Origin: Acholeplasma sp.
GTDB lineage: Bacteria; Bacillota_I; Bacilli_A; Acholeplasmatales; Acholeplasmataceae
Direction: 5' to 3'
Assembly (NCBI GenBank): GCA_012838065.1
Contig: DUPY01000026.1
Coordinates: forward strand, 1-54,859
Length of the DNA: 54,859 bases
Part shown: positions 1 through 54,859 of the stretch, in pieces
Layout of the letters: the number at the start of each line of letters is the position of its first letter
How positions within the stretch are numbered: the stretch's first letter is position 1
Program-made: the position numbers and the translations under genes
Notes under the pieces: model-generated
The model's input: only the letters and a program-made list of their open reading frames with translations
The model's database searches: none
What the model was told of the DNA's origin: nothing

Positions 1-1
1 T

Positions 2-250
2 CAATACATTTTAAAGCGTGATAAGATGGATTTAAAATCAGTAGTTGAAGTAACGGTTGATTTACATATTGATGAATCTACAAAAACTTATTATTTTAAT
101 GTTTTGGCAACCCTTGGTATTGAATCACTTAGTTTAGATGAAACAATGCAAATTTTAAAGGAAGCTGAAAGGCGTTGTCCAGTAGCGAAGATGTTAGATA
201 AAAATTATATGTCATTAAATGTTGTTAAATACGAGGAGTTAAATGATTGA
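2..250 (+). CDS. OsmC/Ohr-like family protein (C-terminal part)
   Basis: The reading frame is open from base 2, so the start lies before the window and only about 82 residues remain. The visible part has the C-terminal layout of OsmC-fold proteins: a helix with ETMQILKEAERRCPVAKML, where the CPVAKML segment carries the resolving-type cysteine of the family, followed by a final strand. OsmC/Ohr proteins reduce organic hydroperoxides through a cysteine pair; the first cysteine would lie upstream and cannot be checked. The stop overlaps the following ABC transporter gene by 8 bases, so the two are probably co-transcribed. The family is fairly sure; the substrate is not. Confidence 0.7.
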   Translation, partial: QYILKRDKMDLKSVVEVTVDLHIDESTKTYYFNVLATLGIESLSLDETMQILKEAERRCPVAKMLDKNYMSLNVVKYEELND

Positions 251-974
251 GTTTCATAATGTCAGCAAAAAAATAAATAACAACTTTCAAATTCATGACC
301 TTGATTTCAAAATAGAAGATCAAGGTGTTTTTGGTATCGTCGGTAAATCAGGCTCTGGTAAAACAACCATACTAAACTTACTAACCGGCCAATTAGAAGC
401 TGATGAAGGCGAAATCACCGTTTACGGAAAATCGCTAGCATTTTCTAATAAATTCGAACGTCGAGAATACTTAAAAAAAATCGGCTATGTTTTTCAACAT
501 TTTAACTTGTTATCAAATTTAACAATCATTGAGAATGTTATGTTACCTTTAAAAGTTCACCATATTGAAAAGAATGAGCGTTACAAAAAAGCTTATAGTT
601 TGCTAGAATATGTAGGGCTAAAAGATGCCATAGATAAATACCCACATGAATTATCGGGTGGTGAACAACAAAGAGTAGGCATTGCGCGAGCACTCATAAA
701 TGATCCTGAGATTTTACTTTGCGATGAAATGACAAGTGCACTTGATTTAGAAATTGCATACGATATTTTAAAACTACTTAAAAATATTTATTTAGACCGT
801 AAAATGACCATTATTTACGTGACACATGATTTAGAAATAGTTAAAAAAGTGTGTTCAAAAATATTAGTTCTTGAAAAAGGAAAAGTTCAAAACATTTTAG
901 ATTTAAAACATGAACCGTTTAACGATGACTTTGAACTACATTATGATTTAACTATAAAGGAGACGTTAACATGA
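243..974 (+). CDS. metN: MetN-like ABC transporter ATP-binding protein
   Basis: Cytoplasmic ATPase of an amino-acid importer. Visible motifs are Walker A GKSGSGKTT (about residues 35-43), signature LSGGEQQRVGIARAL and Walker B ILLCDEMTSALD. At 243 residues it ends soon after the ABC core, whereas classical MetN proteins (about 340) carry a C-terminal NIL domain that senses methionine; that domain is missing. A GAGGAG ribosome site precedes the ATG. The gene overlaps its upstream neighbour by 8 bases and metI by 4, forming a tight cluster with permease and lipoprotein. The MetNIQ assignment rests on the neighbours; the amino acid transported cannot be fixed from sequence. Confidence 0.85.
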   Translation: MIEFHNVSKKINNNFQIHDLDFKIEDQGVFGIVGKSGSGKTTILNLLTGQLEADEGEITVYGKSLAFSNKFERREYLKKIGYVFQHFNLLSNLTIIENVMLPLKVHHIEKNERYKKAYSLLEYVGLKDAIDKYPHELSGGEQQRVGIARALINDPEILLCDEMTSALDLEIAYDILKLLKNIYLDRKMTIIYVTHDLEIVKKVCSKILVLEKGKVQNILDLKHEPFNDDFELHYDLTIKETLT

Positions 975-1657
975 ATTACATTGAAACATTCGTCTTCTTT
1001 AAAGATAAATTACTAAAAGGTGCGTATGAAACACTTTTTATGGTCTTTGTTTCTGTATTTATTGGTATCGCACTTGCAATTCCAATAGCTATCTATATTT
1101 ATGAAACAAGACATTCGGACAAGAAGTATTTAAAAGTTATAAATAGTATTATTGGAGCTATCGTCAATACGATACGCTCAATACCGTTTTTAATCTTTAT
1201 TGTTGTTGTAATGCCCGTATCGTTTTTTATCATTGGGACAAGTTTTGGGATGTACGCGTCCATCGTACCATTATCAATTATTGCGTTTGCATTATCAACA
1301 AAATTTATTGAACAATCTTTACTTACAATTAAACCTAGTTTGACACAAACTGCATTTATTATGGGCGCAAATAAGTTTCAAACGTATCGACACTTTTACT
1401 GGGTTGAAATACGTCCACATTTAATTTTAGGATTAACGACAATGATCATCAGTGTTGTTTCATACTCAAGCGTAATGGGAACAATTGCAGGTGGTGGATT
1501 AGGTGATCTTGCTATACGCTATGGCTACCAGGAATATCACCCAAAATTAATGATTATTGTTTTAATATTGATGTTTATAATTGTGCAAATCATACAACAA
1601 ACAGGAAACATACTTGCAAAATATTACGATAAGCAAAAGAAAAGAGGTATACAATGA
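971..1657 (+). CDS. metI: MetI-like ABC transporter permease
   Basis: Membrane permease of 228 residues with about five hydrophobic segments, the usual size and topology of MetI. The cytoplasmic coupling loop holds an EAA-like stretch (IMGANKFQTYRHFYWVEIRP) that docks onto the ATPase. It sits between the ATPase and lipoprotein genes with 4-base overlaps on each side and a good ribosome site (AAGGAGA), so the three proteins are probably made together. Most likely exports nothing and imports methionine or a related amino acid; substrate inferred from the family. Confidence 0.85.
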   Translation: MNYIETFVFFKDKLLKGAYETLFMVFVSVFIGIALAIPIAIYIYETRHSDKKYLKVINSIIGAIVNTIRSIPFLIFIVVVMPVSFFIIGTSFGMYASIVPLSIIAFALSTKFIEQSLLTIKPSLTQTAFIMGANKFQTYRHFYWVEIRPHLILGLTTMIISVVSYSSVMGTIAGGGLGDLAIRYGYQEYHPKLMIIVLILMFIIVQIIQQTGNILAKYYDKQKKRGIQ

Positions 1658-2460
1658 AAAAAATAATTATTATAATGACTTTAGCAATGGTATTCGTTTT
1701 AGGCGCATGCGCTAAAAAAGACACTAGTAAGACAATTCGAGTGGCAACCGCGTTTTATCCAATGGCAGACCTTCTGGAGTTAATTCGTGAAGATCTAAAG
1801 GCAGAAGGATATACATTAGTTGTAACAGACTTTAATAACGACTATGTGGCACCGAATATGGGTCTTATGAGAAACGAATTTGATGTAAATATGATTCAAC
1901 ATGAGCACTTCATGGAAAACTTTAACGCAAGTAATAACGGTGATTTGAAAATCGTTATGCCAATTTACCATGCAACATTTGCGTTATACTCGAAAGATTA
2001 TACAAAAGTTGAAGATATCCCAAATGGTAGTGAAATTACATTACCAAACGATGAAACAAACTTAGGGCGCGCACTTCATTTACTTCAAGATGTGGGTTTG
2101 ATTACGTTAAAAGAGGGTGTTGGTCCGTTTGCAAAACTATCAGATATTGAATCGAATCCTAAAAATTTAGTTTTAGATAACCAAGTGCCTTTAAACCAAT
2201 TATCGAATAAATATAAAGAATCACGTTTAGCTGTGATGTATCCTACCTATGCTAGAAACTTAGAACTTGTAGGAAATGCGGAAAGATTATACGTGGAAGT
2301 ATTAAGTGAACGTACAGAAAGTTTTGCAATATCACTTGTTACACGCGAGGCTTTATTAGAATCTGAAAAAATAGAACTTCTTAAAAAATATTTAAGTACG
2401 GAAAAAGTAAGAAATTTCTTAATTGAAAATTACGCTTGGGCATCAACGCCTGCAATGTAG
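1654..2460 (+). CDS. metQ: MetQ/NlpA-type substrate-binding lipoprotein
   Basis: Extracellular binding protein of the importer encoded just upstream. A lipoprotein signal peptide is clear: lysines at 2-3, a hydrophobic stretch, then lipobox LGAC with Cys19 as the lipidated residue. The body has NlpA/MetQ-family features such as the PNDETNLGRALHLLQ segment. Length 268 is typical. It would be matured by a signal peptidase II like the one encoded at 46834-47331. A GAGGT ribosome site precedes the ATG, which overlaps metI by 4 bases. Confidence 0.85.
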   Translation: MKKIIIIMTLAMVFVLGACAKKDTSKTIRVATAFYPMADLLELIREDLKAEGYTLVVTDFNNDYVAPNMGLMRNEFDVNMIQHEHFMENFNASNNGDLKIVMPIYHATFALYSKDYTKVEDIPNGSEITLPNDETNLGRALHLLQDVGLITLKEGVGPFAKLSDIESNPKNLVLDNQVPLNQLSNKYKESRLAVMYPTYARNLELVGNAERLYVEVLSERTESFAISLVTREALLESEKIELLKKYLSTEKVRNFLIENYAWASTPAM

Positions 2461-2466
2461 GTAATT

Positions 2467-3225
2467 ATGAAGAAAATTATTGAACACGAAATAACTGAAT
2501 CGATAAGAATTAATAAATACTTAAGTGAATCTGGGTATTGTTCAAGACGACAAGCCGATCGTTTAGTTAATGAAAATCGCGTTAAAATTAACGGCGAACT
2601 TGCTGTTGTGGGCTCTAAAGTATTTCCTAATGATGTTGTAACTGTTGACGATGAAGTCCTTGAAATAGAGGATGAAAAAGTATACATTATGCTTCATAAA
2701 CCATTAGGCATAACGTGTACGACAGATTTATCTATTGAAGGTAATATCGTAAGTTATATGAATTATCCAAAACAGATTTTTCCGGTAGGTAGACTAGATA
2801 AAAATTCAAGCGGACTCATTTTATTGACAAATGACGGGAATATCGTTAATAAAATACTACGTGCAAAATATGGCCATGAAAAAGAGTATATTGTTACTGT
2901 AGATAAAGATATTCCGGATAGTTTTATTAAAAATATGCAGGAAGGTGTCTTGATTTATAATCAAAAAGCCCACATGGATGTTTATACGAATCCATGCAAA
3001 GTCACACGATTATCAAAGGATACCTTTAAAATTATTTTAACTCAAGGTTTAAATCGCCAAATTAGACGTATGACAGATGCTCTCGGCTTTAAAGTTATAA
3101 AGCTTAAACGCATTCGTATTATGAACTTAGAACTTGGTGATTTAGAATACGGCAAATGGCGATATTTAACTATCGATGAGTTAAAAAAACTTAATGACAC
3201 ATTCAAAAGAGCAAATCACTTTTAA
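2467..3225 (+). CDS. rluF: RluF-like 23S rRNA pseudouridine synthase (RsuA/RluB family)
   Basis: Converts uridine to pseudouridine in rRNA. An N-terminal S4 RNA-binding domain (SGYCSRRQADRLVNENRVKING) is followed by the catalytic domain with GRLDKNSSGLILLTNDG, whose Asp is the nucleophile. The C-terminal stretch NRQIRRMTDALGFKV followed by LKRIRIMNLELGDL resembles RluF more than RsuA or RluB, so U2604 of 23S rRNA (E. coli numbering) is the likely target; RluF enzymes can also act on a tRNA. The gene starts 6 bases after metQ with only a weak ribosome site, so translation may be coupled. Confidence 0.85.
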   Translation: MKKIIEHEITESIRINKYLSESGYCSRRQADRLVNENRVKINGELAVVGSKVFPNDVVTVDDEVLEIEDEKVYIMLHKPLGITCTTDLSIEGNIVSYMNYPKQIFPVGRLDKNSSGLILLTNDGNIVNKILRAKYGHEKEYIVTVDKDIPDSFIKNMQEGVLIYNQKAHMDVYTNPCKVTRLSKDTFKIILTQGLNRQIRRMTDALGFKVIKLKRIRIMNLELGDLEYGKWRYLTIDELKKLNDTFKRANHF

Positions 3226-3227
3226 AA

Positions 3228-3243
3228 ATACCTATAGGGGTAT
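3228..3243. promoter_or_regulatory. CsoR/CstR-like operator before the split AhpF pair
   Basis: The sequence ATACCTATAGGGGTAT is an imperfect palindrome: outer arms ATACC and GGTAT, with CCTATAGG as a perfect inner palindrome. It lies directly against a TATAAT -10 box, so a bound protein would block the promoter. GC-rich cores flanked by ATAC/GTAT are the hallmark of CsoR-family operators (copper sensors CsoR, persulfide sensors CstR). No regulator of that family is encoded in the window. Confidence 0.5.
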
Positions 3244-3248
3244 ATAAT
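3243..3248 (+). promoter_or_regulatory. -10 box of the ahpF-like/redoxin operon
   Basis: A perfect TATAAT starts at the last base of the operator-like palindrome. No good -35 box is seen; the best candidate spans the stop codon of the upstream gene. The start codon follows about 37 bases later. Confidence 0.5.
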
Positions 3249-3284
3249 TAAAGTGTCTAATGAATATGGAAAGAAGGGATAAAA

Positions 3285-4250
3285 ATGCAAATCAATTTAC
3301 AACATGTACCCAAAACTTCATATGTAGATTTAGAAGTCTTATATGACACAGTCATCGTTGGTGGTGGACCTGCAGGGTTTAACGCTGCACTCTATGCAAA
3401 ACGTAAAGGATTAAAAACATTACTAATTACGCACGATGTTGGTGGTCAGCTAGAAAACACATCCATTGTTGATAATTATTTGGGCTTTCATACAATTGAT
3501 GCAAACGATTTAACAAAAGCCTTTCTAGATCACGTAAAATCACTTGAAGTGCCAATTATTACGGAACAATATATTCGTAAAATTGAAAAGAAAGACGGAA
3601 TATTTTATCTTTCAATGGCAAATTTTGATATGGTACAATCAAAAACGGTTGTTATAGCAACCGGAGGTTCACATAAAAAATTAGGAGTTAAAGGTGAAGA
3701 TGAATTCGCAAATAAGGGTGTTTCATATTGTGCAATATGTGACGCACCATTTTATAAAGATAAACACGTCTTAGTTGCTGGTGGTGGAAACAGTGCAGTT
3801 GAAGCTGCTATCGACTTATCAAAATGGGCCACGAAAGTAACCATCGTTCAACGTTCAGTCTTAAGAGCTGATAAAATCTTAATCGATAAAATGAATGAAA
3901 TTGATAACATCAGTGTCATTTTACAAACAAGTATTAAGGAAATCATCGGTTCTATAACGATGGAAGGTGTTAAAACAATAAACAATCAAACATTAGAAGA
4001 AGGCTATATCGAAGCAGATGGATTGTTTGTTGAAATTGGAACACTTCCTAACAGTCTACTCGTTAAAGATTTAGTTGAACTTAACGGTTATGGTGAAATT
4101 ATAGTAAACAGTAACCAAGAGACATCATTAGAAGGCATGTATGCAGCAGGTGATGTCACAAATGAGCCATTTAAACAAATTATTATTGCAGCTTCTGCAG
4201 GTGCAAAAGCTGTATTATCATTAGACCAATATTTAAAAACAAAGAAATAG
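3285..4250 (+). CDS. AhpF-like NADH-dependent peroxiredoxin/disulfide reductase (thioredoxin reductase family)
   Basis: FAD enzyme with the FAD-binding GGGPAGFNAALYA motif, redox-active CAIC at about residues 150-153 and a second nucleotide fold with GGGNSAVEAAIDL. In thioredoxin reductase the NADPH site has an HRRxxFRA motif; here that segment reads QRSVLRAD, and the C-terminal half (ADKILIDKM, GEIIVNSNQET, FKQIIIAASAGAKA) resembles the AhpF C-terminal region. I infer an NADH-preferring AhpF-type reductase lacking the AhpF N-terminal domain, which is encoded separately just downstream. Length is 321 residues with about 20 extra at the N-terminus. A generic annotation would be thioredoxin reductase TrxB. 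The ribosome site is AAGGGAT. Confidence 0.85.
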   Translation: MQINLQHVPKTSYVDLEVLYDTVIVGGGPAGFNAALYAKRKGLKTLLITHDVGGQLENTSIVDNYLGFHTIDANDLTKAFLDHVKSLEVPIITEQYIRKIEKKDGIFYLSMANFDMVQSKTVVIATGGSHKKLGVKGEDEFANKGVSYCAICDAPFYKDKHVLVAGGGNSAVEAAIDLSKWATKVTIVQRSVLRADKILIDKMNEIDNISVILQTSIKEIIGSITMEGVKTINNQTLEEGYIEADGLFVEIGTLPNSLLVKDLVELNGYGEIIVNSNQETSLEGMYAAGDVTNEPFKQIIIAASAGAKAVLSLDQYLKTKK

Positions 4251-4262
4251 GAGCCAAAAATA

Positions 4263-4904
4263 ATGGAAAAATTAATGAGTCAAGATGTTGAAAAACAAAT
4301 TAAAGATATATTAAGCAACATGATTCAACCGGTAAAACTTGTATTATTTACAAGAGTGAGTAACGAACCAAGCGATTTAACTGAACAATTGCTTGGAGAA
4401 CTAAGTGCTTTAAATAACAAAATTCAATTAGAAGTACACGATATTAATATCAAAGCTGATTTAGCAAAAACATATGATATTACTGATGCACCAAGCTTCG
4501 TTATTTTAGACCATAATAATGAAGATCGTGGTGTTAAGTTTAGTGGTATTCCACTAGGTCACGAAATCAATTCATTGCTTTCTGCAATCATGGAAATGTC
4601 AGGTGTTGACTTTGGATATGATTCAGAGTTAATCGAAAAAATTAAAAAAATCGATAAACCTGTAAACATCAAAGTATTTGTCACAATGAGTTGTCCTCAT
4701 TGCCCCGGTGCTGTACAAAGTGCACATCGCTTAGCAATGTTAAATGATAACATTAAAGCAGAAATGATTGAAGCACAAACATATTATGAACTGTCAACAA
4801 AATACAATGTTACAGGTGTACCAAAAATTGTTATTAACGATAAATATGAATTGCCTGGTAATCAACCAGTAGAAGCGTTTTTAAAAGAAATTGCTAAAAT
4901 ATAA
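4263..4904 (+). CDS. Tandem thioredoxin-fold protein like the AhpF N-terminal domain
   Basis: A 213-residue protein built of two thioredoxin folds. The first has no cysteine pair in its active loop (LFTRVSNEPS). The second has MSCPHCPGAVQ, giving a CPHC redox centre at about residues 143-146, and a cis-proline-type loop TGVPKIV. One degenerate and one active fold is the layout of the N-terminal domain of AhpF (motif SCHNCPDVVQ there). It begins 12 bases after the reductase gene and is followed by a terminator, so the two form a two-gene operon. Likely role: passing electrons from the reductase to a peroxiredoxin or another disulfide substrate. Protein disulfide oxidoreductase (PDO) is an alternative name. 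Confidence 0.8.
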   Translation: MEKLMSQDVEKQIKDILSNMIQPVKLVLFTRVSNEPSDLTEQLLGELSALNNKIQLEVHDINIKADLAKTYDITDAPSFVILDHNNEDRGVKFSGIPLGHEINSLLSAIMEMSGVDFGYDSELIEKIKKIDKPVNIKVFVTMSCPHCPGAVQSAHRLAMLNDNIKAEMIEAQTYYELSTKYNVTGVPKIVINDKYELPGNQPVEAFLKEIAKI

Positions 4905-4916
4905 TTTACTACAGTA

Positions 4917-4945
4917 GGACCTAAAATATTAGGCCCTTTTTATTT
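4917..4945 (+). terminator. Rho-independent terminator after the split AhpF operon
   Basis: Stem GGACCTAA/TTAGGCCC with one A-C mismatch and loop AATA, followed by TTTTTATTT. Confidence 0.8.
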
Positions 4946-4955
4946 GTACGTATCA

Positions 4956-4964
4956 TGTTATAAT
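4956..4964 (+). promoter_or_regulatory. Extended -10 promoter of the AI-2E-family gene
   Basis: TGTTATAAT matches the extended -10 form TGnTATAAT. No convincing -35 box lies upstream. It sits between the preceding terminator and the ATG at 4987. Confidence 0.6.
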
Positions 4965-4986
4965 AGTAACAAGCGAGGTATGTTTT

Positions 4987-6162
4987 ATGGAGAAAGTAAA
5001 AAAAACATTAGGTATAGTTAGTATCATTGTTTTAACATTATTAGCATTTTATTTGTTTAATTTATTAAACACAAGTTATCCAAATAATATTTTTAATCGT
5101 ATTCTAAATGGTGCATTAATTGTTTTAGTTCCAGGAATGATTGCCTTAATTATTGCATATTTAGTTGATCCGTTTAAAGAAAAGTTAATGACAAAATTTA
5201 AAATGAATCGTGTGCTTGCAGTAAGCGTTACATTACTTATTTCTGTTATCACCATTGTGGGTTTTGTAGGGTTTATCGGTTATTTTGTTTACCAACAGTC
5301 CATATTACTTTATGATTCACTAAAGGGATCAAACTTTTTACTTGAAATTAAAACATGGGCGATAAATAATGGATTGGAAACGGTTTATTTAAAAATTGAA
5401 GATTATGTAAATAACTTTGACTTTTTAAGTTTGCTAGGTAGTGGTTCAAATATATTTTCCACATTAAGCAAAACTTTAACAACCATGATATTAGTACCGA
5501 TTTTCTTGTGGTACCTTCTATATGAAAAAGAAGTTATTTTTACAAGTATCGTTAAAGTTTTTCCTGAAAAATATCATAATGATATTATCAATGTAGGTAA
5601 AGAAGCAAATACCGTAACTGTAGCTTATTTTAAGAGTAAGATTGTCTCAATGATGTTTTTATTTGTCGTATTCTTATTTGTATTTTTAGGTTTTGGATTA
5701 CCTGTCGGTTATGTTATTATGTTTGCATTACTTATTTCAGTACTTGATTTAGTGCCTTATTTAGGGCCTACAATTGGTATGTTAGTTCCAATTATATACA
5801 TATTTGCAAACCAAGGAGTAAATTTCTTCTATAATCAAAATTTACATGCTGTACCAATTGCTGCAGTATTAATTTTATTGGGTTTAAATACAATCATTCA
5901 AGCAATCCAAGGAAACATTGTTATGCCAAAACTGGCGGGTAAATCAATGAAAATTAACCCATTCTTAATTTTAGTATCTATGTTATTCTTTGGAAACATC
6001 TTAGGTGTTTGGGGTGTAGTTCTAGCAATACCTATATGTGGTATTTTAATAGTTATTGTTAACTACATGAGACAAATGAATAAAGAACCAATTAAAGTCA
6101 TTCGCAAAAAGCGCCAAGCAGCAAAAAAAGGTGAACTTGAAGAAAGTAATCAATCCGAGTAA
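4987..6162 (+). CDS. AI-2E family (UPF0118) membrane transporter
   Basis: A 391-residue integral membrane protein with two N-terminal transmembrane segments, a soluble middle part and a cluster of C-terminal membrane segments, including the family segments DLVPYLGPTIGM and IQGNIVMPKLAGKSMKINP. Members of this family export autoinducer-2 in E. coli (TqsA) or act as Na+/H+ antiporters in other bacteria, so the substrate is open. The C-terminus is a charged tail rich in Lys and Glu. It has its own promoter and terminator and is monocistronic. Confidence 0.85.
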   Translation: MEKVKKTLGIVSIIVLTLLAFYLFNLLNTSYPNNIFNRILNGALIVLVPGMIALIIAYLVDPFKEKLMTKFKMNRVLAVSVTLLISVITIVGFVGFIGYFVYQQSILLYDSLKGSNFLLEIKTWAINNGLETVYLKIEDYVNNFDFLSLLGSGSNIFSTLSKTLTTMILVPIFLWYLLYEKEVIFTSIVKVFPEKYHNDIINVGKEANTVTVAYFKSKIVSMMFLFVVFLFVFLGFGLPVGYVIMFALLISVLDLVPYLGPTIGMLVPIIYIFANQGVNFFYNQNLHAVPIAAVLILLGLNTIIQAIQGNIVMPKLAGKSMKINPFLILVSMLFFGNILGVWGVVLAIPICGILIVIVNYMRQMNKEPIKVIRKKRQAAKKGELEESNQSE

Positions 6163-6219
6163 GGATATTTAAAAATAAAGAACGAGAAAAAAGTAAGTGA
6201 TAAAAAAGAAAAATAAGTG

Positions 6220-6251
6220 GAGTTATGTATTTTCGTAACTCTATTTTTTTA
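6220..6251 (+). terminator. Terminator after the AI-2E-family gene
   Basis: Stem GAGTTATG/CGTAACTC, loop TATTTT, then TATTTTTTTAT. It lies about 57 bases after the stop codon. Confidence 0.75.
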
Positions 6252-6381
6252 TAGCAGTATTGAGATGTGTTTAAATAAAGTCTACTATACATATTAGATT
6301 AAAATGAATTAAAAAATACACAGCGTAATTCTTACAAAGTAAACCGTAAATCTTACATAAAAATGCTTAGTATTTAATACA

Positions 6382-6428
6382 TTATAAAAAAAAGAGCTTG
6401 TCTCCAAAATTAAATTGGAGCAAGCTCT
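6382..6428 (-). terminator. Strong terminator after the nitroreductase gene
   Basis: A long hairpin: AGAGCTTG pairs with CAAGCTCT and, after a one-base bulge, CTCCAA pairs with TTGGAG around a 7-base loop. Read on the minus strand it is followed by a run of eight T. A TTTTTT run on the other side suggests it also works on the plus strand. Confidence 0.85.
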
Positions 6429-6438
6429 AACTACTTTT

Positions 6439-7044
6439 TTATAAGAACTTTGTCGTATCTTCGATATCAAGTCTTATTGAATCAAAACCAGGTTCCATCG
6501 CTTTACCGATTGATATAATTAAAACGGGTGTATAACGATCTGGAAGATTTAAGGCTTTATTAATTTCCTTACGGTTAAAACCACCTATTGCACATGTATC
6601 ATAACCATGTGATTTAGCAACCAACATGAGTTGCATAGCCAGTAGTCCACCATCGATATAGCCATCTCGATCAAGTATCTCTGTTGTAAACTTTTCTCTA
6701 TGAATTTTCATATTGTTAATTTGACGGTCTCTTACTTCAAGCGGCATAATACCTTTTTCATAAGCAGTATTATAGATCTTTTCAGCATAATCAAATTTTT
6801 GGCGATCACTTGCGATTAATATCATTGCTGATGAAGTTGATAATTGAAGTTCATTACCGTATAAAACAGTTTTTAATTGAGCTTTTGCTTCATCGGATTC
6901 AATAACGAACATGCGCGAACTTTGCATATTCATTGATGATGGTGCACGATACGCTTCTTTTAATATTTCAGTAAGTTTTTCTATTGAGATTTTATGATTA
7001 GGGTCATAGTTTCTCACAGATTTTCTTTCTAAAAATATATTCAT
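6439..7044 (-). CDS. Nitroreductase family protein
   Basis: FMN-dependent NAD(P)H oxidoreductase fold. The N-terminus FLERKSVRNYDPNHKIS and the later YDTCAIGGFNRKEI and PVLIISIGKA are typical of the family, which reduces nitroaromatics, quinones or flavins; the natural substrate is unknown. I start at the ATG at 7044 because an AGGAGA ribosome site lies 7-8 bases upstream; a GTG five codons earlier lies inside that site. The product is 201 residues, the usual size. It is monocistronic, divergent from mutY, and ends in a strong terminator. Confidence 0.85.
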   Translation of the reverse strand: MNIFLERKSVRNYDPNHKISIEKLTEILKEAYRAPSSMNMQSSRMFVIESDEAKAQLKTVLYGNELQLSTSSAMILIASDRQKFDYAEKIYNTAYEKGIMPLEVRDRQINNMKIHREKFTTEILDRDGYIDGGLLAMQLMLVAKSHGYDTCAIGGFNRKEINKALNLPDRYTPVLIISIGKAMEPGFDSIRLDIEDTTKFL

Positions 7045-7076
7045 TCGTTGTCTCCTCACTTTCAGTCACATTAACT

Positions 7077-7085
7077 ATTATATCA
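7077..7085 (-). promoter_or_regulatory. Extended -10 promoter of the nitroreductase gene
   Basis: On the minus strand the sequence reads TGATATAAT, a perfect TGnTATAAT. No -35 match is seen at 16-18 bases. Confidence 0.6.
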
Positions 7086-7151
7086 ATCAAATTATTTTTG
7101 TGTTGTAAAATGCTTTATCAATGTATCAAAGATATATTCTAAGTGTATTTT

Positions 7152-7160
7152 TGATATAAT
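7152..7160 (+). promoter_or_regulatory. Extended -10 promoter of mutY
   Basis: TGATATAAT, again an extended -10 without a good -35 box, 28 bases before the mutY ATG. Confidence 0.6.
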
Positions 7161-7188
7161 AGAAGTCATATGAAAGTAAGGTGTATGT

Positions 7189-8202
7189 ATGACTAAAGAA
7201 GCAATCGAAAAATTAGAACAATGGTATTTAGACAATAAACGAGACTTGTCTTTTAGAAAAACGCGTAATCCGTATCATATTTATGTGTCTGAAGTTATGC
7301 TGCAGCAAACTCAAGTTGATACGGTTATTCCTTACTTTGACCGTTTTATTGTTAAATATCCAACAATTACTGATCTTGCTAATGCACCTATCGAAGAAGT
7401 GCTTAAAATGGTAGAAGGTCTAGGATATTATCGAAGATTTCGTAATATGCATGTGGCGGCAAAAATTATTAAAGATAAATATCAAGGTGATTTTCCAAAA
7501 ACATACGAAGCTGTTTTGGCGCTTCCAGGGGTTGGAAGATACACGGCTGGCGCCATTATGTCGATAGCCTATAATGAGCCTTATGGGGCTGTTGATGGAA
7601 ATGTTATACGTGTGCTGTCAAGATTTTATGGTATTGATCTTGATATGCGTAAAGAAAGAAATCGTAAAGTTATTGAAAAACTTAATCAAGAAAACATTGA
7701 ACGTGCAACACCTTGGATTTATACGCAAGCATTGATGGAATTAGGTGCTACTTTGGTTACTCACAAAAATCATAAAATGCATTTATCTCCGCTTAAGGAT
7801 TGGTGTTATGCAACACTAAATAATCGTGTTGATGATTTTCCTTTTTTTTCGAAACTTAAGAGTAAGAAGGAAATGATGTATTACGTTTTTATCGTAAACG
7901 ATGGTGATTGTATACTTTTACGTAGGCGTGAAGAGGAATTATTGCATGGTATGTATGAATATATACAAGTAGAAAGTGAATCTCTTAATTACGCACTTGA
8001 ATCTTTAGAAAACTTAGGTATTGTAGGAAATGTTACTAACAATTTAGGAACTTATAAACATGTGTTTTCACACATTGTATGGCATATGAATGTTTATGCT
8101 GTAGAAGCTATGGAAAATCGTAGTGATTTTATAAAAGTAACATTAGAAGAACTTAAAAAACTTCCTATGGCTACAGCACATAAAAAAATAAAAGTGCGTT
8201 AG
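7189..8202 (+). CDS. mutY: A/G-specific adenine DNA glycosylase MutY lacking its iron-sulfur ligands
   Basis: Removes adenine mispaired with 8-oxoguanine. Visible are the catalytic Glu35 in SEVMLQQTQV, the helix-hairpin-helix LPGVGRYTAGA and the catalytic Asp in AVDGNVIRVLSR. A C-terminal MutT-like domain for 8-oxoG recognition follows (FSHIVWHMNVY near the end). The striking feature is the cluster loop: the four cysteines expected with C-X6-C-X2-C-X5-C spacing fall at Val190, Met197, Ser200 and Cys206, so only one remains and no [4Fe-4S] cluster can be bound. MutY proteins without the cluster are known in some anaerobes and lactic bacteria. Length 337 is normal. The ribosome site is AAGG, 7 bases before the ATG. 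Confidence 0.93.
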   Translation: MTKEAIEKLEQWYLDNKRDLSFRKTRNPYHIYVSEVMLQQTQVDTVIPYFDRFIVKYPTITDLANAPIEEVLKMVEGLGYYRRFRNMHVAAKIIKDKYQGDFPKTYEAVLALPGVGRYTAGAIMSIAYNEPYGAVDGNVIRVLSRFYGIDLDMRKERNRKVIEKLNQENIERATPWIYTQALMELGATLVTHKNHKMHLSPLKDWCYATLNNRVDDFPFFSKLKSKKEMMYYVFIVNDGDCILLRRREEELLHGMYEYIQVESESLNYALESLENLGIVGNVTNNLGTYKHVFSHIVWHMNVYAVEAMENRSDFIKVTLEELKKLPMATAHKKIKVR

Positions 8203-8206
8203 CACT
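8181..8206 (-). terminator. Terminator between convergent mutY and queT
   Basis: Stem AGTGC/GCACT with a 4-base loop. On the minus strand it is followed by TTTATTTTTTT, so it terminates queT; it overlaps the last codons of mutY. Confidence 0.7.
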
Positions 8207-8207
8207 C

Positions 8208-8702
8208 TTATTCTAAAAATTCTTTAATTAACGGATTTTTATTAATTGCGATATATAAAGGAACCCCTAGTAATCCTAATACACCAATTTCACCAATTGC
8301 AACTGCGGGTATCGATAAATATAATGGTCCTGCAACATATGCGTAGGTTAAAACGAATCCAACGATAATGCCATTTGTAATTGCTGGCCATAAGAAAGAT
8401 ATCACAAGATTTTTTCTTGTTTGATACATAAGGACTGCAGCAAGTGTTGTAGCGAATGTGCCAAAAATAATGTCAAACGGATTCGGTGCTGAAGCAAAGA
8501 GGTTACTTAGTAGACAACCAATTGTAAGTCCAAAGACGTTTTTTCGATTAAATAGCGCAAAAATCATCATAACTTCGGCAATTCGAAATTGAATTAACCC
8601 AACGTTACCAAAGCTAATTGGCTCGAAAATTTTGACAAGCACAAAATAAATGCTTGCGATCATGGCTTGAATGACCATGTCCTTAATTCTAAAATTTTTC
8701 AT
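8208..8702 (-). CDS. queT: QueT queuosine-precursor transporter (ECF S component)
   Basis: Small integral membrane protein of 164 residues with about five or six transmembrane segments. The segments [15 protein letters not shown] and [21 protein letters not shown] match the QueT family (COG4708), substrate-binding subunits of ECF-type vitamin transporters that take up preQ1 or a related queuine precursor. Context supports this: the leader carries a preQ1-I-type riboswitch, and the divergent neighbour is tRNA-guanine transglycosylase, which uses the imported base. The shared ECF ATPases and T component are not in the window. Confidence 0.88.
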
Positions 8703-8708
8703 ATAAAA

Positions 8709-8756
8709 CTCCCCTGTTTTTATTTTTATTTGCTGGTTTCCTAGGGTACAGCAAAC
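8709..8756 (-). ncRNA. preQ1-I-type riboswitch in the queT leader
   Basis: Read on the minus strand: P1 stem UUUGCUG/CAGCAAA (8749-8755 with 8729-8735); a 13-base loop that starts with UAC, contains CCUAG and ends in AAAC; an A-rich linker; and a 3' tail CAGGGG. The tail can pair with CCUAG of the loop, giving the H-type pseudoknot of class I preQ1 riboswitches. The loop C just before the 3' arm of P1 sits where the ligand-binding C is found, and the tail resembles the AAAACAAGG end of the Thermoanaerobacter aptamer. The tail is also the queT ribosome-binding site (AGGGGAG, 7 bases before ATG), so ligand binding should block translation. The assignment is from manual folding. Confidence 0.78.
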
Positions 8757-8766
8757 AACGTATGAT

Positions 8767-8795
8767 ATTTTATCAAAAATATGGTATAATTACAA
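8767..8795 (-). promoter_or_regulatory. Promoter of queT
   Basis: On the minus strand TTGTAA and TAAAAT are separated by 17 bases, placing the transcription start just before the riboswitch. It overlaps the divergent tgt promoter. Confidence 0.55.
8782..8790 (+). promoter_or_regulatory. Extended -10 promoter of tgt
   Basis: TGGTATAAT, an extended -10 box 25 bases before the tgt ATG, lying inside the spacer of the divergent queT promoter. Confidence 0.6.
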
Positions 8796-8815
8796 GCGCA
8801 AAAGGAAGGATAAAA

Positions 8816-9925
8816 ATGAGTATTAAATTTGAAGTAACACATGTATGTAAACAAAGCGGTGCGAGACTAGGTGTGCTAACGACACCACATGGTACATTTG
8901 AGACACCTTTTTTTATGCCTGTTGGCACACAAGCAACTGTAAAAACATTGACAGTCGAAGAAGTAAAAGAAGTTTCTGAAGGCTTAATTTTAGGAAACAC
9001 TTACCACTTATGGCTACAACCAGGAGCTGACTTAATTGAAAAACACGGTGGTATACGTGGCTTTATGAAATGGGATGGAGCACTACTTACAGATAGTGGT
9101 GGTTTCCAAGTATTTAGTTTGTCAAAAATGCGAAAAATCACGGAAGAAGGCGTTCATTTCCGTCATCATAAAAATGGGTCTAAATTATTTTTAAGCCCTG
9201 AAGAAGCTATAAAAATACAAGAAAAGCTTGGTGCAGATATTATCATGAGCTTTGATGAATGCCCACCACCATATGCAGATTATGAATACATGAGAAATAG
9301 TGTCGAAAGAACACTAAGATGGGCAAAGCGTGGAAAAGACGTCTTATCAACGGATCAAGCATTATTCGGTATTGTACAAGGTGGTCTTGACAAAGAATTA
9401 AGAAAACATTGTGCGGAAGAATTAATTAAAATGGATTTTCCAGGATATTCTATCGGTGGTTTATCTGTTGGTGAAACAAAAGAAGAAATGTATGAAATGA
9501 CGAAATTCTTAAATCCGATTTTACCATTTGACAAACCAAGATATTTAATGGGTGTTGGTGCACCTGAAGATTTAATTGAAAATGTTATTAATGGTGTTGA
9601 TATGTTTGACTGTGTCCTTCCAACACGAGTTGCAAGACACGGTACAGCCCTTACAACACAAGGTAAAATTGTTATTAAAAACGAAACCTATGCGAAGGAT
9701 TTTAGCGAATTAGATCCAGAATTAAAAACACCGGTAAGTAAGTATACAAGGGCATATTTAAGACATTTATTTAAGGCAGAAGAATTTTTAGGGATGCGTC
9801 TTATTACTTATCAAAATCTTGCTTATCTAAAGCATTTAATGGCAGAAATTAGACAAGCAATCAAAGAAGACCGTCTCTTAGATTATAGAGACGAGATGAT
9901 GAAGAAAACAAATTACTTTAAATAA
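8816..9925 (+). CDS. tgt: tRNA-guanine transglycosylase Tgt without its zinc ligands
   Basis: Exchanges guanine 34 of Asp, Asn, His and Tyr tRNAs for a queuosine precursor. The catalytic segments are present: [31 protein letters not shown] and [18 protein letters not shown] with the nucleophilic Asp. Bacterial Tgt binds structural zinc with CxCxxC and a His (E. coli C302, C304, C307, H333). Here the equivalents are Leu303, Thr305, Ser308 and Gln333, so the site is gone. The flanking LDPE and TRAYLRHL are conserved, so the alignment is firm. I start at the ATG at 8816, 5 bases after AAGGAAGGA, which gives 369 residues; the longer frame runs into the promoter. Confidence 0.93.
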
Positions 9926-9945
9926 TAAAGATTTATCTTTATTTT
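9924..9945 (+). terminator. Weak AT-rich hairpin after tgt
   Basis: AATAAAGA pairs with TCTTTATT around a 4-base loop, followed by only a short T run. It may slow or end tgt transcription, or merely stabilise the 3' end. Confidence 0.3.
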
Positions 9946-9998
9946 AATGTCCATTTACGATACAATTAAAGTATAGCAAGAAAAGAGGTAAGTAATTT

Positions 9999-11138
9999 AT
10001 GATATTTAATGATGATGTTTTTAATCAAAAACCAGTAATCAAAGTAATCGGTGTCGGTGGTGCTGGCGGAAACGCAGTCAATCGTATGATTGAAAATGAC
10101 GTAAAAGGCGTCTCTTTTGTTGCTATTAACACTGACGCACAAGTGCTTAAAATATCAAAAGCTGAAGAGCGTCTTCAAATCGGTCGTGAATTAACACGCG
10201 GATTAGGTGCTGGTGCGAAAGCCGAAATCGGTGAAAAAGCAGCATTAGAATCGATTCGAGATATTGAAGAAGTTCTAAAAGATACAGACATGGTGTTTAT
10301 TACAGCAGGTATGGGTGGCGGTACTGGTACAGGTGCTGCTCCAGTAATTGCAAAAAAAGCCAAAGAGATGGGTATACTGACAGTAGGTATTGTTACGAAG
10401 CCATTCGAATTTGAAGGTCAAGCACGCATGGAAGCTGCTGTATATGGACTTGAAAAATTAAGACCACATGTTGACACATTGATTGTTGTACCAAATCAAA
10501 GATTGTTATCTGTTTCAAGTAGAGAAACTTCTTTACTACAAGCATTTAGAGAATCTGATAACGTCTTAAGACAAGGGGTTCAAGGTATTGCGGAAATTAT
10601 TGCTGTTCCAGGATTAATTAACGTAGACTTTGCTGATGTTCGTACAGTAATGGAAAACAAAGGTACAGCCTTAATGGGTATTGGTATTGCATCTGGTGAA
10701 AATCGTGCAATTGAAGCTGCGCGCAAAGCTATTCACTCAGCATTATTAGAAGTTTCAATTGATGGCGCAACAGACGCAATCGTTAACATTACAAGTAGTA
10801 CCGACTTAGGTTTGTTGGAAACGGATGCTGCAATTTCAGAAATCCGTAATGCTACGGATAAAAATTTAAACATTATATACGGTACAACATTAAACTTAGA
10901 CTTAAAAGATGAATTAATAGTAACAGTAATTGCCACAGGTTATGAACTTCGTGGTAAACACAGCACGGTTGAAAACTTAGCTTCAGAAATATTTGCAAAA
11001 ACTAGAGATGAACAAATGTCCATTGGTAACAAAGGTTTAGAAGTAAAACCAAGTGAGCCAGTTCGAACAGAACCATCTATCGATGAACCTAAGCCTAAGC
11101 GTGCAATTCCAGATTGGTTAAAGAAAGGTAAATTTTAA
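9999..11138 (+). CDS. ftsZ: Cell division GTPase FtsZ
   Basis: Tubulin homologue that forms the division ring. Features: N-terminal [16 protein letters not shown], the GTP-binding loop [12 protein letters not shown], and a conserved C-terminal tail [11 protein letters not shown] that binds membrane anchors such as SepF or FtsA. Length 379 is typical and the ribosome site is AAGAGGT. No ftsA or murein genes surround it; instead sepF lies 1.7 kb downstream, which suggests SepF tethers FtsZ in this wall-less cell. A terminator follows. Confidence 0.97.
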
Positions 11139-11160
11139 AAGAGGCTAAATGCCTTTTTTA
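11137..11160 (+). terminator. Terminator after ftsZ
   Basis: AAAAGAGGC pairs with GCCTTTTTT (one G-T pair) around TAAAT; the T run is part of the 3' arm. It ends 11 bases before ychF starts, so some read-through is possible. Confidence 0.65.
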
Positions 11161-11171
11161 TTGGTGAGATT

Positions 11172-12269
11172 ATGTTAAGAGCAGGAATTGTTGGATTACC
11201 AAACGTTGGTAAATCTACATTATTTAACGCCATTACAAAAGCGGAAGCATTAGCTGCAAACTACCCGTTTGCAACCATTGAACCAAATGTTGGCGTTGTT
11301 TACGTTCATGATGAACGTTTATATGAATTAGAAAAAATATATAAGCCTAAGCGTGTTATTCCTACGGCTTATGAATTTATCGATATTGCTGGTTTAGTAA
11401 AAGGTGCTTCAAAAGGTGAAGGGCTTGGAAATCAGTTTTTAGCACATATTCGTGAAGTTGATGCAATTTGTCAAGTTGTACGTTGTTTTGAAGACACAAA
11501 CATCACCCATGTAGATGGTAAAGTTGATCCGATAAGAGACGTAGAAACGATTGAACTTGAATTAAACTTAGCTGATTTAGAAAGTGTTACAAAACGCATT
11601 CAACGTATTGAAAAGAAAGCGAAAGCGAAAGTTAAAGAAGCACTTGATGAATTAGAGGTTCTAAACTTAATTAAAGAAGCGCTTGATGAAAACAAACATT
11701 TAGATGTTTCTAGTTTAACAATTGAACAACAAAAGATGGTTAAAAATTTTAACTTGCTTTCATTCAAACCAATGATTTATATTGCAAATGTTAGTGAAGA
11801 AGATTTAATGAATCCAGAAACAAATATTCATTATCAAAACTTAGTTGAGTATGCAAAAGAAAACCACAAAGAAGTTGTCTTGATTTCTGCACAAGTAGAA
11901 ATGGAAATTGCACATTTAGAACATGCAGATCAAGTGCAATTTTTAGAAGCTTATGGCCTAGAAGAATCCGGATTAAATCAAGTAATTAAAAAAAGTTATG
12001 AACTTCTCGGTCTACAAACTTACTTTACAGCAGGTGAACAGGAAGTTCGTGCTTGGACATTTATTAAAGGCATGAAAGCACCACAATGTGCAGGTATTAT
12101 TCATACAGATTTTGAACGAGGTTTTATTAAAGCTGAAACATTATCATATAATGACTTAATGAAATACGGAAGTCCACAACTTGCCAAAGAAGCTGGCAGA
12201 GTTCGCTTAGAAGGAAAAGATTATGTCACACAAGACGGTGACATAATGCTCTTTAGATTCAATGTATAA
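11172..12269 (+). CDS. ychF: Ribosome-associated P-loop ATPase YchF
   Basis: Obg-related protein of 365 residues that binds ribosomes and, unusually for its class, prefers ATP. It has the G1 loop [14 protein letters not shown], the segment [19 protein letters not shown], a helical insert rich in Lys and Glu, and a C-terminal TGS domain ([44 protein letters not shown]-type end). Its stop overlaps the next gene by 8 bases, so it is translated together with the YggS protein. Confidence 0.95.
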
Positions 12270-12876
12270 ATTTGCTGGCGTGACAACGATTGTTGCCACA
12301 AAGTATTTTGATACGAAAGACATGCGGACTTTGTATGAATTAGGTTATGCGAATTTTGGCGAAAATCGCGTTCAAAACTTGCTAAGTAAGAAACAGGAAT
12401 TAAGTGGTTTAGATATTAAATGGCACTTAATCGGGCCCTTACAAACAAATAAAGTGAAGCAAATTATTAATGAAATTGATTACTTACACACATTGGATAG
12501 AATAAGTTTAGCAGAGTCTATCCAAAAGTATGCAAATAATCCGTTAAACTGTTTTATACAAGTTAATTTGACAAAAGAAGAGCAAAAAAACGGCATTTTA
12601 CTAGAAAATTTGGATGATTTCATAAATGAAATCAGAAAATATGATAAAATTAATGTAATCGGTTTAATGGCTATGGGAAAACTTGATGACGATATTATGA
12701 CAGATCACGTCTTTGCCAAATTAAACGAGTTAAAACAAAAATATCACTTAACTGCAACTTCTATGGGAATGAGTCATGATTATAAAATTGCTTTGAAACA
12801 TGGCGCGAACTTTCTAAGAATAGGAAGTGCATTTAAGGAGATTATTAAGGAGCATGAAAATGGGATTATTAGGTAA
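12262..12876 (+). CDS. YggS/YlmE family PLP-binding protein
   Basis: PLP-homeostasis protein with an alanine-racemase-like barrel. The PLP lysine should be the one in IVATKYFD (usual form VSKT), followed by GYANFGENRVQNL and WHLIGPLQTNK. The C-terminal RIGSAFKE replaces the usual RIGTAIFG. At 204 residues it is about 20 shorter at the N-terminus than E. coli YggS; no earlier in-frame start has a ribosome site, and the ATG overlaps ychF. In Firmicutes this gene (ylmE) precedes sepF, as here. Confidence 0.88.
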   Translation: MYKFAGVTTIVATKYFDTKDMRTLYELGYANFGENRVQNLLSKKQELSGLDIKWHLIGPLQTNKVKQIINEIDYLHTLDRISLAESIQKYANNPLNCFIQVNLTKEEQKNGILLENLDDFINEIRKYDKINVIGLMAMGKLDDDIMTDHVFAKLNELKQKYHLTATSMGMSHDYKIALKHGANFLRIGSAFKEIIKEHENGIIR

Positions 12877-13177
12877 GCGAAAGAAAAAATCAAACACATT
12901 GCCTAAAGCTGAATATATTGTGTTTGAAAAAATTAGTTCAGATGACGACAAATATATTACAGAACTCGCATCAAATATTATGGCAGGTAATGTCTTAATA
13001 TTTAACGTCGAAGAGTATGACATTGATGGTGTAAATAAAGCTATTGCATTTTTATACGGCGTAATTTATGCGATTGATGGTGTTGTCTATAGGGTAGCTG
13101 ATAAAATCTTTTTATTCGGACCTAAAGATACATTTGATGACGGAACAGTTCATGCTTTATTGAAAACATTCGAGTAA
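12860..13177 (+). CDS. sepF: Cell division protein SepF (short form)
   Basis: FtsZ-binding division protein. The core matches SepF: a strand-helix-strand segment (NVLIFNVEEYDIDGVNKAI) then FLYGVIYAIDGVVYRV and FLFGPK. I start at the ATG at 12860, 7 bases after AAGGAG; an ATG two codons earlier is only one base from that site. The product has 105 residues against about 150 in B. subtilis; the linker after the N-terminal membrane anchor is almost missing, and the N-terminus (MGLLGKRKKK) is short and very basic. It overlaps the ylmE homologue by 17 bases and lies before ileS, as in Firmicutes. Confidence 0.85.
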   Translation: MGLLGKRKKKSNTLPKAEYIVFEKISSDDDKYITELASNIMAGNVLIFNVEEYDIDGVNKAIAFLYGVIYAIDGVVYRVADKIFLFGPKDTFDDGTVHALLKTFE

Positions 13178-13192
13178 TAAAAAGGAGACAAC

Positions 13193-15892
13193 ATGGATTA
13201 TAAAGATACACTCAATATGCCAGTTACCGATTTTCCCATGCGCGGTAATCTCGGCCAAAGAGAAAAAATATTTCAAGAACACTGGGAAAAAATAGATTTA
13301 TACAATCGTGTATTAGAAAAAAATAAAGGTAAAACGCCTTTTATTTTGCATGATGGACCTCCTTATGCAAACGGAAATATCCATATTGGACATGCATTCC
13401 AAAAAACACTTAAAGACTTTGTCTTAAGATATAAATCAATGAATGGTTTTTATGTTCCTTATATTCCAGGATTTGATACACATGGTTTGCCAATTGAAAA
13501 CGAAGTTATTAAAAAAGGTGTAAACCGTAAAGAAGTACCACGTGCAGATTTTAGAAAAGTATGTCGTGAGTATGCACAAAGCCAAATCGAAAAACAAACG
13601 GAACAATTCAAACGCTTAGGTATTTTAGGTCAATGGGATAAACCATACGTTACAATGAGTAACGATTTTGTTCATGACCAAATTTTAATTTTTGCTGAAA
13701 TGGCGAAAAAAGGTTTAATTTATCGTGGTTTAAAACCAGTATATTGGTCACCAACTTTAGAATCCGCATTAGCAGAAGCGGAAATTGAGTACATCGACAA
13801 ACAATCAATTTCAATATATTTTAAATTTGATTTAGTAGACGCTAAGGATGCATTAAAAGATGCAAGTCTACTCGTATGGACAACAACACCATGGACTTTA
13901 CCAGGTAACTTAGCTGTTTCTGCAAATCCAACATTTAATTATGTAGTATTTGAAAGTAATAAAGGTAAATTTGTTGCTGTTGATACGTTATTGGACAGTT
14001 TAACAAAAACATTAGAATTAACAGATGTTAAGGTTCTTACAACAATCAAAGGACGCGACCTTGAAGGCTTAACTTATCGCCATCCATTGTTTGACCGTGT
14101 ATCGCCAATTATTTTAGGAGACCACGTCACAGATACAGATGGTACAGGTTTAGTACATACTGCACCAGGTCATGGTGAAGATGACTATAAAGTTTCAAGA
14201 AGTTATAAACTCGATGTTTTAAGTCCAGTAGACGATCGTGGCTATATGACAGAAGAAGCAGGTAAGTTTGCTGGCCAATTTTATGAAGTAGCGAACAAAA
14301 ACATTGTTGATGAAATGGAAGCTATCGGCCACTTACTCAAACAAAATGTTATTACACACTCATACCCACATGACTGGCGTACAAGAAAACCAGTAATTTT
14401 CAGAGCTACACCACAGTGGTTTGCAAGTGTTAAGGCAATAAAAGAAGATTTATTAGATGCTGTTAAGACAGTAACGTGGAAACCTACTTGGGGCGAATTA
14501 AGATTATCAAACATGATTGAATCACGTGAAGACTGGGTTGTATCACGTCAACGTGCGTGGGGAGTACCAATACCAATTTTCTACGCTGAAGATGGTGAAC
14601 CAATTTTAGATTACGCAGTTATGGAACATGTAGCGAAATTATTTTTAGAGTTTGGTTCAGACGTTTGGTATGAAAAAGAAGCAAAAGACTTATTACCAGA
14701 AGGATTTACTCATCCAGGAAGTCCAAACGGTTTATTTACAAAAGAAGAAGACATTATGGACGTTTGGTTTGACTCGGGGACAAGTTACCGTGTTCTAGAA
14801 CGTCGCGGATTACCTTTCCCTGCAGATTTATATTTAGAAGGTTCTGACCAATATCGCGGTTGGTTCAACTCATCATTATCTACAAGTGTTGCAGTATACA
14901 ATAAAGCGCCATACAAACAAATCGTAAGTCACGGTTTTGTGCTTGATGGACAAGGTCGAAAAATGAGTAAATCAATTGGTAATGTCATCGACCCACTAAA
15001 AGTTATTTCACAACAAGGTGCAGACATCATTCGTTTATGGGTGGCTACAACGGATTATCAAAGTGACGTACGCATTAGCGATGATATTTTAAAACAAATC
15101 GCTGAAGCATATCGTAAGATTCGTAACACCATTCGCTTTATGTTAGGTAACATCAACGATTTTGATCCTGAAATGGATTACATTGCATACTCAATGCGTG
15201 GTCAATTAAATCGTTTAATGACATTAAAGTATTACAACTTTGTTAACGATGTTATCGATGCTTATGATAACTATGAATTCGACGATGTATATCGTAAACT
15301 TATGCCATTTATTATTAATGACTTAAGTGCATTTTACTTAGATTATACAAAAGATATTTTATATATTGAAGCGAAAGATGATTTTGAAAGACGTGCTGTA
15401 CAATCAACATTATATGACATCACATTAGGTCTATTAAAATTATTAACGCCAATTATTCCACATACAACAAGTGAGGCATATTTAACCTTACCACATCGTA
15501 AATATGATGACGTGTATTTAGAATACATGCCTAGAAAAACAGAAATGACAGATGTTAAATTATTAGATGCATTTGATATTTTCAGCGAAGTACGTGATGC
15601 TGTGTTCAAACAACTAGAAATCGCACGTGAAGAAAAAGTTATCGGTAAATCACTACAAGCAAAAGTAAATTTAACGGTTACAGAAAAACAAAAAGAAGCT
15701 ATCGACTACTTAGATATGAAAATTCATCAAGTCCTAATCGTATCTAAAGTTGATTTAACTATCGGTAATACGTTAAGTGTCGAAGTTGAACTTATGGAAG
15801 GTAGCACATGTGAGCGTTGTTGGAATGTGTTTGATCACATTCATGAAGATGGACTTTGCGATCGCTGCCATCATGTTTTAAAGGAGAAATAA
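13193..15892 (+). CDS. ileS: Isoleucyl-tRNA synthetase
   Basis: Class I synthetase of 899 residues charging tRNA-Ile. The HIGH motif is in GNIHIGHA and the KMSKS loop in GRKMSKSIGNV. The CP1 editing domain that removes misactivated valine is intact (WTTTPWTLPGNLA). The C-terminus has a zinc-binding pair CERCW and CDRCH, so unlike MutY and Tgt in this window it kept its metal site. The ribosome site is AAGGAGA. No T-box precedes it; it is expressed with sepF and ylmE. Confidence 0.97.
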   Translation: MDYKDTLNMPVTDFPMRGNLGQREKIFQEHWEKIDLYNRVLEKNKGKTPFILHDGPPYANGNIHIGHAFQKTLKDFVLRYKSMNGFYVPYIPGFDTHGLPIENEVIKKGVNRKEVPRADFRKVCREYAQSQIEKQTEQFKRLGILGQWDKPYVTMSNDFVHDQILIFAEMAKKGLIYRGLKPVYWSPTLESALAEAEIEYIDKQSISIYFKFDLVDAKDALKDASLLVWTTTPWTLPGNLAVSANPTFNYVVFESNKGKFVAVDTLLDSLTKTLELTDVKVLTTIKGRDLEGLTYRHPLFDRVSPIILGDHVTDTDGTGLVHTAPGHGEDDYKVSRSYKLDVLSPVDDRGYMTEEAGKFAGQFYEVANKNIVDEMEAIGHLLKQNVITHSYPHDWRTRKPVIFRATPQWFASVKAIKEDLLDAVKTVTWKPTWGELRLSNMIESREDWVVSRQRAWGVPIPIFYAEDGEPILDYAVMEHVAKLFLEFGSDVWYEKEAKDLLPEGFTHPGSPNGLFTKEEDIMDVWFDSGTSYRVLERRGLPFPADLYLEGSDQYRGWFNSSLSTSVAVYNKAPYKQIVSHGFVLDGQGRKMSKSIGNVIDPLKVISQQGADIIRLWVATTDYQSDVRISDDILKQIAEAYRKIRNTIRFMLGNINDFDPEMDYIAYSMRGQLNRLMTLKYYNFVNDVIDAYDNYEFDDVYRKLMPFIINDLSAFYLDYTKDILYIEAKDDFERRAVQSTLYDITLGLLKLLTPIIPHTTSEAYLTLPHRKYDDVYLEYMPRKTEMTDVKLLDAFDIFSEVRDAVFKQLEIAREEKVIGKSLQAKVNLTVTEKQKEAIDYLDMKIHQVLIVSKVDLTIGNTLSVEVELMEGSTCERCWNVFDHIHEDGLCDRCHHVLKEK

Positions 15893-15893
15893 A

Positions 15894-16631
15894 ATGAATA
15901 TTTTAATTGTCAATGACGATGGTTATAAATCACAAGGTTTAAAAATACTCGTACAAGCATTAATTGCTCACGGCAACCTTTATGTGGCTGCACCTTATGA
16001 ACAACAAAGTGCACGCTCACAAGCCATTTCAATTGGAAGCCGTATTGAAGCATTTGACGTTGATCGTATCTTTGCTACTCAACGAACTATCGCTGTGAAT
16101 GGTACGCCTGCAGATGCAACACGCGTTGGCTTAAAATTATTTGATGTCGACTTTGACTTAGTTGTTTCTGGTATCAATGAAGGCTCAAACCTTGGAAAAG
16201 ATATTTTATATTCGGGTACAGTTGGAGCCGCACTTGAAGCAAAAGTACTAGGAGTTCCTGCGGTTGCTTTATCTGTACCTGATATTAACGATCCATATTT
16301 ATTTGATGAAACATCAAAAATAATGGATGAGATTATTGAACAAGAATTATATTTAGTTGATGGTATTTTAAACATCAACTTCCCGAGTTTAAAAGAACGT
16401 TCTAAAGGAGTTAGAATTACGACTCAAGGTCAAAGATTTTATCATGCTGAATACGTTCGCAGTGAAAAACCAGATATTTACCACATCAAATATAGTTTAC
16501 AAAATTATTTAGAAGCGGAAACAAGTGATATAACTGCATTTGATGAAGGTTACATCTCAATTACACCAATTTCATTAAATCGTACAGATCAAAAGACATA
16601 CACGAAACTTTTCAATCGATTTAACAAATAA
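15894..16631 (+). CDS. surE: 5'-nucleotidase SurE
   Basis: Nucleoside monophosphate phosphatase. The metal-binding residues are visible: NDDG near the N-terminus, the Ser of QQSARSQAIS, and Asn in SGINEGSNLG. Length 245 is typical. It starts one base after ileS with its ribosome site inside the end of ileS, so it shares that transcript. It fits the nucleotide recycling theme of deoC and deoD downstream. Confidence 0.93.
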   Translation: MNILIVNDDGYKSQGLKILVQALIAHGNLYVAAPYEQQSARSQAISIGSRIEAFDVDRIFATQRTIAVNGTPADATRVGLKLFDVDFDLVVSGINEGSNLGKDILYSGTVGAALEAKVLGVPAVALSVPDINDPYLFDETSKIMDEIIEQELYLVDGILNINFPSLKERSKGVRITTQGQRFYHAEYVRSEKPDIYHIKYSLQNYLEAETSDITAFDEGYISITPISLNRTDQKTYTKLFNRFNK

Positions 16632-16651
16632 CATATAAAGGTGGTCTTTCA

Positions 16652-17506
16652 ATGGCACATTTTAATTTACATTTCTTCAAAGAAAAAGTAAGAAAAATCG
16701 AAGTTGATTCATTGTTTGGCTTCTTCGACGATATTCCGGGATTTGATATGGAGTCAGACGACGAAAGTGTTCGTTTTACATATCACAATAAAAACTTAAA
16801 TTATCAAGCACGTTTCATTATTACAAAAAAATCTATGGTACCAAATATATATCGACTAAATCCTAAGTATTTAGACGTGAACTTTCATTTGGAATTACCA
16901 ATTTTACTTGTAGACTATGCTGCAAAGCAAGTGTTTGAAATTGCCCGTGAACTATCTGAACAATTTAATCTCTTTGTTTATAACGAACTATTTGAGGACG
17001 TTATTCCTTTTAAAATGGCCTATGTCATGAAAGCATTTACGGATGTTAAAGACATTTACATTGAAAGAAACCCACTTATTATAAGTGATTATTACATGCA
17101 ACCTAAGAACAAATTGTCTGATATTTATCGCTATACAGATGACTCTTACGATCTTCAAAAGTATTACCACGGCTTAAAAACTCATGTACCATATTATGTC
17201 TTTTTAAAAGATGATACTAAGTATCTTAAAATCGCGATAGAATGGTTAGAAAACACATTAACGGTTTTCCCACCATATCTTGATTACATCATTGTAAAAA
17301 GTGAGAAAGAAACAAAAATAATTGATTATATTGAGTTTTACGAAGTGTGCGGAAAATACTTAAGCGATGTCCCAGGTTTTATTAAAGGTAGTAAAGTTTT
17401 ACAACAAAAACAAGCAAAGAAAGTTTACAAAGTAATTAGAAAACACAAATTTACGAAAATACCTCATACGTTTAAAACAGTACATATGCGTTATTTACTA
17501 GATTAG
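16652..17506 (+). CDS. Protein of unknown function
   Basis: I do not recognise this 284-residue protein. It is rich in Tyr, Phe, Lys and Asp, has no signal peptide or membrane segment, and shows no cysteine or histidine cluster or nucleotide-binding loop. The C-terminus (QAKKVYKVIRKHKFTK) is strongly basic, which could contact nucleic acid or phospholipid. A good ribosome site (AAAGGTGG) and its place in a tight same-strand run between surE and a YczE-like gene make it a real gene. Base composition does not stand out from its neighbours. Confidence 0.8.
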   Translation: MAHFNLHFFKEKVRKIEVDSLFGFFDDIPGFDMESDDESVRFTYHNKNLNYQARFIITKKSMVPNIYRLNPKYLDVNFHLELPILLVDYAAKQVFEIARELSEQFNLFVYNELFEDVIPFKMAYVMKAFTDVKDIYIERNPLIISDYYMQPKNKLSDIYRYTDDSYDLQKYYHGLKTHVPYYVFLKDDTKYLKIAIEWLENTLTVFPPYLDYIIVKSEKETKIIDYIEFYEVCGKYLSDVPGFIKGSKVLQQKQAKKVYKVIRKHKFTKIPHTFKTVHMRYLLD

Positions 17507-17518
17507 AAGGAGAACAAA

Positions 17519-18169
17519 TTGATAAAAAAATTATTCATACATGTTGTAGGGTTATTATTGATGGCCATAGCTATTTCAATGATAATTGCTACAAGTGTGG
17601 GTGCTTCCCCCTACGATGCACTAAATGAATACTTACGAATGCTTTTAAAAGTACATCCGAATCAGTTAGGATATGTGTCAACGACAATGGGCGTGATCTT
17701 AACTTTAATCGTTTATTATTTCAACCGTGATAAAAAAGTTTTTATAAGTATCTTCTTTTTAGTATTAATAGGGTTGTTCATTAATGGATCACTTACACTT
17801 ATCTATAAAACAGATATCAAACAGGCACATATAGTCGTTAAATACGTGTTAGCACTGATATCACTATTTGTTTTAGGGTTTGGGACAGCTCTAACACTTA
17901 CAACGGGGTTAACCCCCTCTACCTTAGAAGAAGTTGCGTTATTAGTCAATCAGAAAGTTAAAAACTTCTCCATTGCAAAAGTTTTATTAGATTTTGTTTT
18001 CTTAGTAATTGCCGTAATTTTAGGCTTAATACTAGGTGATGTCTTCGCACAAATCAACTTTTTTACAATAGTAATGATGGCCTTTACAGGTCCAGTTATT
18101 GATTTGAATTATCGATTTGTAAGTTTATTGAAAAAAAATAAAAAGGAGAAAACAGATGAAATTGAATAA
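17519..18169 (+). CDS. YczE/YyaS-like integral membrane protein
   Basis: A 216-residue membrane protein with about five transmembrane segments. The early [16 protein letters not shown] and the later [15 protein letters not shown] segments match the YczE/YyaS family (COG2364), whose function is largely unknown. The start is TTG, set by AAGGAG 6 bases upstream. It overlaps deoC by 14 bases, so it belongs to the same operon; a role in nucleoside traffic would be speculation. Confidence 0.8.
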
Positions 18170-18827
18170 GTATATTGATCATACGAAACTTGGTGCAAAT
18201 GTCACAAAAGCACAAATTGATCAACTCATTTCAGAAGCTAAAACTTACGACTTCAAAAGTGTATGTGTAAATCCGATTTTTGTGAAATACGCAAAAGAAG
18301 CTTTAAAAGATACGGATGTTTTAGTTTGTACAGTCATTGGCTTTCCTCATGGAACGCATACTACTGCAGTAAAAATCTTCGAAACACAAGATGCACTAAA
18401 TAATGGTGCTGATGAAATCGACATGGTCATTAATATTTTTGATTTAAAAAATGATCCTCTCAAAGTATACGAAGAGATTAAGGCATTAAAAGATGTATGT
18501 GGGCAAAAAGTATTAAAGGTAATTATTGAAACTTGCTATTTGACACCTGAAGAGATTGTTAAAGCAAGCGAACTTGTTGTAAAAGCTGGCGCAGATTTTG
18601 TTAAAACATCGACGGGCTTTGGAACAGGTGGAGCAACAATCGAAAATGTTAAATTAATGAAGGAAACCGTTTCTAATAAAGCTGAAGTTAAAGCTTCAGG
18701 TGGCGTTCGTACTTACGAACAAGCAATGGCAATGATCGATGCCGGCGCAACTAGAATTGGTACTTCAAATGGTATAGATATTATTTTACAAAGGAGAAAA
18801 GATAATGATTCCAACACCTCATATTGA
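18156..18827 (+). CDS. deoC: Deoxyribose-phosphate aldolase
   Basis: Splits 2-deoxyribose 5-phosphate into glyceraldehyde 3-phosphate and acetaldehyde, the last step of deoxynucleoside breakdown. The Schiff-base lysine is in [15 protein letters not shown] and the second catalytic lysine in [11 protein letters not shown]-terminal [12 protein letters not shown] is typical. The 223 residues are normal, but the last eight codons overlap the start of deoD by 23 bases. The ribosome site is AAGGAG. Confidence 0.96.
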
Positions 18828-19515
18828 ATTAAAAGATAAAGATTTAATTGCTAAAACGGTTTTAATGCCAGGAGATCCATTAAGAGCTAAATTTATTGCA
18901 GAAACATTTTTAACAAACGTTGTGCAAATTAATGGTGTTCGTAATATGTTTGGCTACACAGGATATTACAACAAGAAAAAAGTAACTGTTATGGGTTCAG
19001 GCATGGGTATGCCAAGTATCGGTATTTACAGTTATGAGTTGTTTAAATTCTACGATGTAGAAAAAATTATTCGTATTGGTTCAGCTGGAGCCTATACTAA
19101 AGACTTAAACTTATACGATGTTGTCTTAGCAAAAGATGCTTTCTCAGAATCAAGTTATGCGAAAACAATGGGCGTAACCGGAAGAAAAATTTTGGCTGCT
19201 AATAAATCATTAAACAACCGTATTTTAAAGGCTGCTGAAAAATTAAACACTGAAGTTCATGTGCATACGATTCACTCATCAGATGTTTTTTATCGCTTAA
19301 ATGCGGATGAATATAAAGATATTCATGAAAAATATGGTGCAGCATGTGTTGAAATGGAAAGTTTCGCATTATTTGCTAATGCAAAAGCATTAGGTAAAAA
19401 AGCTGCATGCTTACTTACAATTTCTGACAACCTAGTTACTCATGAAGTAACAACAAGTCAAGAACGTCAAGAAGCATTTACTAAGATGATGTTAATCGCA
19501 CTAAATAGTATCTAA
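18805..19515 (+). CDS. deoD: Purine nucleoside phosphorylase (DeoD type)
   Basis: Phosphorolysis of purine (deoxy)nucleosides to base and (deoxy)ribose 1-phosphate. Typical trimeric/hexameric DeoD motifs are [39 protein letters not shown] and VEMESFALF. Length 236 is standard. Its AAAGGAG ribosome site lies within deoC, so the two are translationally linked. It feeds purine bases to the adenine phosphoribosyltransferase encoded at 38187-38699 and sugar phosphate towards DeoC. Confidence 0.96.
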
Positions 19516-19517
19516 TA

Positions 19518-20714
19518 ATGATATATTTAGACAACAAGAGAAAGAATGTTGAAATTTTAATAACGTTTATTGAAAACGATCATAGCGATACCAGAGCGTA
19601 TCGCTTTTTGCGCTCTAAAATGCTACTTACAACGCTTGATGAGACATTAAAAACACAAGAAATTGAAAAAAAGTTCGCATATTTATACGAATCTATGCCT
19701 ACAATTTACACACAAAAATACCAAGATAAACACTTAACTCAAATTTATATCCAAATGCCAAGTGAAAACTTTATTGAGCGCAAGCAACAAGGTGATATCA
19801 TTGACTTAGTTAAACGCTTAGTTTTTATGCGTAAATCATTTAATGAAACAGATTTTATTGTCGAGAAGAAAAAACTTTTACAAGCAATTGATAACATTAA
19901 AAGTGATAAGTTTTTATATGGTGAGCAACTGTTTTTAAAGTTCGCTTTTGGTTACAAAAATTTGGAATCGATGCCGATGTATGGTTCTAGAAAAGCAATT
20001 AAACATATGACGATGGATGGTCTACATCAATCTTACGAAAGTTTAATTAATGCACAAAAGCATATCGTTATAAATGGTTATGTTCACGATTCAATTTATC
20101 AAAAAATTATGAATCTATCAAGTTTTCAGCCAATTGAAAAACAAGAGATTATATATAAACAAAGACCTGTAAAAGTATTTAAAGAAAAACAAGTTTCATT
20201 AAAAATGAATCAAGCTTTAATTTATTTAGGATACCATGTGGACGCAAAAGCACCGGATCGCACATTTTTCGCCATGCATATTGCAAGCAGTATTATTGGT
20301 GGTAGCTCAGCATCGCGACTATTTACGATCATTCGAGAAAAGTATAATTTAAGTTACTACATTAGTAGTGGTTATTATCATACACTTAACACCATGCTTG
20401 TAGTTGCCTCAGTTGAACGTTCAAGTGTTAATGAGACTATTGAAAAAATAGAAGACTTAATCGAAGATATGAAACAAAAAGGTATAACAGATAAAGAGTT
20501 TTTAATTGCTAAAAATGAAATTAAAAATCAGTTAATTAAACAAGCAGAACGTGAAGATAAGCATATTTTTCTTACATATAATTTAGCGTTTTATGGTGAT
20601 TTTGAAAACATTGACTATAAACTACATATGATTGATAGTATTTCAATAGCTGAAGTAGAAGATATGATAAAAAAAATGAAACTAGAAAGAAGACTTGTAA
20701 TTAAAGATGTTTGA
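19518..20714 (+). CDS. M16 family peptidase-like protein, inactive subunit type
   Basis: A 398-residue member of the M16 fold resembling the YmfF partner. The zinc motif HxxEH is absent, while the C-terminal half keeps the family segment GGSSASRLFTIIREKYNLSY, where the arginine and tyrosine contact substrate in active enzymes. Such proteins pair with an active M16 subunit to form one peptidase. The next gene, overlapping by 8 bases, encodes that active partner. There is no obvious ribosome site before the ATG. No signal peptide is seen, so it is probably cytoplasmic. Confidence 0.85.
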   Translation: MIYLDNKRKNVEILITFIENDHSDTRAYRFLRSKMLLTTLDETLKTQEIEKKFAYLYESMPTIYTQKYQDKHLTQIYIQMPSENFIERKQQGDIIDLVKRLVFMRKSFNETDFIVEKKKLLQAIDNIKSDKFLYGEQLFLKFAFGYKNLESMPMYGSRKAIKHMTMDGLHQSYESLINAQKHIVINGYVHDSIYQKIMNLSSFQPIEKQEIIYKQRPVKVFKEKQVSLKMNQALIYLGYHVDAKAPDRTFFAMHIASSIIGGSSASRLFTIIREKYNLSYYISSGYYHTLNTMLVVASVERSSVNETIEKIEDLIEDMKQKGITDKEFLIAKNEIKNQLIKQAEREDKHIFLTYNLAFYGDFENIDYKLHMIDSISIAEVEDMIKKMKLERRLVIKDV

Positions 20715-21987
20715 GAAAATATACTATAAACAATTTGATGAATTTGTTTACCATAAGAAGCTTCATTGTGGTCTTGATGTCCATGTTCTAAAAGTTGATA
20801 GCTTTAAGTTTTCCTCATATGTTCAGCTTTTTATACCTTATGGTTCAAACGATACATATTATACACACTTAGACAAAACATATGTTCAACCAGCTGGTAT
20901 CGCGCACTTTTTAGAACATATGATTTTTGCTATGCCTGATGGCAGTGACGCGTTTGAAAAATTTGACGAATATGAAGCAGACGCTAATGCAATGACAACG
21001 CGTCATTATACAAAGTATGTCTTTAATACGACTAAAGACCTTATAAAGCCATTAAACCACTTGCTTAACATGTTGGACACGCCATATTTCACGGATGAGA
21101 ATGTAAAAAAAGAGGAAAAAATTATTGAAAAAGAACTTATAATGTATATGGATGAGTTGGAAGATAAACTTTATAATAAACTTTTAGAAAACATCTATCA
21201 TAAACATCCAATAAAAGAAGATATTGGTGGAACCGTTCAATCAATCAAAGCGATTAAAAAAGAAAAATTATACGAAGTTTATAATGCATTTTATCAAAAC
21301 AGTAATCGTCATTTGATTATTGGTGGTGCAGTTGATTTAGAAAAACTTAATGAATTTTTAACGCAATATGATGATAAACATACGTTTAGTGAAGTTGGTA
21401 AAGTCCTTTACGAACCTGAAGATTTAAGTGTAATAAAGACATACGATGAATATATCGAAGATGTTCAAACAACTCAAATAATGATTGGCTATAAGTTGCC
21501 TCCACTAAATGAAGATGAATTAAAAATAGAGAAATATTATACACTACCTTACGAGATCATGTTAGAAATAGCATTTGGTAAAACATCAAGCTTTTATCAA
21601 AGTTTAATGAATGATGGTATTGTTACATATCTTAACGCAAGCCATCGCTCATATTATGGCGCTAGAATTGTTGAATTTACGGTGCATACTTCGAACAAGA
21701 ACGCTTTTCTGAAGCGGTTTGATGATTATGTACAAGGTTTAGAACAAGACGTAAATATCGAAGATTTTGCAATGATAAAAAACTCATATTTAGGTGTTTA
21801 TTTAAAAAATGCAACCAAAATCAGTAATAAAATTGGTACATATGGATCAATGCTTATTAGAAACTTTGATGCTTATCAGTATGCTGATTTGTTAAAAGAA
21901 ATCAAATTTGATGATATTTATGAACATGCAAAAAATTTAAGAAATTATAACCGTAGTGTTGTTGTATTCAAAAAGGCTAAAAGATAG
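20707..21987 (+). CDS. M16 family zinc metallopeptidase
   Basis: Active partner of the M16 pair, YmfH-like, 426 residues. The inverted zinc motif is HFLEH at residues 67-71 (AGIAHFLEHMIF), with the third zinc-ligand glutamate expected in KIIEKELIMYMDE. Related pairs process peptides; in B. subtilis AlbE/AlbF mature the bacteriocin subtilosin, but no peptide-modification genes are near. The likely job here is housekeeping peptide degradation. A terminator overlaps its stop codon. Confidence 0.88.
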   Translation: MFEKIYYKQFDEFVYHKKLHCGLDVHVLKVDSFKFSSYVQLFIPYGSNDTYYTHLDKTYVQPAGIAHFLEHMIFAMPDGSDAFEKFDEYEADANAMTTRHYTKYVFNTTKDLIKPLNHLLNMLDTPYFTDENVKKEEKIIEKELIMYMDELEDKLYNKLLENIYHKHPIKEDIGGTVQSIKAIKKEKLYEVYNAFYQNSNRHLIIGGAVDLEKLNEFLTQYDDKHTFSEVGKVLYEPEDLSVIKTYDEYIEDVQTTQIMIGYKLPPLNEDELKIEKYYTLPYEIMLEIAFGKTSSFYQSLMNDGIVTYLNASHRSYYGARIVEFTVHTSNKNAFLKRFDDYVQGLEQDVNIEDFAMIKNSYLGVYLKNATKISNKIGTYGSMLIRNFDAYQYADLLKEIKFDDIYEHAKNLRNYNRSVVVFKKAKR

Positions 21988-21996
21988 CCTTTTTTA
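21971..21996 (+). terminator. Terminator after the M16 pair
   Basis: AAAAGGCTA pairs with TAGCCTTTT around AAAGA and is followed by more T; it overlaps the stop codon. Confidence 0.8.
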
Positions 21997-22092
21997 TTTA
22001 AATAACTTAAATTAGTAAAAATAAACAAGTGAATCCGTGTTATTTTATTAAAATAAGTAATTAATCATGTTGTTTAAAGACAAAATGTCAAT

Positions 22093-22121
22093 TTTATACA
22101 TGAACGAAACTTTTGTATAAT
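22093..22121 (+). promoter_or_regulatory. Promoter of the ssb-like gene
   Basis: TTTATA and TATAAT are separated by 17 bases; the ATG follows 26 bases later. Confidence 0.5.
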
Positions 22122-22147
22122 AAAGAAAAAAAGTGAGGTTCAAGCAT

Positions 22148-22492
22148 ATGTTAAATCATTCAGTAATTATTGGCAGACTTGTTCATGATCCCGAACCAAT
22201 CGTTTTAGATGATGGACGAAAGGTATTGGATATGACACTTGCTGTACAGCGCCCTTTTAAAAATCATGATGGTAATTATGATACGGACTTTTTAAAAGTA
22301 TCGCTTTGGGAAGGGCTTGCGCACGCGGTATCGTCTTATTGTAAAAAAGGTGTTATGATTGCAGTTAAAGGAAGATTACAAACTAAAAAGTACAAAATTG
22401 AAGAGCGTACAGTTTCAACAATCGAAGTTGTCGGTGAACGTGTGACATACTTAGCACCAAAAGACAAAGGAATCGATGATATCAACAATTGA
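22148..22492 (+). CDS. Short single-stranded DNA-binding protein (SsbB-like)
   Basis: OB-fold SSB of 114 residues: LNHSVIIGRLVHDPEP, ALAVQRPF-type strand, FLKVSLWEGLA and KGRLQTKKY. It ends in KGIDDINN, so it lacks the glycine-rich tail and acidic DDDIPF tip that recruit repair proteins. This resembles B. subtilis SsbB (YwpH), the second SSB. The main SSB would be expected between rpsF and rpsR, outside this window. I start at the ATG at 22148, 8 bases after GAGGTT; an upstream GTG overlaps that site. Monocistronic, with its own terminator. Confidence 0.88.
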   Translation: MLNHSVIIGRLVHDPEPIVLDDGRKVLDMTLAVQRPFKNHDGNYDTDFLKVSLWEGLAHAVSSYCKKGVMIAVKGRLQTKKYKIEERTVSTIEVVGERVTYLAPKDKGIDDINN

Positions 22493-22517
22493 AAACGATT
22501 AAAAGTATATACGAAAT

Positions 22518-22549
22518 AAGGGCATTAGGATGTTTTAATGCCCTTTTTA
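22518..22549 (+). terminator. Terminator after the ssb-like gene
   Basis: AAGGGCATTA pairs perfectly with TAATGCCCTT around an 8-base loop, followed by TTT. Confidence 0.85.
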
Positions 22550-22552
22550 GTG

Positions 22553-22558
22553 TATAAT
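22553..22558 (+). promoter_or_regulatory. -10 box of the SGNH hydrolase operon
   Basis: TATAAT right after the preceding terminator, 28 bases before the start codon; no clear -35 box. Confidence 0.4.
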
Positions 22559-22586
22559 ATTAAATATAATAATTTAAGGAAGGCTG

Positions 22587-23657
22587 GTGACTTTTTTGAA
22601 ACTTAAATCAATGGATTTGACAAGTTATGCAAAGAATTTTTTATCTTACAGCGTAGATAAACATAAAATTTATTTCCATAGATTTACCGATAATCAATTG
22701 AACATCTATAAAAAAGATGTGCTTTTTGAAGCGATGAGTTTAAGTGCAGCGGGTGTTTACATTGAATTTGTTACAAACGCTAATAAACTTACAATTAAGG
22801 TTAAAAAAGAGTCATCCATGAAACTTGCTTTAATTGGTTTGAAAAATATGGGTTTACGAACAATACTAAAGGATGTTATTGAAGCACAAAAAACGATTAA
22901 AAAATATGGTGGAAAACCTAGCATTCGTGAAGGCTTTGATTTGATGGTTGACGATAAAATCGTTGATTTCCATCATGTAAAAGCAGGTAAAATTAAGTTT
23001 AAAGGTTTTAACAAAGATCGTAAGAATATTACAGTTAGAATTTATTTACCAAAATACTTTAAAGTTGGACTTGAACATATAAAACTTGATGGTTCTGTCA
23101 TGAATAAGACAGAACATAAAAGACAAGTACTATGTTTAGGTGATTCAATTACCCAAGGTTTTAATACCAAACATCCAAGTAAAAGTTATGTTGCACTACT
23201 AGAAACGAAGCTCAATGTCAAAGCGTACAATCATGGGGTTGGCGGTTATTACTACAACTATGAAACGTTAGTAGATTATGAGCACTTGAAAAATTTAGAT
23301 TTAATTACAGTTGCTTATGGAACAAATGACTTCGGCATATTTAATGACTTACAAAAAATTAAAGAAAATATTCATTTATACTATAAGCGTTTTAATCAAT
23401 TATTTAAAGGTACTAAAACATATGTTATATCGCCTATTTGGCGAGCCGATTTAGATGAAAGTGATACGCTTGATCAAATTCGTGAGTTTATAAAAAAAGA
23501 AGTTAGTCAATACGACTATATAACATACATTTGTGGCAAACAGTTAATTAAAAATGAAACAATGTATTATGATGATGGATACTTACATCCCAATGATGGT
23601 GGTTTCCATCAAATGGCAAATGGCATATTCAAAATAATTAGTGAGGAGAATACATAA
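22587..23657 (+). CDS. SGNH/GDSL-family hydrolase
   Basis: A 356-residue esterase-like protein. The first half is a beta-rich domain; the second is an SGNH hydrolase with catalytic Ser in LCLGDSITQGF, block III GTNDF and the catalytic Asp/His in YLHPNDGGFHQMA. This two-part layout is seen in carbohydrate or lipid esterases. There is no signal peptide, so it probably acts inside the cell. The start is GTG with AAGGA 6 bases upstream; a TTG three codons later is a possible alternative. It leads an operon with pepV, thyA, folA and plsC. Confidence 0.85.
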   Translation: MTFLKLKSMDLTSYAKNFLSYSVDKHKIYFHRFTDNQLNIYKKDVLFEAMSLSAAGVYIEFVTNANKLTIKVKKESSMKLALIGLKNMGLRTILKDVIEAQKTIKKYGGKPSIREGFDLMVDDKIVDFHHVKAGKIKFKGFNKDRKNITVRIYLPKYFKVGLEHIKLDGSVMNKTEHKRQVLCLGDSITQGFNTKHPSKSYVALLETKLNVKAYNHGVGGYYYNYETLVDYEHLKNLDLITVAYGTNDFGIFNDLQKIKENIHLYYKRFNQLFKGTKTYVISPIWRADLDESDTLDQIREFIKKEVSQYDYITYICGKQLIKNETMYYDDGYLHPNDGGFHQMANGIFKIISEENT

Positions 23658-23658
23658 A

Positions 23659-25032
23659 ATGGCTATTGATTTTAAAAATGAAGTTTTAAAAAGAAAAGAT
23701 GAAATTATTAAAGATTTACAAGGTTTAATTCGTATAAATTCAGAATTGACAAGTTTTGATCCAAATCGTGTTGGTGCCCCTTTTGGTTTGGGTAACAAAG
23801 AAGCCCTTGATTATATGTTAAACATGGGGAGTCGTGATGGATTTAAAACTTTAAATGTTGATGGCTATGCAGGACATATCGAATATGGTAATTCGAATGA
23901 CTTCGTAGGTATTATTGGACATTTAGACGTTGTGCCAGCGGGTAATGACTGGTCGTTTGGACCATATGATGCAACCATCCATGACGGTAAAATGTATGGG
24001 CGGGGCACTGAAGACGATAAAGGACCAACAATTGCTGCATATTACGCAATGAAAATTTTAAAGGAACTTAATGTGCCTTTATCCAAACGTGTGAAATTAA
24101 TTTTAGGGTTGGATGAAGAATCTGGTTGGCGATGTGTTAATTATTATTTTAAAAAACATCCCGAACAACCAGTATCAGGATTTATTCCAGATGCGGACTT
24201 CCCGCTTATTTACGCTGAAAAAGGTATCGTTAACCTACATATCAAAGGAAATGCATCTAACGATAAGATTGTAAGTTTTAAAGGTGGCTTTAGATCAAAT
24301 ATGGTTCCTGATTATGCAGAGGTGGTATTAACCGATGTAAGTGTAGCAGACGCATTTAAAACCTATATTTCTAAAAATAATATTATCGGTTCAACATCAT
24401 TGTCAGATAACAAATTAACACTTAAATTAAGTGGTAAAAGTGCACATGGTTCAACACCAGAATTTGGTATGAATGCTATTACAATGATGAATACATTTTT
24501 AGTTCAATCAAATATCACAAATGAATTGGTGATATATATTGATAAGTTCTTAACAGGCGATACGGCAGGAAAAAAATTAGGTATTGCATATCATGATGAA
24601 GAAATGGGACCATTGACTAATAATTTTGGTGTCTTAACATTTGAAAACGGCGCATACGAAATTGTTTTAAATACACGTTATCCAAATGGAACAAGTTTAG
24701 ATGCAATTTTACCAAAAGTAGAAGCTTCGCTTGATAATGGTACAATCGTTGAAGTTCATCATCACCAAAAATTACTATACAATAATCCAAACTCGCCACT
24801 TGTTAAAACATTAATGGATGTTTATATTAAACATACAGGCGATGTAGATGCTAAACCAATTACAATTGGTGGTGGAACATTTGCACGAGCAATGGATAAT
24901 GTTGTAGCATTTGGTCCACACTTCTTAGGAAAGCCAAGTTATATTCACCAAAAAGATGAATATATTGAAATTGAAGATTTTATTAAAGCTACAATTATTT
25001 ACACAGAGGCATTATACGAGTTAGCAAAATAA
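23659..25032 (+). CDS. pepV: M20 family dipeptidase PepV
   Basis: Zinc dipeptidase of 457 residues for peptide-derived amino acid supply. The metal-binding segments are [28 protein letters not shown] and LGLDEESGW; a dimerisation or lid domain occupies the middle ([13 protein letters not shown]), and GGGTFARA lies near the C-terminus. I start at the ATG at 23659, 9 bases after GAGGAGA. The start almost touches the end of the SGNH gene, so the two are co-transcribed. Confidence 0.92.
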
Positions 25033-25051
25033 ATATATTAGGGGGATAATA

Positions 25052-25918
25052 GTGAAAACATATTTAGATTTATGTCGATACGTTTTAGATAATGGTAATG
25101 AGAAAATGGATCGCACCAAAACTGGAACAAAGTCTGTATTTGGTTATCAAATGCGCTTTGATTTAAGTGATGGATTTCCATTACTGACAACAAAACGTGT
25201 CCACTTAAAATCCATCATTCATGAACTACTATGGTTTATTAAAGGGGATACAAATATAAAATATTTAGTAGATAATGATGTGCGTATATGGAACGAGTGG
25301 CCATACGAAGCATTTAAGAAAAGTAGCGACTACAAAGGCGAAACGATGGATGAATTTGTTTTAAAAATTAAATCAGATGAAGGATTTGCTAAAAAGCATG
25401 GCGATTTAGGCCCTGTATACGGCGCACAATGGCGTAATTTTAACGGTGTGGATCAACTTCAATTTATCCTCGATGAAATTAAATCAAATCCAAACTCACG
25501 CCGTATGATTTTATCTGCTTGGAATCCAGCAGAAATTCATAACATGGCCCTACCTCCATGTCATACGTTAATTCAGTTTTATGTAAATGATGGAAAGTTA
25601 TCGCTACAACTATATCAAAGAAGCGCTGATATTTTCTTAGGTGTTCCATTTAATATCGCATCCTATGCGTTATTACTAATGATGGTTGCACAAGTTACGA
25701 ACCTTGAACTAGGAACGTTTGTTCATACTTTGGGGGACGCACATATTTATTCAAATCATTTTGATCAAATTAATACGCAACTTAAACGTACACCTAAACC
25801 ATTGCCAAAAATGATTATTAATACAAATGTAAAATCACTTTTTGACTTCAAGTTTGAAGATTTTACTTTGGTTGATTACAATCCAGATAAAGGAATTAAA
25901 GGAGTTGTCGCTGTATGA
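25052..25918 (+). CDS. thyA: Thymidylate synthase
   Basis: Makes dTMP from dUMP using methylene-tetrahydrofolate. The active-site cysteine is in [12 protein letters not shown], with [10 protein letters not shown] and [15 protein letters not shown] around the dUMP site. Length is 288. The start is GTG behind GGGGGAT. It overlaps folA by 4 bases, so the enzyme that regenerates tetrahydrofolate is made with it. The dCMP deaminase encoded at 44984-45457 could supply dUMP. Confidence 0.97.
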
Positions 25919-26388
25919 TTTCAATGATTTGGGCGATGGATGAAAATTGGTTAATTGGAAAAGACAATATTTTGCCTTGGCATCTGCCAGAAGATTTAGC
26001 TTATTTTAAGCGAATGACTAAAGAGGCAACCGTTTTAATGGGTGATTTAACTTACGACTCATTGAAGGGGTATTACAAAACTAAGCCCTTACCTTTTAAA
26101 AAAATATATGTAGCAAATATCGTAGACCGTGCGTATCCAGATGCTACGTTGGTTAAAGACTTAATTAAGTTTTTGGAAAATACAAAAGAAGATATTATGG
26201 TTATTGGAGGTAGAACAATTTATAAATTATGCCTACCATATGCCAATCGCTTATATATTACGCACATTTTAAATCGTTATGAAGGTAACGTTCATTTTCC
26301 ATATTTTCCATTAAGTAACTATCAATTAATATCTAAAACCATGGCAGATCAAATGATCTTTGCTGTATATGAGAGGCCAAAACTATGA
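25915..26388 (+). CDS. folA: Dihydrofolate reductase (divergent cofactor site)
   Basis: Reduces dihydrofolate formed by ThyA. The folate site is conserved: [23 protein letters not shown], with an acidic residue at the catalytic position, and the [23 protein letters not shown] segment. The NADPH part is unusual: the GRxT motif that binds the 2'-phosphate in E. coli (R44, H45) reads GDLT, and the PLPGRKN segment is PLPFKKI. These changes could reduce NADPH preference. At 157 residues it is a normal short DHFR. Confidence 0.93.
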
Positions 26389-27182
26389 TGACATTTTTAT
26401 ATTTTTTAGTAACAATAGGATTTACGGTTGGCATGTATTTGAAGTTTCCTAATGTTTATCTTATCTTACCGTTTTTAATTGGAGGATTAATTGTCGCATT
26501 TTTATTTATTATTTTACTAATCATCTTAATGCTTCCAATTATGAAATATACAAGTTATACAAATAAATTTAAACTCTATGTAACAAAAAGTGTAAGCTAC
26601 TTAGTTAATAAAGTTTTCTTAGGTATTGACATTGAAATTATTGGTAAAGAAAATTTAACAAAAGATAACATTTTAACTGCCTATGCGAACCATAAATCTT
26701 ATATTGACCCATTGATTATTATGGCCGTTGCTCATCGTCCAATTGCATTTACACCCAAAACAGGTGTTTATAAAATACCAGTTATTAATAAATGGATGAA
26801 ATATTTAGGGTCCATGCCAATTGATCGTTCGAGTAATCGTAATACTGCGCAAAATATGGTTAACGCAATAAAAAACGTTAAAAACGGACTTATGTTGACG
26901 ATTTTCCCTGAAGGTGGTATTAAAACACGGGATGACGAAAAAATGGTTGATATGCGTGCAGGTGCTTATAAGATTGCTATGAAAGCTGGTGCTGATTTAC
27001 TACCAATTACGATTATTGGTGTAACAAACGTCAAAAAACGAGCACCTTTTAGACGTACAAAAGTAAAAGTTGTTGTTCATAAACAAGTGCGATATGACGA
27101 TATTAAAGATATGCAAACGAACGAAGTTGCTGATATGATGTTTAAAATTATTAATGATGGATACGAGAAATATTCTCATTAG
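26385..27182 (+). CDS. plsC: 1-acyl-sn-glycerol-3-phosphate acyltransferase
   Basis: Membrane enzyme of phospholipid synthesis that makes phosphatidic acid. Two hydrophobic segments at the N-terminus precede the acyltransferase domain with the HX4D motif in ANHKSYIDP and the block FPEGGIKT. Length is 265. It begins with two adjacent ATG codons and overlaps folA by 4 bases; it is the last gene before a strong terminator. Confidence 0.92.
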   Translation: MMTFLYFLVTIGFTVGMYLKFPNVYLILPFLIGGLIVAFLFIILLIILMLPIMKYTSYTNKFKLYVTKSVSYLVNKVFLGIDIEIIGKENLTKDNILTAYANHKSYIDPLIIMAVAHRPIAFTPKTGVYKIPVINKWMKYLGSMPIDRSSNRNTAQNMVNAIKNVKNGLMLTIFPEGGIKTRDDEKMVDMRAGAYKIAMKAGADLLPITIIGVTNVKKRAPFRRTKVKVVVHKQVRYDDIKDMQTNEVADMMFKIINDGYEKYSH

Positions 27183-27197
27183 TTATGCTTATAAAAA

Positions 27198-27228
27198 TAC
27201 AAAAGGATATGTTGCCATATCCTTTTTT
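27198..27228. terminator. Bidirectional terminator between plsC and the PhnA-like gene
   Basis: AAAAGGATATG pairs perfectly with CATATCCTTTT around TTGC; T runs on both strands serve the convergent genes. Confidence 0.9.
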
Positions 27229-27242
27229 TAATGTCGTATTGT

Positions 27243-27554
27243 TTATGCTTTCTTTACGAATTCTGATTTCAGACTCATGTTTCCAAAATTAGGGATTTTA
27301 CAATCAATATTATGATCACCGTCAACGATGCGAATATTGTTTACTTTGGTTCCTTGTTTTAAAGTTTGTGAAGCACCTTTTACTTTTAAGTCTTTGATAA
27401 CAATGATACTATCACCATCATAAAGTTTTGATCCATGTGCATCTAAGACAAAGTTTTCATCTTCAGATTCTTCCCATTTAAATTGGCAAGATGAGCAAAC
27501 GTTAAAACCATCCTCCTCATAAAAATACTCAAAGCCACAACTTGGGCATTTCAT
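27243..27554 (-). CDS. PhnA/YjdM-like zinc-ribbon protein
   Basis: A 103-residue protein with an N-terminal zinc ribbon ([18 protein letters not shown] followed by SSC, i.e. two CxxC knuckles) and a C-terminal domain with [15 protein letters not shown]. This is the PhnA/YjdM family; despite the name it is not part of phosphonate breakdown, and its role is unclear. I start at the ATG at 27554, 9 bases after GGAG, rather than at a TTG five codons earlier that overlaps that site. Confidence 0.88.
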
Positions 27555-27590
27555 ACTACCAATCTCCAATCTAATTTATATTTTTTAAAA

Positions 27591-28172
27591 TCAAGAACTC
27601 ATTTGTCCTCTAGCGCCTAAAAATTTAATACCTTCATCTGTTACTTCAATATAGTGAACAGAGCTGTTGTCTACATAGTATTTAATAAAATCAAACTTTT
27701 TTGGATCTACAGATATTAATAGTGCTTTAATAATGTGTGAGTGTGCAACTAACAATACTTTTTTATCTTTAAATTTTTCATATAAAAGATTTAAAGCATA
27801 TTTAGCACGTTCAATTAACATTTCATCCGTTTCAAACATTGGATGATGAAAGTTTGCATCACCTATTATTGGAAACGCGTGTTCGATTGTATCACCGTCA
27901 AATGGTGTAAAATCACGTTCTACAAAATAAGGTGCGATGTAAATTGGATCTTTAAAGTTGAATCTACGTTTAATAATATTTGCAGTAACTAATGCTCTTG
28001 ATAAAGGACTAGAAGCAAGTACGTCAAAAGTCTCTTTTGCTTTTTTTAGTTCATTGGCCGTATCTTTTGCTTGTTTTTTTCCAGTTTCGTTTAAAGGATT
28101 ATTGATGCGACCTTGCACGAGTCGATTTTTATTAAAATCTGTTTGTCCGTGTCTAACCATAGCTAATATCAT
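27591..28172 (-). CDS. Histidine phosphatase family protein
   Basis: Phosphoglycerate-mutase-like phosphatase of 193 residues. The phosphohistidine is in VRHGQTDFNKN, with ASSPLSRALVTA and the second catalytic histidine in LLVAHSHIIKALL. These features suggest a small-molecule phosphatase rather than a glycolytic mutase; the substrate is unknown. Ribosome site GAGGT. It lies upstream of the PhnA-like gene on the same strand with only 36 bases between, so both may share a transcript. Confidence 0.88.
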   Translation of the reverse strand: MILAMVRHGQTDFNKNRLVQGRINNPLNETGKKQAKDTANELKKAKETFDVLASSPLSRALVTANIIKRRFNFKDPIYIAPYFVERDFTPFDGDTIEHAFPIIGDANFHHPMFETDEMLIERAKYALNLLYEKFKDKKVLLVAHSHIIKALLISVDPKKFDFIKYYVDNSSVHYIEVTDEGIKFLGARGQMSS

Positions 28173-28198
28173 GCAATTACCTCACTTTTCCTTTATCT

Positions 28199-28207
28199 AT
28201 TATATCA
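28199..28207 (-). promoter_or_regulatory. Extended -10 promoter of the histidine phosphatase gene
   Basis: Reads TGATATAAT on the minus strand, 27 bases before the ATG. Confidence 0.6.
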
Positions 28208-28220
28208 TAATATGGTAGAA

Positions 28221-28226
28221 TATAAT
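28221..28226 (+). promoter_or_regulatory. -10 box of the pyrimidine nucleoside phosphorylase gene
   Basis: TATAAT 22 bases before the ATG, back to back with the divergent phosphatase promoter; no clear -35 box. Confidence 0.5.
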
Positions 28227-28247
28227 TAAGCAAAGGAGAAATGATAT

Positions 28248-29543
28248 ATGCATATTATTGACATCATTACAAAAAAACGTGATGGCGGTATTTTAACTGC
28301 CGAAGAAATCAAGTTCTTCATTGAAGGTTACACAAAAGGACGTATTCCAGATTACCAAATAAGTGCCCTTTTAATGGCAATCTATTTTAAAGGTATGACA
28401 AATGAAGAAGCAACAAATCTCGCACTTTTCATGCGTGATTCTGGTGATATCTTCAATCTTGACAGTATCGAGGGTGTTAAAGTAGATAAACACTCTACAG
28501 GTGGCGTTGGCGACAAAGTAACTTTAGTACTTGGACCACTCCTTGCTTATCATGGCGCTAAAGTAGCGAAAATGAGTGGACGTGGATTAGGACATACTGG
28601 AGGTACTGTTGATAAACTTGAAAGTATTCCAGGTTATCAAGTTGAGTTATCTGTGGAGGATTTTAAAAAGCAAGTATCTGAAATAGGTTTAGCAATCGTT
28701 GGTCAAAGTGGCGATGTAGCACCTGCAGACAAAAAGTTGTATGCATTACGCGATGTTACGGCAACTGTTGATTCAATTCCACTTATTGCTGCAAGCATTA
28801 TGTCTAAAAAACTTGCAAGTGGTGCTGATGCAATTTGTTTAGATGTTAAAGTTGGCCATGGTGCATTTATGAAAACTGTTGAAGAAGCAACCAACCTAGC
28901 TGAACTTATGGTAAATATTGGTAAATTAGCTGGCAAGAAAATGACGGCTATCTTAACAGGCATGGATGAACCTTTGGGACATAAAATTGGTAATGGTCTT
29001 GAAGTATATGAGGCAATTGAAACACTAAGTGGTAAAGGTCCTAAGGATCTAGTGGATGTCACTGTTGAAATTGGCGCGCACTTACTTATTCAATCAAAGA
29101 TAGAAAGCAGTTTTGAAGTTGCTAAAGAAAAACTACATAATACGTTAGATAATGGTTTGGCATTAAATAAATTTAGAGAACTTATTGTTGCACAACACGG
29201 TGATCCATCGATTATTGAACGAAAAGAAGAGTTATTAAGTAATAAAACGGTTGAGTTTAAGTCTACTGAAAATGGATATATTGAAACAATTGACGCATTA
29301 AAAATTGGTGTAGCTGCTTCAAGACTTGGTGCCGGAAGAGAAACCAAAGAAGATGTTATTGATTTATTTGTAGGTATCGATTTACATAAAAAAATTGGAG
29401 ATCGTGTTCAAAAGGGTGATGTTATTGCAACCCTCTATGTTAATGAAAAAGGTGTTGATGAAGCCCTTGCTTTAATGAAGCAAGCAGTAAATGTAGGACC
29501 TAATAAACTTTCAATCGATTTAATTAAAAAAACAATTCAGTAA
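28248..29543 (+). CDS. pdp: Pyrimidine-nucleoside phosphorylase
   Basis: Phosphorolysis of uridine and thymidine to base and (deoxy)ribose 1-phosphate. The phosphate and substrate loops are clear: VDKHSTGGVGDKVTL, MSGRGLGHTGGTVDKLE and SKKLASGADAICLDVK. Length 431 fits the Firmicute Pdp enzymes with dual specificity (E. coli DeoA is close in size but narrower in substrate). Ribosome site AAAGGAG. It complements DeoD and DeoC but stands alone, not in the deo cluster. Confidence 0.94.
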   Translation: MHIIDIITKKRDGGILTAEEIKFFIEGYTKGRIPDYQISALLMAIYFKGMTNEEATNLALFMRDSGDIFNLDSIEGVKVDKHSTGGVGDKVTLVLGPLLAYHGAKVAKMSGRGLGHTGGTVDKLESIPGYQVELSVEDFKKQVSEIGLAIVGQSGDVAPADKKLYALRDVTATVDSIPLIAASIMSKKLASGADAICLDVKVGHGAFMKTVEEATNLAELMVNIGKLAGKKMTAILTGMDEPLGHKIGNGLEVYEAIETLSGKGPKDLVDVTVEIGAHLLIQSKIESSFEVAKEKLHNTLDNGLALNKFRELIVAQHGDPSIIERKEELLSNKTVEFKSTENGYIETIDALKIGVAASRLGAGRETKEDVIDLFVGIDLHKKIGDRVQKGDVIATLYVNEKGVDEALALMKQAVNVGPNKLSIDLIKKTIQ

Positions 29544-29547
29544 TTAC

Positions 29548-29580
29548 AAAAAAGAAGCCTAAAATGGCTTCTTTGTTTTT
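29548..29580. terminator. Bidirectional terminator after pdp
   Basis: AAAGAAGCC pairs with GGCTTCTTT around TAAAAT; T-rich on both strands, between convergent genes. Confidence 0.85.
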
Positions 29581-29824
29581 ATATGTCAAAAATCTCATCA
29601 ACTAAGTCAATATAATCTAATTTTTTAAGTAGTAAATCATAGGTTTTCTTATCAATTTCCACATAGTAAATGCCGTTCATATCAAAACCGTCTTGCTCAA
29701 GCATGATGTTGTATGTTTCAACACCTTTTTTGTTAACTTTTTTGTAAACATATACAATGTGTTTTGTGTTTATAACTAAATATTGTTCCTTATTTAGTAC
29801 TTTTACTCGTATGAATGTTCCCAT
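29579..29824 (-). CDS. Small protein of unknown function
   Basis: An 81-residue protein I do not recognise. It looks beta-rich at first (FIRVKVLNKEQYLVINTKHI) and ends in an acidic helix (KLDYIDLVDEIFDI). There is no membrane segment. It lies 2 bases after the stomatin-type gene on the same strand and before the terminator, so it is the last gene of that operon. Its conservation next to qmcA/nfeD elsewhere would be the best test that it is a functional partner. Confidence 0.65.
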   Translation of the reverse strand: MGTFIRVKVLNKEQYLVINTKHIVYVYKKVNKKGVETYNIMLEQDGFDMNGIYYVEIDKKTYDLLLKKLDYIDLVDEIFDI

Positions 29825-29826
29825 AC

Positions 29827-30771
29827 TTATTTATCAACTTTATTAACATCTTTCATAACTTCAGCACTAGCTAAAAGTGTAGAAGCGATGTTTCTAAAAT
29901 CTGTAGGTACAACAATCTTTGTTGCCTGACCATCTGCAAGTTTATTTAATGATTCAAATGCTTTAATTTGAAGAACAGCTGCATCTGCTTTTGCATCTTT
30001 AATTAATTTAATACCAAGCGCTTCAGCTTCTTTAAGTTTTCTAATGGATTCAGCCTCACCTTCAGCTTCACGAATTGCTTGTTGTTTTTGGGCTTCAGCT
30101 CTTAAAATAATCGCTTCAGATTCACCTTCAGCGCGCAAGATAGCTGCACGTTTGTCACCTTCTGCAAGTAAAATTGTTTGACGTCTTTCACGCTCTGCAC
30201 GCATTTGTTTTTCCATTGATTCACGAATATCTTTTGGTGGAACAATGTTTTTAACTTCAACTCGGTTAACTTTAATACCCCATGCATCAGTAGCTTCATC
30301 TAAGATTGAGCGCATTTTTGTATTAATTAAGTCTCTTGAAGTTAATGTTTCGTCTAAATCTAAATCACCAATTATATTTCTTAAAGTAGTTGCTGATAAG
30401 TTTTCAATAGCTGAGATTGGATTATCAACACCATAAGCATATAATTTAGGGTCCGTAATTTGGAAGAAGACAACTGTATCAATTTGCATTGTAACGTTAT
30501 CCTTTGTAATTACAGGCTGTGGTTCAAAATCACGAACTTGTTCTTTAAGTGTTACAACTGCTGCAATACGATCCACAAAAGGAATTAAAAAGTGAATTCC
30601 AACACCCCAAGTTTGATGGTATGCTCCTAAACGTTCAATTACATATTTTTTAGTTTGTGTAACTAAACGGAAACGTGTAGCGATAATAATTAACGCACCA
30701 ACAATTAAAATAATTAATATAATCGTTAACTCTGTTGATAATAAAATGTTTGGTCTAATAAAATTTTTCAT
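29827..30771 (-). CDS. SPFH/stomatin-type membrane protein (QmcA/paraslipin-like)
   Basis: A 314-residue SPFH-domain protein with one N-terminal transmembrane segment (about residues 12-32), then the SPFH domain (YVIERLGAYHQTWG, ITKDNVTMQIDTVVFFQITDP, GDLDLDETLTSRD) and a long coiled coil rich in Ala, Glu and Arg (AEGDKRAAILRAEGESEAI). Such proteins form membrane rings or microdomains and pair with NfeD proteins, as here. It may organise membrane proteases or lipids; no specific client is visible. Confidence 0.9.
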   Translation of the reverse strand: MKNFIRPNILLSTELTIILIILIVGALIIIATRFRLVTQTKKYVIERLGAYHQTWGVGIHFLIPFVDRIAAVVTLKEQVRDFEPQPVITKDNVTMQIDTVVFFQITDPKLYAYGVDNPISAIENLSATTLRNIIGDLDLDETLTSRDLINTKMRSILDEATDAWGIKVNRVEVKNIVPPKDIRESMEKQMRAERERRQTILLAEGDKRAAILRAEGESEAIILRAEAQKQQAIREAEGEAESIRKLKEAEALGIKLIKDAKADAAVLQIKAFESLNKLADGQATKIVVPTDFRNIASTLLASAEVMKDVNKVDK

Positions 30772-30824
30772 AAATCTCTCCTTTTAAAATAATTGTGTAC
30801 TTCATACAAACTGCGCATAACGCC

Positions 30825-31262
30825 CTATGACTTAGTTTCATTTTTTTCTACAATAAGTTTGACCCCTTCAATATCGAGGATACGAACGGCTTCCCCTTGT
30901 TTTACAGTATCTTGACTAATTGCAGTCCACTCAAGATTGTTAACTTTAGCTGTTCCTGGTACACCTGGTTCGATATCGCTTGTTGCATAACCAATTTTAC
31001 CGATAATAGCATCAACATTTGTCTTTATTTCGTTCGTTTTTAAATACTTCATAATAATTGGTCTTGTGTATAAGAAAAGAACTAACGTTAAAATAACAAA
31101 CACAGCAAATTGGATATACCATTCTACACTAAATAAGGACAAAATAAACGCAGGTATGGCTGCTAATGCAAACCAAATGCTAACGAGATCTAATGTTAAA
31201 AATTCGAAAAAGATTGAGAGTATAAATAATCCAACCCATACCCAAATTAAAATTTCGTTCAT
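30825..31262 (-). CDS. NfeD-like membrane protein
   Basis: A 145-residue protein with an N-terminal hydrophobic half of two to four transmembrane segments and a C-terminal OB-fold NfeD domain (IIGKIGYATSDIEPG, GEAVRILDIEGVKLIVEK). This short, protease-less NfeD type is the usual genomic partner of QmcA/paraslipin proteins, and the downstream gene is one. It overlaps the upstream unknown gene by 4 bases. Confidence 0.88.
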   Translation of the reverse strand: MNEILIWVWVGLFILSIFFEFLTLDLVSIWFALAAIPAFILSLFSVEWYIQFAVFVILTLVLFLYTRPIIMKYLKTNEIKTNVDAIIGKIGYATSDIEPGVPGTAKVNNLEWTAISQDTVKQGEAVRILDIEGVKLIVEKNETKS

Positions 31263-31636
31263 TTTATTTCCTCCTTCATATTAACTACAAGTACTTTTTG
31301 TTTGTTATCCCATTCTGCCGGAAACTTAATTGTCTCGTTTTTAAAATCTAAATTAAATAAGCCTGTAAGTTCTTCAACAAACGCTTTATTTGTAATACGA
31401 CTATATGAACTTCTTACAGTGATTCGATACTTTTTCGTATCAGGAATATCGTGACGTAAAGCTGTTGCTTTGTCTAGTGGTTTGATAATAACTTTTTTAT
31501 CATCTGGATCGATGCCTAGCATAACACTGTATGCAGACTCGAAAAAAGTCGTTGCAGGTTTATTTAACGTCAAATGGCCTTGTGCGATTGTAACAACGCC
31601 TTCTTTAGGTTTTTCATTGAACCATATAATAGCCAT
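31259..31636 (-). CDS. Protein of unknown function at the head of the NfeD-SPFH operon
   Basis: A 125-residue soluble protein I do not recognise. It is predicted mostly beta with segments such as GHLTLNKPATTFFESAY and KVIIKPLDKATALRHD, and has no cysteine or membrane segment. An AAGGAGG ribosome site precedes the ATG. It overlaps nfeD by 4 bases, so it is translated with the membrane pair and is a candidate accessory factor of that complex. Confidence 0.75.
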   Translation of the reverse strand: MAIIWFNEKPKEGVVTIAQGHLTLNKPATTFFESAYSVMLGIDPDDKKVIIKPLDKATALRHDIPDTKKYRITVRSSYSRITNKAFVEELTGLFNLDFKNETIKFPAEWDNKQKVLVVNMKEEIK

Positions 31637-31659
31637 AAAATTACCTCCTTTATACTTTT

Positions 31660-31687
31660 ATTATACACGAAATATTTATAAATTCAA
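31660..31687 (-). promoter_or_regulatory. Promoter of the NfeD-SPFH operon
   Basis: On the minus strand TTGAAT and TATAAT are 16 bases apart, 24 bases before the first ATG. Confidence 0.6.
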
Positions 31688-31740
31688 CATAAAATTATAA
31701 AAAATTATTTTTGATATATTTTTTAATCGTAAGCATATCA

Positions 31741-31770
31741 TTGTTATATCAAAAATGTGTATGATACAAT
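31741..31770 (+). promoter_or_regulatory. Promoter of thiT
   Basis: TTGTTA, 18 bases, then TACAAT preceded by TGA (extended -10). The transcript would start just before the riboswitch. Confidence 0.6.
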
Positions 31771-31780
31771 ATAAGTGATC

Positions 31781-31860
31781 ACTACGGGGAGCGAAAGCTG
31801 AGAGGATATTTATTTATCGACCCGAACACCTGATCTGGGTAATACCAGCGTAGGAATAGT
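31781..31860 (+). ncRNA. TPP riboswitch (THI element)
   Basis: All conserved blocks of the thiamine pyrophosphate aptamer are present in order: CGGGGAGC, GCTGAGA, GACCCGAACACCTGATCTGG, TAATACCAGCGTAGGAA. The closing P1 can form between ACTA and TAGT at the ends. It precedes the thiamine transporter gene and is followed by a terminator hairpin, so TPP should switch off transcription. Confidence 0.95.
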
Positions 31861-31885
31861 AAGCAAATGAATCATTTGAACATCT

Positions 31886-31920
31886 ATTTCTTTTGGTACC
31901 CCTAAAGAAATTTTTTATTT
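31886..31920 (+). terminator. Attenuator terminator of the TPP riboswitch
   Basis: ATTTCTTT pairs with AAAGAAAT, extended past a T-T mismatch by GG/CC around loop TACC; TTTTTTATTTT follows. It lies before the thiT ribosome site, as expected for transcriptional control. Confidence 0.8.
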
Positions 31921-31938
31921 TCTAAAGGAGGAAGAAAG

Positions 31939-32502
31939 ATGAATAATCAAAGTATAAAAAAAATAACAACAACCTCAATTTTGGTTGCTGTTGCGGTTGT
32001 ATTTGATCTTATTGTTAGATACACACCAGGTTTAAATATTTCAATGCCTAATGGTGGTTCGCCATTTGGTATATCGATGGTACCATTAGTTATTATCGCC
32101 TTAATTTATGGCATACCCTATGGTATTATTGGTGGTGTGATTTTTGGATTTGTTAACTTTTTACTTGATGGTTACGGGTTTCACTGGGCATCACTGTTGC
32201 TTGATTATGTCGTAGCGTTTGGCATTATCGGTTTATCAGGATTATTCAAAGGTGGACTTAAAAGTTGGAAACAAACACTTTTTGCAATAATGCTCGCAGG
32301 GTTTTTAAGATACATAATCCACGGTTTAAGTGGTGTTATTATATATGCGGATTATACGCCGCCAGGAAAAACACCATTTTTCTATTCGTTTATTTTGTAT
32401 AACTTGCCTTATATGGCAGCAACAACTTTTATATCCGCGGTTATACTTTTATTGATTCGAAAAAAACTTAATGATATCCTAGATGAAAGTCAAATGTTAT
32501 AA
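31939..32502 (+). CDS. thiT: Thiamine transporter ThiT (ECF S component)
   Basis: Substrate-binding membrane subunit of an ECF transporter, 187 residues with six hydrophobic segments. The segments NGGSPFGISMVPLV, LDGYGFHWASLLLDYVVAF and GFLRYIIHGLSGV match ThiT, where aromatic residues of this region bind thiamine. The TPP riboswitch in its leader confirms the ligand. It needs the shared EcfA/EcfT module, which is not here. Ribosome site AAGGAGG. Its 3' end overlaps convergent recU by 13 bases. Confidence 0.93.
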   Translation: MNNQSIKKITTTSILVAVAVVFDLIVRYTPGLNISMPNGGSPFGISMVPLVIIALIYGIPYGIIGGVIFGFVNFLLDGYGFHWASLLLDYVVAFGIIGLSGLFKGGLKSWKQTLFAIMLAGFLRYIIHGLSGVIIYADYTPPGKTPFFYSFILYNLPYMAATTFISAVILLLIRKKLNDILDESQML

Positions 32503-33059
32503 AATGTATCAAGAACTTTTAAATAATCAAGCCTTGGTTGGAAACTGAATTTAATTTCATATGCTTCAGTTACAAAAGTTTCATAAGGTATAGACTTACG
32601 GCCAGTATTTTGATTTTGCCAGAAGCGATTTAACACTTCGAAAGGCAATAAAAAATACTGGTTTTGTTTTTTGAAATGAACAATTAAAAATGCAATTCCA
32701 CCATGTTCATGAACACGACTTAAATGCTCGATTTGATGACTGTGAATATTTCTTAAAGGCATTGAAGTACTTGAGTTTGTTTCTTTAGCATCAAAATCAA
32801 TATATTTGCCCTTATAAATACCATTAAAGTCTGTTGTTGATGGTGTCTTATAATAAGCTTCAATAATTTTTGCTTTATTACGTGCCGGATAACTTACATT
32901 AACAACTTGAACTGGCGTAGGTTTTTTATGGATGACAGCGATATTTCGATCTAAATAATATTGATTTGTTATTTCGATATCACTTTCAAGTGTCATCCCA
33001 AGATTCGCGTAATTATTCATTTTTTCTTGTTGCTTTCGCATATTTGGATATTTAATCAT
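32490..33059 (-). CDS. recU: Holliday junction resolvase RecU
   Basis: Firmicute-type resolvase of homologous recombination, 189 residues. Catalytic residues of the restriction-like fold are seen in GIYKGKYIDFDAKET and in the later HQIEHLSRVHEHGGIAFLIVHF. N-terminal YPNMRKQQEKMNNYANLGM matches the family start. I prefer the ATG at 33059, with GGTGATT about 6 bases upstream; an ATG at 33071 is possible. It is monocistronic and converges on thiT without a terminator between. Confidence 0.93.
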   Translation of the reverse strand: MIKYPNMRKQQEKMNNYANLGMTLESDIEITNQYYLDRNIAVIHKKPTPVQVVNVSYPARNKAKIIEAYYKTPSTTDFNGIYKGKYIDFDAKETNSSTSMPLRNIHSHQIEHLSRVHEHGGIAFLIVHFKKQNQYFLLPFEVLNRFWQNQNTGRKSIPYETFVTEAYEIKFSFQPRLDYLKVLDTFYNI

Positions 33060-33075
33060 TGTAATCACCATTTAC

Positions 33076-33084
33076 ATTTTATCA
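33076..33084 (-). promoter_or_regulatory. Extended -10 promoter of recU
   Basis: Reads TGATAAAAT on the minus strand, close to the start codon; no -35 match. Confidence 0.45.
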
Positions 33085-33145
33085 CAAGATTGATAGAACT
33101 CTAATTGTTTATAATGTAAATATAATGATTTTTTAATTGTTTTTA

Positions 33146-33154
33146 TGATATAAT
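33146..33154 (+). promoter_or_regulatory. Extended -10 promoter of rnjA
   Basis: TGATATAAT, 40 bases before the ATG; no good -35 box. Confidence 0.6.
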
Positions 33155-33194
33155 TCATATAGATAAATTCTCGATACATAAAGGAAGTGGTAAT

Positions 33195-34868
33195 ATGAGT
33201 CAAGTTAGATTTTTTGCCTTAGGGGGATTAGGCGAAAACGGAAAAAACATGTATGTCGTAGAAGTAGATAGAGAATATTTTATTTTAGATGCCGGTATTA
33301 AGTACCCAAGTTCAGAATTATATGGTGTCGATGAAATTATTCCGGATTATAAAGTGTTAATTCGTGTGAAAAATCGTATTAAAGGGATTTTTTTAACCCA
33401 TGCGCATGAAGATCACATTGGAGCATTACAACACATTTTAAAGGATTTAAACGTGCCTGTGTATGCAACGAATTTTACAATGAATGTTGTCAAAGATAGT
33501 TTATTGGACGCTGGATATAATCTTAATGAATTATCATTAAATGTTATCAATCAAAATTCAATTATTAAGTTTGGTAATGTGAAGGTTACATTTTTTAATA
33601 CAACACACTCGATACCTGAGAGTGTTGGTGTTGCGGTTCATACAACAAAGGGTTCCATTGTTTACACAAGTGATTTTACATTCGATCAAAGTGGAGATGT
33701 TCGTTATCAAACGGATTTCCAAAAAATTAACGAGTTGTCAGAAAAGCATGTTCTTGCATTACTGACTGAATCAATCGGTTCATCACTTGTTCAAAATGGC
33801 GGTGTTTCTGTAGAACTTAACCATCGACTAAACAGCATTTACGCAAACGCAAATGGACGTATTATCGTCTCATTATTTTCATCTGATTTATTGAAGATTC
33901 AACGTATTATCGATATTTCATTAGCGCATAAAAAACGTATAGCAATCATAGGTCGTAAAGCTCAAAGAATTGTTGATATCGCAATCAAATCCGGTTATTT
34001 AAGCATTCCTGAAGAATCACTCATCAATTTAAAATATATCGATGACAAACACAAAAACGATGATAATGATATCGTAGCATTAGTCACTGGTTCACGTCAT
34101 GAACCATTCTATATGCTTCAAAGAATGTGTAAACGTAGTGACCGCTTAATTCACATTACTGATCGTGACACGATTATTTTAATGACATCACCTGTTCCAG
34201 GAACTGAAAAAATGGCTGCGCGCACACTTGATATTTTATATCGTAGCGATGCAAATGTTAAAATTATCGATAAACGACTACTTGCTCAAGCGCATGCGAC
34301 CGGTGAAGAAATTAAGATGATGATTAATTTATTAAAACCAAAATACATTATTCCAACAATAGGCGATTTCCGTCATCAATATATGGTAAGAAAACTCGCT
34401 ATGGAAATTGGTTATAAGTATGAAAATGTATTTTTACTTGATAATGGCGATGTCTTAACATTTGATGATGAACCATACATTGCTAAAGGTGATATAAGTG
34501 TCGGTGAAATTTTAATTGACGGTACAGCAGTGGGTGATGTTAACGATTATGTCATGCGTGATCGTGAATTACTTGCTGAAGATGGCGCTGTTTTAATTGT
34601 TGCTCACGTGAGTGCTAAACAAAAGAAAATTATCGGTGATATCAAGGTTATATCAAAAGGCTTTGTTTATGTTAAGGAAGCTGAAGATATTATTGAGCAA
34701 ATCAAAAAGACATTTAATGAAACAAGTCAAAAGCATTTCGAAGGGAAATACATTAATTGGAACGATTACAAGAAGGATGCACGTAATGCGATTTCAAAAT
34801 ATATCTATCAAGAAACACGCAGAAGTCCAATTACAATCCCGGTAATTATTTCAACAGAACTTGAATAA
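33195..34868 (+). CDS. rnjA: Ribonuclease J
   Basis: Metallo-beta-lactamase-fold RNase with 5' exonuclease and endonuclease activity in mRNA decay and rRNA maturation. The zinc site is THAHEDHIGAL, with further ligands in TTHSIPESVG and TSDFTFDQ; the beta-CASP domain holds GRKAQRIVDIAI, and the C-terminal domain is present. Length 557 is normal for RNase J1. Ribosome site AAGGAAG. It is monocistronic with its own terminator. Confidence 0.95.
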   Translation: MSQVRFFALGGLGENGKNMYVVEVDREYFILDAGIKYPSSELYGVDEIIPDYKVLIRVKNRIKGIFLTHAHEDHIGALQHILKDLNVPVYATNFTMNVVKDSLLDAGYNLNELSLNVINQNSIIKFGNVKVTFFNTTHSIPESVGVAVHTTKGSIVYTSDFTFDQSGDVRYQTDFQKINELSEKHVLALLTESIGSSLVQNGGVSVELNHRLNSIYANANGRIIVSLFSSDLLKIQRIIDISLAHKKRIAIIGRKAQRIVDIAIKSGYLSIPEESLINLKYIDDKHKNDDNDIVALVTGSRHEPFYMLQRMCKRSDRLIHITDRDTIILMTSPVPGTEKMAARTLDILYRSDANVKIIDKRLLAQAHATGEEIKMMINLLKPKYIIPTIGDFRHQYMVRKLAMEIGYKYENVFLLDNGDVLTFDDEPYIAKGDISVGEILIDGTAVGDVNDYVMRDRELLAEDGAVLIVAHVSAKQKKIIGDIKVISKGFVYVKEAEDIIEQIKKTFNETSQKHFEGKYINWNDYKKDARNAISKYIYQETRRSPITIPVIISTELE

Positions 34869-34894
34869 AAAAAGGTGCTTAGGCACCTTTTTTG
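34867..34894. terminator. Bidirectional terminator after rnjA
   Basis: AAAAAAGGTGC pairs with GCACCTTTTTT around TTAG; serves rnjA and the convergent ABC operon. Confidence 0.85.
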
Positions 34895-35683
34895 TTACTC
34901 TAAATTTAATTTTAGACGCAATGTTTTCTCCGTAAAAATGTAGGTTATTATAAAAACAGCAATATAAATAACATCGACAATTAAAAAAATCCAATAAAAC
35001 TGTGTGATACTTGTAACTTCATTAAATGCAAATATAAACATAGAAACAATAATGATTACGCCAATAATTTGATTTAAAACATAGGCAACGACGCCATAAG
35101 CAATCGTACGCGTTACCTTATTTTTATTTGATGAATAACCTAAACTAAAAATTAAGTATACAACACTAACATAAGCCATATAAACAATGATGCCCGTTAA
35201 TGCAATAAGACCTAAAAATGCATATAAATGGCCACGTTCAGATGGTCTTGCAGATGTTATGAATGCATCGTAAATTAATCCGAAATCAATGCCGTTTTTT
35301 GCGTTTTGTAAGAGAGTAGCTATTATAACTACACCAAAAGTCATCAGTAAATACACAAATGCATTAAGCAACTTTGTTCTTAAAATTTCGTGTTTAGTTA
35401 ATGGCAGTGTATGGGTTAAATAGCCCTCATCTTTTAAAACGGATTTAAAAAACTTTATAATGACTAATACAATAGAACCAGCGAATAATATACCTGAACC
35501 AATCATTGAAAAGAATCTAAAAATTTGATAAAACAAAGCGAAGATACTAAACGAATATGGTGAAGCATCTGCACTTAGTAAGTCAAAAATGAAAGTCATT
35601 AGTGATAAAGTTAAGATAAGTGCATACATTATGATGTGAGGTCGAAGAAGGGATTTGAAATCGTATTTGAATAGTTTACGCAT
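34895..35683 (-). CDS. ABC-2 type transporter permease
   Basis: A 262-residue membrane protein with about six transmembrane segments, the membrane partner of the ABC ATPase encoded upstream. The segment ILRTKLLNAFVYLLMTF and the alternating hydrophobic blocks are typical for ABC-2 exporters of the YtrC/bacitracin-efflux kind. I start at the ATG at 35683 because AAGGAGG lies 6 bases upstream; the frame extends 36 codons further into the ATPase gene without a ribosome site. It overlaps that gene by 8 bases. Confidence 0.87.
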   Translation of the reverse strand: MRKLFKYDFKSLLRPHIIMYALILTLSLMTFIFDLLSADASPYSFSIFALFYQIFRFFSMIGSGILFAGSIVLVIIKFFKSVLKDEGYLTHTLPLTKHEILRTKLLNAFVYLLMTFGVVIIATLLQNAKNGIDFGLIYDAFITSARPSERGHLYAFLGLIALTGIIVYMAYVSVVYLIFSLGYSSNKNKVTRTIAYGVVAYVLNQIIGVIIIVSMFIFAFNEVTSITQFYWIFLIVDVIYIAVFIITYIFTEKTLRLKLNLE

Positions 35684-36416
35684 TATTATCCTCCTTACGT
35701 GTATAAGGTTTATGCTGATATTTAAACATGTTTCTAAATATACCATCAATGGAGTCGTTATGTTTTTGTCGAAGTTCATCAGCATTTCCATTTAAAATAA
35801 CATTGCCATGGTCAATTAAAATTACTTCATCTAAGATTCGCTCAATATCAGCAATTAAATGAGTAGATAAAATAATGCTTGATCCATTATTAAAGTTATT
35901 TAAAATCGTATCTAAAATGTAATCACGACTTGCTGGATCCACACCACCAATTGGCTCATCTAAAATGTAAAGATCTGCATTTCTGCTCATAACTAAAATT
36001 AGTTGGACTTTTTCACGCATACCTTTAGATAATGTTTTTATTGGTTTATCAATATTGATATCCAAATCATCTAAAAGCCTTCGAGCTTTCTCAATGTCAA
36101 AATCATCATAAAAATCCTTGAAATATTCAAGTGTTTCATATACTTTGTATTCTAAGTTTAAATATGTTCTTTCAGGTAAATAGGAGATTACTTTTTTTGA
36201 TTCAACACCAACAGTATTACCGTAAACTAAAACATCTCCACTTGTTGGTGTTAAAAGTCCATTAATCATTTTTATTAAGGTTGATTTACCACTACCATTT
36301 GGTCCAAGCAAACCAATGATTTTACCTTTTTCGATGTTTAATGAAACATTATTTACAGCAACGACATCTCCATATGTCTTCGTGACATCTTTAATTGTTA
36401 CAATCATCTTTGTCAT
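35676..36416 (-). CDS. ABC transporter ATP-binding protein (GntR-linked)
   Basis: ATPase of 246 residues: Walker A LLGPNGSGKSTL, signature LSKGMREKVQLIL, Walker B LYILDEPIGGVDP and H-loop ILSTHL. The layout resembles YtrB-type ATPases of exporters that respond to cell-envelope antibiotics. It starts inside the gntR gene (26-base overlap) and overlaps the permease gene at its end, giving a three-gene operon regulator-ATPase-permease. The substrate is unknown. Confidence 0.92.
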   Translation of the reverse strand: MTKMIVTIKDVTKTYGDVVAVNNVSLNIEKGKIIGLLGPNGSGKSTLIKMINGLLTPTSGDVLVYGNTVGVESKKVISYLPERTYLNLEYKVYETLEYFKDFYDDFDIEKARRLLDDLDINIDKPIKTLSKGMREKVQLILVMSRNADLYILDEPIGGVDPASRDYILDTILNNFNNGSSIILSTHLIADIERILDEVILIDHGNVILNGNADELRQKHNDSIDGIFRNMFKYQHKPYTRKEDNNA

Positions 36417-36780
36417 ACTGTTTCTTTATCCTTTCTATGAGCTCATCTTTTGAAATATGCATTGATTTAATATCACATAAATATTTTTTTGTGAGTTCAT
36501 CAAACATATTTCTAATACTTGATTGAATTAAGTCAACATCAGTTGTAACAAATTTACCAATTGTACTTTTTGTTACAATGAGTTTTTCATCTTCTAAAAC
36601 TTGTAACGCCTTTTGAAGTGTATTAGGATTAATTTTTAAAGCCTCACTCCATTCTCGTACTGGAAGTAATTTTTCACCAGAAGCATAAGTTCCAGATAAA
36701 ATTAACTGTTTAATGTGAACGACAAGTTGGTTATGAATGGGTTCATTGTTATTTGGTTTAAAATGATAAATAAAAATCAC
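36391..36780 (-). CDS. GntR family regulator, YtrA type
   Basis: A 129-residue repressor with an N-terminal winged helix (PIHNQLVVHIKQLILSGTY, then the recognition helix INPNTLQKALQVLEDEKLI) and only a short C-terminal helical dimerisation part, the mark of the YtrA subfamily. These usually repress their own operon with a linked ABC transporter, as found here. The start is GTG; it lies only about one base from AAAGG and inside an operator-like repeat, so the true start could be one of the following ATT codons. Confidence 0.9.
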   Translation of the reverse strand: MIFIYHFKPNNNEPIHNQLVVHIKQLILSGTYASGEKLLPVREWSEALKINPNTLQKALQVLEDEKLIVTKSTIGKFVTTDVDLIQSSIRNMFDELTKKYLCDIKSMHISKDELIERIKKQYDKDDCNN

Positions 36781-36821
36781 ACCTTTCTTGTATCACTACA
36801 ATAATACAACAAGGTGTGATT
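36775..36821. promoter_or_regulatory. Operator-like inverted repeat of the GntR-ABC operon
   Basis: AATCACACCTT at 36775-36785 and AAGGTGTGATT at 36811-36821 form a perfect 11-base inverted repeat with 25 bases between. One arm covers the ribosome site and start codon of gntR, the other lies between the -35 and -10 boxes. This position suits autorepression by the GntR protein. Confidence 0.7.
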
Positions 36822-36830
36822 CTTTGTCAA
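36801..36830 (-). promoter_or_regulatory. Promoter of the GntR-ABC operon
   Basis: Perfect TTGACA, 18-base spacer, TATTAT on the minus strand. The leader would be only about 15 bases long. It begins 10 bases after the rarA stop codon. Confidence 0.75.
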
Positions 36831-36840
36831 TAGAATAATT

Positions 36841-38073
36841 TTAACGGGTTTTGTTTTTAATCTTGTCAATAAGTTTTAAGCGCTCAGCAAGGGCTTTTTC
36901 ATAGTTAGATTCTACCTTTGGCAAATAGTAAGCTTTAGATTTAATCTTTTCTGGCAAATATAATTGACTGTTTATACTGTTCTTATCATTATGTGGATAT
37001 AAGTAGATGCTTGGATTTTGTTGAATTCTACGATTGATTGCATGATCTGGCAAGTCACCAGTATCCATGGACTCATAATCCTTTAATGCGTTATCAATAG
37101 CAAGATATGCTGTATTTGATTTGGGTGAAATAGCCATATCGATAACAAGGTTTGCAAAAATAATTCGCGCTTCAGGTAGCCCAACCTTTAGTGCCGCCTC
37201 ACAACCAAAATACACACGTTGTCCCATGTTTGGATTTGCAAGACCGATATCTTCATAAGCAATAACGATTAAACGTCTAGCAATTGATATTAAATCGCCT
37301 AGTGTGAGCAGTCTTGCAAGATAATGAATTGATGCGTCAACATCAGAGCCACGAATTGATTTTTGTAAGGCGCTTAACAAATCGTAGAAATGGTCTTCTC
37401 CGGCATCAAGTTCATGCTTGATTCTCCCAGCAACTTTTGTAACAAGTCCACTAGTCAATGTATCGCCATCGTTTAACAGAAGTGATGCACTTTCTAAAAT
37501 GTTTAATGCCGTACGAACTTCATAATTTGAGTATCTCACAATAGTTTCGTAAGCATTCAATTCAACTTTAATATCAACATCTAATAGTTTGATCGCACGA
37601 CTTAATACTTGTCGAATGTCATCGCTTGTTAGTTTATGAACTTCAAACAAGTGACATCTTGATCGAATGGCTATATTGATACTTTGAAATGGATTGGCTG
37701 TTGTTAAACCAATAATGATAACTTTGCCCTCTTCAATAAAAGGTAACAAGTAATCTTGAATATCACTTTTCATTCTATGGATTTCATCAATTACTAGCAA
37801 AATATTATGGTAGTTAATTGTCTCAATAATACTCTTTAAACGACTTTTATTATCAGTTACGGCATTAAAAAAGTAGTAATCCATCTCAAAGGATTCACAA
37901 AACAATCCAGCAATTGTCGTCTTCCCAGTACCTGGAGGTCCATAAAGAATCATTGACATTGGCCGATTTTTCTTAACCATTGCTGTAAGTATACCATTGT
38001 CTCCAACCAAATGATCTTGCCCAAAAATATCACTAAATGATTTTGGTCGCATACGATGTGCTAATGGTTCCAT
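36841..38073 (-). CDS. rarA: Replication-associated recombination protein RarA (MgsA)
   Basis: AAA+ ATPase related to clamp loaders, acting at stalled forks. Features: RPKSFSDIFGQDHLVG at the N-terminus, Walker A LYGPPGTGKTTIAG, Walker B LLVIDEIHR, sensor region GLTTANPFQS, and the C-terminal tetramer domain (LLSALQKSIRGSDVDASIHYLARL, IVIAYEDIGLANP). Length 410 is normal. It is read before the GntR-ABC operon on the same strand with no terminator between. Confidence 0.94.
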   Translation of the reverse strand: MEPLAHRMRPKSFSDIFGQDHLVGDNGILTAMVKKNRPMSMILYGPPGTGKTTIAGLFCESFEMDYYFFNAVTDNKSRLKSIIETINYHNILLVIDEIHRMKSDIQDYLLPFIEEGKVIIIGLTTANPFQSINIAIRSRCHLFEVHKLTSDDIRQVLSRAIKLLDVDIKVELNAYETIVRYSNYEVRTALNILESASLLLNDGDTLTSGLVTKVAGRIKHELDAGEDHFYDLLSALQKSIRGSDVDASIHYLARLLTLGDLISIARRLIVIAYEDIGLANPNMGQRVYFGCEAALKVGLPEARIIFANLVIDMAISPKSNTAYLAIDNALKDYESMDTGDLPDHAINRRIQQNPSIYLYPHNDKNSINSQLYLPEKIKSKAYYLPKVESNYEKALAERLKLIDKIKNKTR

Positions 38074-38095
38074 CTAAATCAACTCCTTTACCTGT

Positions 38096-38104
38096 ATTAT
38101 AACA
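38096..38104 (-). promoter_or_regulatory. Extended -10 promoter of rarA
   Basis: Reads TGTTATAAT on the minus strand, 22 bases before the ATG. Confidence 0.6.
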
Positions 38105-38112
38105 TGTAATCA

Positions 38113-38141
38113 TTGAAAAAAAGTTCGTTTTGATATAGAAT
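38113..38141 (+). promoter_or_regulatory. Promoter of the apt-rsh-dtd operon
   Basis: TTGAAA, 17 bases, TAGAAT. The predicted leader begins with a perfect hairpin (ACATCTT/AAGATGT, loop TCAT, at 38151-38168). Confidence 0.6.
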
Positions 38142-38186
38142 ATGTAAGTGACATCTTTCATAAGATGTGAGTAATAGGGGGCTATC

Positions 38187-38699
38187 ATGGATTTAAAAAA
38201 ATATATTGCAAATGTACCAAACTTTCCAACAGAAGGTATTTTATTTAAAGATATTACGCCATTAATGTTGGACGGAAAAGCATACAGTTATGCAGCAAGT
38301 TTATTTACTGATTTTGCAAAAGAAAAAAAAGCAACATTAATCGTAGGACCTGAAGCTCGTGGCTTCATTTTTGGTTGTCCAGTTGCAGTTAACTTAGGGA
38401 TTGGTTTCGCACCTGTAAGAAAACCAGGGAAATTACCAAGAGAAACCGTATCAGTTAAATATGATTTAGAATATGGTAGTAATGAACTATGTCTACATAG
38501 TGATGCTATTAAACCAGGTGATAAAGTATTAATCGTGGATGATTTACTTGCTACTGGTGGTACTGTAGAAGCAACCATCAAACTTATTGAAAAGTTAGGT
38601 GGCGAAGTTGTGGGTTGTGCATTTTTAATTGAATTAGAAGAATTAAATGGAAAAGAAAAATTAAAAGGATACGAAGTATTCTCATTATTAAAATACTAA
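38187..38699 (+). CDS. apt: Adenine phosphoribosyltransferase
   Basis: Salvages adenine to AMP using PRPP. The PRPP loop is [16 protein letters not shown] and the N-terminal [15 protein letters not shown] and [10 protein letters not shown] segments are typical. Length 170 is normal. Located just before the (p)ppGpp synthetase gene, an arrangement shared with many Firmicutes and consistent with the link between purine pools and (p)ppGpp. Ribosome site GGGGGC. Confidence 0.96.
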
Positions 38700-38709
38700 A
38701 GGTGATTGA

Positions 38710-40884
38710 ATGAAGGATTCGCTCTATATTTCATTAGAAAAAACGTTTGAAAATTACATACATAAAGAAAAGGATAAAGCTTTGATTGAAAAAGCTTATT
38801 TTTGGGCGAAAGAAAAACATGAAGGACAAGTACGTAAAACAGGGGAGCCATACATTACGCATCCGGTTGCGGTTGCGAAAATCTTAGCTGAGCTTGGTGC
38901 TGGTCCCAATACATTAATCGCTGCATTATTACACGACGTAGTAGAAGATACAGACGCAACCTTACAAGACTTAGAAAATATGTTTAGTCTTGATGTTGCA
39001 CAAATTGTAGATGGTGTTACTAAATTACGTAAACTAGAGTTTAAGACTGTTCATACACAAGCAGAAAACCAACAAAAAATGTTGCTTGCTATGGCAAAAG
39101 ACATTCGCGTAATCTTAATTAAAATTGCGGACAGATTACATAATATTCGTACACTTGATGCAATGGCTCCAGAAAAACAATATAAGATTGCGATGGAAAC
39201 TTTAGAAATTTATGCGCCACTTGCACATCGTCTGGGGATTTTTAGAATTAAAGCAGAACTTGAAGACCGTTCACTTAAATATGTTGATACTGAGATGTAT
39301 TATGAAGTCTCACATTTAATTCAATCTAAAAAGGCTGAACGTGAAGCAAGCATTGATCATATTATCGAGCGAATCAAAAAATTATTTGATGAGAATCACT
39401 TAAATAATTTCTCAATTAAGGGTCGAATCAAAAATATTTACAGTATCTATAAAAAAATGGTTAAGAACAATCGTTCATTTGAAGATATTTACGATTTGCT
39501 AGCTGTACGTATCATCGTTGATAAAGTTGAGAATTGTTACCAAGCTTTAGGTCTAATTCATGCAACTTTTACACCAATACCAAGACGATTCAAAGACTAT
39601 ATTGCCGTACCAAAACCAAACCTTTATCAGTCGCTTCATACAACTGTTTTAGCAGATGATGGTACATTATTTGAAGTGCAAATTCGTACGGAAGAAATGG
39701 ATAAAGTTGCCGAATACGGGGTTGCAGCTCACTGGGCATATAAAGAAAACAAAACATACTCAAAGGAAAAAGAACAATTTGAAATTGCTCAAAAACTTAA
39801 GTGGTATGGCGAATTACTTAAAATGAGTGAAGATACCGATGAAACCGATGCAGGTGCAAAAGAATTTGTTGAAACAGTTAAAGGTGATATTTTAGACGCT
39901 AACGTCTATGTTTTTACACCAAAAGGTGAAGTTATTGAATTACCGAAGGGTTCAACACCGATTGACTTTGCGTATCGTATTCATACAGATGTCGGCCATA
40001 AAATGACAGGTGCACTTGTTAATAACAAAATTGTTCCACTTGATTATGAACTTAACACTGGCGACATTATTACAATTAAAACTTCAAAAACAGCTCAACC
40101 AAGTGATGCTTGGTTAAAAATTGCGAAAAGTAGTCATGCAAAACATAAAATCAAAGCATTTTTAAACCATCAAAATCGTGACATGCTTATTGAAAACGGC
40201 AAACTAACGTTAGAGCGTGAATTAGTAGCGAATAAAGTTACAGAAATGATTGATGAAGCGTTTGTAAAAAAACATTTTGAAAAGAATTTCTGCCAAACGA
40301 TTGAAGATCTATACTTAGAAATTGGAAAGGGACTTATTAGTCCAAAAACCGTCGTTGCTAAACTTACAAATGCAGAAGTTGATAAGGAAGCATATTTACA
40401 ACGTCAAATTCAAAAAGCAACGCGTATTTTAAACACACATAGTGAAACCGGTATTGTTGTTGAGGGCTTAACAAACCCACAAATCAAGCTTGGCAACTGT
40501 TGTTTCCCAATACCTGGAGATGACATTATCGGGTTTGTAAGTAAACAATCTGGTATCGTTGTTCATACGCAATTATGTCCAAACGTAAAACAACTAGATC
40601 AAAATCGTATCGTTGAAGTCTTTTGGGCGTCAAACATATCACGTAAATATCCAGCATTACTAAAAATTATAGCGAATACAAAACCAACAGTTATTTCTGA
40701 TGTTGTAACATCAATCAATTCTGTCAGTGTATCGATTGCTGAACTAAACTCACAAGTAGTTCCTTCAGTTGAAACACTGTTAAAAGTTAAAGTATTAGTT
40801 AATGATTTCGCACAATTAGAAAACTTAATTGTCAATATAAAGAAAAATAGTGATGTTTACAGTGTTGAAAGGGATTATCGATGA
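38710..40884 (+). CDS. rsh: Bifunctional (p)ppGpp synthetase/hydrolase Rsh
   Basis: Long RelA/SpoT protein of 724 residues. The HD hydrolase domain is intact (HPVAVAKILAELGAG, ALLHDVVEDTDATL), the synthetase domain has YDLLAVRIIVD and YQSLHTTVLADDG, and its charged motif is RFKD, the form found in bifunctional rather than synthetase-only enzymes. TGS (VYVFTPKGEVIELPKGSTP), the conserved-Cys region (LGNCCFPIPGDDI) and a C-terminal ACT domain follow. The gene starts 10 bases after apt and overlaps dtd by 4. Confidence 0.95.
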   Translation: MKDSLYISLEKTFENYIHKEKDKALIEKAYFWAKEKHEGQVRKTGEPYITHPVAVAKILAELGAGPNTLIAALLHDVVEDTDATLQDLENMFSLDVAQIVDGVTKLRKLEFKTVHTQAENQQKMLLAMAKDIRVILIKIADRLHNIRTLDAMAPEKQYKIAMETLEIYAPLAHRLGIFRIKAELEDRSLKYVDTEMYYEVSHLIQSKKAEREASIDHIIERIKKLFDENHLNNFSIKGRIKNIYSIYKKMVKNNRSFEDIYDLLAVRIIVDKVENCYQALGLIHATFTPIPRRFKDYIAVPKPNLYQSLHTTVLADDGTLFEVQIRTEEMDKVAEYGVAAHWAYKENKTYSKEKEQFEIAQKLKWYGELLKMSEDTDETDAGAKEFVETVKGDILDANVYVFTPKGEVIELPKGSTPIDFAYRIHTDVGHKMTGALVNNKIVPLDYELNTGDIITIKTSKTAQPSDAWLKIAKSSHAKHKIKAFLNHQNRDMLIENGKLTLERELVANKVTEMIDEAFVKKHFEKNFCQTIEDLYLEIGKGLISPKTVVAKLTNAEVDKEAYLQRQIQKATRILNTHSETGIVVEGLTNPQIKLGNCCFPIPGDDIIGFVSKQSGIVVHTQLCPNVKQLDQNRIVEVFWASNISRKYPALLKIIANTKPTVISDVVTSINSVSVSIAELNSQVVPSVETLLKVKVLVNDFAQLENLIVNIKKNSDVYSVERDYR

Positions 40885-41324
40885 GATTAGTTGTACAACG
40901 TGTTAAAGAAGCGCAAGTTATTATTGATAACAAAGAATACAGTTCGATTAAACAAGGATTTTTGGTATACTTAGGTATTACACATACGGATACGCCCGAA
41001 GATGTTATTAAATATGCAGATAAAGTAAAAAAACTACGTGTATTTAGTGATTCAGAAGGAAAAATGAATTTAAATATCGATGCAGTTGGTGGTGAATTTT
41101 TAGTTGTTTCACAGTTTACATTGTATGGAACGACGAAAGGATATAACCGTCCATCGTTCATTGAAGCTGCTAAGCCTGAGCATGGTGAAAAACTGTACAA
41201 TTTGTTTGTTGAAAAAATCAATGAGTCACATAGATGTAAAACAGGAATCTTTGGCGCAGATATGAATATCGTTTCCATAAATGATGGCCCTGTTACAATA
41301 CTTATTGATTCAATAAATGATTGA
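40881..41324 (+). CDS. dtd: D-aminoacyl-tRNA deacylase
   Basis: Removes D-amino acids from mischarged tRNA. N-terminal MRLVVQRVKEAQV, central GGEFLVVSQFTLYG (the SQ-T motif) and the C-terminal INDGPVTILIDS (the NxGP-type motif, here NDGPVT) are the family signatures. Length 147 is normal. It overlaps rsh by 4 bases. Its stop codon overlaps the -35 box of the hisS promoter. Confidence 0.95.
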   Translation: MRLVVQRVKEAQVIIDNKEYSSIKQGFLVYLGITHTDTPEDVIKYADKVKKLRVFSDSEGKMNLNIDAVGGEFLVVSQFTLYGTTKGYNRPSFIEAAKPEHGEKLYNLFVEKINESHRCKTGIFGADMNIVSINDGPVTILIDSIND

Positions 41325-41349
41325 CAAATAATAGGTTTTTCGTTATTAT
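41321..41349 (+). promoter_or_regulatory. Promoter of the hisS-aspS operon
   Basis: Perfect TTGACA, 17-base spacer, TATTAT, directly before the T-box leader. Confidence 0.75.
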
Positions 41350-41359
41350 TAAGTTATAA

Positions 41360-41497
41360 CTTAATCAGTCTATGATAAAGGATGCTAAGAAGCTGTGACA
41401 CCTTTTGAGACTAACCAATAAATAAGTGCCGATGATATTCGGAATTAAGGTGGTACCGCGGTTTATTCGCCCTTAGGTTTTTTAAGGGCGTTTTATT
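41360..41497 (+). ncRNA. T-box leader of hisS-aspS with a compact Stem I
   Basis: The T-box sequence AAGGTGGTACCGCGG at 41447-41461 is canonical, with a short Stem III before it (CCGA/TCGG) and a terminator after it (CGCCCTTA/TAAGGGCG, T run). AAGG of the T-box can pair with CCTT of the terminator to form the antiterminator. Stem I is only about 46 bases (AGTCT at 41367 with AGACT at 41408; AAAGG/CCTTT; GCT/AGC), roughly half the usual size, and shows no distal AG-bulge module. The internal loop holds TGTGACA: GAC (Asp) is followed by A and then the helix as in normal specifiers, while CAC (His) overlaps it by one base. Folding is manual. Confidence 0.88.
41468..41497 (+). terminator. T-box regulated terminator
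   Basis: CGCCCTTA pairs with TAAGGGCG around a T-rich 7-base loop, followed by TTTTATT; it competes with the T-box antiterminator. Confidence 0.88.
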
Positions 41498-41517
41498 ATA
41501 TTTAAGGAGAGATTTTT

Positions 41518-42780
41518 ATGAATAAAGTTAAGGGAACTTACGACGTATTGCCAAATGAATCAAAGATGTGGCAAGCATTAGAGAAAAAAATCGCACAACT
41601 TATGGAGCGATATAATTATAAAGAAATTCGTACACCAATGATGGAATATAGTGAGGTCTTCCACCGTCAAAGTGAAGGGTCAGATATGGTGACAAAGGAA
41701 ACGTATGATTTTTTAGATCGGTCAGACCGTAAACTTACGTTAAAACCAGAGGGTACTGCAGGTGTTATTCGCAGTTTTGTTGAAAACAAATTATACGTAG
41801 GAAACGATGTTGTTAAACTATACTACGTACAACCAAATTTTAGATACGAACGTCCACAGAAAGGTCGATATCGCCAATTTATGCAATTTGGTGTTGAAGC
41901 TATTGGAATTCGCAGTCCTTTACTTGATGCAGAAGTTGTAAGTATAGCCTATAACTTTATTAAAATATTGGGCTTAAAAGGTGCTAAAATCAAAATTAAT
42001 ACTTTAGGTGATAAAACATCTAGAACAAACTACCTAGAGGCTTTAAAAGCGTATTTTGAACCTCATAGAGAATTTTTAAGCAATGATTCTAAAGTAAGAC
42101 TAGATAAAAACCCACTTCGTATTTTAGATTCAAAAGATGAAAATGATATAAAATTAGTTAAAGATGCACCAACACCGTTGGAATATTTGACAGACGATGC
42201 TAAAAATTATTTTGATGACGTATTAAAATACTTAGATAGTGCAAATATTGACTATGAAATTTCGCCTAGACTTGTTCGTGGACTTGATTACTATAGTCAT
42301 GTGGTCTTTGAGGTTGAAGCGGATATTGAAGGCTTTGGCGCACAAAACGTTCTTGGTGGTGGTGGACGCTACGAAAGTTTAGTCGAAGAACTTGGCGGAC
42401 CAAGTTTAGGTGGAATTGGTATTGCCTTTGGTCTTGAGCGTATTTTATTAGCACTTGAAGCTGAACATATCAATTTAGCTAGTGAAGATGCAATTGATGC
42501 TTATTTTATCGTATTTGATGAAGCACATAAAAAGCATGCATTTAGCTACGCCGAAATGCTACGTGCAAATGACATAAGTGTTGAGTTTGATTTCAAAAAA
42601 ACAAGTTTTAAAAACCAATTAAAACGAGCACTTAAGTTAAATTCTAAGTATTTACTCATACTTGGGGAAGATGAAATTAATCAAGGCACAATTACTGTAA
42701 AAAACACTGTTACAGAAACACAAGAATCTATAAAACAAAACGATTTATTAACATATTTAAAAGAAAAATTAGGTGAATAA
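41518..42780 (+). CDS. hisS: Histidyl-tRNA synthetase
   Basis: Class II synthetase of 420 residues. Motif 2 is YVQPNFRYERPQKGRYRQF, and the histidine-binding motifs are RGLDYYSHVVFE and GGGGRYESLVEELGG with motif 3 GIAFGLERIL. The C-terminal anticodon-binding domain is present. Ribosome site AAGGAG. It is the first gene of an operon with aspS, msrA, dCMP deaminase and further genes and is controlled by the T-box in its leader. Confidence 0.97.
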   Translation: MNKVKGTYDVLPNESKMWQALEKKIAQLMERYNYKEIRTPMMEYSEVFHRQSEGSDMVTKETYDFLDRSDRKLTLKPEGTAGVIRSFVENKLYVGNDVVKLYYVQPNFRYERPQKGRYRQFMQFGVEAIGIRSPLLDAEVVSIAYNFIKILGLKGAKIKINTLGDKTSRTNYLEALKAYFEPHREFLSNDSKVRLDKNPLRILDSKDENDIKLVKDAPTPLEYLTDDAKNYFDDVLKYLDSANIDYEISPRLVRGLDYYSHVVFEVEADIEGFGAQNVLGGGGRYESLVEELGGPSLGGIGIAFGLERILLALEAEHINLASEDAIDAYFIVFDEAHKKHAFSYAEMLRANDISVEFDFKKTSFKNQLKRALKLNSKYLLILGEDEINQGTITVKNTVTETQESIKQNDLLTYLKEKLGE

Positions 42781-42781
42781 T

Positions 42782-44491
42782 ATGAAATACACACATCATA
42801 ATAATGAATTAACACTAAAAAATTTAGGTGAACAAGTATATTTAAAAGGCTGGGTTGCTAAAGTAAGAAACTTAGGTGCCCTAATCTTTATTGACTTAAG
42901 AGACCGTTTTGGTATTACACAATTAGTTGTAAAACCAGAATTTAAAGATTATGCTCTAGCAGAAAAAATTCGTAATGAATACGTCATTGAAGTTCAAGGT
43001 GTTGTTATTGAACGCGAAAGTAAAAATAAAAACATCTTAACAGGAGAGATTGAAGTAGAGGTTACAAATTTAAATATCTTTAGTACAGCTGAAACAACGC
43101 CAATACAAATTACAAATGAAACAGATGCACTTGAAGAAACACGATTGAAATATCGTTACTTAGATTTAAGAAGACCTCGTGCACAAAAATTTCTAATTCA
43201 AAGACATCATATTATGCAACAAGTACGTAGCGTACTTGTAAGACGTGGATTTTACGAATTAGAAACGCCAATGCTTGGTTTATCTACGCCAGAAGGAGCT
43301 AGAGACTATTTAGTGCCTTCTAGATTATATCCGGGTCATTTTTATGCACTACCACAATCACCACAAATGTATAAACAATTATTTATGGTTGCTGGTTTTG
43401 AGAAGTACTTCCAATTTGCAAAATGTTTCCGTGATGAAGACTTGAGAGCTGACCGTCAACCAGAGTTTACACAAGTCGACATCGAAGCATCATTTATCGA
43501 TGAAGAAGATATTTTTGAATTAGCAGAAGACATTATTAAAACAACTTTTAAAAACGTATTGAATCTTGATATACCTACGCCATTTTTACGTATGAGTTAT
43601 AATGAAGCAATGGACAAATATGGTTCAGATAAACCAGACATGCGTTTTGAAATGTTATTAGAAAATTACTCATTCTTAGCAGAAAAAGTTCCATTCTTCG
43701 AAAACGAAGTTGTTAAAGGATTTGTTGCTAAGGGCGCTCAAAATGAATTTACACGTAAACGAATTGATGAATTGACTGCCCTTGTAAAAAAACATCACGG
43801 AAAAGCGCTAGCATTTGTAAAAAAAGCAAACAATGAATACAGTGGAAGTATTGCAAAATTTTTAGATGATGCAATCTATGATCAACTCAAACTAGATAAT
43901 GAAGACATCCTATTCTTAGTTCCTGGAACATATGACAACGTTTCGCAAAGTTTAGGCACACTAAGAATTGAGGTTGCACGCCAACTTGGTTTAATTGATG
44001 AAAATAGATACAGTTTCCTATGGGTTGTTGATTGGCCACTTTTAGAGTACAGTGAAGATGAAGGACGCTTTTATGCGAAACATCATCCATTTACTGCAGC
44101 AAAAGATTTTAATGAATTAAAAAATAATCCAAAAGAAGCACTAGCAAAAGCTTATGATGTTGTTTTAAATGGGTATGAGCTTGGTGGCGGGTCAATTCGT
44201 ATCCACAATCAAGAAGATCAAGCCCTTATGTTTGAAACTTTAGGCTTTAGCAAAGATGATATTCGTACAAAATTTGGTTTCTTTGTAGATGCCCTTAAGT
44301 ATGGTACGCCTCCACATGGTGGCATTGCTTTAGGTTTTGACAGACTTGTTATGTTAATGACAAAAACAGATAACATCAAGGACGTCATCGCATTCCCTAA
44401 AACACAAAGTGCTAAAGACCAAATGACAAATGCTCCAGGAGTTGTTGAACAAAAACAACTTAATGAATTAAAAATAAAGGTGGGCGAATAA
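42782..44491 (+). CDS. aspS: Aspartyl-tRNA synthetase
   Basis: Class II synthetase of bacterial size (569 residues): N-terminal OB fold (LKGWVAKVRNLGALIFIDLRD), motif 2 CFRDEDLRADRQPEFTQVD, the inserted GAD-like domain, and motif 3 GIALGFDRLVMLM. I use the ATG at 42782, 7 bases after AGGTGA; a GTG three codons earlier overlaps the end of hisS. It is co-transcribed with hisS under one T-box. Confidence 0.97.
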   Translation: MKYTHHNNELTLKNLGEQVYLKGWVAKVRNLGALIFIDLRDRFGITQLVVKPEFKDYALAEKIRNEYVIEVQGVVIERESKNKNILTGEIEVEVTNLNIFSTAETTPIQITNETDALEETRLKYRYLDLRRPRAQKFLIQRHHIMQQVRSVLVRRGFYELETPMLGLSTPEGARDYLVPSRLYPGHFYALPQSPQMYKQLFMVAGFEKYFQFAKCFRDEDLRADRQPEFTQVDIEASFIDEEDIFELAEDIIKTTFKNVLNLDIPTPFLRMSYNEAMDKYGSDKPDMRFEMLLENYSFLAEKVPFFENEVVKGFVAKGAQNEFTRKRIDELTALVKKHHGKALAFVKKANNEYSGSIAKFLDDAIYDQLKLDNEDILFLVPGTYDNVSQSLGTLRIEVARQLGLIDENRYSFLWVVDWPLLEYSEDEGRFYAKHHPFTAAKDFNELKNNPKEALAKAYDVVLNGYELGGGSIRIHNQEDQALMFETLGFSKDDIRTKFGFFVDALKYGTPPHGGIALGFDRLVMLMTKTDNIKDVIAFPKTQSAKDQMTNAPGVVEQKQLNELKIKVGE

Positions 44492-44994
44492 TGAAAGAAA
44501 TTACATTAGCAGGCGGATGTTTTTGGGGTGTTGAAGCCTACTTTCAACGCTTAAAAGGAGTTGTTGATACGACCGTGGGTTATGTTGATGGCAACATTGA
44601 AAAACCTACATATCGTATGTTGGTAAACGGTCTTGCAACACATGTTGAAGCTGTTAAAGTAATCTATGATGAAAATGTTGTAGATTTAACAAAAATTTTA
44701 GAACATTATTTTAATATCATCAATCCATTTGCATTAAACAAACAAGGGAATGATGTTGGTATTCAATATCGTACAGCTATTTTCTATAAGGATGAAGAAG
44801 ACTTAAAAATCATTGAAAATTATATGATTAAACGCTTTAAGGATGATCTAAAAAATGTTAAAACATATGTAAGTAATAGGGATGATTTTTATGATGCCGA
44901 GGAAGAACATCAAGATTTTTTAAAGAAAAATCCAGACGGATACTGTCATATTGATTTGTCAGATTTAAAAGGAGATGACTATCATGAAGCGTAA
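44491..44994 (+). CDS. msrA: Peptide methionine-S-sulfoxide reductase MsrA
   Basis: Repairs oxidised methionine in proteins. The catalytic cysteine is in AGGCFWGVEAYF, and GVVDTTVGYVDG and YRTAIFYKDEED follow. The C-terminus has no further cysteine that could act as a recycling partner, so it probably depends directly on thioredoxin. Length is 167. Its ATG shares a base with the aspS stop (TAATG). No msrB is adjacent. Confidence 0.95.
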   Translation: MKEITLAGGCFWGVEAYFQRLKGVVDTTVGYVDGNIEKPTYRMLVNGLATHVEAVKVIYDENVVDLTKILEHYFNIINPFALNKQGNDVGIQYRTAIFYKDEEDLKIIENYMIKRFKDDLKNVKTYVSNRDDFYDAEEEHQDFLKKNPDGYCHIDLSDLKGDDYHEA

Positions 44995-45457
44995 TGATTA
45001 TATTTCATGGGATGAGTATTTTATGGGTGTTGCTGAACTGTCTTCAAAGCGCAGCAAAGACCCAAATACACAAGTTGGTGCATGTATTGTCAATGAACAT
45101 AAACGTATTGTTGGTATAGGATATAACGGTTTACCACATGGTTGTAGCGATGATACATTCCCATGGTCAAATAATCAAGATGATATTACTAATACAAAAT
45201 ATCCTTATGTTGTACACGCTGAAGCAAATGCAATTCTTAATGCAACACAAAATTTACTAAACGCAAGTATTTATGTGACGCTATTTCCATGTAATGAATG
45301 TAGTAAACTTATCATTCAAAGTGGTATTAAAGAAATCGTTTATGTATCTGATAAATATAAAGAAACGGATATGCATAAAGCAGCCCTTAAAATGTTAGAA
45401 GCTGCTGGCATAAAACTACGTAAGATACCTTATGGTAAACTTACATATGAAAAATAA
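44984..45457 (+). CDS. dCMP deaminase (ComEB-like)
   Basis: Zinc enzyme converting dCMP to dUMP for thymidylate synthase. Zinc ligands are in HAEANAIL and PCNECSKLI; the substrate part includes SKDPNTQVGACIVN and GYNGLPHGCSDD. I start at the ATG at 44984, 9 bases after AAAAGGAG; an ATG three codons earlier touches that site. The product has 157 residues. It overlaps msrA by 11 bases and the next gene by 11. Confidence 0.93.
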   Translation: MKRNDYISWDEYFMGVAELSSKRSKDPNTQVGACIVNEHKRIVGIGYNGLPHGCSDDTFPWSNNQDDITNTKYPYVVHAEANAILNATQNLLNASIYVTLFPCNECSKLIIQSGIKEIVYVSDKYKETDMHKAALKMLEAAGIKLRKIPYGKLTYEK

Positions 45458-46460
45458 ACGTTTAAAATTTGTTTTAATATTTTTGTATATTGCAGTAGCA
45501 GTACTCTTTGTTTTACCAAGTAACTTTCAAGCTATAACTCCAGGCAATGTAACAAATGTAGATACTGTGTTTGAACTTAAAGATACAGAAACGAGTGATA
45601 ATTTTTTCACTGTGTCGGTAATTAGTTATTTTAGAGTAACACACTTTCAAAAGTTTCTAGCAACTTTTGACAAAAGGATCGATTTAAGCAAACGTACGGA
45701 ATATGATGAATCGCTATCCTTTTCTGATACAGTTAAACAAGGAAAAATATCAAAAGAATCATCAATTAACAGCTCAATTATCGCTGCATATGAGTTTTCA
45801 AGAAAGTATCAAGAGGAAAATCATTTAACTCATATAGACCCTATATCTATTGATTATGTGTATCAAGGATTTATAACTTATTATGCAACAAATTATCTTA
45901 ATATTGGTGATATCATTGTAAAAATAAACAATCAATCATTTAGTGATTATGCAACTCAATTAGAATATTTACGGTCATTGATTCAAACTAAAGATACGAT
46001 TCTTTTCACGTTAGATGATGGCAAAATGATTGAAATTAAAGAAAGCACCTCATTTATTTTCTATCCGAAATATTTAATTGAAAAGACAATACCACAGTTA
46101 GAAGTACAGAAAGCATTATTAGCTTCTGGTGGTCCTTCAGGTGGTATGATTCAAACATTAAGCTTAGTTGCAAGTTTACTTAAACTAAACTTACAAGATC
46201 TAAAAATAGCTGGAACAGGTACCATCGAAATGGATGCTAATTACACGATTGGTCAGATTGGTGGTATTTTACAAAAAACACATACAGTCATCAAAAATAA
46301 GATGGATTATTTTATTGTTCCAGATTATTATCGTACAAGTCTAGATATTGAAGCGATTGAAATGCGAAAACTAAGTGATAAAATAAAAATCATCTATGTT
46401 ACAAATTTAGAAGAAGCAATGGAAAGATTGGTAGACATATATGAAGAACATATTTTATAG
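45447..46460 (+). CDS. PDZ and Lon-type (S16) membrane protease, YlbL/SepM-like
   Basis: A membrane-anchored serine protease of 337 residues. One N-terminal transmembrane segment (FVLIFLYIAVAVLFVLP) is followed by an extracellular region with a PDZ domain (YLNIGDIIVKINNQSF) and a Lon-type domain. The catalytic Ser lies in GGPSGGMIQTL and the Lys in GQIGGILQKTHTV. Relatives cut peptides or membrane proteins at the outer face. The ATG at 45447 is chosen for its position; only a weak ribosome site is seen and translation is likely coupled to the deaminase gene. Confidence 0.9.
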   Translation: MKNKRLKFVLIFLYIAVAVLFVLPSNFQAITPGNVTNVDTVFELKDTETSDNFFTVSVISYFRVTHFQKFLATFDKRIDLSKRTEYDESLSFSDTVKQGKISKESSINSSIIAAYEFSRKYQEENHLTHIDPISIDYVYQGFITYYATNYLNIGDIIVKINNQSFSDYATQLEYLRSLIQTKDTILFTLDDGKMIEIKESTSFIFYPKYLIEKTIPQLEVQKALLASGGPSGGMIQTLSLVASLLKLNLQDLKIAGTGTIEMDANYTIGQIGGILQKTHTVIKNKMDYFIVPDYYRTSLDIEAIEMRKLSDKIKIIYVTNLEEAMERLVDIYEEHIL

Positions 46461-46824
46461 TCTAAGAAATTTATCAAATCGATATAAAAAAAATAATCGT
46501 ATCATCGATGGGAATACAACAGTTAAAGATGTTGTATATTCTGTTGTTCTCGGTCTATTAAAGAGTATTTTATGGATTTTACTCCCATCACTGCTCTTAT
46601 ATAACCTATCAATCTATCCATTTATTTATCAATTAATGCCCATTTGGATTTACATCATCGTTAATGTGTTTATCTACTTGTCTATTTATTATTACTATAA
46701 GCATTTAAAATTAAGAGTTAATGAAATCAAAGATTTAAATACTAAGTTGTTGCTCAATATGGAATTTATGTTCTCACTATTCGTAACAACAATAATTTTA
46801 ATAATCTTTCTTTCATTTGTATAG
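46441..46824 (+). CDS. Membrane protein of unknown function
   Basis: I do not recognise this 127-residue protein. A basic N-terminus (RNLSNRYKKNNR) is followed by about four hydrophobic segments at roughly residues 32-52, 60-82 and 105-127, ending in a membrane segment. It overlaps the YlbL-like protease gene by 20 bases and precedes lspA by 9, so its translation is tied to secretion and membrane-protease genes. No catalytic motif is visible. Confidence 0.75.
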   Translation: MKNIFYSLRNLSNRYKKNNRIIDGNTTVKDVVYSVVLGLLKSILWILLPSLLLYNLSIYPFIYQLMPIWIYIIVNVFIYLSIYYYYKHLKLRVNEIKDLNTKLLLNMEFMFSLFVTTIILIIFLSFV

Positions 46825-46833
46825 GAGGCTTAC

Positions 46834-47331
46834 ATGAAAATCGGTATTATACTCATTCTAAGTGTTTTGATTCTTGATCAAGGTTCAAAATTATTTGTTA
46901 TGCAAACAATTGCTAAAACGAATGAAACAATTGTTGCATTACCAAACCTACTTGAATTTGAGTTTATATTAAATAAAAATATATCATTTGGTATCCCAGT
47001 GCCTCCATTTGTTATATATGCCGTTATTCTTATTGCTTTGGGTGTATTCATTTACTTATTCAAATCTGTAAACTTTAAAACGGCTAAAATCTTTAGTATT
47101 TCAGTCAGTTTATTTATCGCAGGAACAATAGGCAATTTAATTGACCGCATCATTTACGGTGGTGTAGTTGACTTTATTCATCACCCATTTTTAGGTTCCA
47201 TTCATCGTGTATTAGATTTTATCTACAACTTTGCTGATTTAGCTTTAAATTTAGCAGTTGTATTGTTTGCAATTGATGTCATATTTTTAGAACACAAAAG
47301 GAAGAAACATGAAACAAGAGAAAATATTTAA
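46834..47331 (+). CDS. lspA: Lipoprotein signal peptidase (signal peptidase II)
   Basis: Removes signal peptides of lipidated prolipoproteins such as the MetQ homologue in this window. Four transmembrane segments; the catalytic aspartates are in GNLIDRIIYGGVVDFI and FNFADLALN-type FIYNFADLALN. The NKNISFGI segment replaces the common NxGAAFG. Length 165 is normal. Ribosome site AGGAGG. It overlaps rluD by 23 bases, the common Firmicute pair lspA-rluD. Confidence 0.94.
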   Translation: MKIGIILILSVLILDQGSKLFVMQTIAKTNETIVALPNLLEFEFILNKNISFGIPVPPFVIYAVILIALGVFIYLFKSVNFKTAKIFSISVSLFIAGTIGNLIDRIIYGGVVDFIHHPFLGSIHRVLDFIYNFADLALNLAVVLFAIDVIFLEHKRKKHETRENI

Positions 47332-48214
47332 AATTGAATCTGAATTTGTTGGTGAAAGACTTGACCAATACTTAGTTAAAGCGTTCGAAGATAAAAGTCG
47401 TAGCTTTATTACAAATCTTATTAAAAATGGTGATGTATTGGTCAATGGAAATCAAGTTAAACCGGGTTATTCGCTTAAATTAAACGATCAAATATATGTT
47501 GCAATTAATGAACCCAAATCGTTAGATTTGGAGCCTGTAAACTTAGATTTAGATATCGTATATGAAGATTCGTATCTTTTAGTTGTAAATAAACCTGAAG
47601 GGCTTGTCGTACACCCAGCAGAATCTTATGATGGACCTACCCTTGTACATGGTCTTTTATATCAAAGTGACGAACTAAGTAGTATTAATGGCGTCAAACG
47701 ACCAGGTATCGTTCATAGAATCGATAAAGATACAAGTGGGTTGTTAATTGTCGCTAAAAATGATATTGCCCATCAACGTCTAAGTGAAGCATTTAGTAAA
47801 CATGAAGTTAAGCGTATTTATACGGCTTTAGTTTATGGGAAAATTGATGTTTTAAAAGGTGTTATCGATATGCCCATCGGTCGACACCGTACGAACCGAC
47901 TAAAAATGGCGGTTGACCCAGAAGGTAAACGTGCGGTTACACATTTTAAAGTATTAGAACAATTCGACAAGTACACATTGATAGAATGTGAATTAGAAAC
48001 CGGAAGAACCCATCAAATACGTGTACATATGGCTCATATTGGTTATCCGATCGTAGGTGATCCAATCTATGGACCAAAAGACGTAATAGGCGATACAGGC
48101 CAGTTTTTACACGCACACACCTTAACATTCGTTCATCCAATAAAAAACGAGCATATGACCTTTACAGTCGATATGCCCGAATCATTTAAACAGATGTTAA
48201 ATAAATTAAGATAA
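47309..48214 (+). CDS. rluD: RluD-type 23S rRNA pseudouridine synthase
   Basis: An N-terminal S4 domain (ERLDQYLVKAFEDKSRSFI) precedes the catalytic domain with GIVHRIDKDTSGLLIVAKN (Asp nucleophile) and ETGRTHQIRVHMAHIGYPIVGD. The 301 residues fit RluD/YlyB. Targets would be uridines of helix 69 in 23S rRNA, known for E. coli RluD and assumed here. The gene ends by overlapping convergent rnhC by 9 bases. Confidence 0.92.
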   Translation: MKQEKIFKIESEFVGERLDQYLVKAFEDKSRSFITNLIKNGDVLVNGNQVKPGYSLKLNDQIYVAINEPKSLDLEPVNLDLDIVYEDSYLLVVNKPEGLVVHPAESYDGPTLVHGLLYQSDELSSINGVKRPGIVHRIDKDTSGLLIVAKNDIAHQRLSEAFSKHEVKRIYTALVYGKIDVLKGVIDMPIGRHRTNRLKMAVDPEGKRAVTHFKVLEQFDKYTLIECELETGRTHQIRVHMAHIGYPIVGDPIYGPKDVIGDTGQFLHAHTLTFVHPIKNEHMTFTVDMPESFKQMLNKLR

Positions 48215-49063
48215 ATTTTGCTTTGTGACATTTTTGTAATTGGTTTTAGCTACCAATTCTAATGTCTCAAAGCCTTTTTCTTTGTAGATACGGTAAATCA
48301 ATTCATCAGCAGCTTTGCTAGCGCCTTTGACGAGTTTATAACCTAGTTTTTTTCCATAGCGATTCATTTCTACTAAGAATGCATAACGCGCAATAATTGC
48401 TGCACATGCAACACTTAAATGAATTTGCTCAGCACGGACATGAAATTCGATGTCTCGATATATGAGCATTTCACCTTTTAAATAACTAAAGTAGAGTTGT
48501 GGTGAGCAGAACTGGTCTAAAATAACAGGAATCTCTCCTTCAACTTTTGATTTAGTCTTTAAAATAGATTGATTGTGTAGTAAAGCTTTAATTTTATTTA
48601 AATTATAGCCTTTCTTAACAAGCGTATTGTATTTTTTGGGGTTTAAAATAATTAACGTATGCGTAATTTTTTTAGCAATTTGGTTTGCGATTTTAACGAC
48701 TTGTTGGTCACTCATGCTTTTAGAGTCTCTTACATTAAGCGATTCCAAAAATGGTATGTCATCAATCGATACATACGCAGAGCAAACAACAATCGGTCCA
48801 AAGACATCACCAGTACCCACTTCATCTGCACCAATAGCTGCATAATCCTTTCTGCCTAAAATACGTTTAATTAATATTAATTCATGAGCAATTTCTTCAC
48901 CTTGAAGAACAACTTTCAATGAATTATACGCTGTTATTTTACAATCATTATGGCGTGCTTGAAAAGCAATTAAAGGATTATTATTTTCCTCTAAATGATT
49001 TTGATAGACCGTATGCAATTTTTCTAATTCATTTTTATCTAAAATGATGGTAAAATATTTCAT
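48206..49063 (-). CDS. rnhC: Ribonuclease HIII
   Basis: Degrades RNA in RNA-DNA hybrids. The N-terminal part (about 80 residues) is the TBP-like substrate-binding domain typical of HIII, and the catalytic domain has AAIGADEVGTGDVFGPIVV with the Asp-Glu pair, and later SVACAAIIARYAF. Length 285 fits RnhC, not HII. Ribosome site AGGAGA. The next gene, mutS2, starts divergently, an arrangement common in Firmicutes. Confidence 0.94.
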   Translation of the reverse strand: MKYFTIILDKNELEKLHTVYQNHLEENNNPLIAFQARHNDCKITAYNSLKVVLQGEEIAHELILIKRILGRKDYAAIGADEVGTGDVFGPIVVCSAYVSIDDIPFLESLNVRDSKSMSDQQVVKIANQIAKKITHTLIILNPKKYNTLVKKGYNLNKIKALLHNQSILKTKSKVEGEIPVILDQFCSPQLYFSYLKGEMLIYRDIEFHVRAEQIHLSVACAAIIARYAFLVEMNRYGKKLGYKLVKGASKAADELIYRIYKEKGFETLELVAKTNYKNVTKQNLS

Positions 49064-49085
49064 AGAATTCTCCTATTCTTTTTCT

Positions 49086-49094
49086 ATTATAGCA
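49086..49094 (-). promoter_or_regulatory. Extended -10 promoter of rnhC
   Basis: Reads TGCTATAAT on the minus strand, 22 bases before the ATG. Confidence 0.6.
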
Positions 49095-49124
49095 TAAAAA
49101 ATAATAAAAAGGTTGTGTGTTGAC

Positions 49125-51449
49125 ATGAACTTCATGATAAAACCTCTAGAATTAGACATAATTAAAAATCAAATAGCAAAATTTTGCAAGTCGGAATCAA
49201 GTATTCAACGTCTAAGCGATTTAAAGCCAATGACCGAAGTAGATATAATTACTGAAAGTCTAAAAGAAGTCGAACAAATGGCGACGTTTATCGCCAAGTT
49301 TCAATCGATTCCATTTATTGAAAATTTTGACATACACGAACTCGTATCTAAAGCAAGTAAGGGGTTTTATTTTAGTTTAGAAGAGATCCTACAATTTAGA
49401 CTGTTTTTTAAAATGGAATTTGATGCTATAAACCATTTTAGAGCTCAAAGACAAGATGAAAGAACATATGAATCTATTTTTAAATATGTCAATCAATTAA
49501 AGAGTCACTATAACATTTTAAATAAGTTTTATGACATCATGGATGAAAAAGGTGAGATTTATGATAAAGCCTCACCAATATTACATGACATTCGTAAAAA
49601 AATGGCAAACTCAGATCGTACACTACAAACAAAAATGCAAACTTTACTTCAAAAATATCAACAGTATTTAAGTGAAAATATTGTTGTATTGCGTAACGAT
49701 CGACTATGTCTAGCCGTAAAAGAATCTTTTAAGAATAAAATACCTGGTGTGCTTCATGATATGTCACAAAGTAAACAAACACTTTACATCGAACCTGAAG
49801 CAACACGAATTATTACACAGGAACTTGAACACTTGAAACTTCAAGAACAAAATGAAATTTTAAAAATTTTAAGTAAAATATCTGAACAAATACATAAAGA
49901 ATATGAATCGATAAAATTAAACTTAGAGTTGTTCATAGAACTAGACCTCATACAAGCAAAAGCTAAATACGCATTACAAATTGATGGTATGAGACCAACT
50001 ATCAACAAAGAAGGCATCATTAACTTTGTTAGCGCAAGACATCCTTTAATTGATAGAAAAGATGTCGTACCGATTGATATGAAGTTAAATAAAGAAAAAA
50101 ATACGATGCTTATTACAGGACCAAATACTGGTGGTAAGACAGTAGCATTAAAGACACTAGGATTACTTACATTAATGGCTCAATCGGGTATTTTAGTACC
50201 ATTAAAGCCTGAAAGCGAGCTTGCCGTCTTTGATCAAGTATTTGCTGATATTGGCGATGAGCAGTCCATTATGCAATCACTTTCAACGTTTTCATCACAC
50301 ATCAAACGTATCATCTATATGATTGAACATATGAAAGATAATAGTTTGGTATTAATCGATGAAATTGGTAGTGGTACAGACCCAGGTGAAGGCGTTTCTC
50401 TTGCAATAGCTATTATCGAATATCTAAGACAATATGATATTCGAATGATTGTAACTACACACTATTCAGAGTTAAAACAATATGCGTTTGAAACAGAAGG
50501 GATGGTTACAGCAAGTGTGGCATTTGATGTCGCATCATTAAAACCGCTCTATAAATTGACACTTGGAGCTATTGGTTCATCACATGCGCTTTTGATTGCT
50601 AAACGTCTTGGTTTGAGCAATGAAATCTATGAGCGTGCTAAGAACCTACAATTAAATAAGACAAGCGATCTTGCAAAAGTTTTAGAAAAGCTTAACAACG
50701 AAATATATGCAATTGAGCAAGAAAAAGCGTATTTAAAGTCTGAAAATGACAAATTAAATGAACTCATTCGTTTATATGAAGAAAAACGACGAGAACTTTT
50801 TGATAAAGAAGCATCACTTGTTGAAAAAATTACAGATCGTGAAACGTCAAAATTTAAAAAAGCATATCATGAGTTAGAAGAACTAATAGAAGAATTAAAA
50901 GAGAAGAACGCGATAAATCATAAAGACTTGACCGATATTAAAACACGTGTTAATCAAAGTCTTAAAAATGATCAAATTCTTATTGAAGATGAAAAAATCA
51001 ATGTTGATGATCAAGTCTATATACGTTCATATGACCAATATGGTGTTGTTCATCAAGTGAAAGATGATAAATATTTAGTTAAGTTTGGTATGTTTGAACT
51101 TTGGTTTAATAAACACGAACTTGCTAAAGAAAAAACAAAAAAAGAGACAAAAAAAGTACATAAAATTGTACGCCCTAAAAAAGCAGAAGATTTAAAGGTT
51201 ACGACGTTTTCTACAGAAGTCGATTTGCGTGGTAAACGATTCGAAGACGTTAAACGTATCATGGATGACGCAATTGATAAATCACTACTTACAAACGTTC
51301 ATGAACTAAGAATAATACATGGTTTTGGTACTGGTGCGATTAGAAAAGCAGTTCAAGATTACATTAAAAAATCACCCTATATTAAATCAAGCAGATATGG
51401 TGGTGAAGGTGAAGGTTTGAACGGCGTTACCATAATTACACTTAAGTAA
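49125..51449 (+). CDS. mutS2: Endonuclease MutS2
   Basis: MutS paralogue that limits recombination or rescues collided ribosomes, depending on the species studied. Walker A is TGPNTGGKTVALK, Walker B LVLIDEIGSGTDPGEG; a long coiled coil follows and the C-terminus is an Smr nuclease domain (VDLRGKRFEDVKRIMDD, HGFGTGAIRKAV, GGEGEGLNGVTII). The product is 774 residues from the ATG at 49125. The start is uncertain: AAGG lies 12 bases upstream, and another ATG follows three codons later. Confidence 0.94.
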   Translation: MNFMIKPLELDIIKNQIAKFCKSESSIQRLSDLKPMTEVDIITESLKEVEQMATFIAKFQSIPFIENFDIHELVSKASKGFYFSLEEILQFRLFFKMEFDAINHFRAQRQDERTYESIFKYVNQLKSHYNILNKFYDIMDEKGEIYDKASPILHDIRKKMANSDRTLQTKMQTLLQKYQQYLSENIVVLRNDRLCLAVKESFKNKIPGVLHDMSQSKQTLYIEPEATRIITQELEHLKLQEQNEILKILSKISEQIHKEYESIKLNLELFIELDLIQAKAKYALQIDGMRPTINKEGIINFVSARHPLIDRKDVVPIDMKLNKEKNTMLITGPNTGGKTVALKTLGLLTLMAQSGILVPLKPESELAVFDQVFADIGDEQSIMQSLSTFSSHIKRIIYMIEHMKDNSLVLIDEIGSGTDPGEGVSLAIAIIEYLRQYDIRMIVTTHYSELKQYAFETEGMVTASVAFDVASLKPLYKLTLGAIGSSHALLIAKRLGLSNEIYERAKNLQLNKTSDLAKVLEKLNNEIYAIEQEKAYLKSENDKLNELIRLYEEKRRELFDKEASLVEKITDRETSKFKKAYHELEELIEELKEKNAINHKDLTDIKTRVNQSLKNDQILIEDEKINVDDQVYIRSYDQYGVVHQVKDDKYLVKFGMFELWFNKHELAKEKTKKETKKVHKIVRPKKAEDLKVTTFSTEVDLRGKRFEDVKRIMDDAIDKSLLTNVHELRIIHGFGTGAIRKAVQDYIKKSPYIKSSRYGGEGEGLNGVTIITLK

Positions 51450-51455
51450 TAAAAC

Positions 51456-51484
51456 TTGTTAAAAACCTCAGTTTTTAGTATAAT
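51456..51484 (+). promoter_or_regulatory. Promoter of trxA-truB-ribF
   Basis: TTGTTA, 17 bases, TATAAT. The spacer coincides with a small hairpin (TAAAAAC/GTTTTTA, loop CTCA) that could terminate mutS2 transcription. Confidence 0.7.
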
Positions 51485-51509
51485 AAAAGTATAGAAAAGA
51501 GGTTATATT

Positions 51510-51842
51510 ATGAAGGATTTCAAAGAGACAAAAAATTTTGAAAACATTCTTGCAGAAACGGGCTATAAAGTAGTTATGTTTTATGCTGATTGGTGTCCTC
51601 CTTGCAATATGTTAAAACCAATTGTTGCTGAAGTAAGTAAAGAATTAACAAATGTTAACTTTCATAAAATTAACATTGATGAATTCAGACCAGTTGCTGT
51701 TGAAAATGGCGTAAGAGGTGTTCCAACACTTGTTATTTTCAAGGATAGAGATGAAATTGGTCGTTATCCAAAACCAGGTGAAAGAGAAAACCTAATGGGT
51801 AAAGAAAACTTGCTCAATTGGTTAAACCGTCATTTTAGCTAG
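51510..51842 (+). CDS. trxA: Thioredoxin with a CPPC active site
   Basis: A 110-residue thioredoxin fold: VVMFYADWCPPCNMLKPIV carries the active site, VNFHKINIDEF the second strand, and VRGVPTLVIFKD the cis-proline loop. The usual active site is WCGPC; here it is WCPPC. A proline between the cysteines would alter redox potential. It can reduce MsrA and other targets. It heads a transcript with truB and ribF, an unusual neighbourhood for trxA. Confidence 0.93.
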   Translation: MKDFKETKNFENILAETGYKVVMFYADWCPPCNMLKPIVAEVSKELTNVNFHKINIDEFRPVAVENGVRGVPTLVIFKDRDEIGRYPKPGERENLMGKENLLNWLNRHFS

Positions 51843-51847
51843 TGTTG

Positions 51848-52696
51848 ATGGACGGTATATTATTTGTTGACAAACCCGTGGGACTTACATCCCACGATGT
51901 TGTCTATAAAATCAAAAGACAATTTAAGAGTCCAAAAGTTGGACATACAGGCACATTAGATCCGTTTGCATCGGGTCTTTTGATTGTTTGTTTGGGGAAA
52001 GCTACGAAATTAGCGCATATTTTTCAAAATGCAGATAAGGCATATGATGCTACCATAACATTTGGTAAATTTTATGATACATATGATGTTACTGGTACTC
52101 TAGTTCAAGAAAAAGAAGTTTCACTTACAAAAGAAGCTGTTTTAAAAGTATTAGGTAATTATAAGAAAACCTATTTACAAGAACCGCCAATGTATTCTGC
52201 AATCAAGGTTGATGGAAAAAAATTGTATGATTTGGCGCGCGAAGGTATTACAATCAAGCGTGAACTAAGAGAAGTTACAATTTTTGAACTTAAACTAAAT
52301 GAAATGATATCAAATGATGAAATATCGATTTCGACAGATGTATCAAAAGGCACATATATTCGTAGTCTTGCTGTAGATATTGCACAGAGTTTGGGTACAA
52401 TTGGTGCGTTAAAAACACTCAGAAGAACAAGGGTTGGAAAGTATTCAGTTTGTGATGCTAAACCTTTGAGTGAGCTCAGTGAAAATGATATTTATAAATT
52501 AGAGGATTTACTTAAAACATTTCCCAAATTGGTTGTAAATGACTATTTAGTCCATTTAGCAAAAAATGGAACATACTTTGATGAAAGGCAAATAGAAACG
52601 GAAGAACCATTTGTCGTTTATAATGAAAGTGATGAACTTATTGCTTACTATGAACCTATTGACAAATTTAAATATAAACCCGTTTTAATACTGTAG
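51848..52696 (+). CDS. truB: tRNA pseudouridine-55 synthase
   Basis: Forms pseudouridine 55 in the T loop of tRNAs. N-terminal DGILFVDKPVGLTSHDVV, the catalytic aspartate in GHTGTLDPFASGLLIV, EPPMYSAIKVDGKKLYDLAREG and KGTYIRSLAVDIA are classical. I start at ATG 51848 (282 residues); a GTG at 51842 that overlaps the trxA stop is an alternative, and no ribosome site separates the options. It is followed by ribF, the usual Firmicute order. Confidence 0.95.
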   Translation: MDGILFVDKPVGLTSHDVVYKIKRQFKSPKVGHTGTLDPFASGLLIVCLGKATKLAHIFQNADKAYDATITFGKFYDTYDVTGTLVQEKEVSLTKEAVLKVLGNYKKTYLQEPPMYSAIKVDGKKLYDLAREGITIKRELREVTIFELKLNEMISNDEISISTDVSKGTYIRSLAVDIAQSLGTIGALKTLRRTRVGKYSVCDAKPLSELSENDIYKLEDLLKTFPKLVVNDYLVHLAKNGTYFDERQIETEEPFVVYNESDELIAYYEPIDKFKYKPVLIL

Positions 52697-52699
52697 ACT

Positions 52700-53593
52700 A
52701 TGAAAGCTATCAATTATAAGAAACTTAATAATAATGATCCAGTAACACTTACGATTGGCAATTTTGACGGCGTTCATAAAGGCCATCAAAAACTTGTTGA
52801 ACTTAATGTAAGTTTTAAGGATTCAAAAAATGTTGTTATGACTTTTGATCCTCATCCAGTATCGGTTTTTACGAAAAATGCATTTTATACCCTTTCAAAC
52901 AATCAACAAAAAACAGAGATATTAAAATCTCTTGGCATTGATGAAGTTTGGATTATAGAGTTCAACAAAACATTTAGTCAACTATCTGTAGAAGCTTTTA
53001 TTGATTTTTTAAAGAAAAACCATGTGATACGTATGGTTGTGGGCGAAGATTTCCGCTTTGGATATCAAGGTAAGGGGAGAATCGATGATTTAAAAAAGTA
53101 TTTTGAAGTTGTTGTGTTAAGCGACCAAATTGTTGATCAAATGCGCATCTCAAGTTCACATGTTAGAAATTTACTTATAGAAGGTAATATCGCACATGCA
53201 AATGAACTTTTAAGCCGACCGTATGCCATTGAGGGCATTGTTATTCATGGTGATAAAGTTGGACGTACGATTGGTTTTCCAACAGCAAATATCGATTATG
53301 AAAATTATTTATTACCAAAAAATGGTATCTATTATGGTAAAATACACATTGAAGAAAAAATTTATGATGGTTTAATTAATATTGGTAACAACCCAACAAT
53401 TAACTATCAGGTTAAAAAACGATTTGAAGTCTATATACTTGACTTCAATGAAACGATTTATGGTAAACGCGTAAAAATTGAATTGCTTAAGTATTTAAGA
53501 CCAGAAGCTAAATTTAATTCCAAAGAGGAACTAATTCAACAAATGGAAAAAGATAAAGAACAAGCATTGTTGTTACGCAAAGCAAATTTATGA
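52700..53593 (+). CDS. ribF: Bifunctional riboflavin kinase/FAD synthetase
   Basis: Makes FMN and FAD from riboflavin, needed by the flavoenzymes of this window (AhpF-like reductase, nitroreductase). The N-terminal adenylyltransferase has TIGNFDGVHKGHQKL and RISSSHVRNLL; the C-terminal kinase has GRTIGFPTANI and NIGNNPTI. Length is 297. It starts 3 bases after truB. Its stop TGA is part of the extended -10 box of darA. Confidence 0.95.
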   Translation: MKAINYKKLNNNDPVTLTIGNFDGVHKGHQKLVELNVSFKDSKNVVMTFDPHPVSVFTKNAFYTLSNNQQKTEILKSLGIDEVWIIEFNKTFSQLSVEAFIDFLKKNHVIRMVVGEDFRFGYQGKGRIDDLKKYFEVVVLSDQIVDQMRISSSHVRNLLIEGNIAHANELLSRPYAIEGIVIHGDKVGRTIGFPTANIDYENYLLPKNGIYYGKIHIEEKIYDGLINIGNNPTINYQVKKRFEVYILDFNETIYGKRVKIELLKYLRPEAKFNSKEELIQQMEKDKEQALLLRKANL

Positions 53594-53599
53594 TACAAT
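53570..53599 (+). promoter_or_regulatory. Promoter of darA
   Basis: TTGTTA, 18 bases, TACAAT preceded by TGA, almost the same layout as the thiT promoter; the TGA is the ribF stop codon. Confidence 0.6.
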
Positions 53600-53630
53600 G
53601 AATGTATCAAAGGAAATGTGAGGTAAGATT

Positions 53631-53954
53631 ATGAAACTAGTGATTGCGATCATCTCAAATGATGATGCGAATAAAGTACAGAAAGGCTTAGTGGATCAGA
53701 AGTTTTTTGCAACTAGATTGCAAACAACAGGTGGTTTTTTACGTGCGGGAAACGCAACATTCATGATTGGTGTTAACGATGAAAAAGTAGATAAAGTTAT
53801 AGAAATTATCGAAAAGTATAGTAAAAAACGTACAAAACTTGTACCAAACACCATTGTCAATGAGTTTGGCGCATTTTCTTCACTACCAACAGAAGTTGAA
53901 GTTGGCGGTGCAACCGTATTTATTATCAACGTTGATCAATTTATGAAAATTTAG
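53631..53954 (+). CDS. darA: PII-like cyclic di-AMP receptor DarA
   Basis: A 107-residue PII-like protein: MKLVIAIISNDDANKVQKGL, then FFATRLQTTGGFLRAGNATFM, which carries the c-di-AMP contact residues of the family, and GGATVFIINVDQF at the end. It matches DarA/PstA (YaaQ) of Firmicutes rather than nitrogen-type PII proteins, which have a different T loop. The downstream target is unknown. It implies c-di-AMP signalling; no cyclase is in the window. Ribosome site GAGGT. Confidence 0.92.
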   Translation: MKLVIAIISNDDANKVQKGLVDQKFFATRLQTTGGFLRAGNATFMIGVNDEKVDKVIEIIEKYSKKRTKLVPNTIVNEFGAFSSLPTEVEVGGATVFIINVDQFMKI

Positions 53955-53982
53955 TTGCATTTTATAAAAAAAATGCTATAAT
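53955..53982 (+). promoter_or_regulatory. Promoter of rpsO
   Basis: TTGCAT, 16 bases, TATAAT preceded by TGC (extended -10). Confidence 0.65.
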
Positions 53983-53988
53983 ATTAAA

Positions 53989-54041
53989 GTCGGTGACAAG
54001 GTTTAGGGCATAATCCCTTTACTTTAGTTATTTGAAAGGAG
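53989..54041 (+). ncRNA. Candidate S15-binding leader of rpsO
   Basis: The leader can fold in two exclusive ways: AGGG/CCCT around CATAAT (54005-54018), or CCTTT (54016-54020) with AAAGG (54035-54039), which hides the ribosome site. This is the layout expected of autoregulation by S15, known for rpsO leaders of several bacteria. The fold is manual and S15 binding is inferred. Confidence 0.4.
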
Positions 54042-54050
54042 ATAAGAATA

Positions 54051-54320
54051 ATGGCTTTATCAAAAGAACAAAAGCAAGCGATCGTTAAAGAATATCAACT
54101 TAAAGATGGCGACACTGGTTCACCAGAAGTTCAAGTGGCAATTTTAACTACTGAAATTAACCAATTGAATGAGCATCTTCAAGTTCATAAACACGATTTC
54201 CATTCACGTCGTGGACTTTACATGAAAGTCGGCGCTAGACGTAGAATGCTTCAGTACTTAAAAGATACTGATGTGAAACGCTATCAAGCATTAATCGAAA
54301 AATTAGGATTACGTCGCTAA
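54051..54320 (+). CDS. rpsO: 30S ribosomal protein S15
   Basis: An 89-residue primary 16S rRNA-binding protein; [20 protein letters not shown] and the N-terminal [13 protein letters not shown] are invariant family segments. Ribosome site AAAGGAG. It is followed by a terminator and then pnp, the order found in most bacteria. Confidence 0.98.
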
Positions 54321-54350
54321 AAGGATTGCTTCGGCAATCTTTTTTTTATT
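54319..54350 (+). terminator. Terminator after rpsO
   Basis: GATTGC pairs with GCAATC around a TTCG tetraloop, followed by eight T. Confidence 0.9.
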
Positions 54351-54412
54351 TAAAAACATGATATGATATTTTTTCCATAATGCATGTTTTTGTATACTTT
54401 TAACTATTTTTA

Positions 54413-54421
54413 TGGTATTAT
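54413..54421 (+). promoter_or_regulatory. Extended -10 promoter of pnp
   Basis: TGGTATTAT; no good -35 box. The leader of about 55 bases that follows is AT-rich and shows no clear hairpin. Confidence 0.45.
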
Positions 54422-54483
54422 GAATAATGTTAATAATATAAAAGATTAATAAATACGTATAAAATGAAGGAGATTTTATATAC

Positions 54484-54859
54484 ATGTCAAAAAGAGTATT
54501 TCAAACAACGGTTGGTGGCAGACCATTAATCGTTGAAGTTGGTGAAATGGCAAAACAAGCTAATGCATCAGCTTTAGTTCGCTACGGCGATACAACGATT
54601 TTAAGCGTTGTAACATCAAAAAATGAACCATCTACAGGTGATTTCTTTCCACTGATGGTTATTTATCAAGAAAGATTGTATGCTGCAGGTAAAATTCCTG
54701 GAGGTTTTTTAAGAAGAGAAGGACGTCCTTCTGAACACGAAACATTAACATCAAGATTAATCGATCGACCAATTCGTCCATTATTTGATGAAGGCTTTAG
54801 AAATGAAGTTCAAATCGTAAATACCGTATTAAGTAGTGATCCTACATGCCCACCAGAAA
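54484..54859 (+). CDS. pnp: Polynucleotide phosphorylase (N-terminal part)
   Basis: 3' to 5' exoribonuclease and RNA polymerase. The first 125 residues are in the window and the gene runs off the end. The first RNase PH domain is clear: [49 protein letters not shown] and [11 protein letters not shown]. The ATG is preceded by AAGGAG about 11 bases upstream. Together with RNase J it represents the RNA decay machinery. Confidence 0.96.

Follow-up and report, generated by a model that had tools for sequence, protein, structure and literature searches.

Genes and Regulatory Elements at the hisS-aspS Locus

The window, a 54,859-nucleotide stretch of an Acholeplasma sp. genome (contig DUPY01000026.1), carries the genes for histidyl- and aspartyl-tRNA synthetase as an overlapping pair, hisS-aspS. 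Between the end of dtd at 41324 and the start of hisS at 41518 lie a promoter, a T-box leader, and a terminator (Table 1). Transcription is predicted, from the promoter position, to start near 41356, which gives a leader of ∼139 nt (41356–41494) from this start to the end of the U tract. Only 41495–41517 separate the leader from hisS; it likewise lies directly 5′ of hisS in genome G019 and in some more distant genomes. A search directly upstream of hisS had left the impression that the T-box is nearly absent from relatives, and this was discarded: in most same-family genomes a GNAT-like gene sits between the leader and hisS, and the leader lies ∼600 nt upstream of hisS.

Two further RNA family matches were seen in the window. 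A TPP riboswitch (31775–31873, 60.5 bits) precedes a membrane protein ORF (31939–32502) that, judged from its sequence, looks like a ThiT-like thiamine transporter. An Rfam rliD match at 54456–54629 on the minus strand is antisense to the start of a pnp-like ORF (54484 on) and probably reflects conserved coding sequence.

Table 1. Elements of the hisS-aspS locus, in window coordinates
Feature	Position	Strand	Support or remark
Promoter, sigma-70-type, TTGACA-17-TATTAT	41321..41349	+	11/12 consensus matches; overlaps dtd end
Truncated Stem I, 46 nt	41367..41412	+	Base and lower helices covary, 25 distinct orthologues
Stem I base helix, 5′ strand AGUC, pairs GACU 41409–41412	41367..41370	+	Third pair: U-A/C-G exchange
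Kink-turn 5′ side: 3-nt bulge UAU, G-A (41374–41375), U	41371..41376	+	Partner GA 41407–41408
Lower helix, 5′ strand AAAGG, pairs CCUUU 41401–41405	41377..41381	+	Two-sided exchanges of A-U to U-A, G-C, C-G
Small upper hairpin GCU-AAGA-AGC, in place of distal arm	41384..41393	+	Nearly all truncated leaders; sequence variable
GUGACA, complementary to U33–C38 of tRNA-Asp anticodon loop CUGUCAC	41395..41400	+	GU before GAC in 31/31 truncated leaders
Asp specifier GAC, canonical place, then purine A41400	41397..41399	+	87/89 hisS leaders
Overlapping His triplet CAC	41399..41401	+	72/89 hisS leaders; last C is first lower-helix base
Linker from Stem I to Stem III flanks, ∼11 nt	41413..41423	+	∼7–16 nt in 31/31 truncated leaders
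Stem III (CCGA/UCGG, 41429–41442), flanking AAGUG and AA purines	41424..41444	+	Fits flank rule of PMC7583486
Antiterminator: A1 AAGG/CCUU, bulge UGGUACC (41451–41457), A2 GCGG/UCGC	41447..41474	+	Rfam alignment, folding energies
Intrinsic terminator (41468–41490) and U tract	41468..41494	+	Folding energies
hisS, histidyl-tRNA synthetase	41518..42780	+	TIGR00442, 470 bits
aspS, aspartyl-tRNA synthetase	42773..44491	+	NF001750, 784 bits; overlaps hisS end

The Leader Is a T-Box with Mutually Exclusive Terminator and Antiterminator

The leader matches the Rfam T-box family RF00230 with 41 bits (E 4.9e-8). Since the leader fits neither Stem I nor Stem II of the model, it stays below the gathering score (93 bits); this score is one for the whole model, which penalizes a missing Stem I and Stem II, and is not itself a structural feature. 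The T-box core AAGGUGGUACCGCGG is perfect. A kink-turn, comprising a 3-nt bulge and GA/GA as in all 31 truncated leaders, lies at the base of Stem I; the specifier triplet GAC (Asp) matches one of the regulated synthetases; and a UGGN-ACC bulge is contained in an antiterminator that excludes a terminator. Stem III is flanked as expected from the 5′-RRRxG-stem III-AA-3′ rule (PMC7583486). The T-box identity is not due to chance, and it is almost certain that this T-box controls the hisS-aspS operon. A match of the leader to RF02732 is a chance one (it scores 22 bits, where the gathering score is 81).

Terminator and antiterminator have 41468–41474 in common, with the antiterminator strand CCUU (41471–41474) inside the shared part. 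The computed energies are −12.1 kcal/mol for the terminator and −3.8 kcal/mol for the antiterminator without tRNA, and the predicted default state is therefore off. Simple minimum-energy folding of the leader recovers the terminator but not the Stem I described here. Sequence comparison shows a promoter, a truncated Stem I that carries the kink-turn and the GAC specifier, a Stem III not preceded by any Stem II, and antiterminator and terminator helices that exclude each other.

Stem I Is a Genuine Truncation

The full Stem I reads AGUC-UAU-GA-U-AAAGG-AU-GCU-AAGA-AGC-UGU-GAC-A-CCUUU-U-GA-GACU (41367–41412) and contains neither an AG-bulge nor a GGUGNAA loop. It lacks the distal arm, which in 14 long orthologues carries AGCGA and GGUGAAAG. 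The specifier lies within a 7-nt bulge on the 3′ side of the small upper hairpin.

Both helices below this hairpin are supported by covariation. Among 25 distinct truncated sequences, two-sided changes occur in 5 of the 9 pairs of the base and lower helices, with AAAGG/CCUUU exchanged for UAGG/CCUA, CAGG/CCUG, or GAAGG/CCUUC, and GUC/GAC for GCC/GGC. In these sequences paired cells make up 86%, versus 36–56% when the strands are slid, a figure inflated by an alignment that was fitted to the structure, although sequence motifs anchor it. None of 500 shuffles reached the covariation score.

The original prediction, which described a compact Stem I lacking the elbow-binding part, named covariation in support of a longer Stem I beginning upstream as one of the findings that would overturn it; the short form would then be a misreading. 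The one observation in favor of this is that cmscan stretches the family model to 41312, but the added segment takes in the promoter. Of the 31 truncated leaders, 30 have 15–19 nt between the end of the −10 box and the short base helix, and in those long leaders that have enough upstream sequence the gap is 15–16 nt. This spacing leaves no room for a longer Stem I hidden upstream. Furthermore, where orthologues do have a distal arm, it is located inside, not outside, the same base helix. Together with the covariation of the lower helix, these observations leave an upstream extension with next to no probability, and the compact Stem I of the prediction stands.

We gathered hisS upstream regions from the family, order, and class of the organism. 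The 47 same-family genomes include 31 with a truncated leader (the window included) and 14 whose long, canonical Stem I is built on the same base helix, kink-turn, and specifier, these 45 being split cleanly by a search for the kink-turn and a paired lower helix; L055 gave no fit in this search and L071 a poor one. The kink-turn GA and the specifier are 14–53 nt apart in the 31 leaders and 70–89 nt apart in the 14. Both loops that make up the elbow-binding IDTM, one of the AGCGA/AGAGA type and one of the GGUGAAAG type, are present in the long leaders. The long form is also the one found in the other families of the order, in the class members read, and in all 10 other T-boxes of the same genome. 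Since base, kink-turn, and lower helix are common to both, the short form corresponds to the long form minus its distal arm, and by these sequence comparisons the window Stem I is a real truncation. A still shorter Stem I, with no Stem II and the specifier in a 10–11-nt apical loop (UCUGUGACAA, ACCUGUGACAA), occurs in L071 (G019) and L063 (G020).

On a HisS tree, for which several proteins are partial, the short/long label requires at least 4–5 changes, with long leaders nested among short ones; the arm has probably been lost repeatedly or regained. A covariance model of the truncated form, run on 392 genomes of the phylum, scores 80 bits or more only on same-family hisS leaders, and no truncated leader was found with it outside this family. 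Its next-best matches, up to 62 bits in other families, are canonical long Stem I leaders, mostly of tyrS.

A T-Box without IDTM or Stem II

In all 31 truncated leaders the stretch between Stem I and the Stem III flank is too short for Stem II and IIA/B, an absence that the original prediction had not mentioned; the IIA/B motif is present in most leaders of family f2 of the same order. We are thus highly confident that the window leader is without both auxiliary grips, the IDTM and Stem II.

Four T-box classes have been distinguished: in three of them Stem II accompanies a Stem I that is long, short, or intermediate, and in the remaining one, confined to glycine, Stem I is long and Stem II missing; tRNA binding is aided by the IDTM, the Stem II S-turn, or both (PMC10482949). 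The window leader resembles class II, typified by Bacillus subtilis glyQS, in having a linker instead of Stem II and in being transcriptional. Unlike it, class II is described as glycine-specific with a long, IDTM-bearing Stem I, whereas the specifier here is GAC and Stem I lacks the IDTM. With the ileS T-boxes of class III (Nocardia farcinica type) and class IV (Actinomyces odontolyticus type) it shares a short or intermediate Stem I without IDTM. The specifier, which occupies a side bulge with a Stem I helix on either side, is placed as in class IV, not in a penta- or hexanucleotide apical loop as in class III. In contrast to the window leader, both classes possess a Stem II that includes an S-turn and a pseudoknot and that class III requires, are mostly translational, and in their known examples read Ile. 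The comparison with actinobacterial ileS drawn in the original prediction is therefore apt for Stem I, but does not extend to Stem II or to the mode of control.

The four-class scheme of PMC10482949 has no place for a transcriptional T-box that lacks both IDTM and Stem II, and the architecture is new. We found no T-box lacking both in the literature searched, where Vitreschak 2008 and Gutierrez-Preciado 2009 are represented at most through citing papers. Eight of the 10 other T-boxes of this genome, for Val, Met, Ser, Ala, Trp, Tyr, Phe, and Thr by specifiers called by eye, skip Stem II in the Rfam alignment yet keep a long Stem I, which contradicts the rule that Stem II-less T-boxes are glycine-specific. 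Likewise, tyrS-like leaders from other families of the order (L308, L316, L311, L315, and L318) combine a long Stem I with little or no room for Stem II.

The loss of both contacts could alternatively mark a decaying T-box that no longer senses tRNA, in keeping with a small genome (1.18 Mb) in which Stem II is lost from those eight T-boxes too. In a decaying element, however, the specifier and core would go first, and here the kink-turn (GA/GA in 31/31 truncated leaders), specifier, covarying helices, Stem III flanks, UGGN bulge, and terminator are kept in 31 species. We consider decay quite improbable.

Asp Is the Probable Ligand and His a Doubtful Second One

The specifier region GACAC holds GAC in the canonical place, as had been predicted, and CAC shifted by two bases. 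GACAC is found in 70 of 89 hisS leaders, including all 13 from distant families of the class. It is a described hallmark of hisS-aspS T-boxes, for which sensing of Asp, or of Asp and His, has been proposed (Gutierrez-Preciado 2009, as cited in PMC5313534 and PMC4342826). The overlap of GAC and CAC is thus not new, and the idea of dual sensing dates from 2009. As far as those citing papers describe them, the Bacilli hisS-aspS T-boxes share with the window leader the operon, GACAC, transcriptional control, and the proposed Asp or Asp-plus-His sensing. The class-level orthologues read differ from it in keeping a long Stem I with IDTM.

An NNC specifier easily yields CAC, because the base next to a T-box specifier is a purine and the one after it, in many cases, belongs to a C-G pair. 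Indeed, about 40% of unrelated control NNC T-boxes (∼12 of 29; Val, Phe, Tyr, Asn, and Ile) have CAC through structure alone, specifiers being called by eye in controls and hisS leaders. The asnS T-box of the same genome (L007:1501–1763) reads AACAC, with CAC in the absence of any histidine gene. CAC overlap is therefore partly an architectural by-product and by itself weak evidence. Its rate in hisS leaders nonetheless exceeds that in controls (genus-level Fisher p 0.005–0.012, among leaders that are related), and this excess is not explained by an Asp-only reading.

The acceptor end favors Asp. Every leader read has U or C as the variable base of UGGN, and UGGU or UGGC fits the discriminator G73 of tRNA-Asp (20 of 20 relatives), not the C73 of tRNA-His, which in this genome is paired with G-1. 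No tRNA-Asp gene was matched in the draft assembly of this genome; the gene is present in most relatives, and an assembly gap is probable.

A sensor of His alone, reading CAC, would suit hisS as the first gene and the two orthologues with GGCAC. It is extremely unlikely given the canonical GAC of nearly all hisS leaders, the UGGC of many orthologues that pairs with G73 of tRNA-Asp, and leaders such as GACAA and GACGC without CAC. The two exceptions, L043 (G075) and L148 (G088), have lost GAC and kept CAC, and are candidates for His-only reading.

A T-box that reads two codons, those for Asn and Glu, is reportedly present in Clostridium acetobutylicum. A two-codon T-box, cited by others to Saad 2013, provides the precedent: one leader reading two tRNAs, similar as an idea to the window leader and different in tRNAs and gene. 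If the window leader were a dual sensor, uncharged tRNA-Asp would pair with GAC and uncharged tRNA-His with CAC, after a two-base shift that opens the pair C41401-G41381. The wide conservation of GACAC, the excess of CAC over controls, and the GGCAC orthologues that retain only CAC are in its favor, and His T-boxes may be exempt from discriminator matching (TBDB). Against it, the helix pair must open for CAC to be read, C73 of tRNA-His is left unpaired with UGGU or UGGC, and the operon persists in the ∼17 of 89 leaders in which CAC is gone (Asp-only variants GACAA, GACGC, and GACAG). Gutierrez-Preciado et al., according to a citing paper, also thought Asp the main partner. Considered together, these data make Asp very probably the main ligand, while a meaningful response to tRNA-His is doubtful, and a true dual sensor is rather unlikely. 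The original prediction thus holds for the GACAC overlap; its suggestion that one switch could sense both tRNAs is a possible one.

Widened Specifier Pairing as Possible Compensation

We propose that the leader is a transcriptional T-box riboswitch controlling hisS-aspS and sensing mainly uncharged tRNA-Asp, a reading we regard as likely. The anticodon of uncharged tRNA-Asp would pair with GAC and its GCCA end with UGGU; this pairing would stabilize the weak antiterminator against the terminator, and both synthetases would be made. Charged tRNA-Asp would give no such stabilization, and transcription would stop.

Binding may be too weak in such a leader, because a short Stem I needs Stem II according to published work (PMC7583486, PMC10482949). 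Compensation is proposed since there is neither an IDTM on the tRNA elbow nor a Stem II S-turn beside the anticodon. Pairing of GUGACA with U33–C38 of the anticodon loop could make up part of the lost affinity, and an L7Ae-type protein bound to the kink-turn might restore a further part; an L7Ae-family gene, encoding a possible kink-turn binder, is present in this genome. GU precedes GAC in every truncated leader, in 6 of 14 long same-family leaders, and in none of the 29 listed from other families of the order. A six-base duplex is computed at about −6.4 kcal/mol, versus −0.5 kcal/mol for three bases, by a nearest-neighbor model that ignores loop geometry. An independent-pairs comparison on the HisS tree, a small test, gives no significant association between GU and truncation. 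GU is also present in most of the long leaders that nest among short ones, and so perhaps arose first. We put the widened pairing forward tentatively, as a possible rather than a probable compensation for the lost grips. The more far-reaching proposal, that the leader represents a fifth T-box architecture in which specifier pairing, grown from three to ∼six bases, alone replaces both IDTM and Stem II, and which apparently evolved more than once, is speculative and rather unlikely to be correct.

Implications

The leader is ordinary as a T-box and in its GACAC; it is unusual in doing without both auxiliary tRNA contacts. In current models no T-box can hold its tRNA without at least one of the IDTM and the Stem II S-turn, and the transcriptional ones in particular depend on the IDTM for speed. 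A conserved transcriptional T-box that dispenses with both would reveal which contacts are minimally required to sense tRNA and, at ∼139 nt, is also a sensor compact enough to be of use in engineering. The Asp/His double specifier is testable with natural orthologues that are GAC-only (GACAA, GACGC) or CAC-only (GGCAC). Moreover, a single operon provides a natural series, from a long Stem I with Stem IIA/B, through a long Stem I without Stem II, to a truncated Stem I without Stem II, in which each contact can be tested across orthologues. If the fifth architecture is real, this long-to-short series at one orthologous locus would record its evolution.
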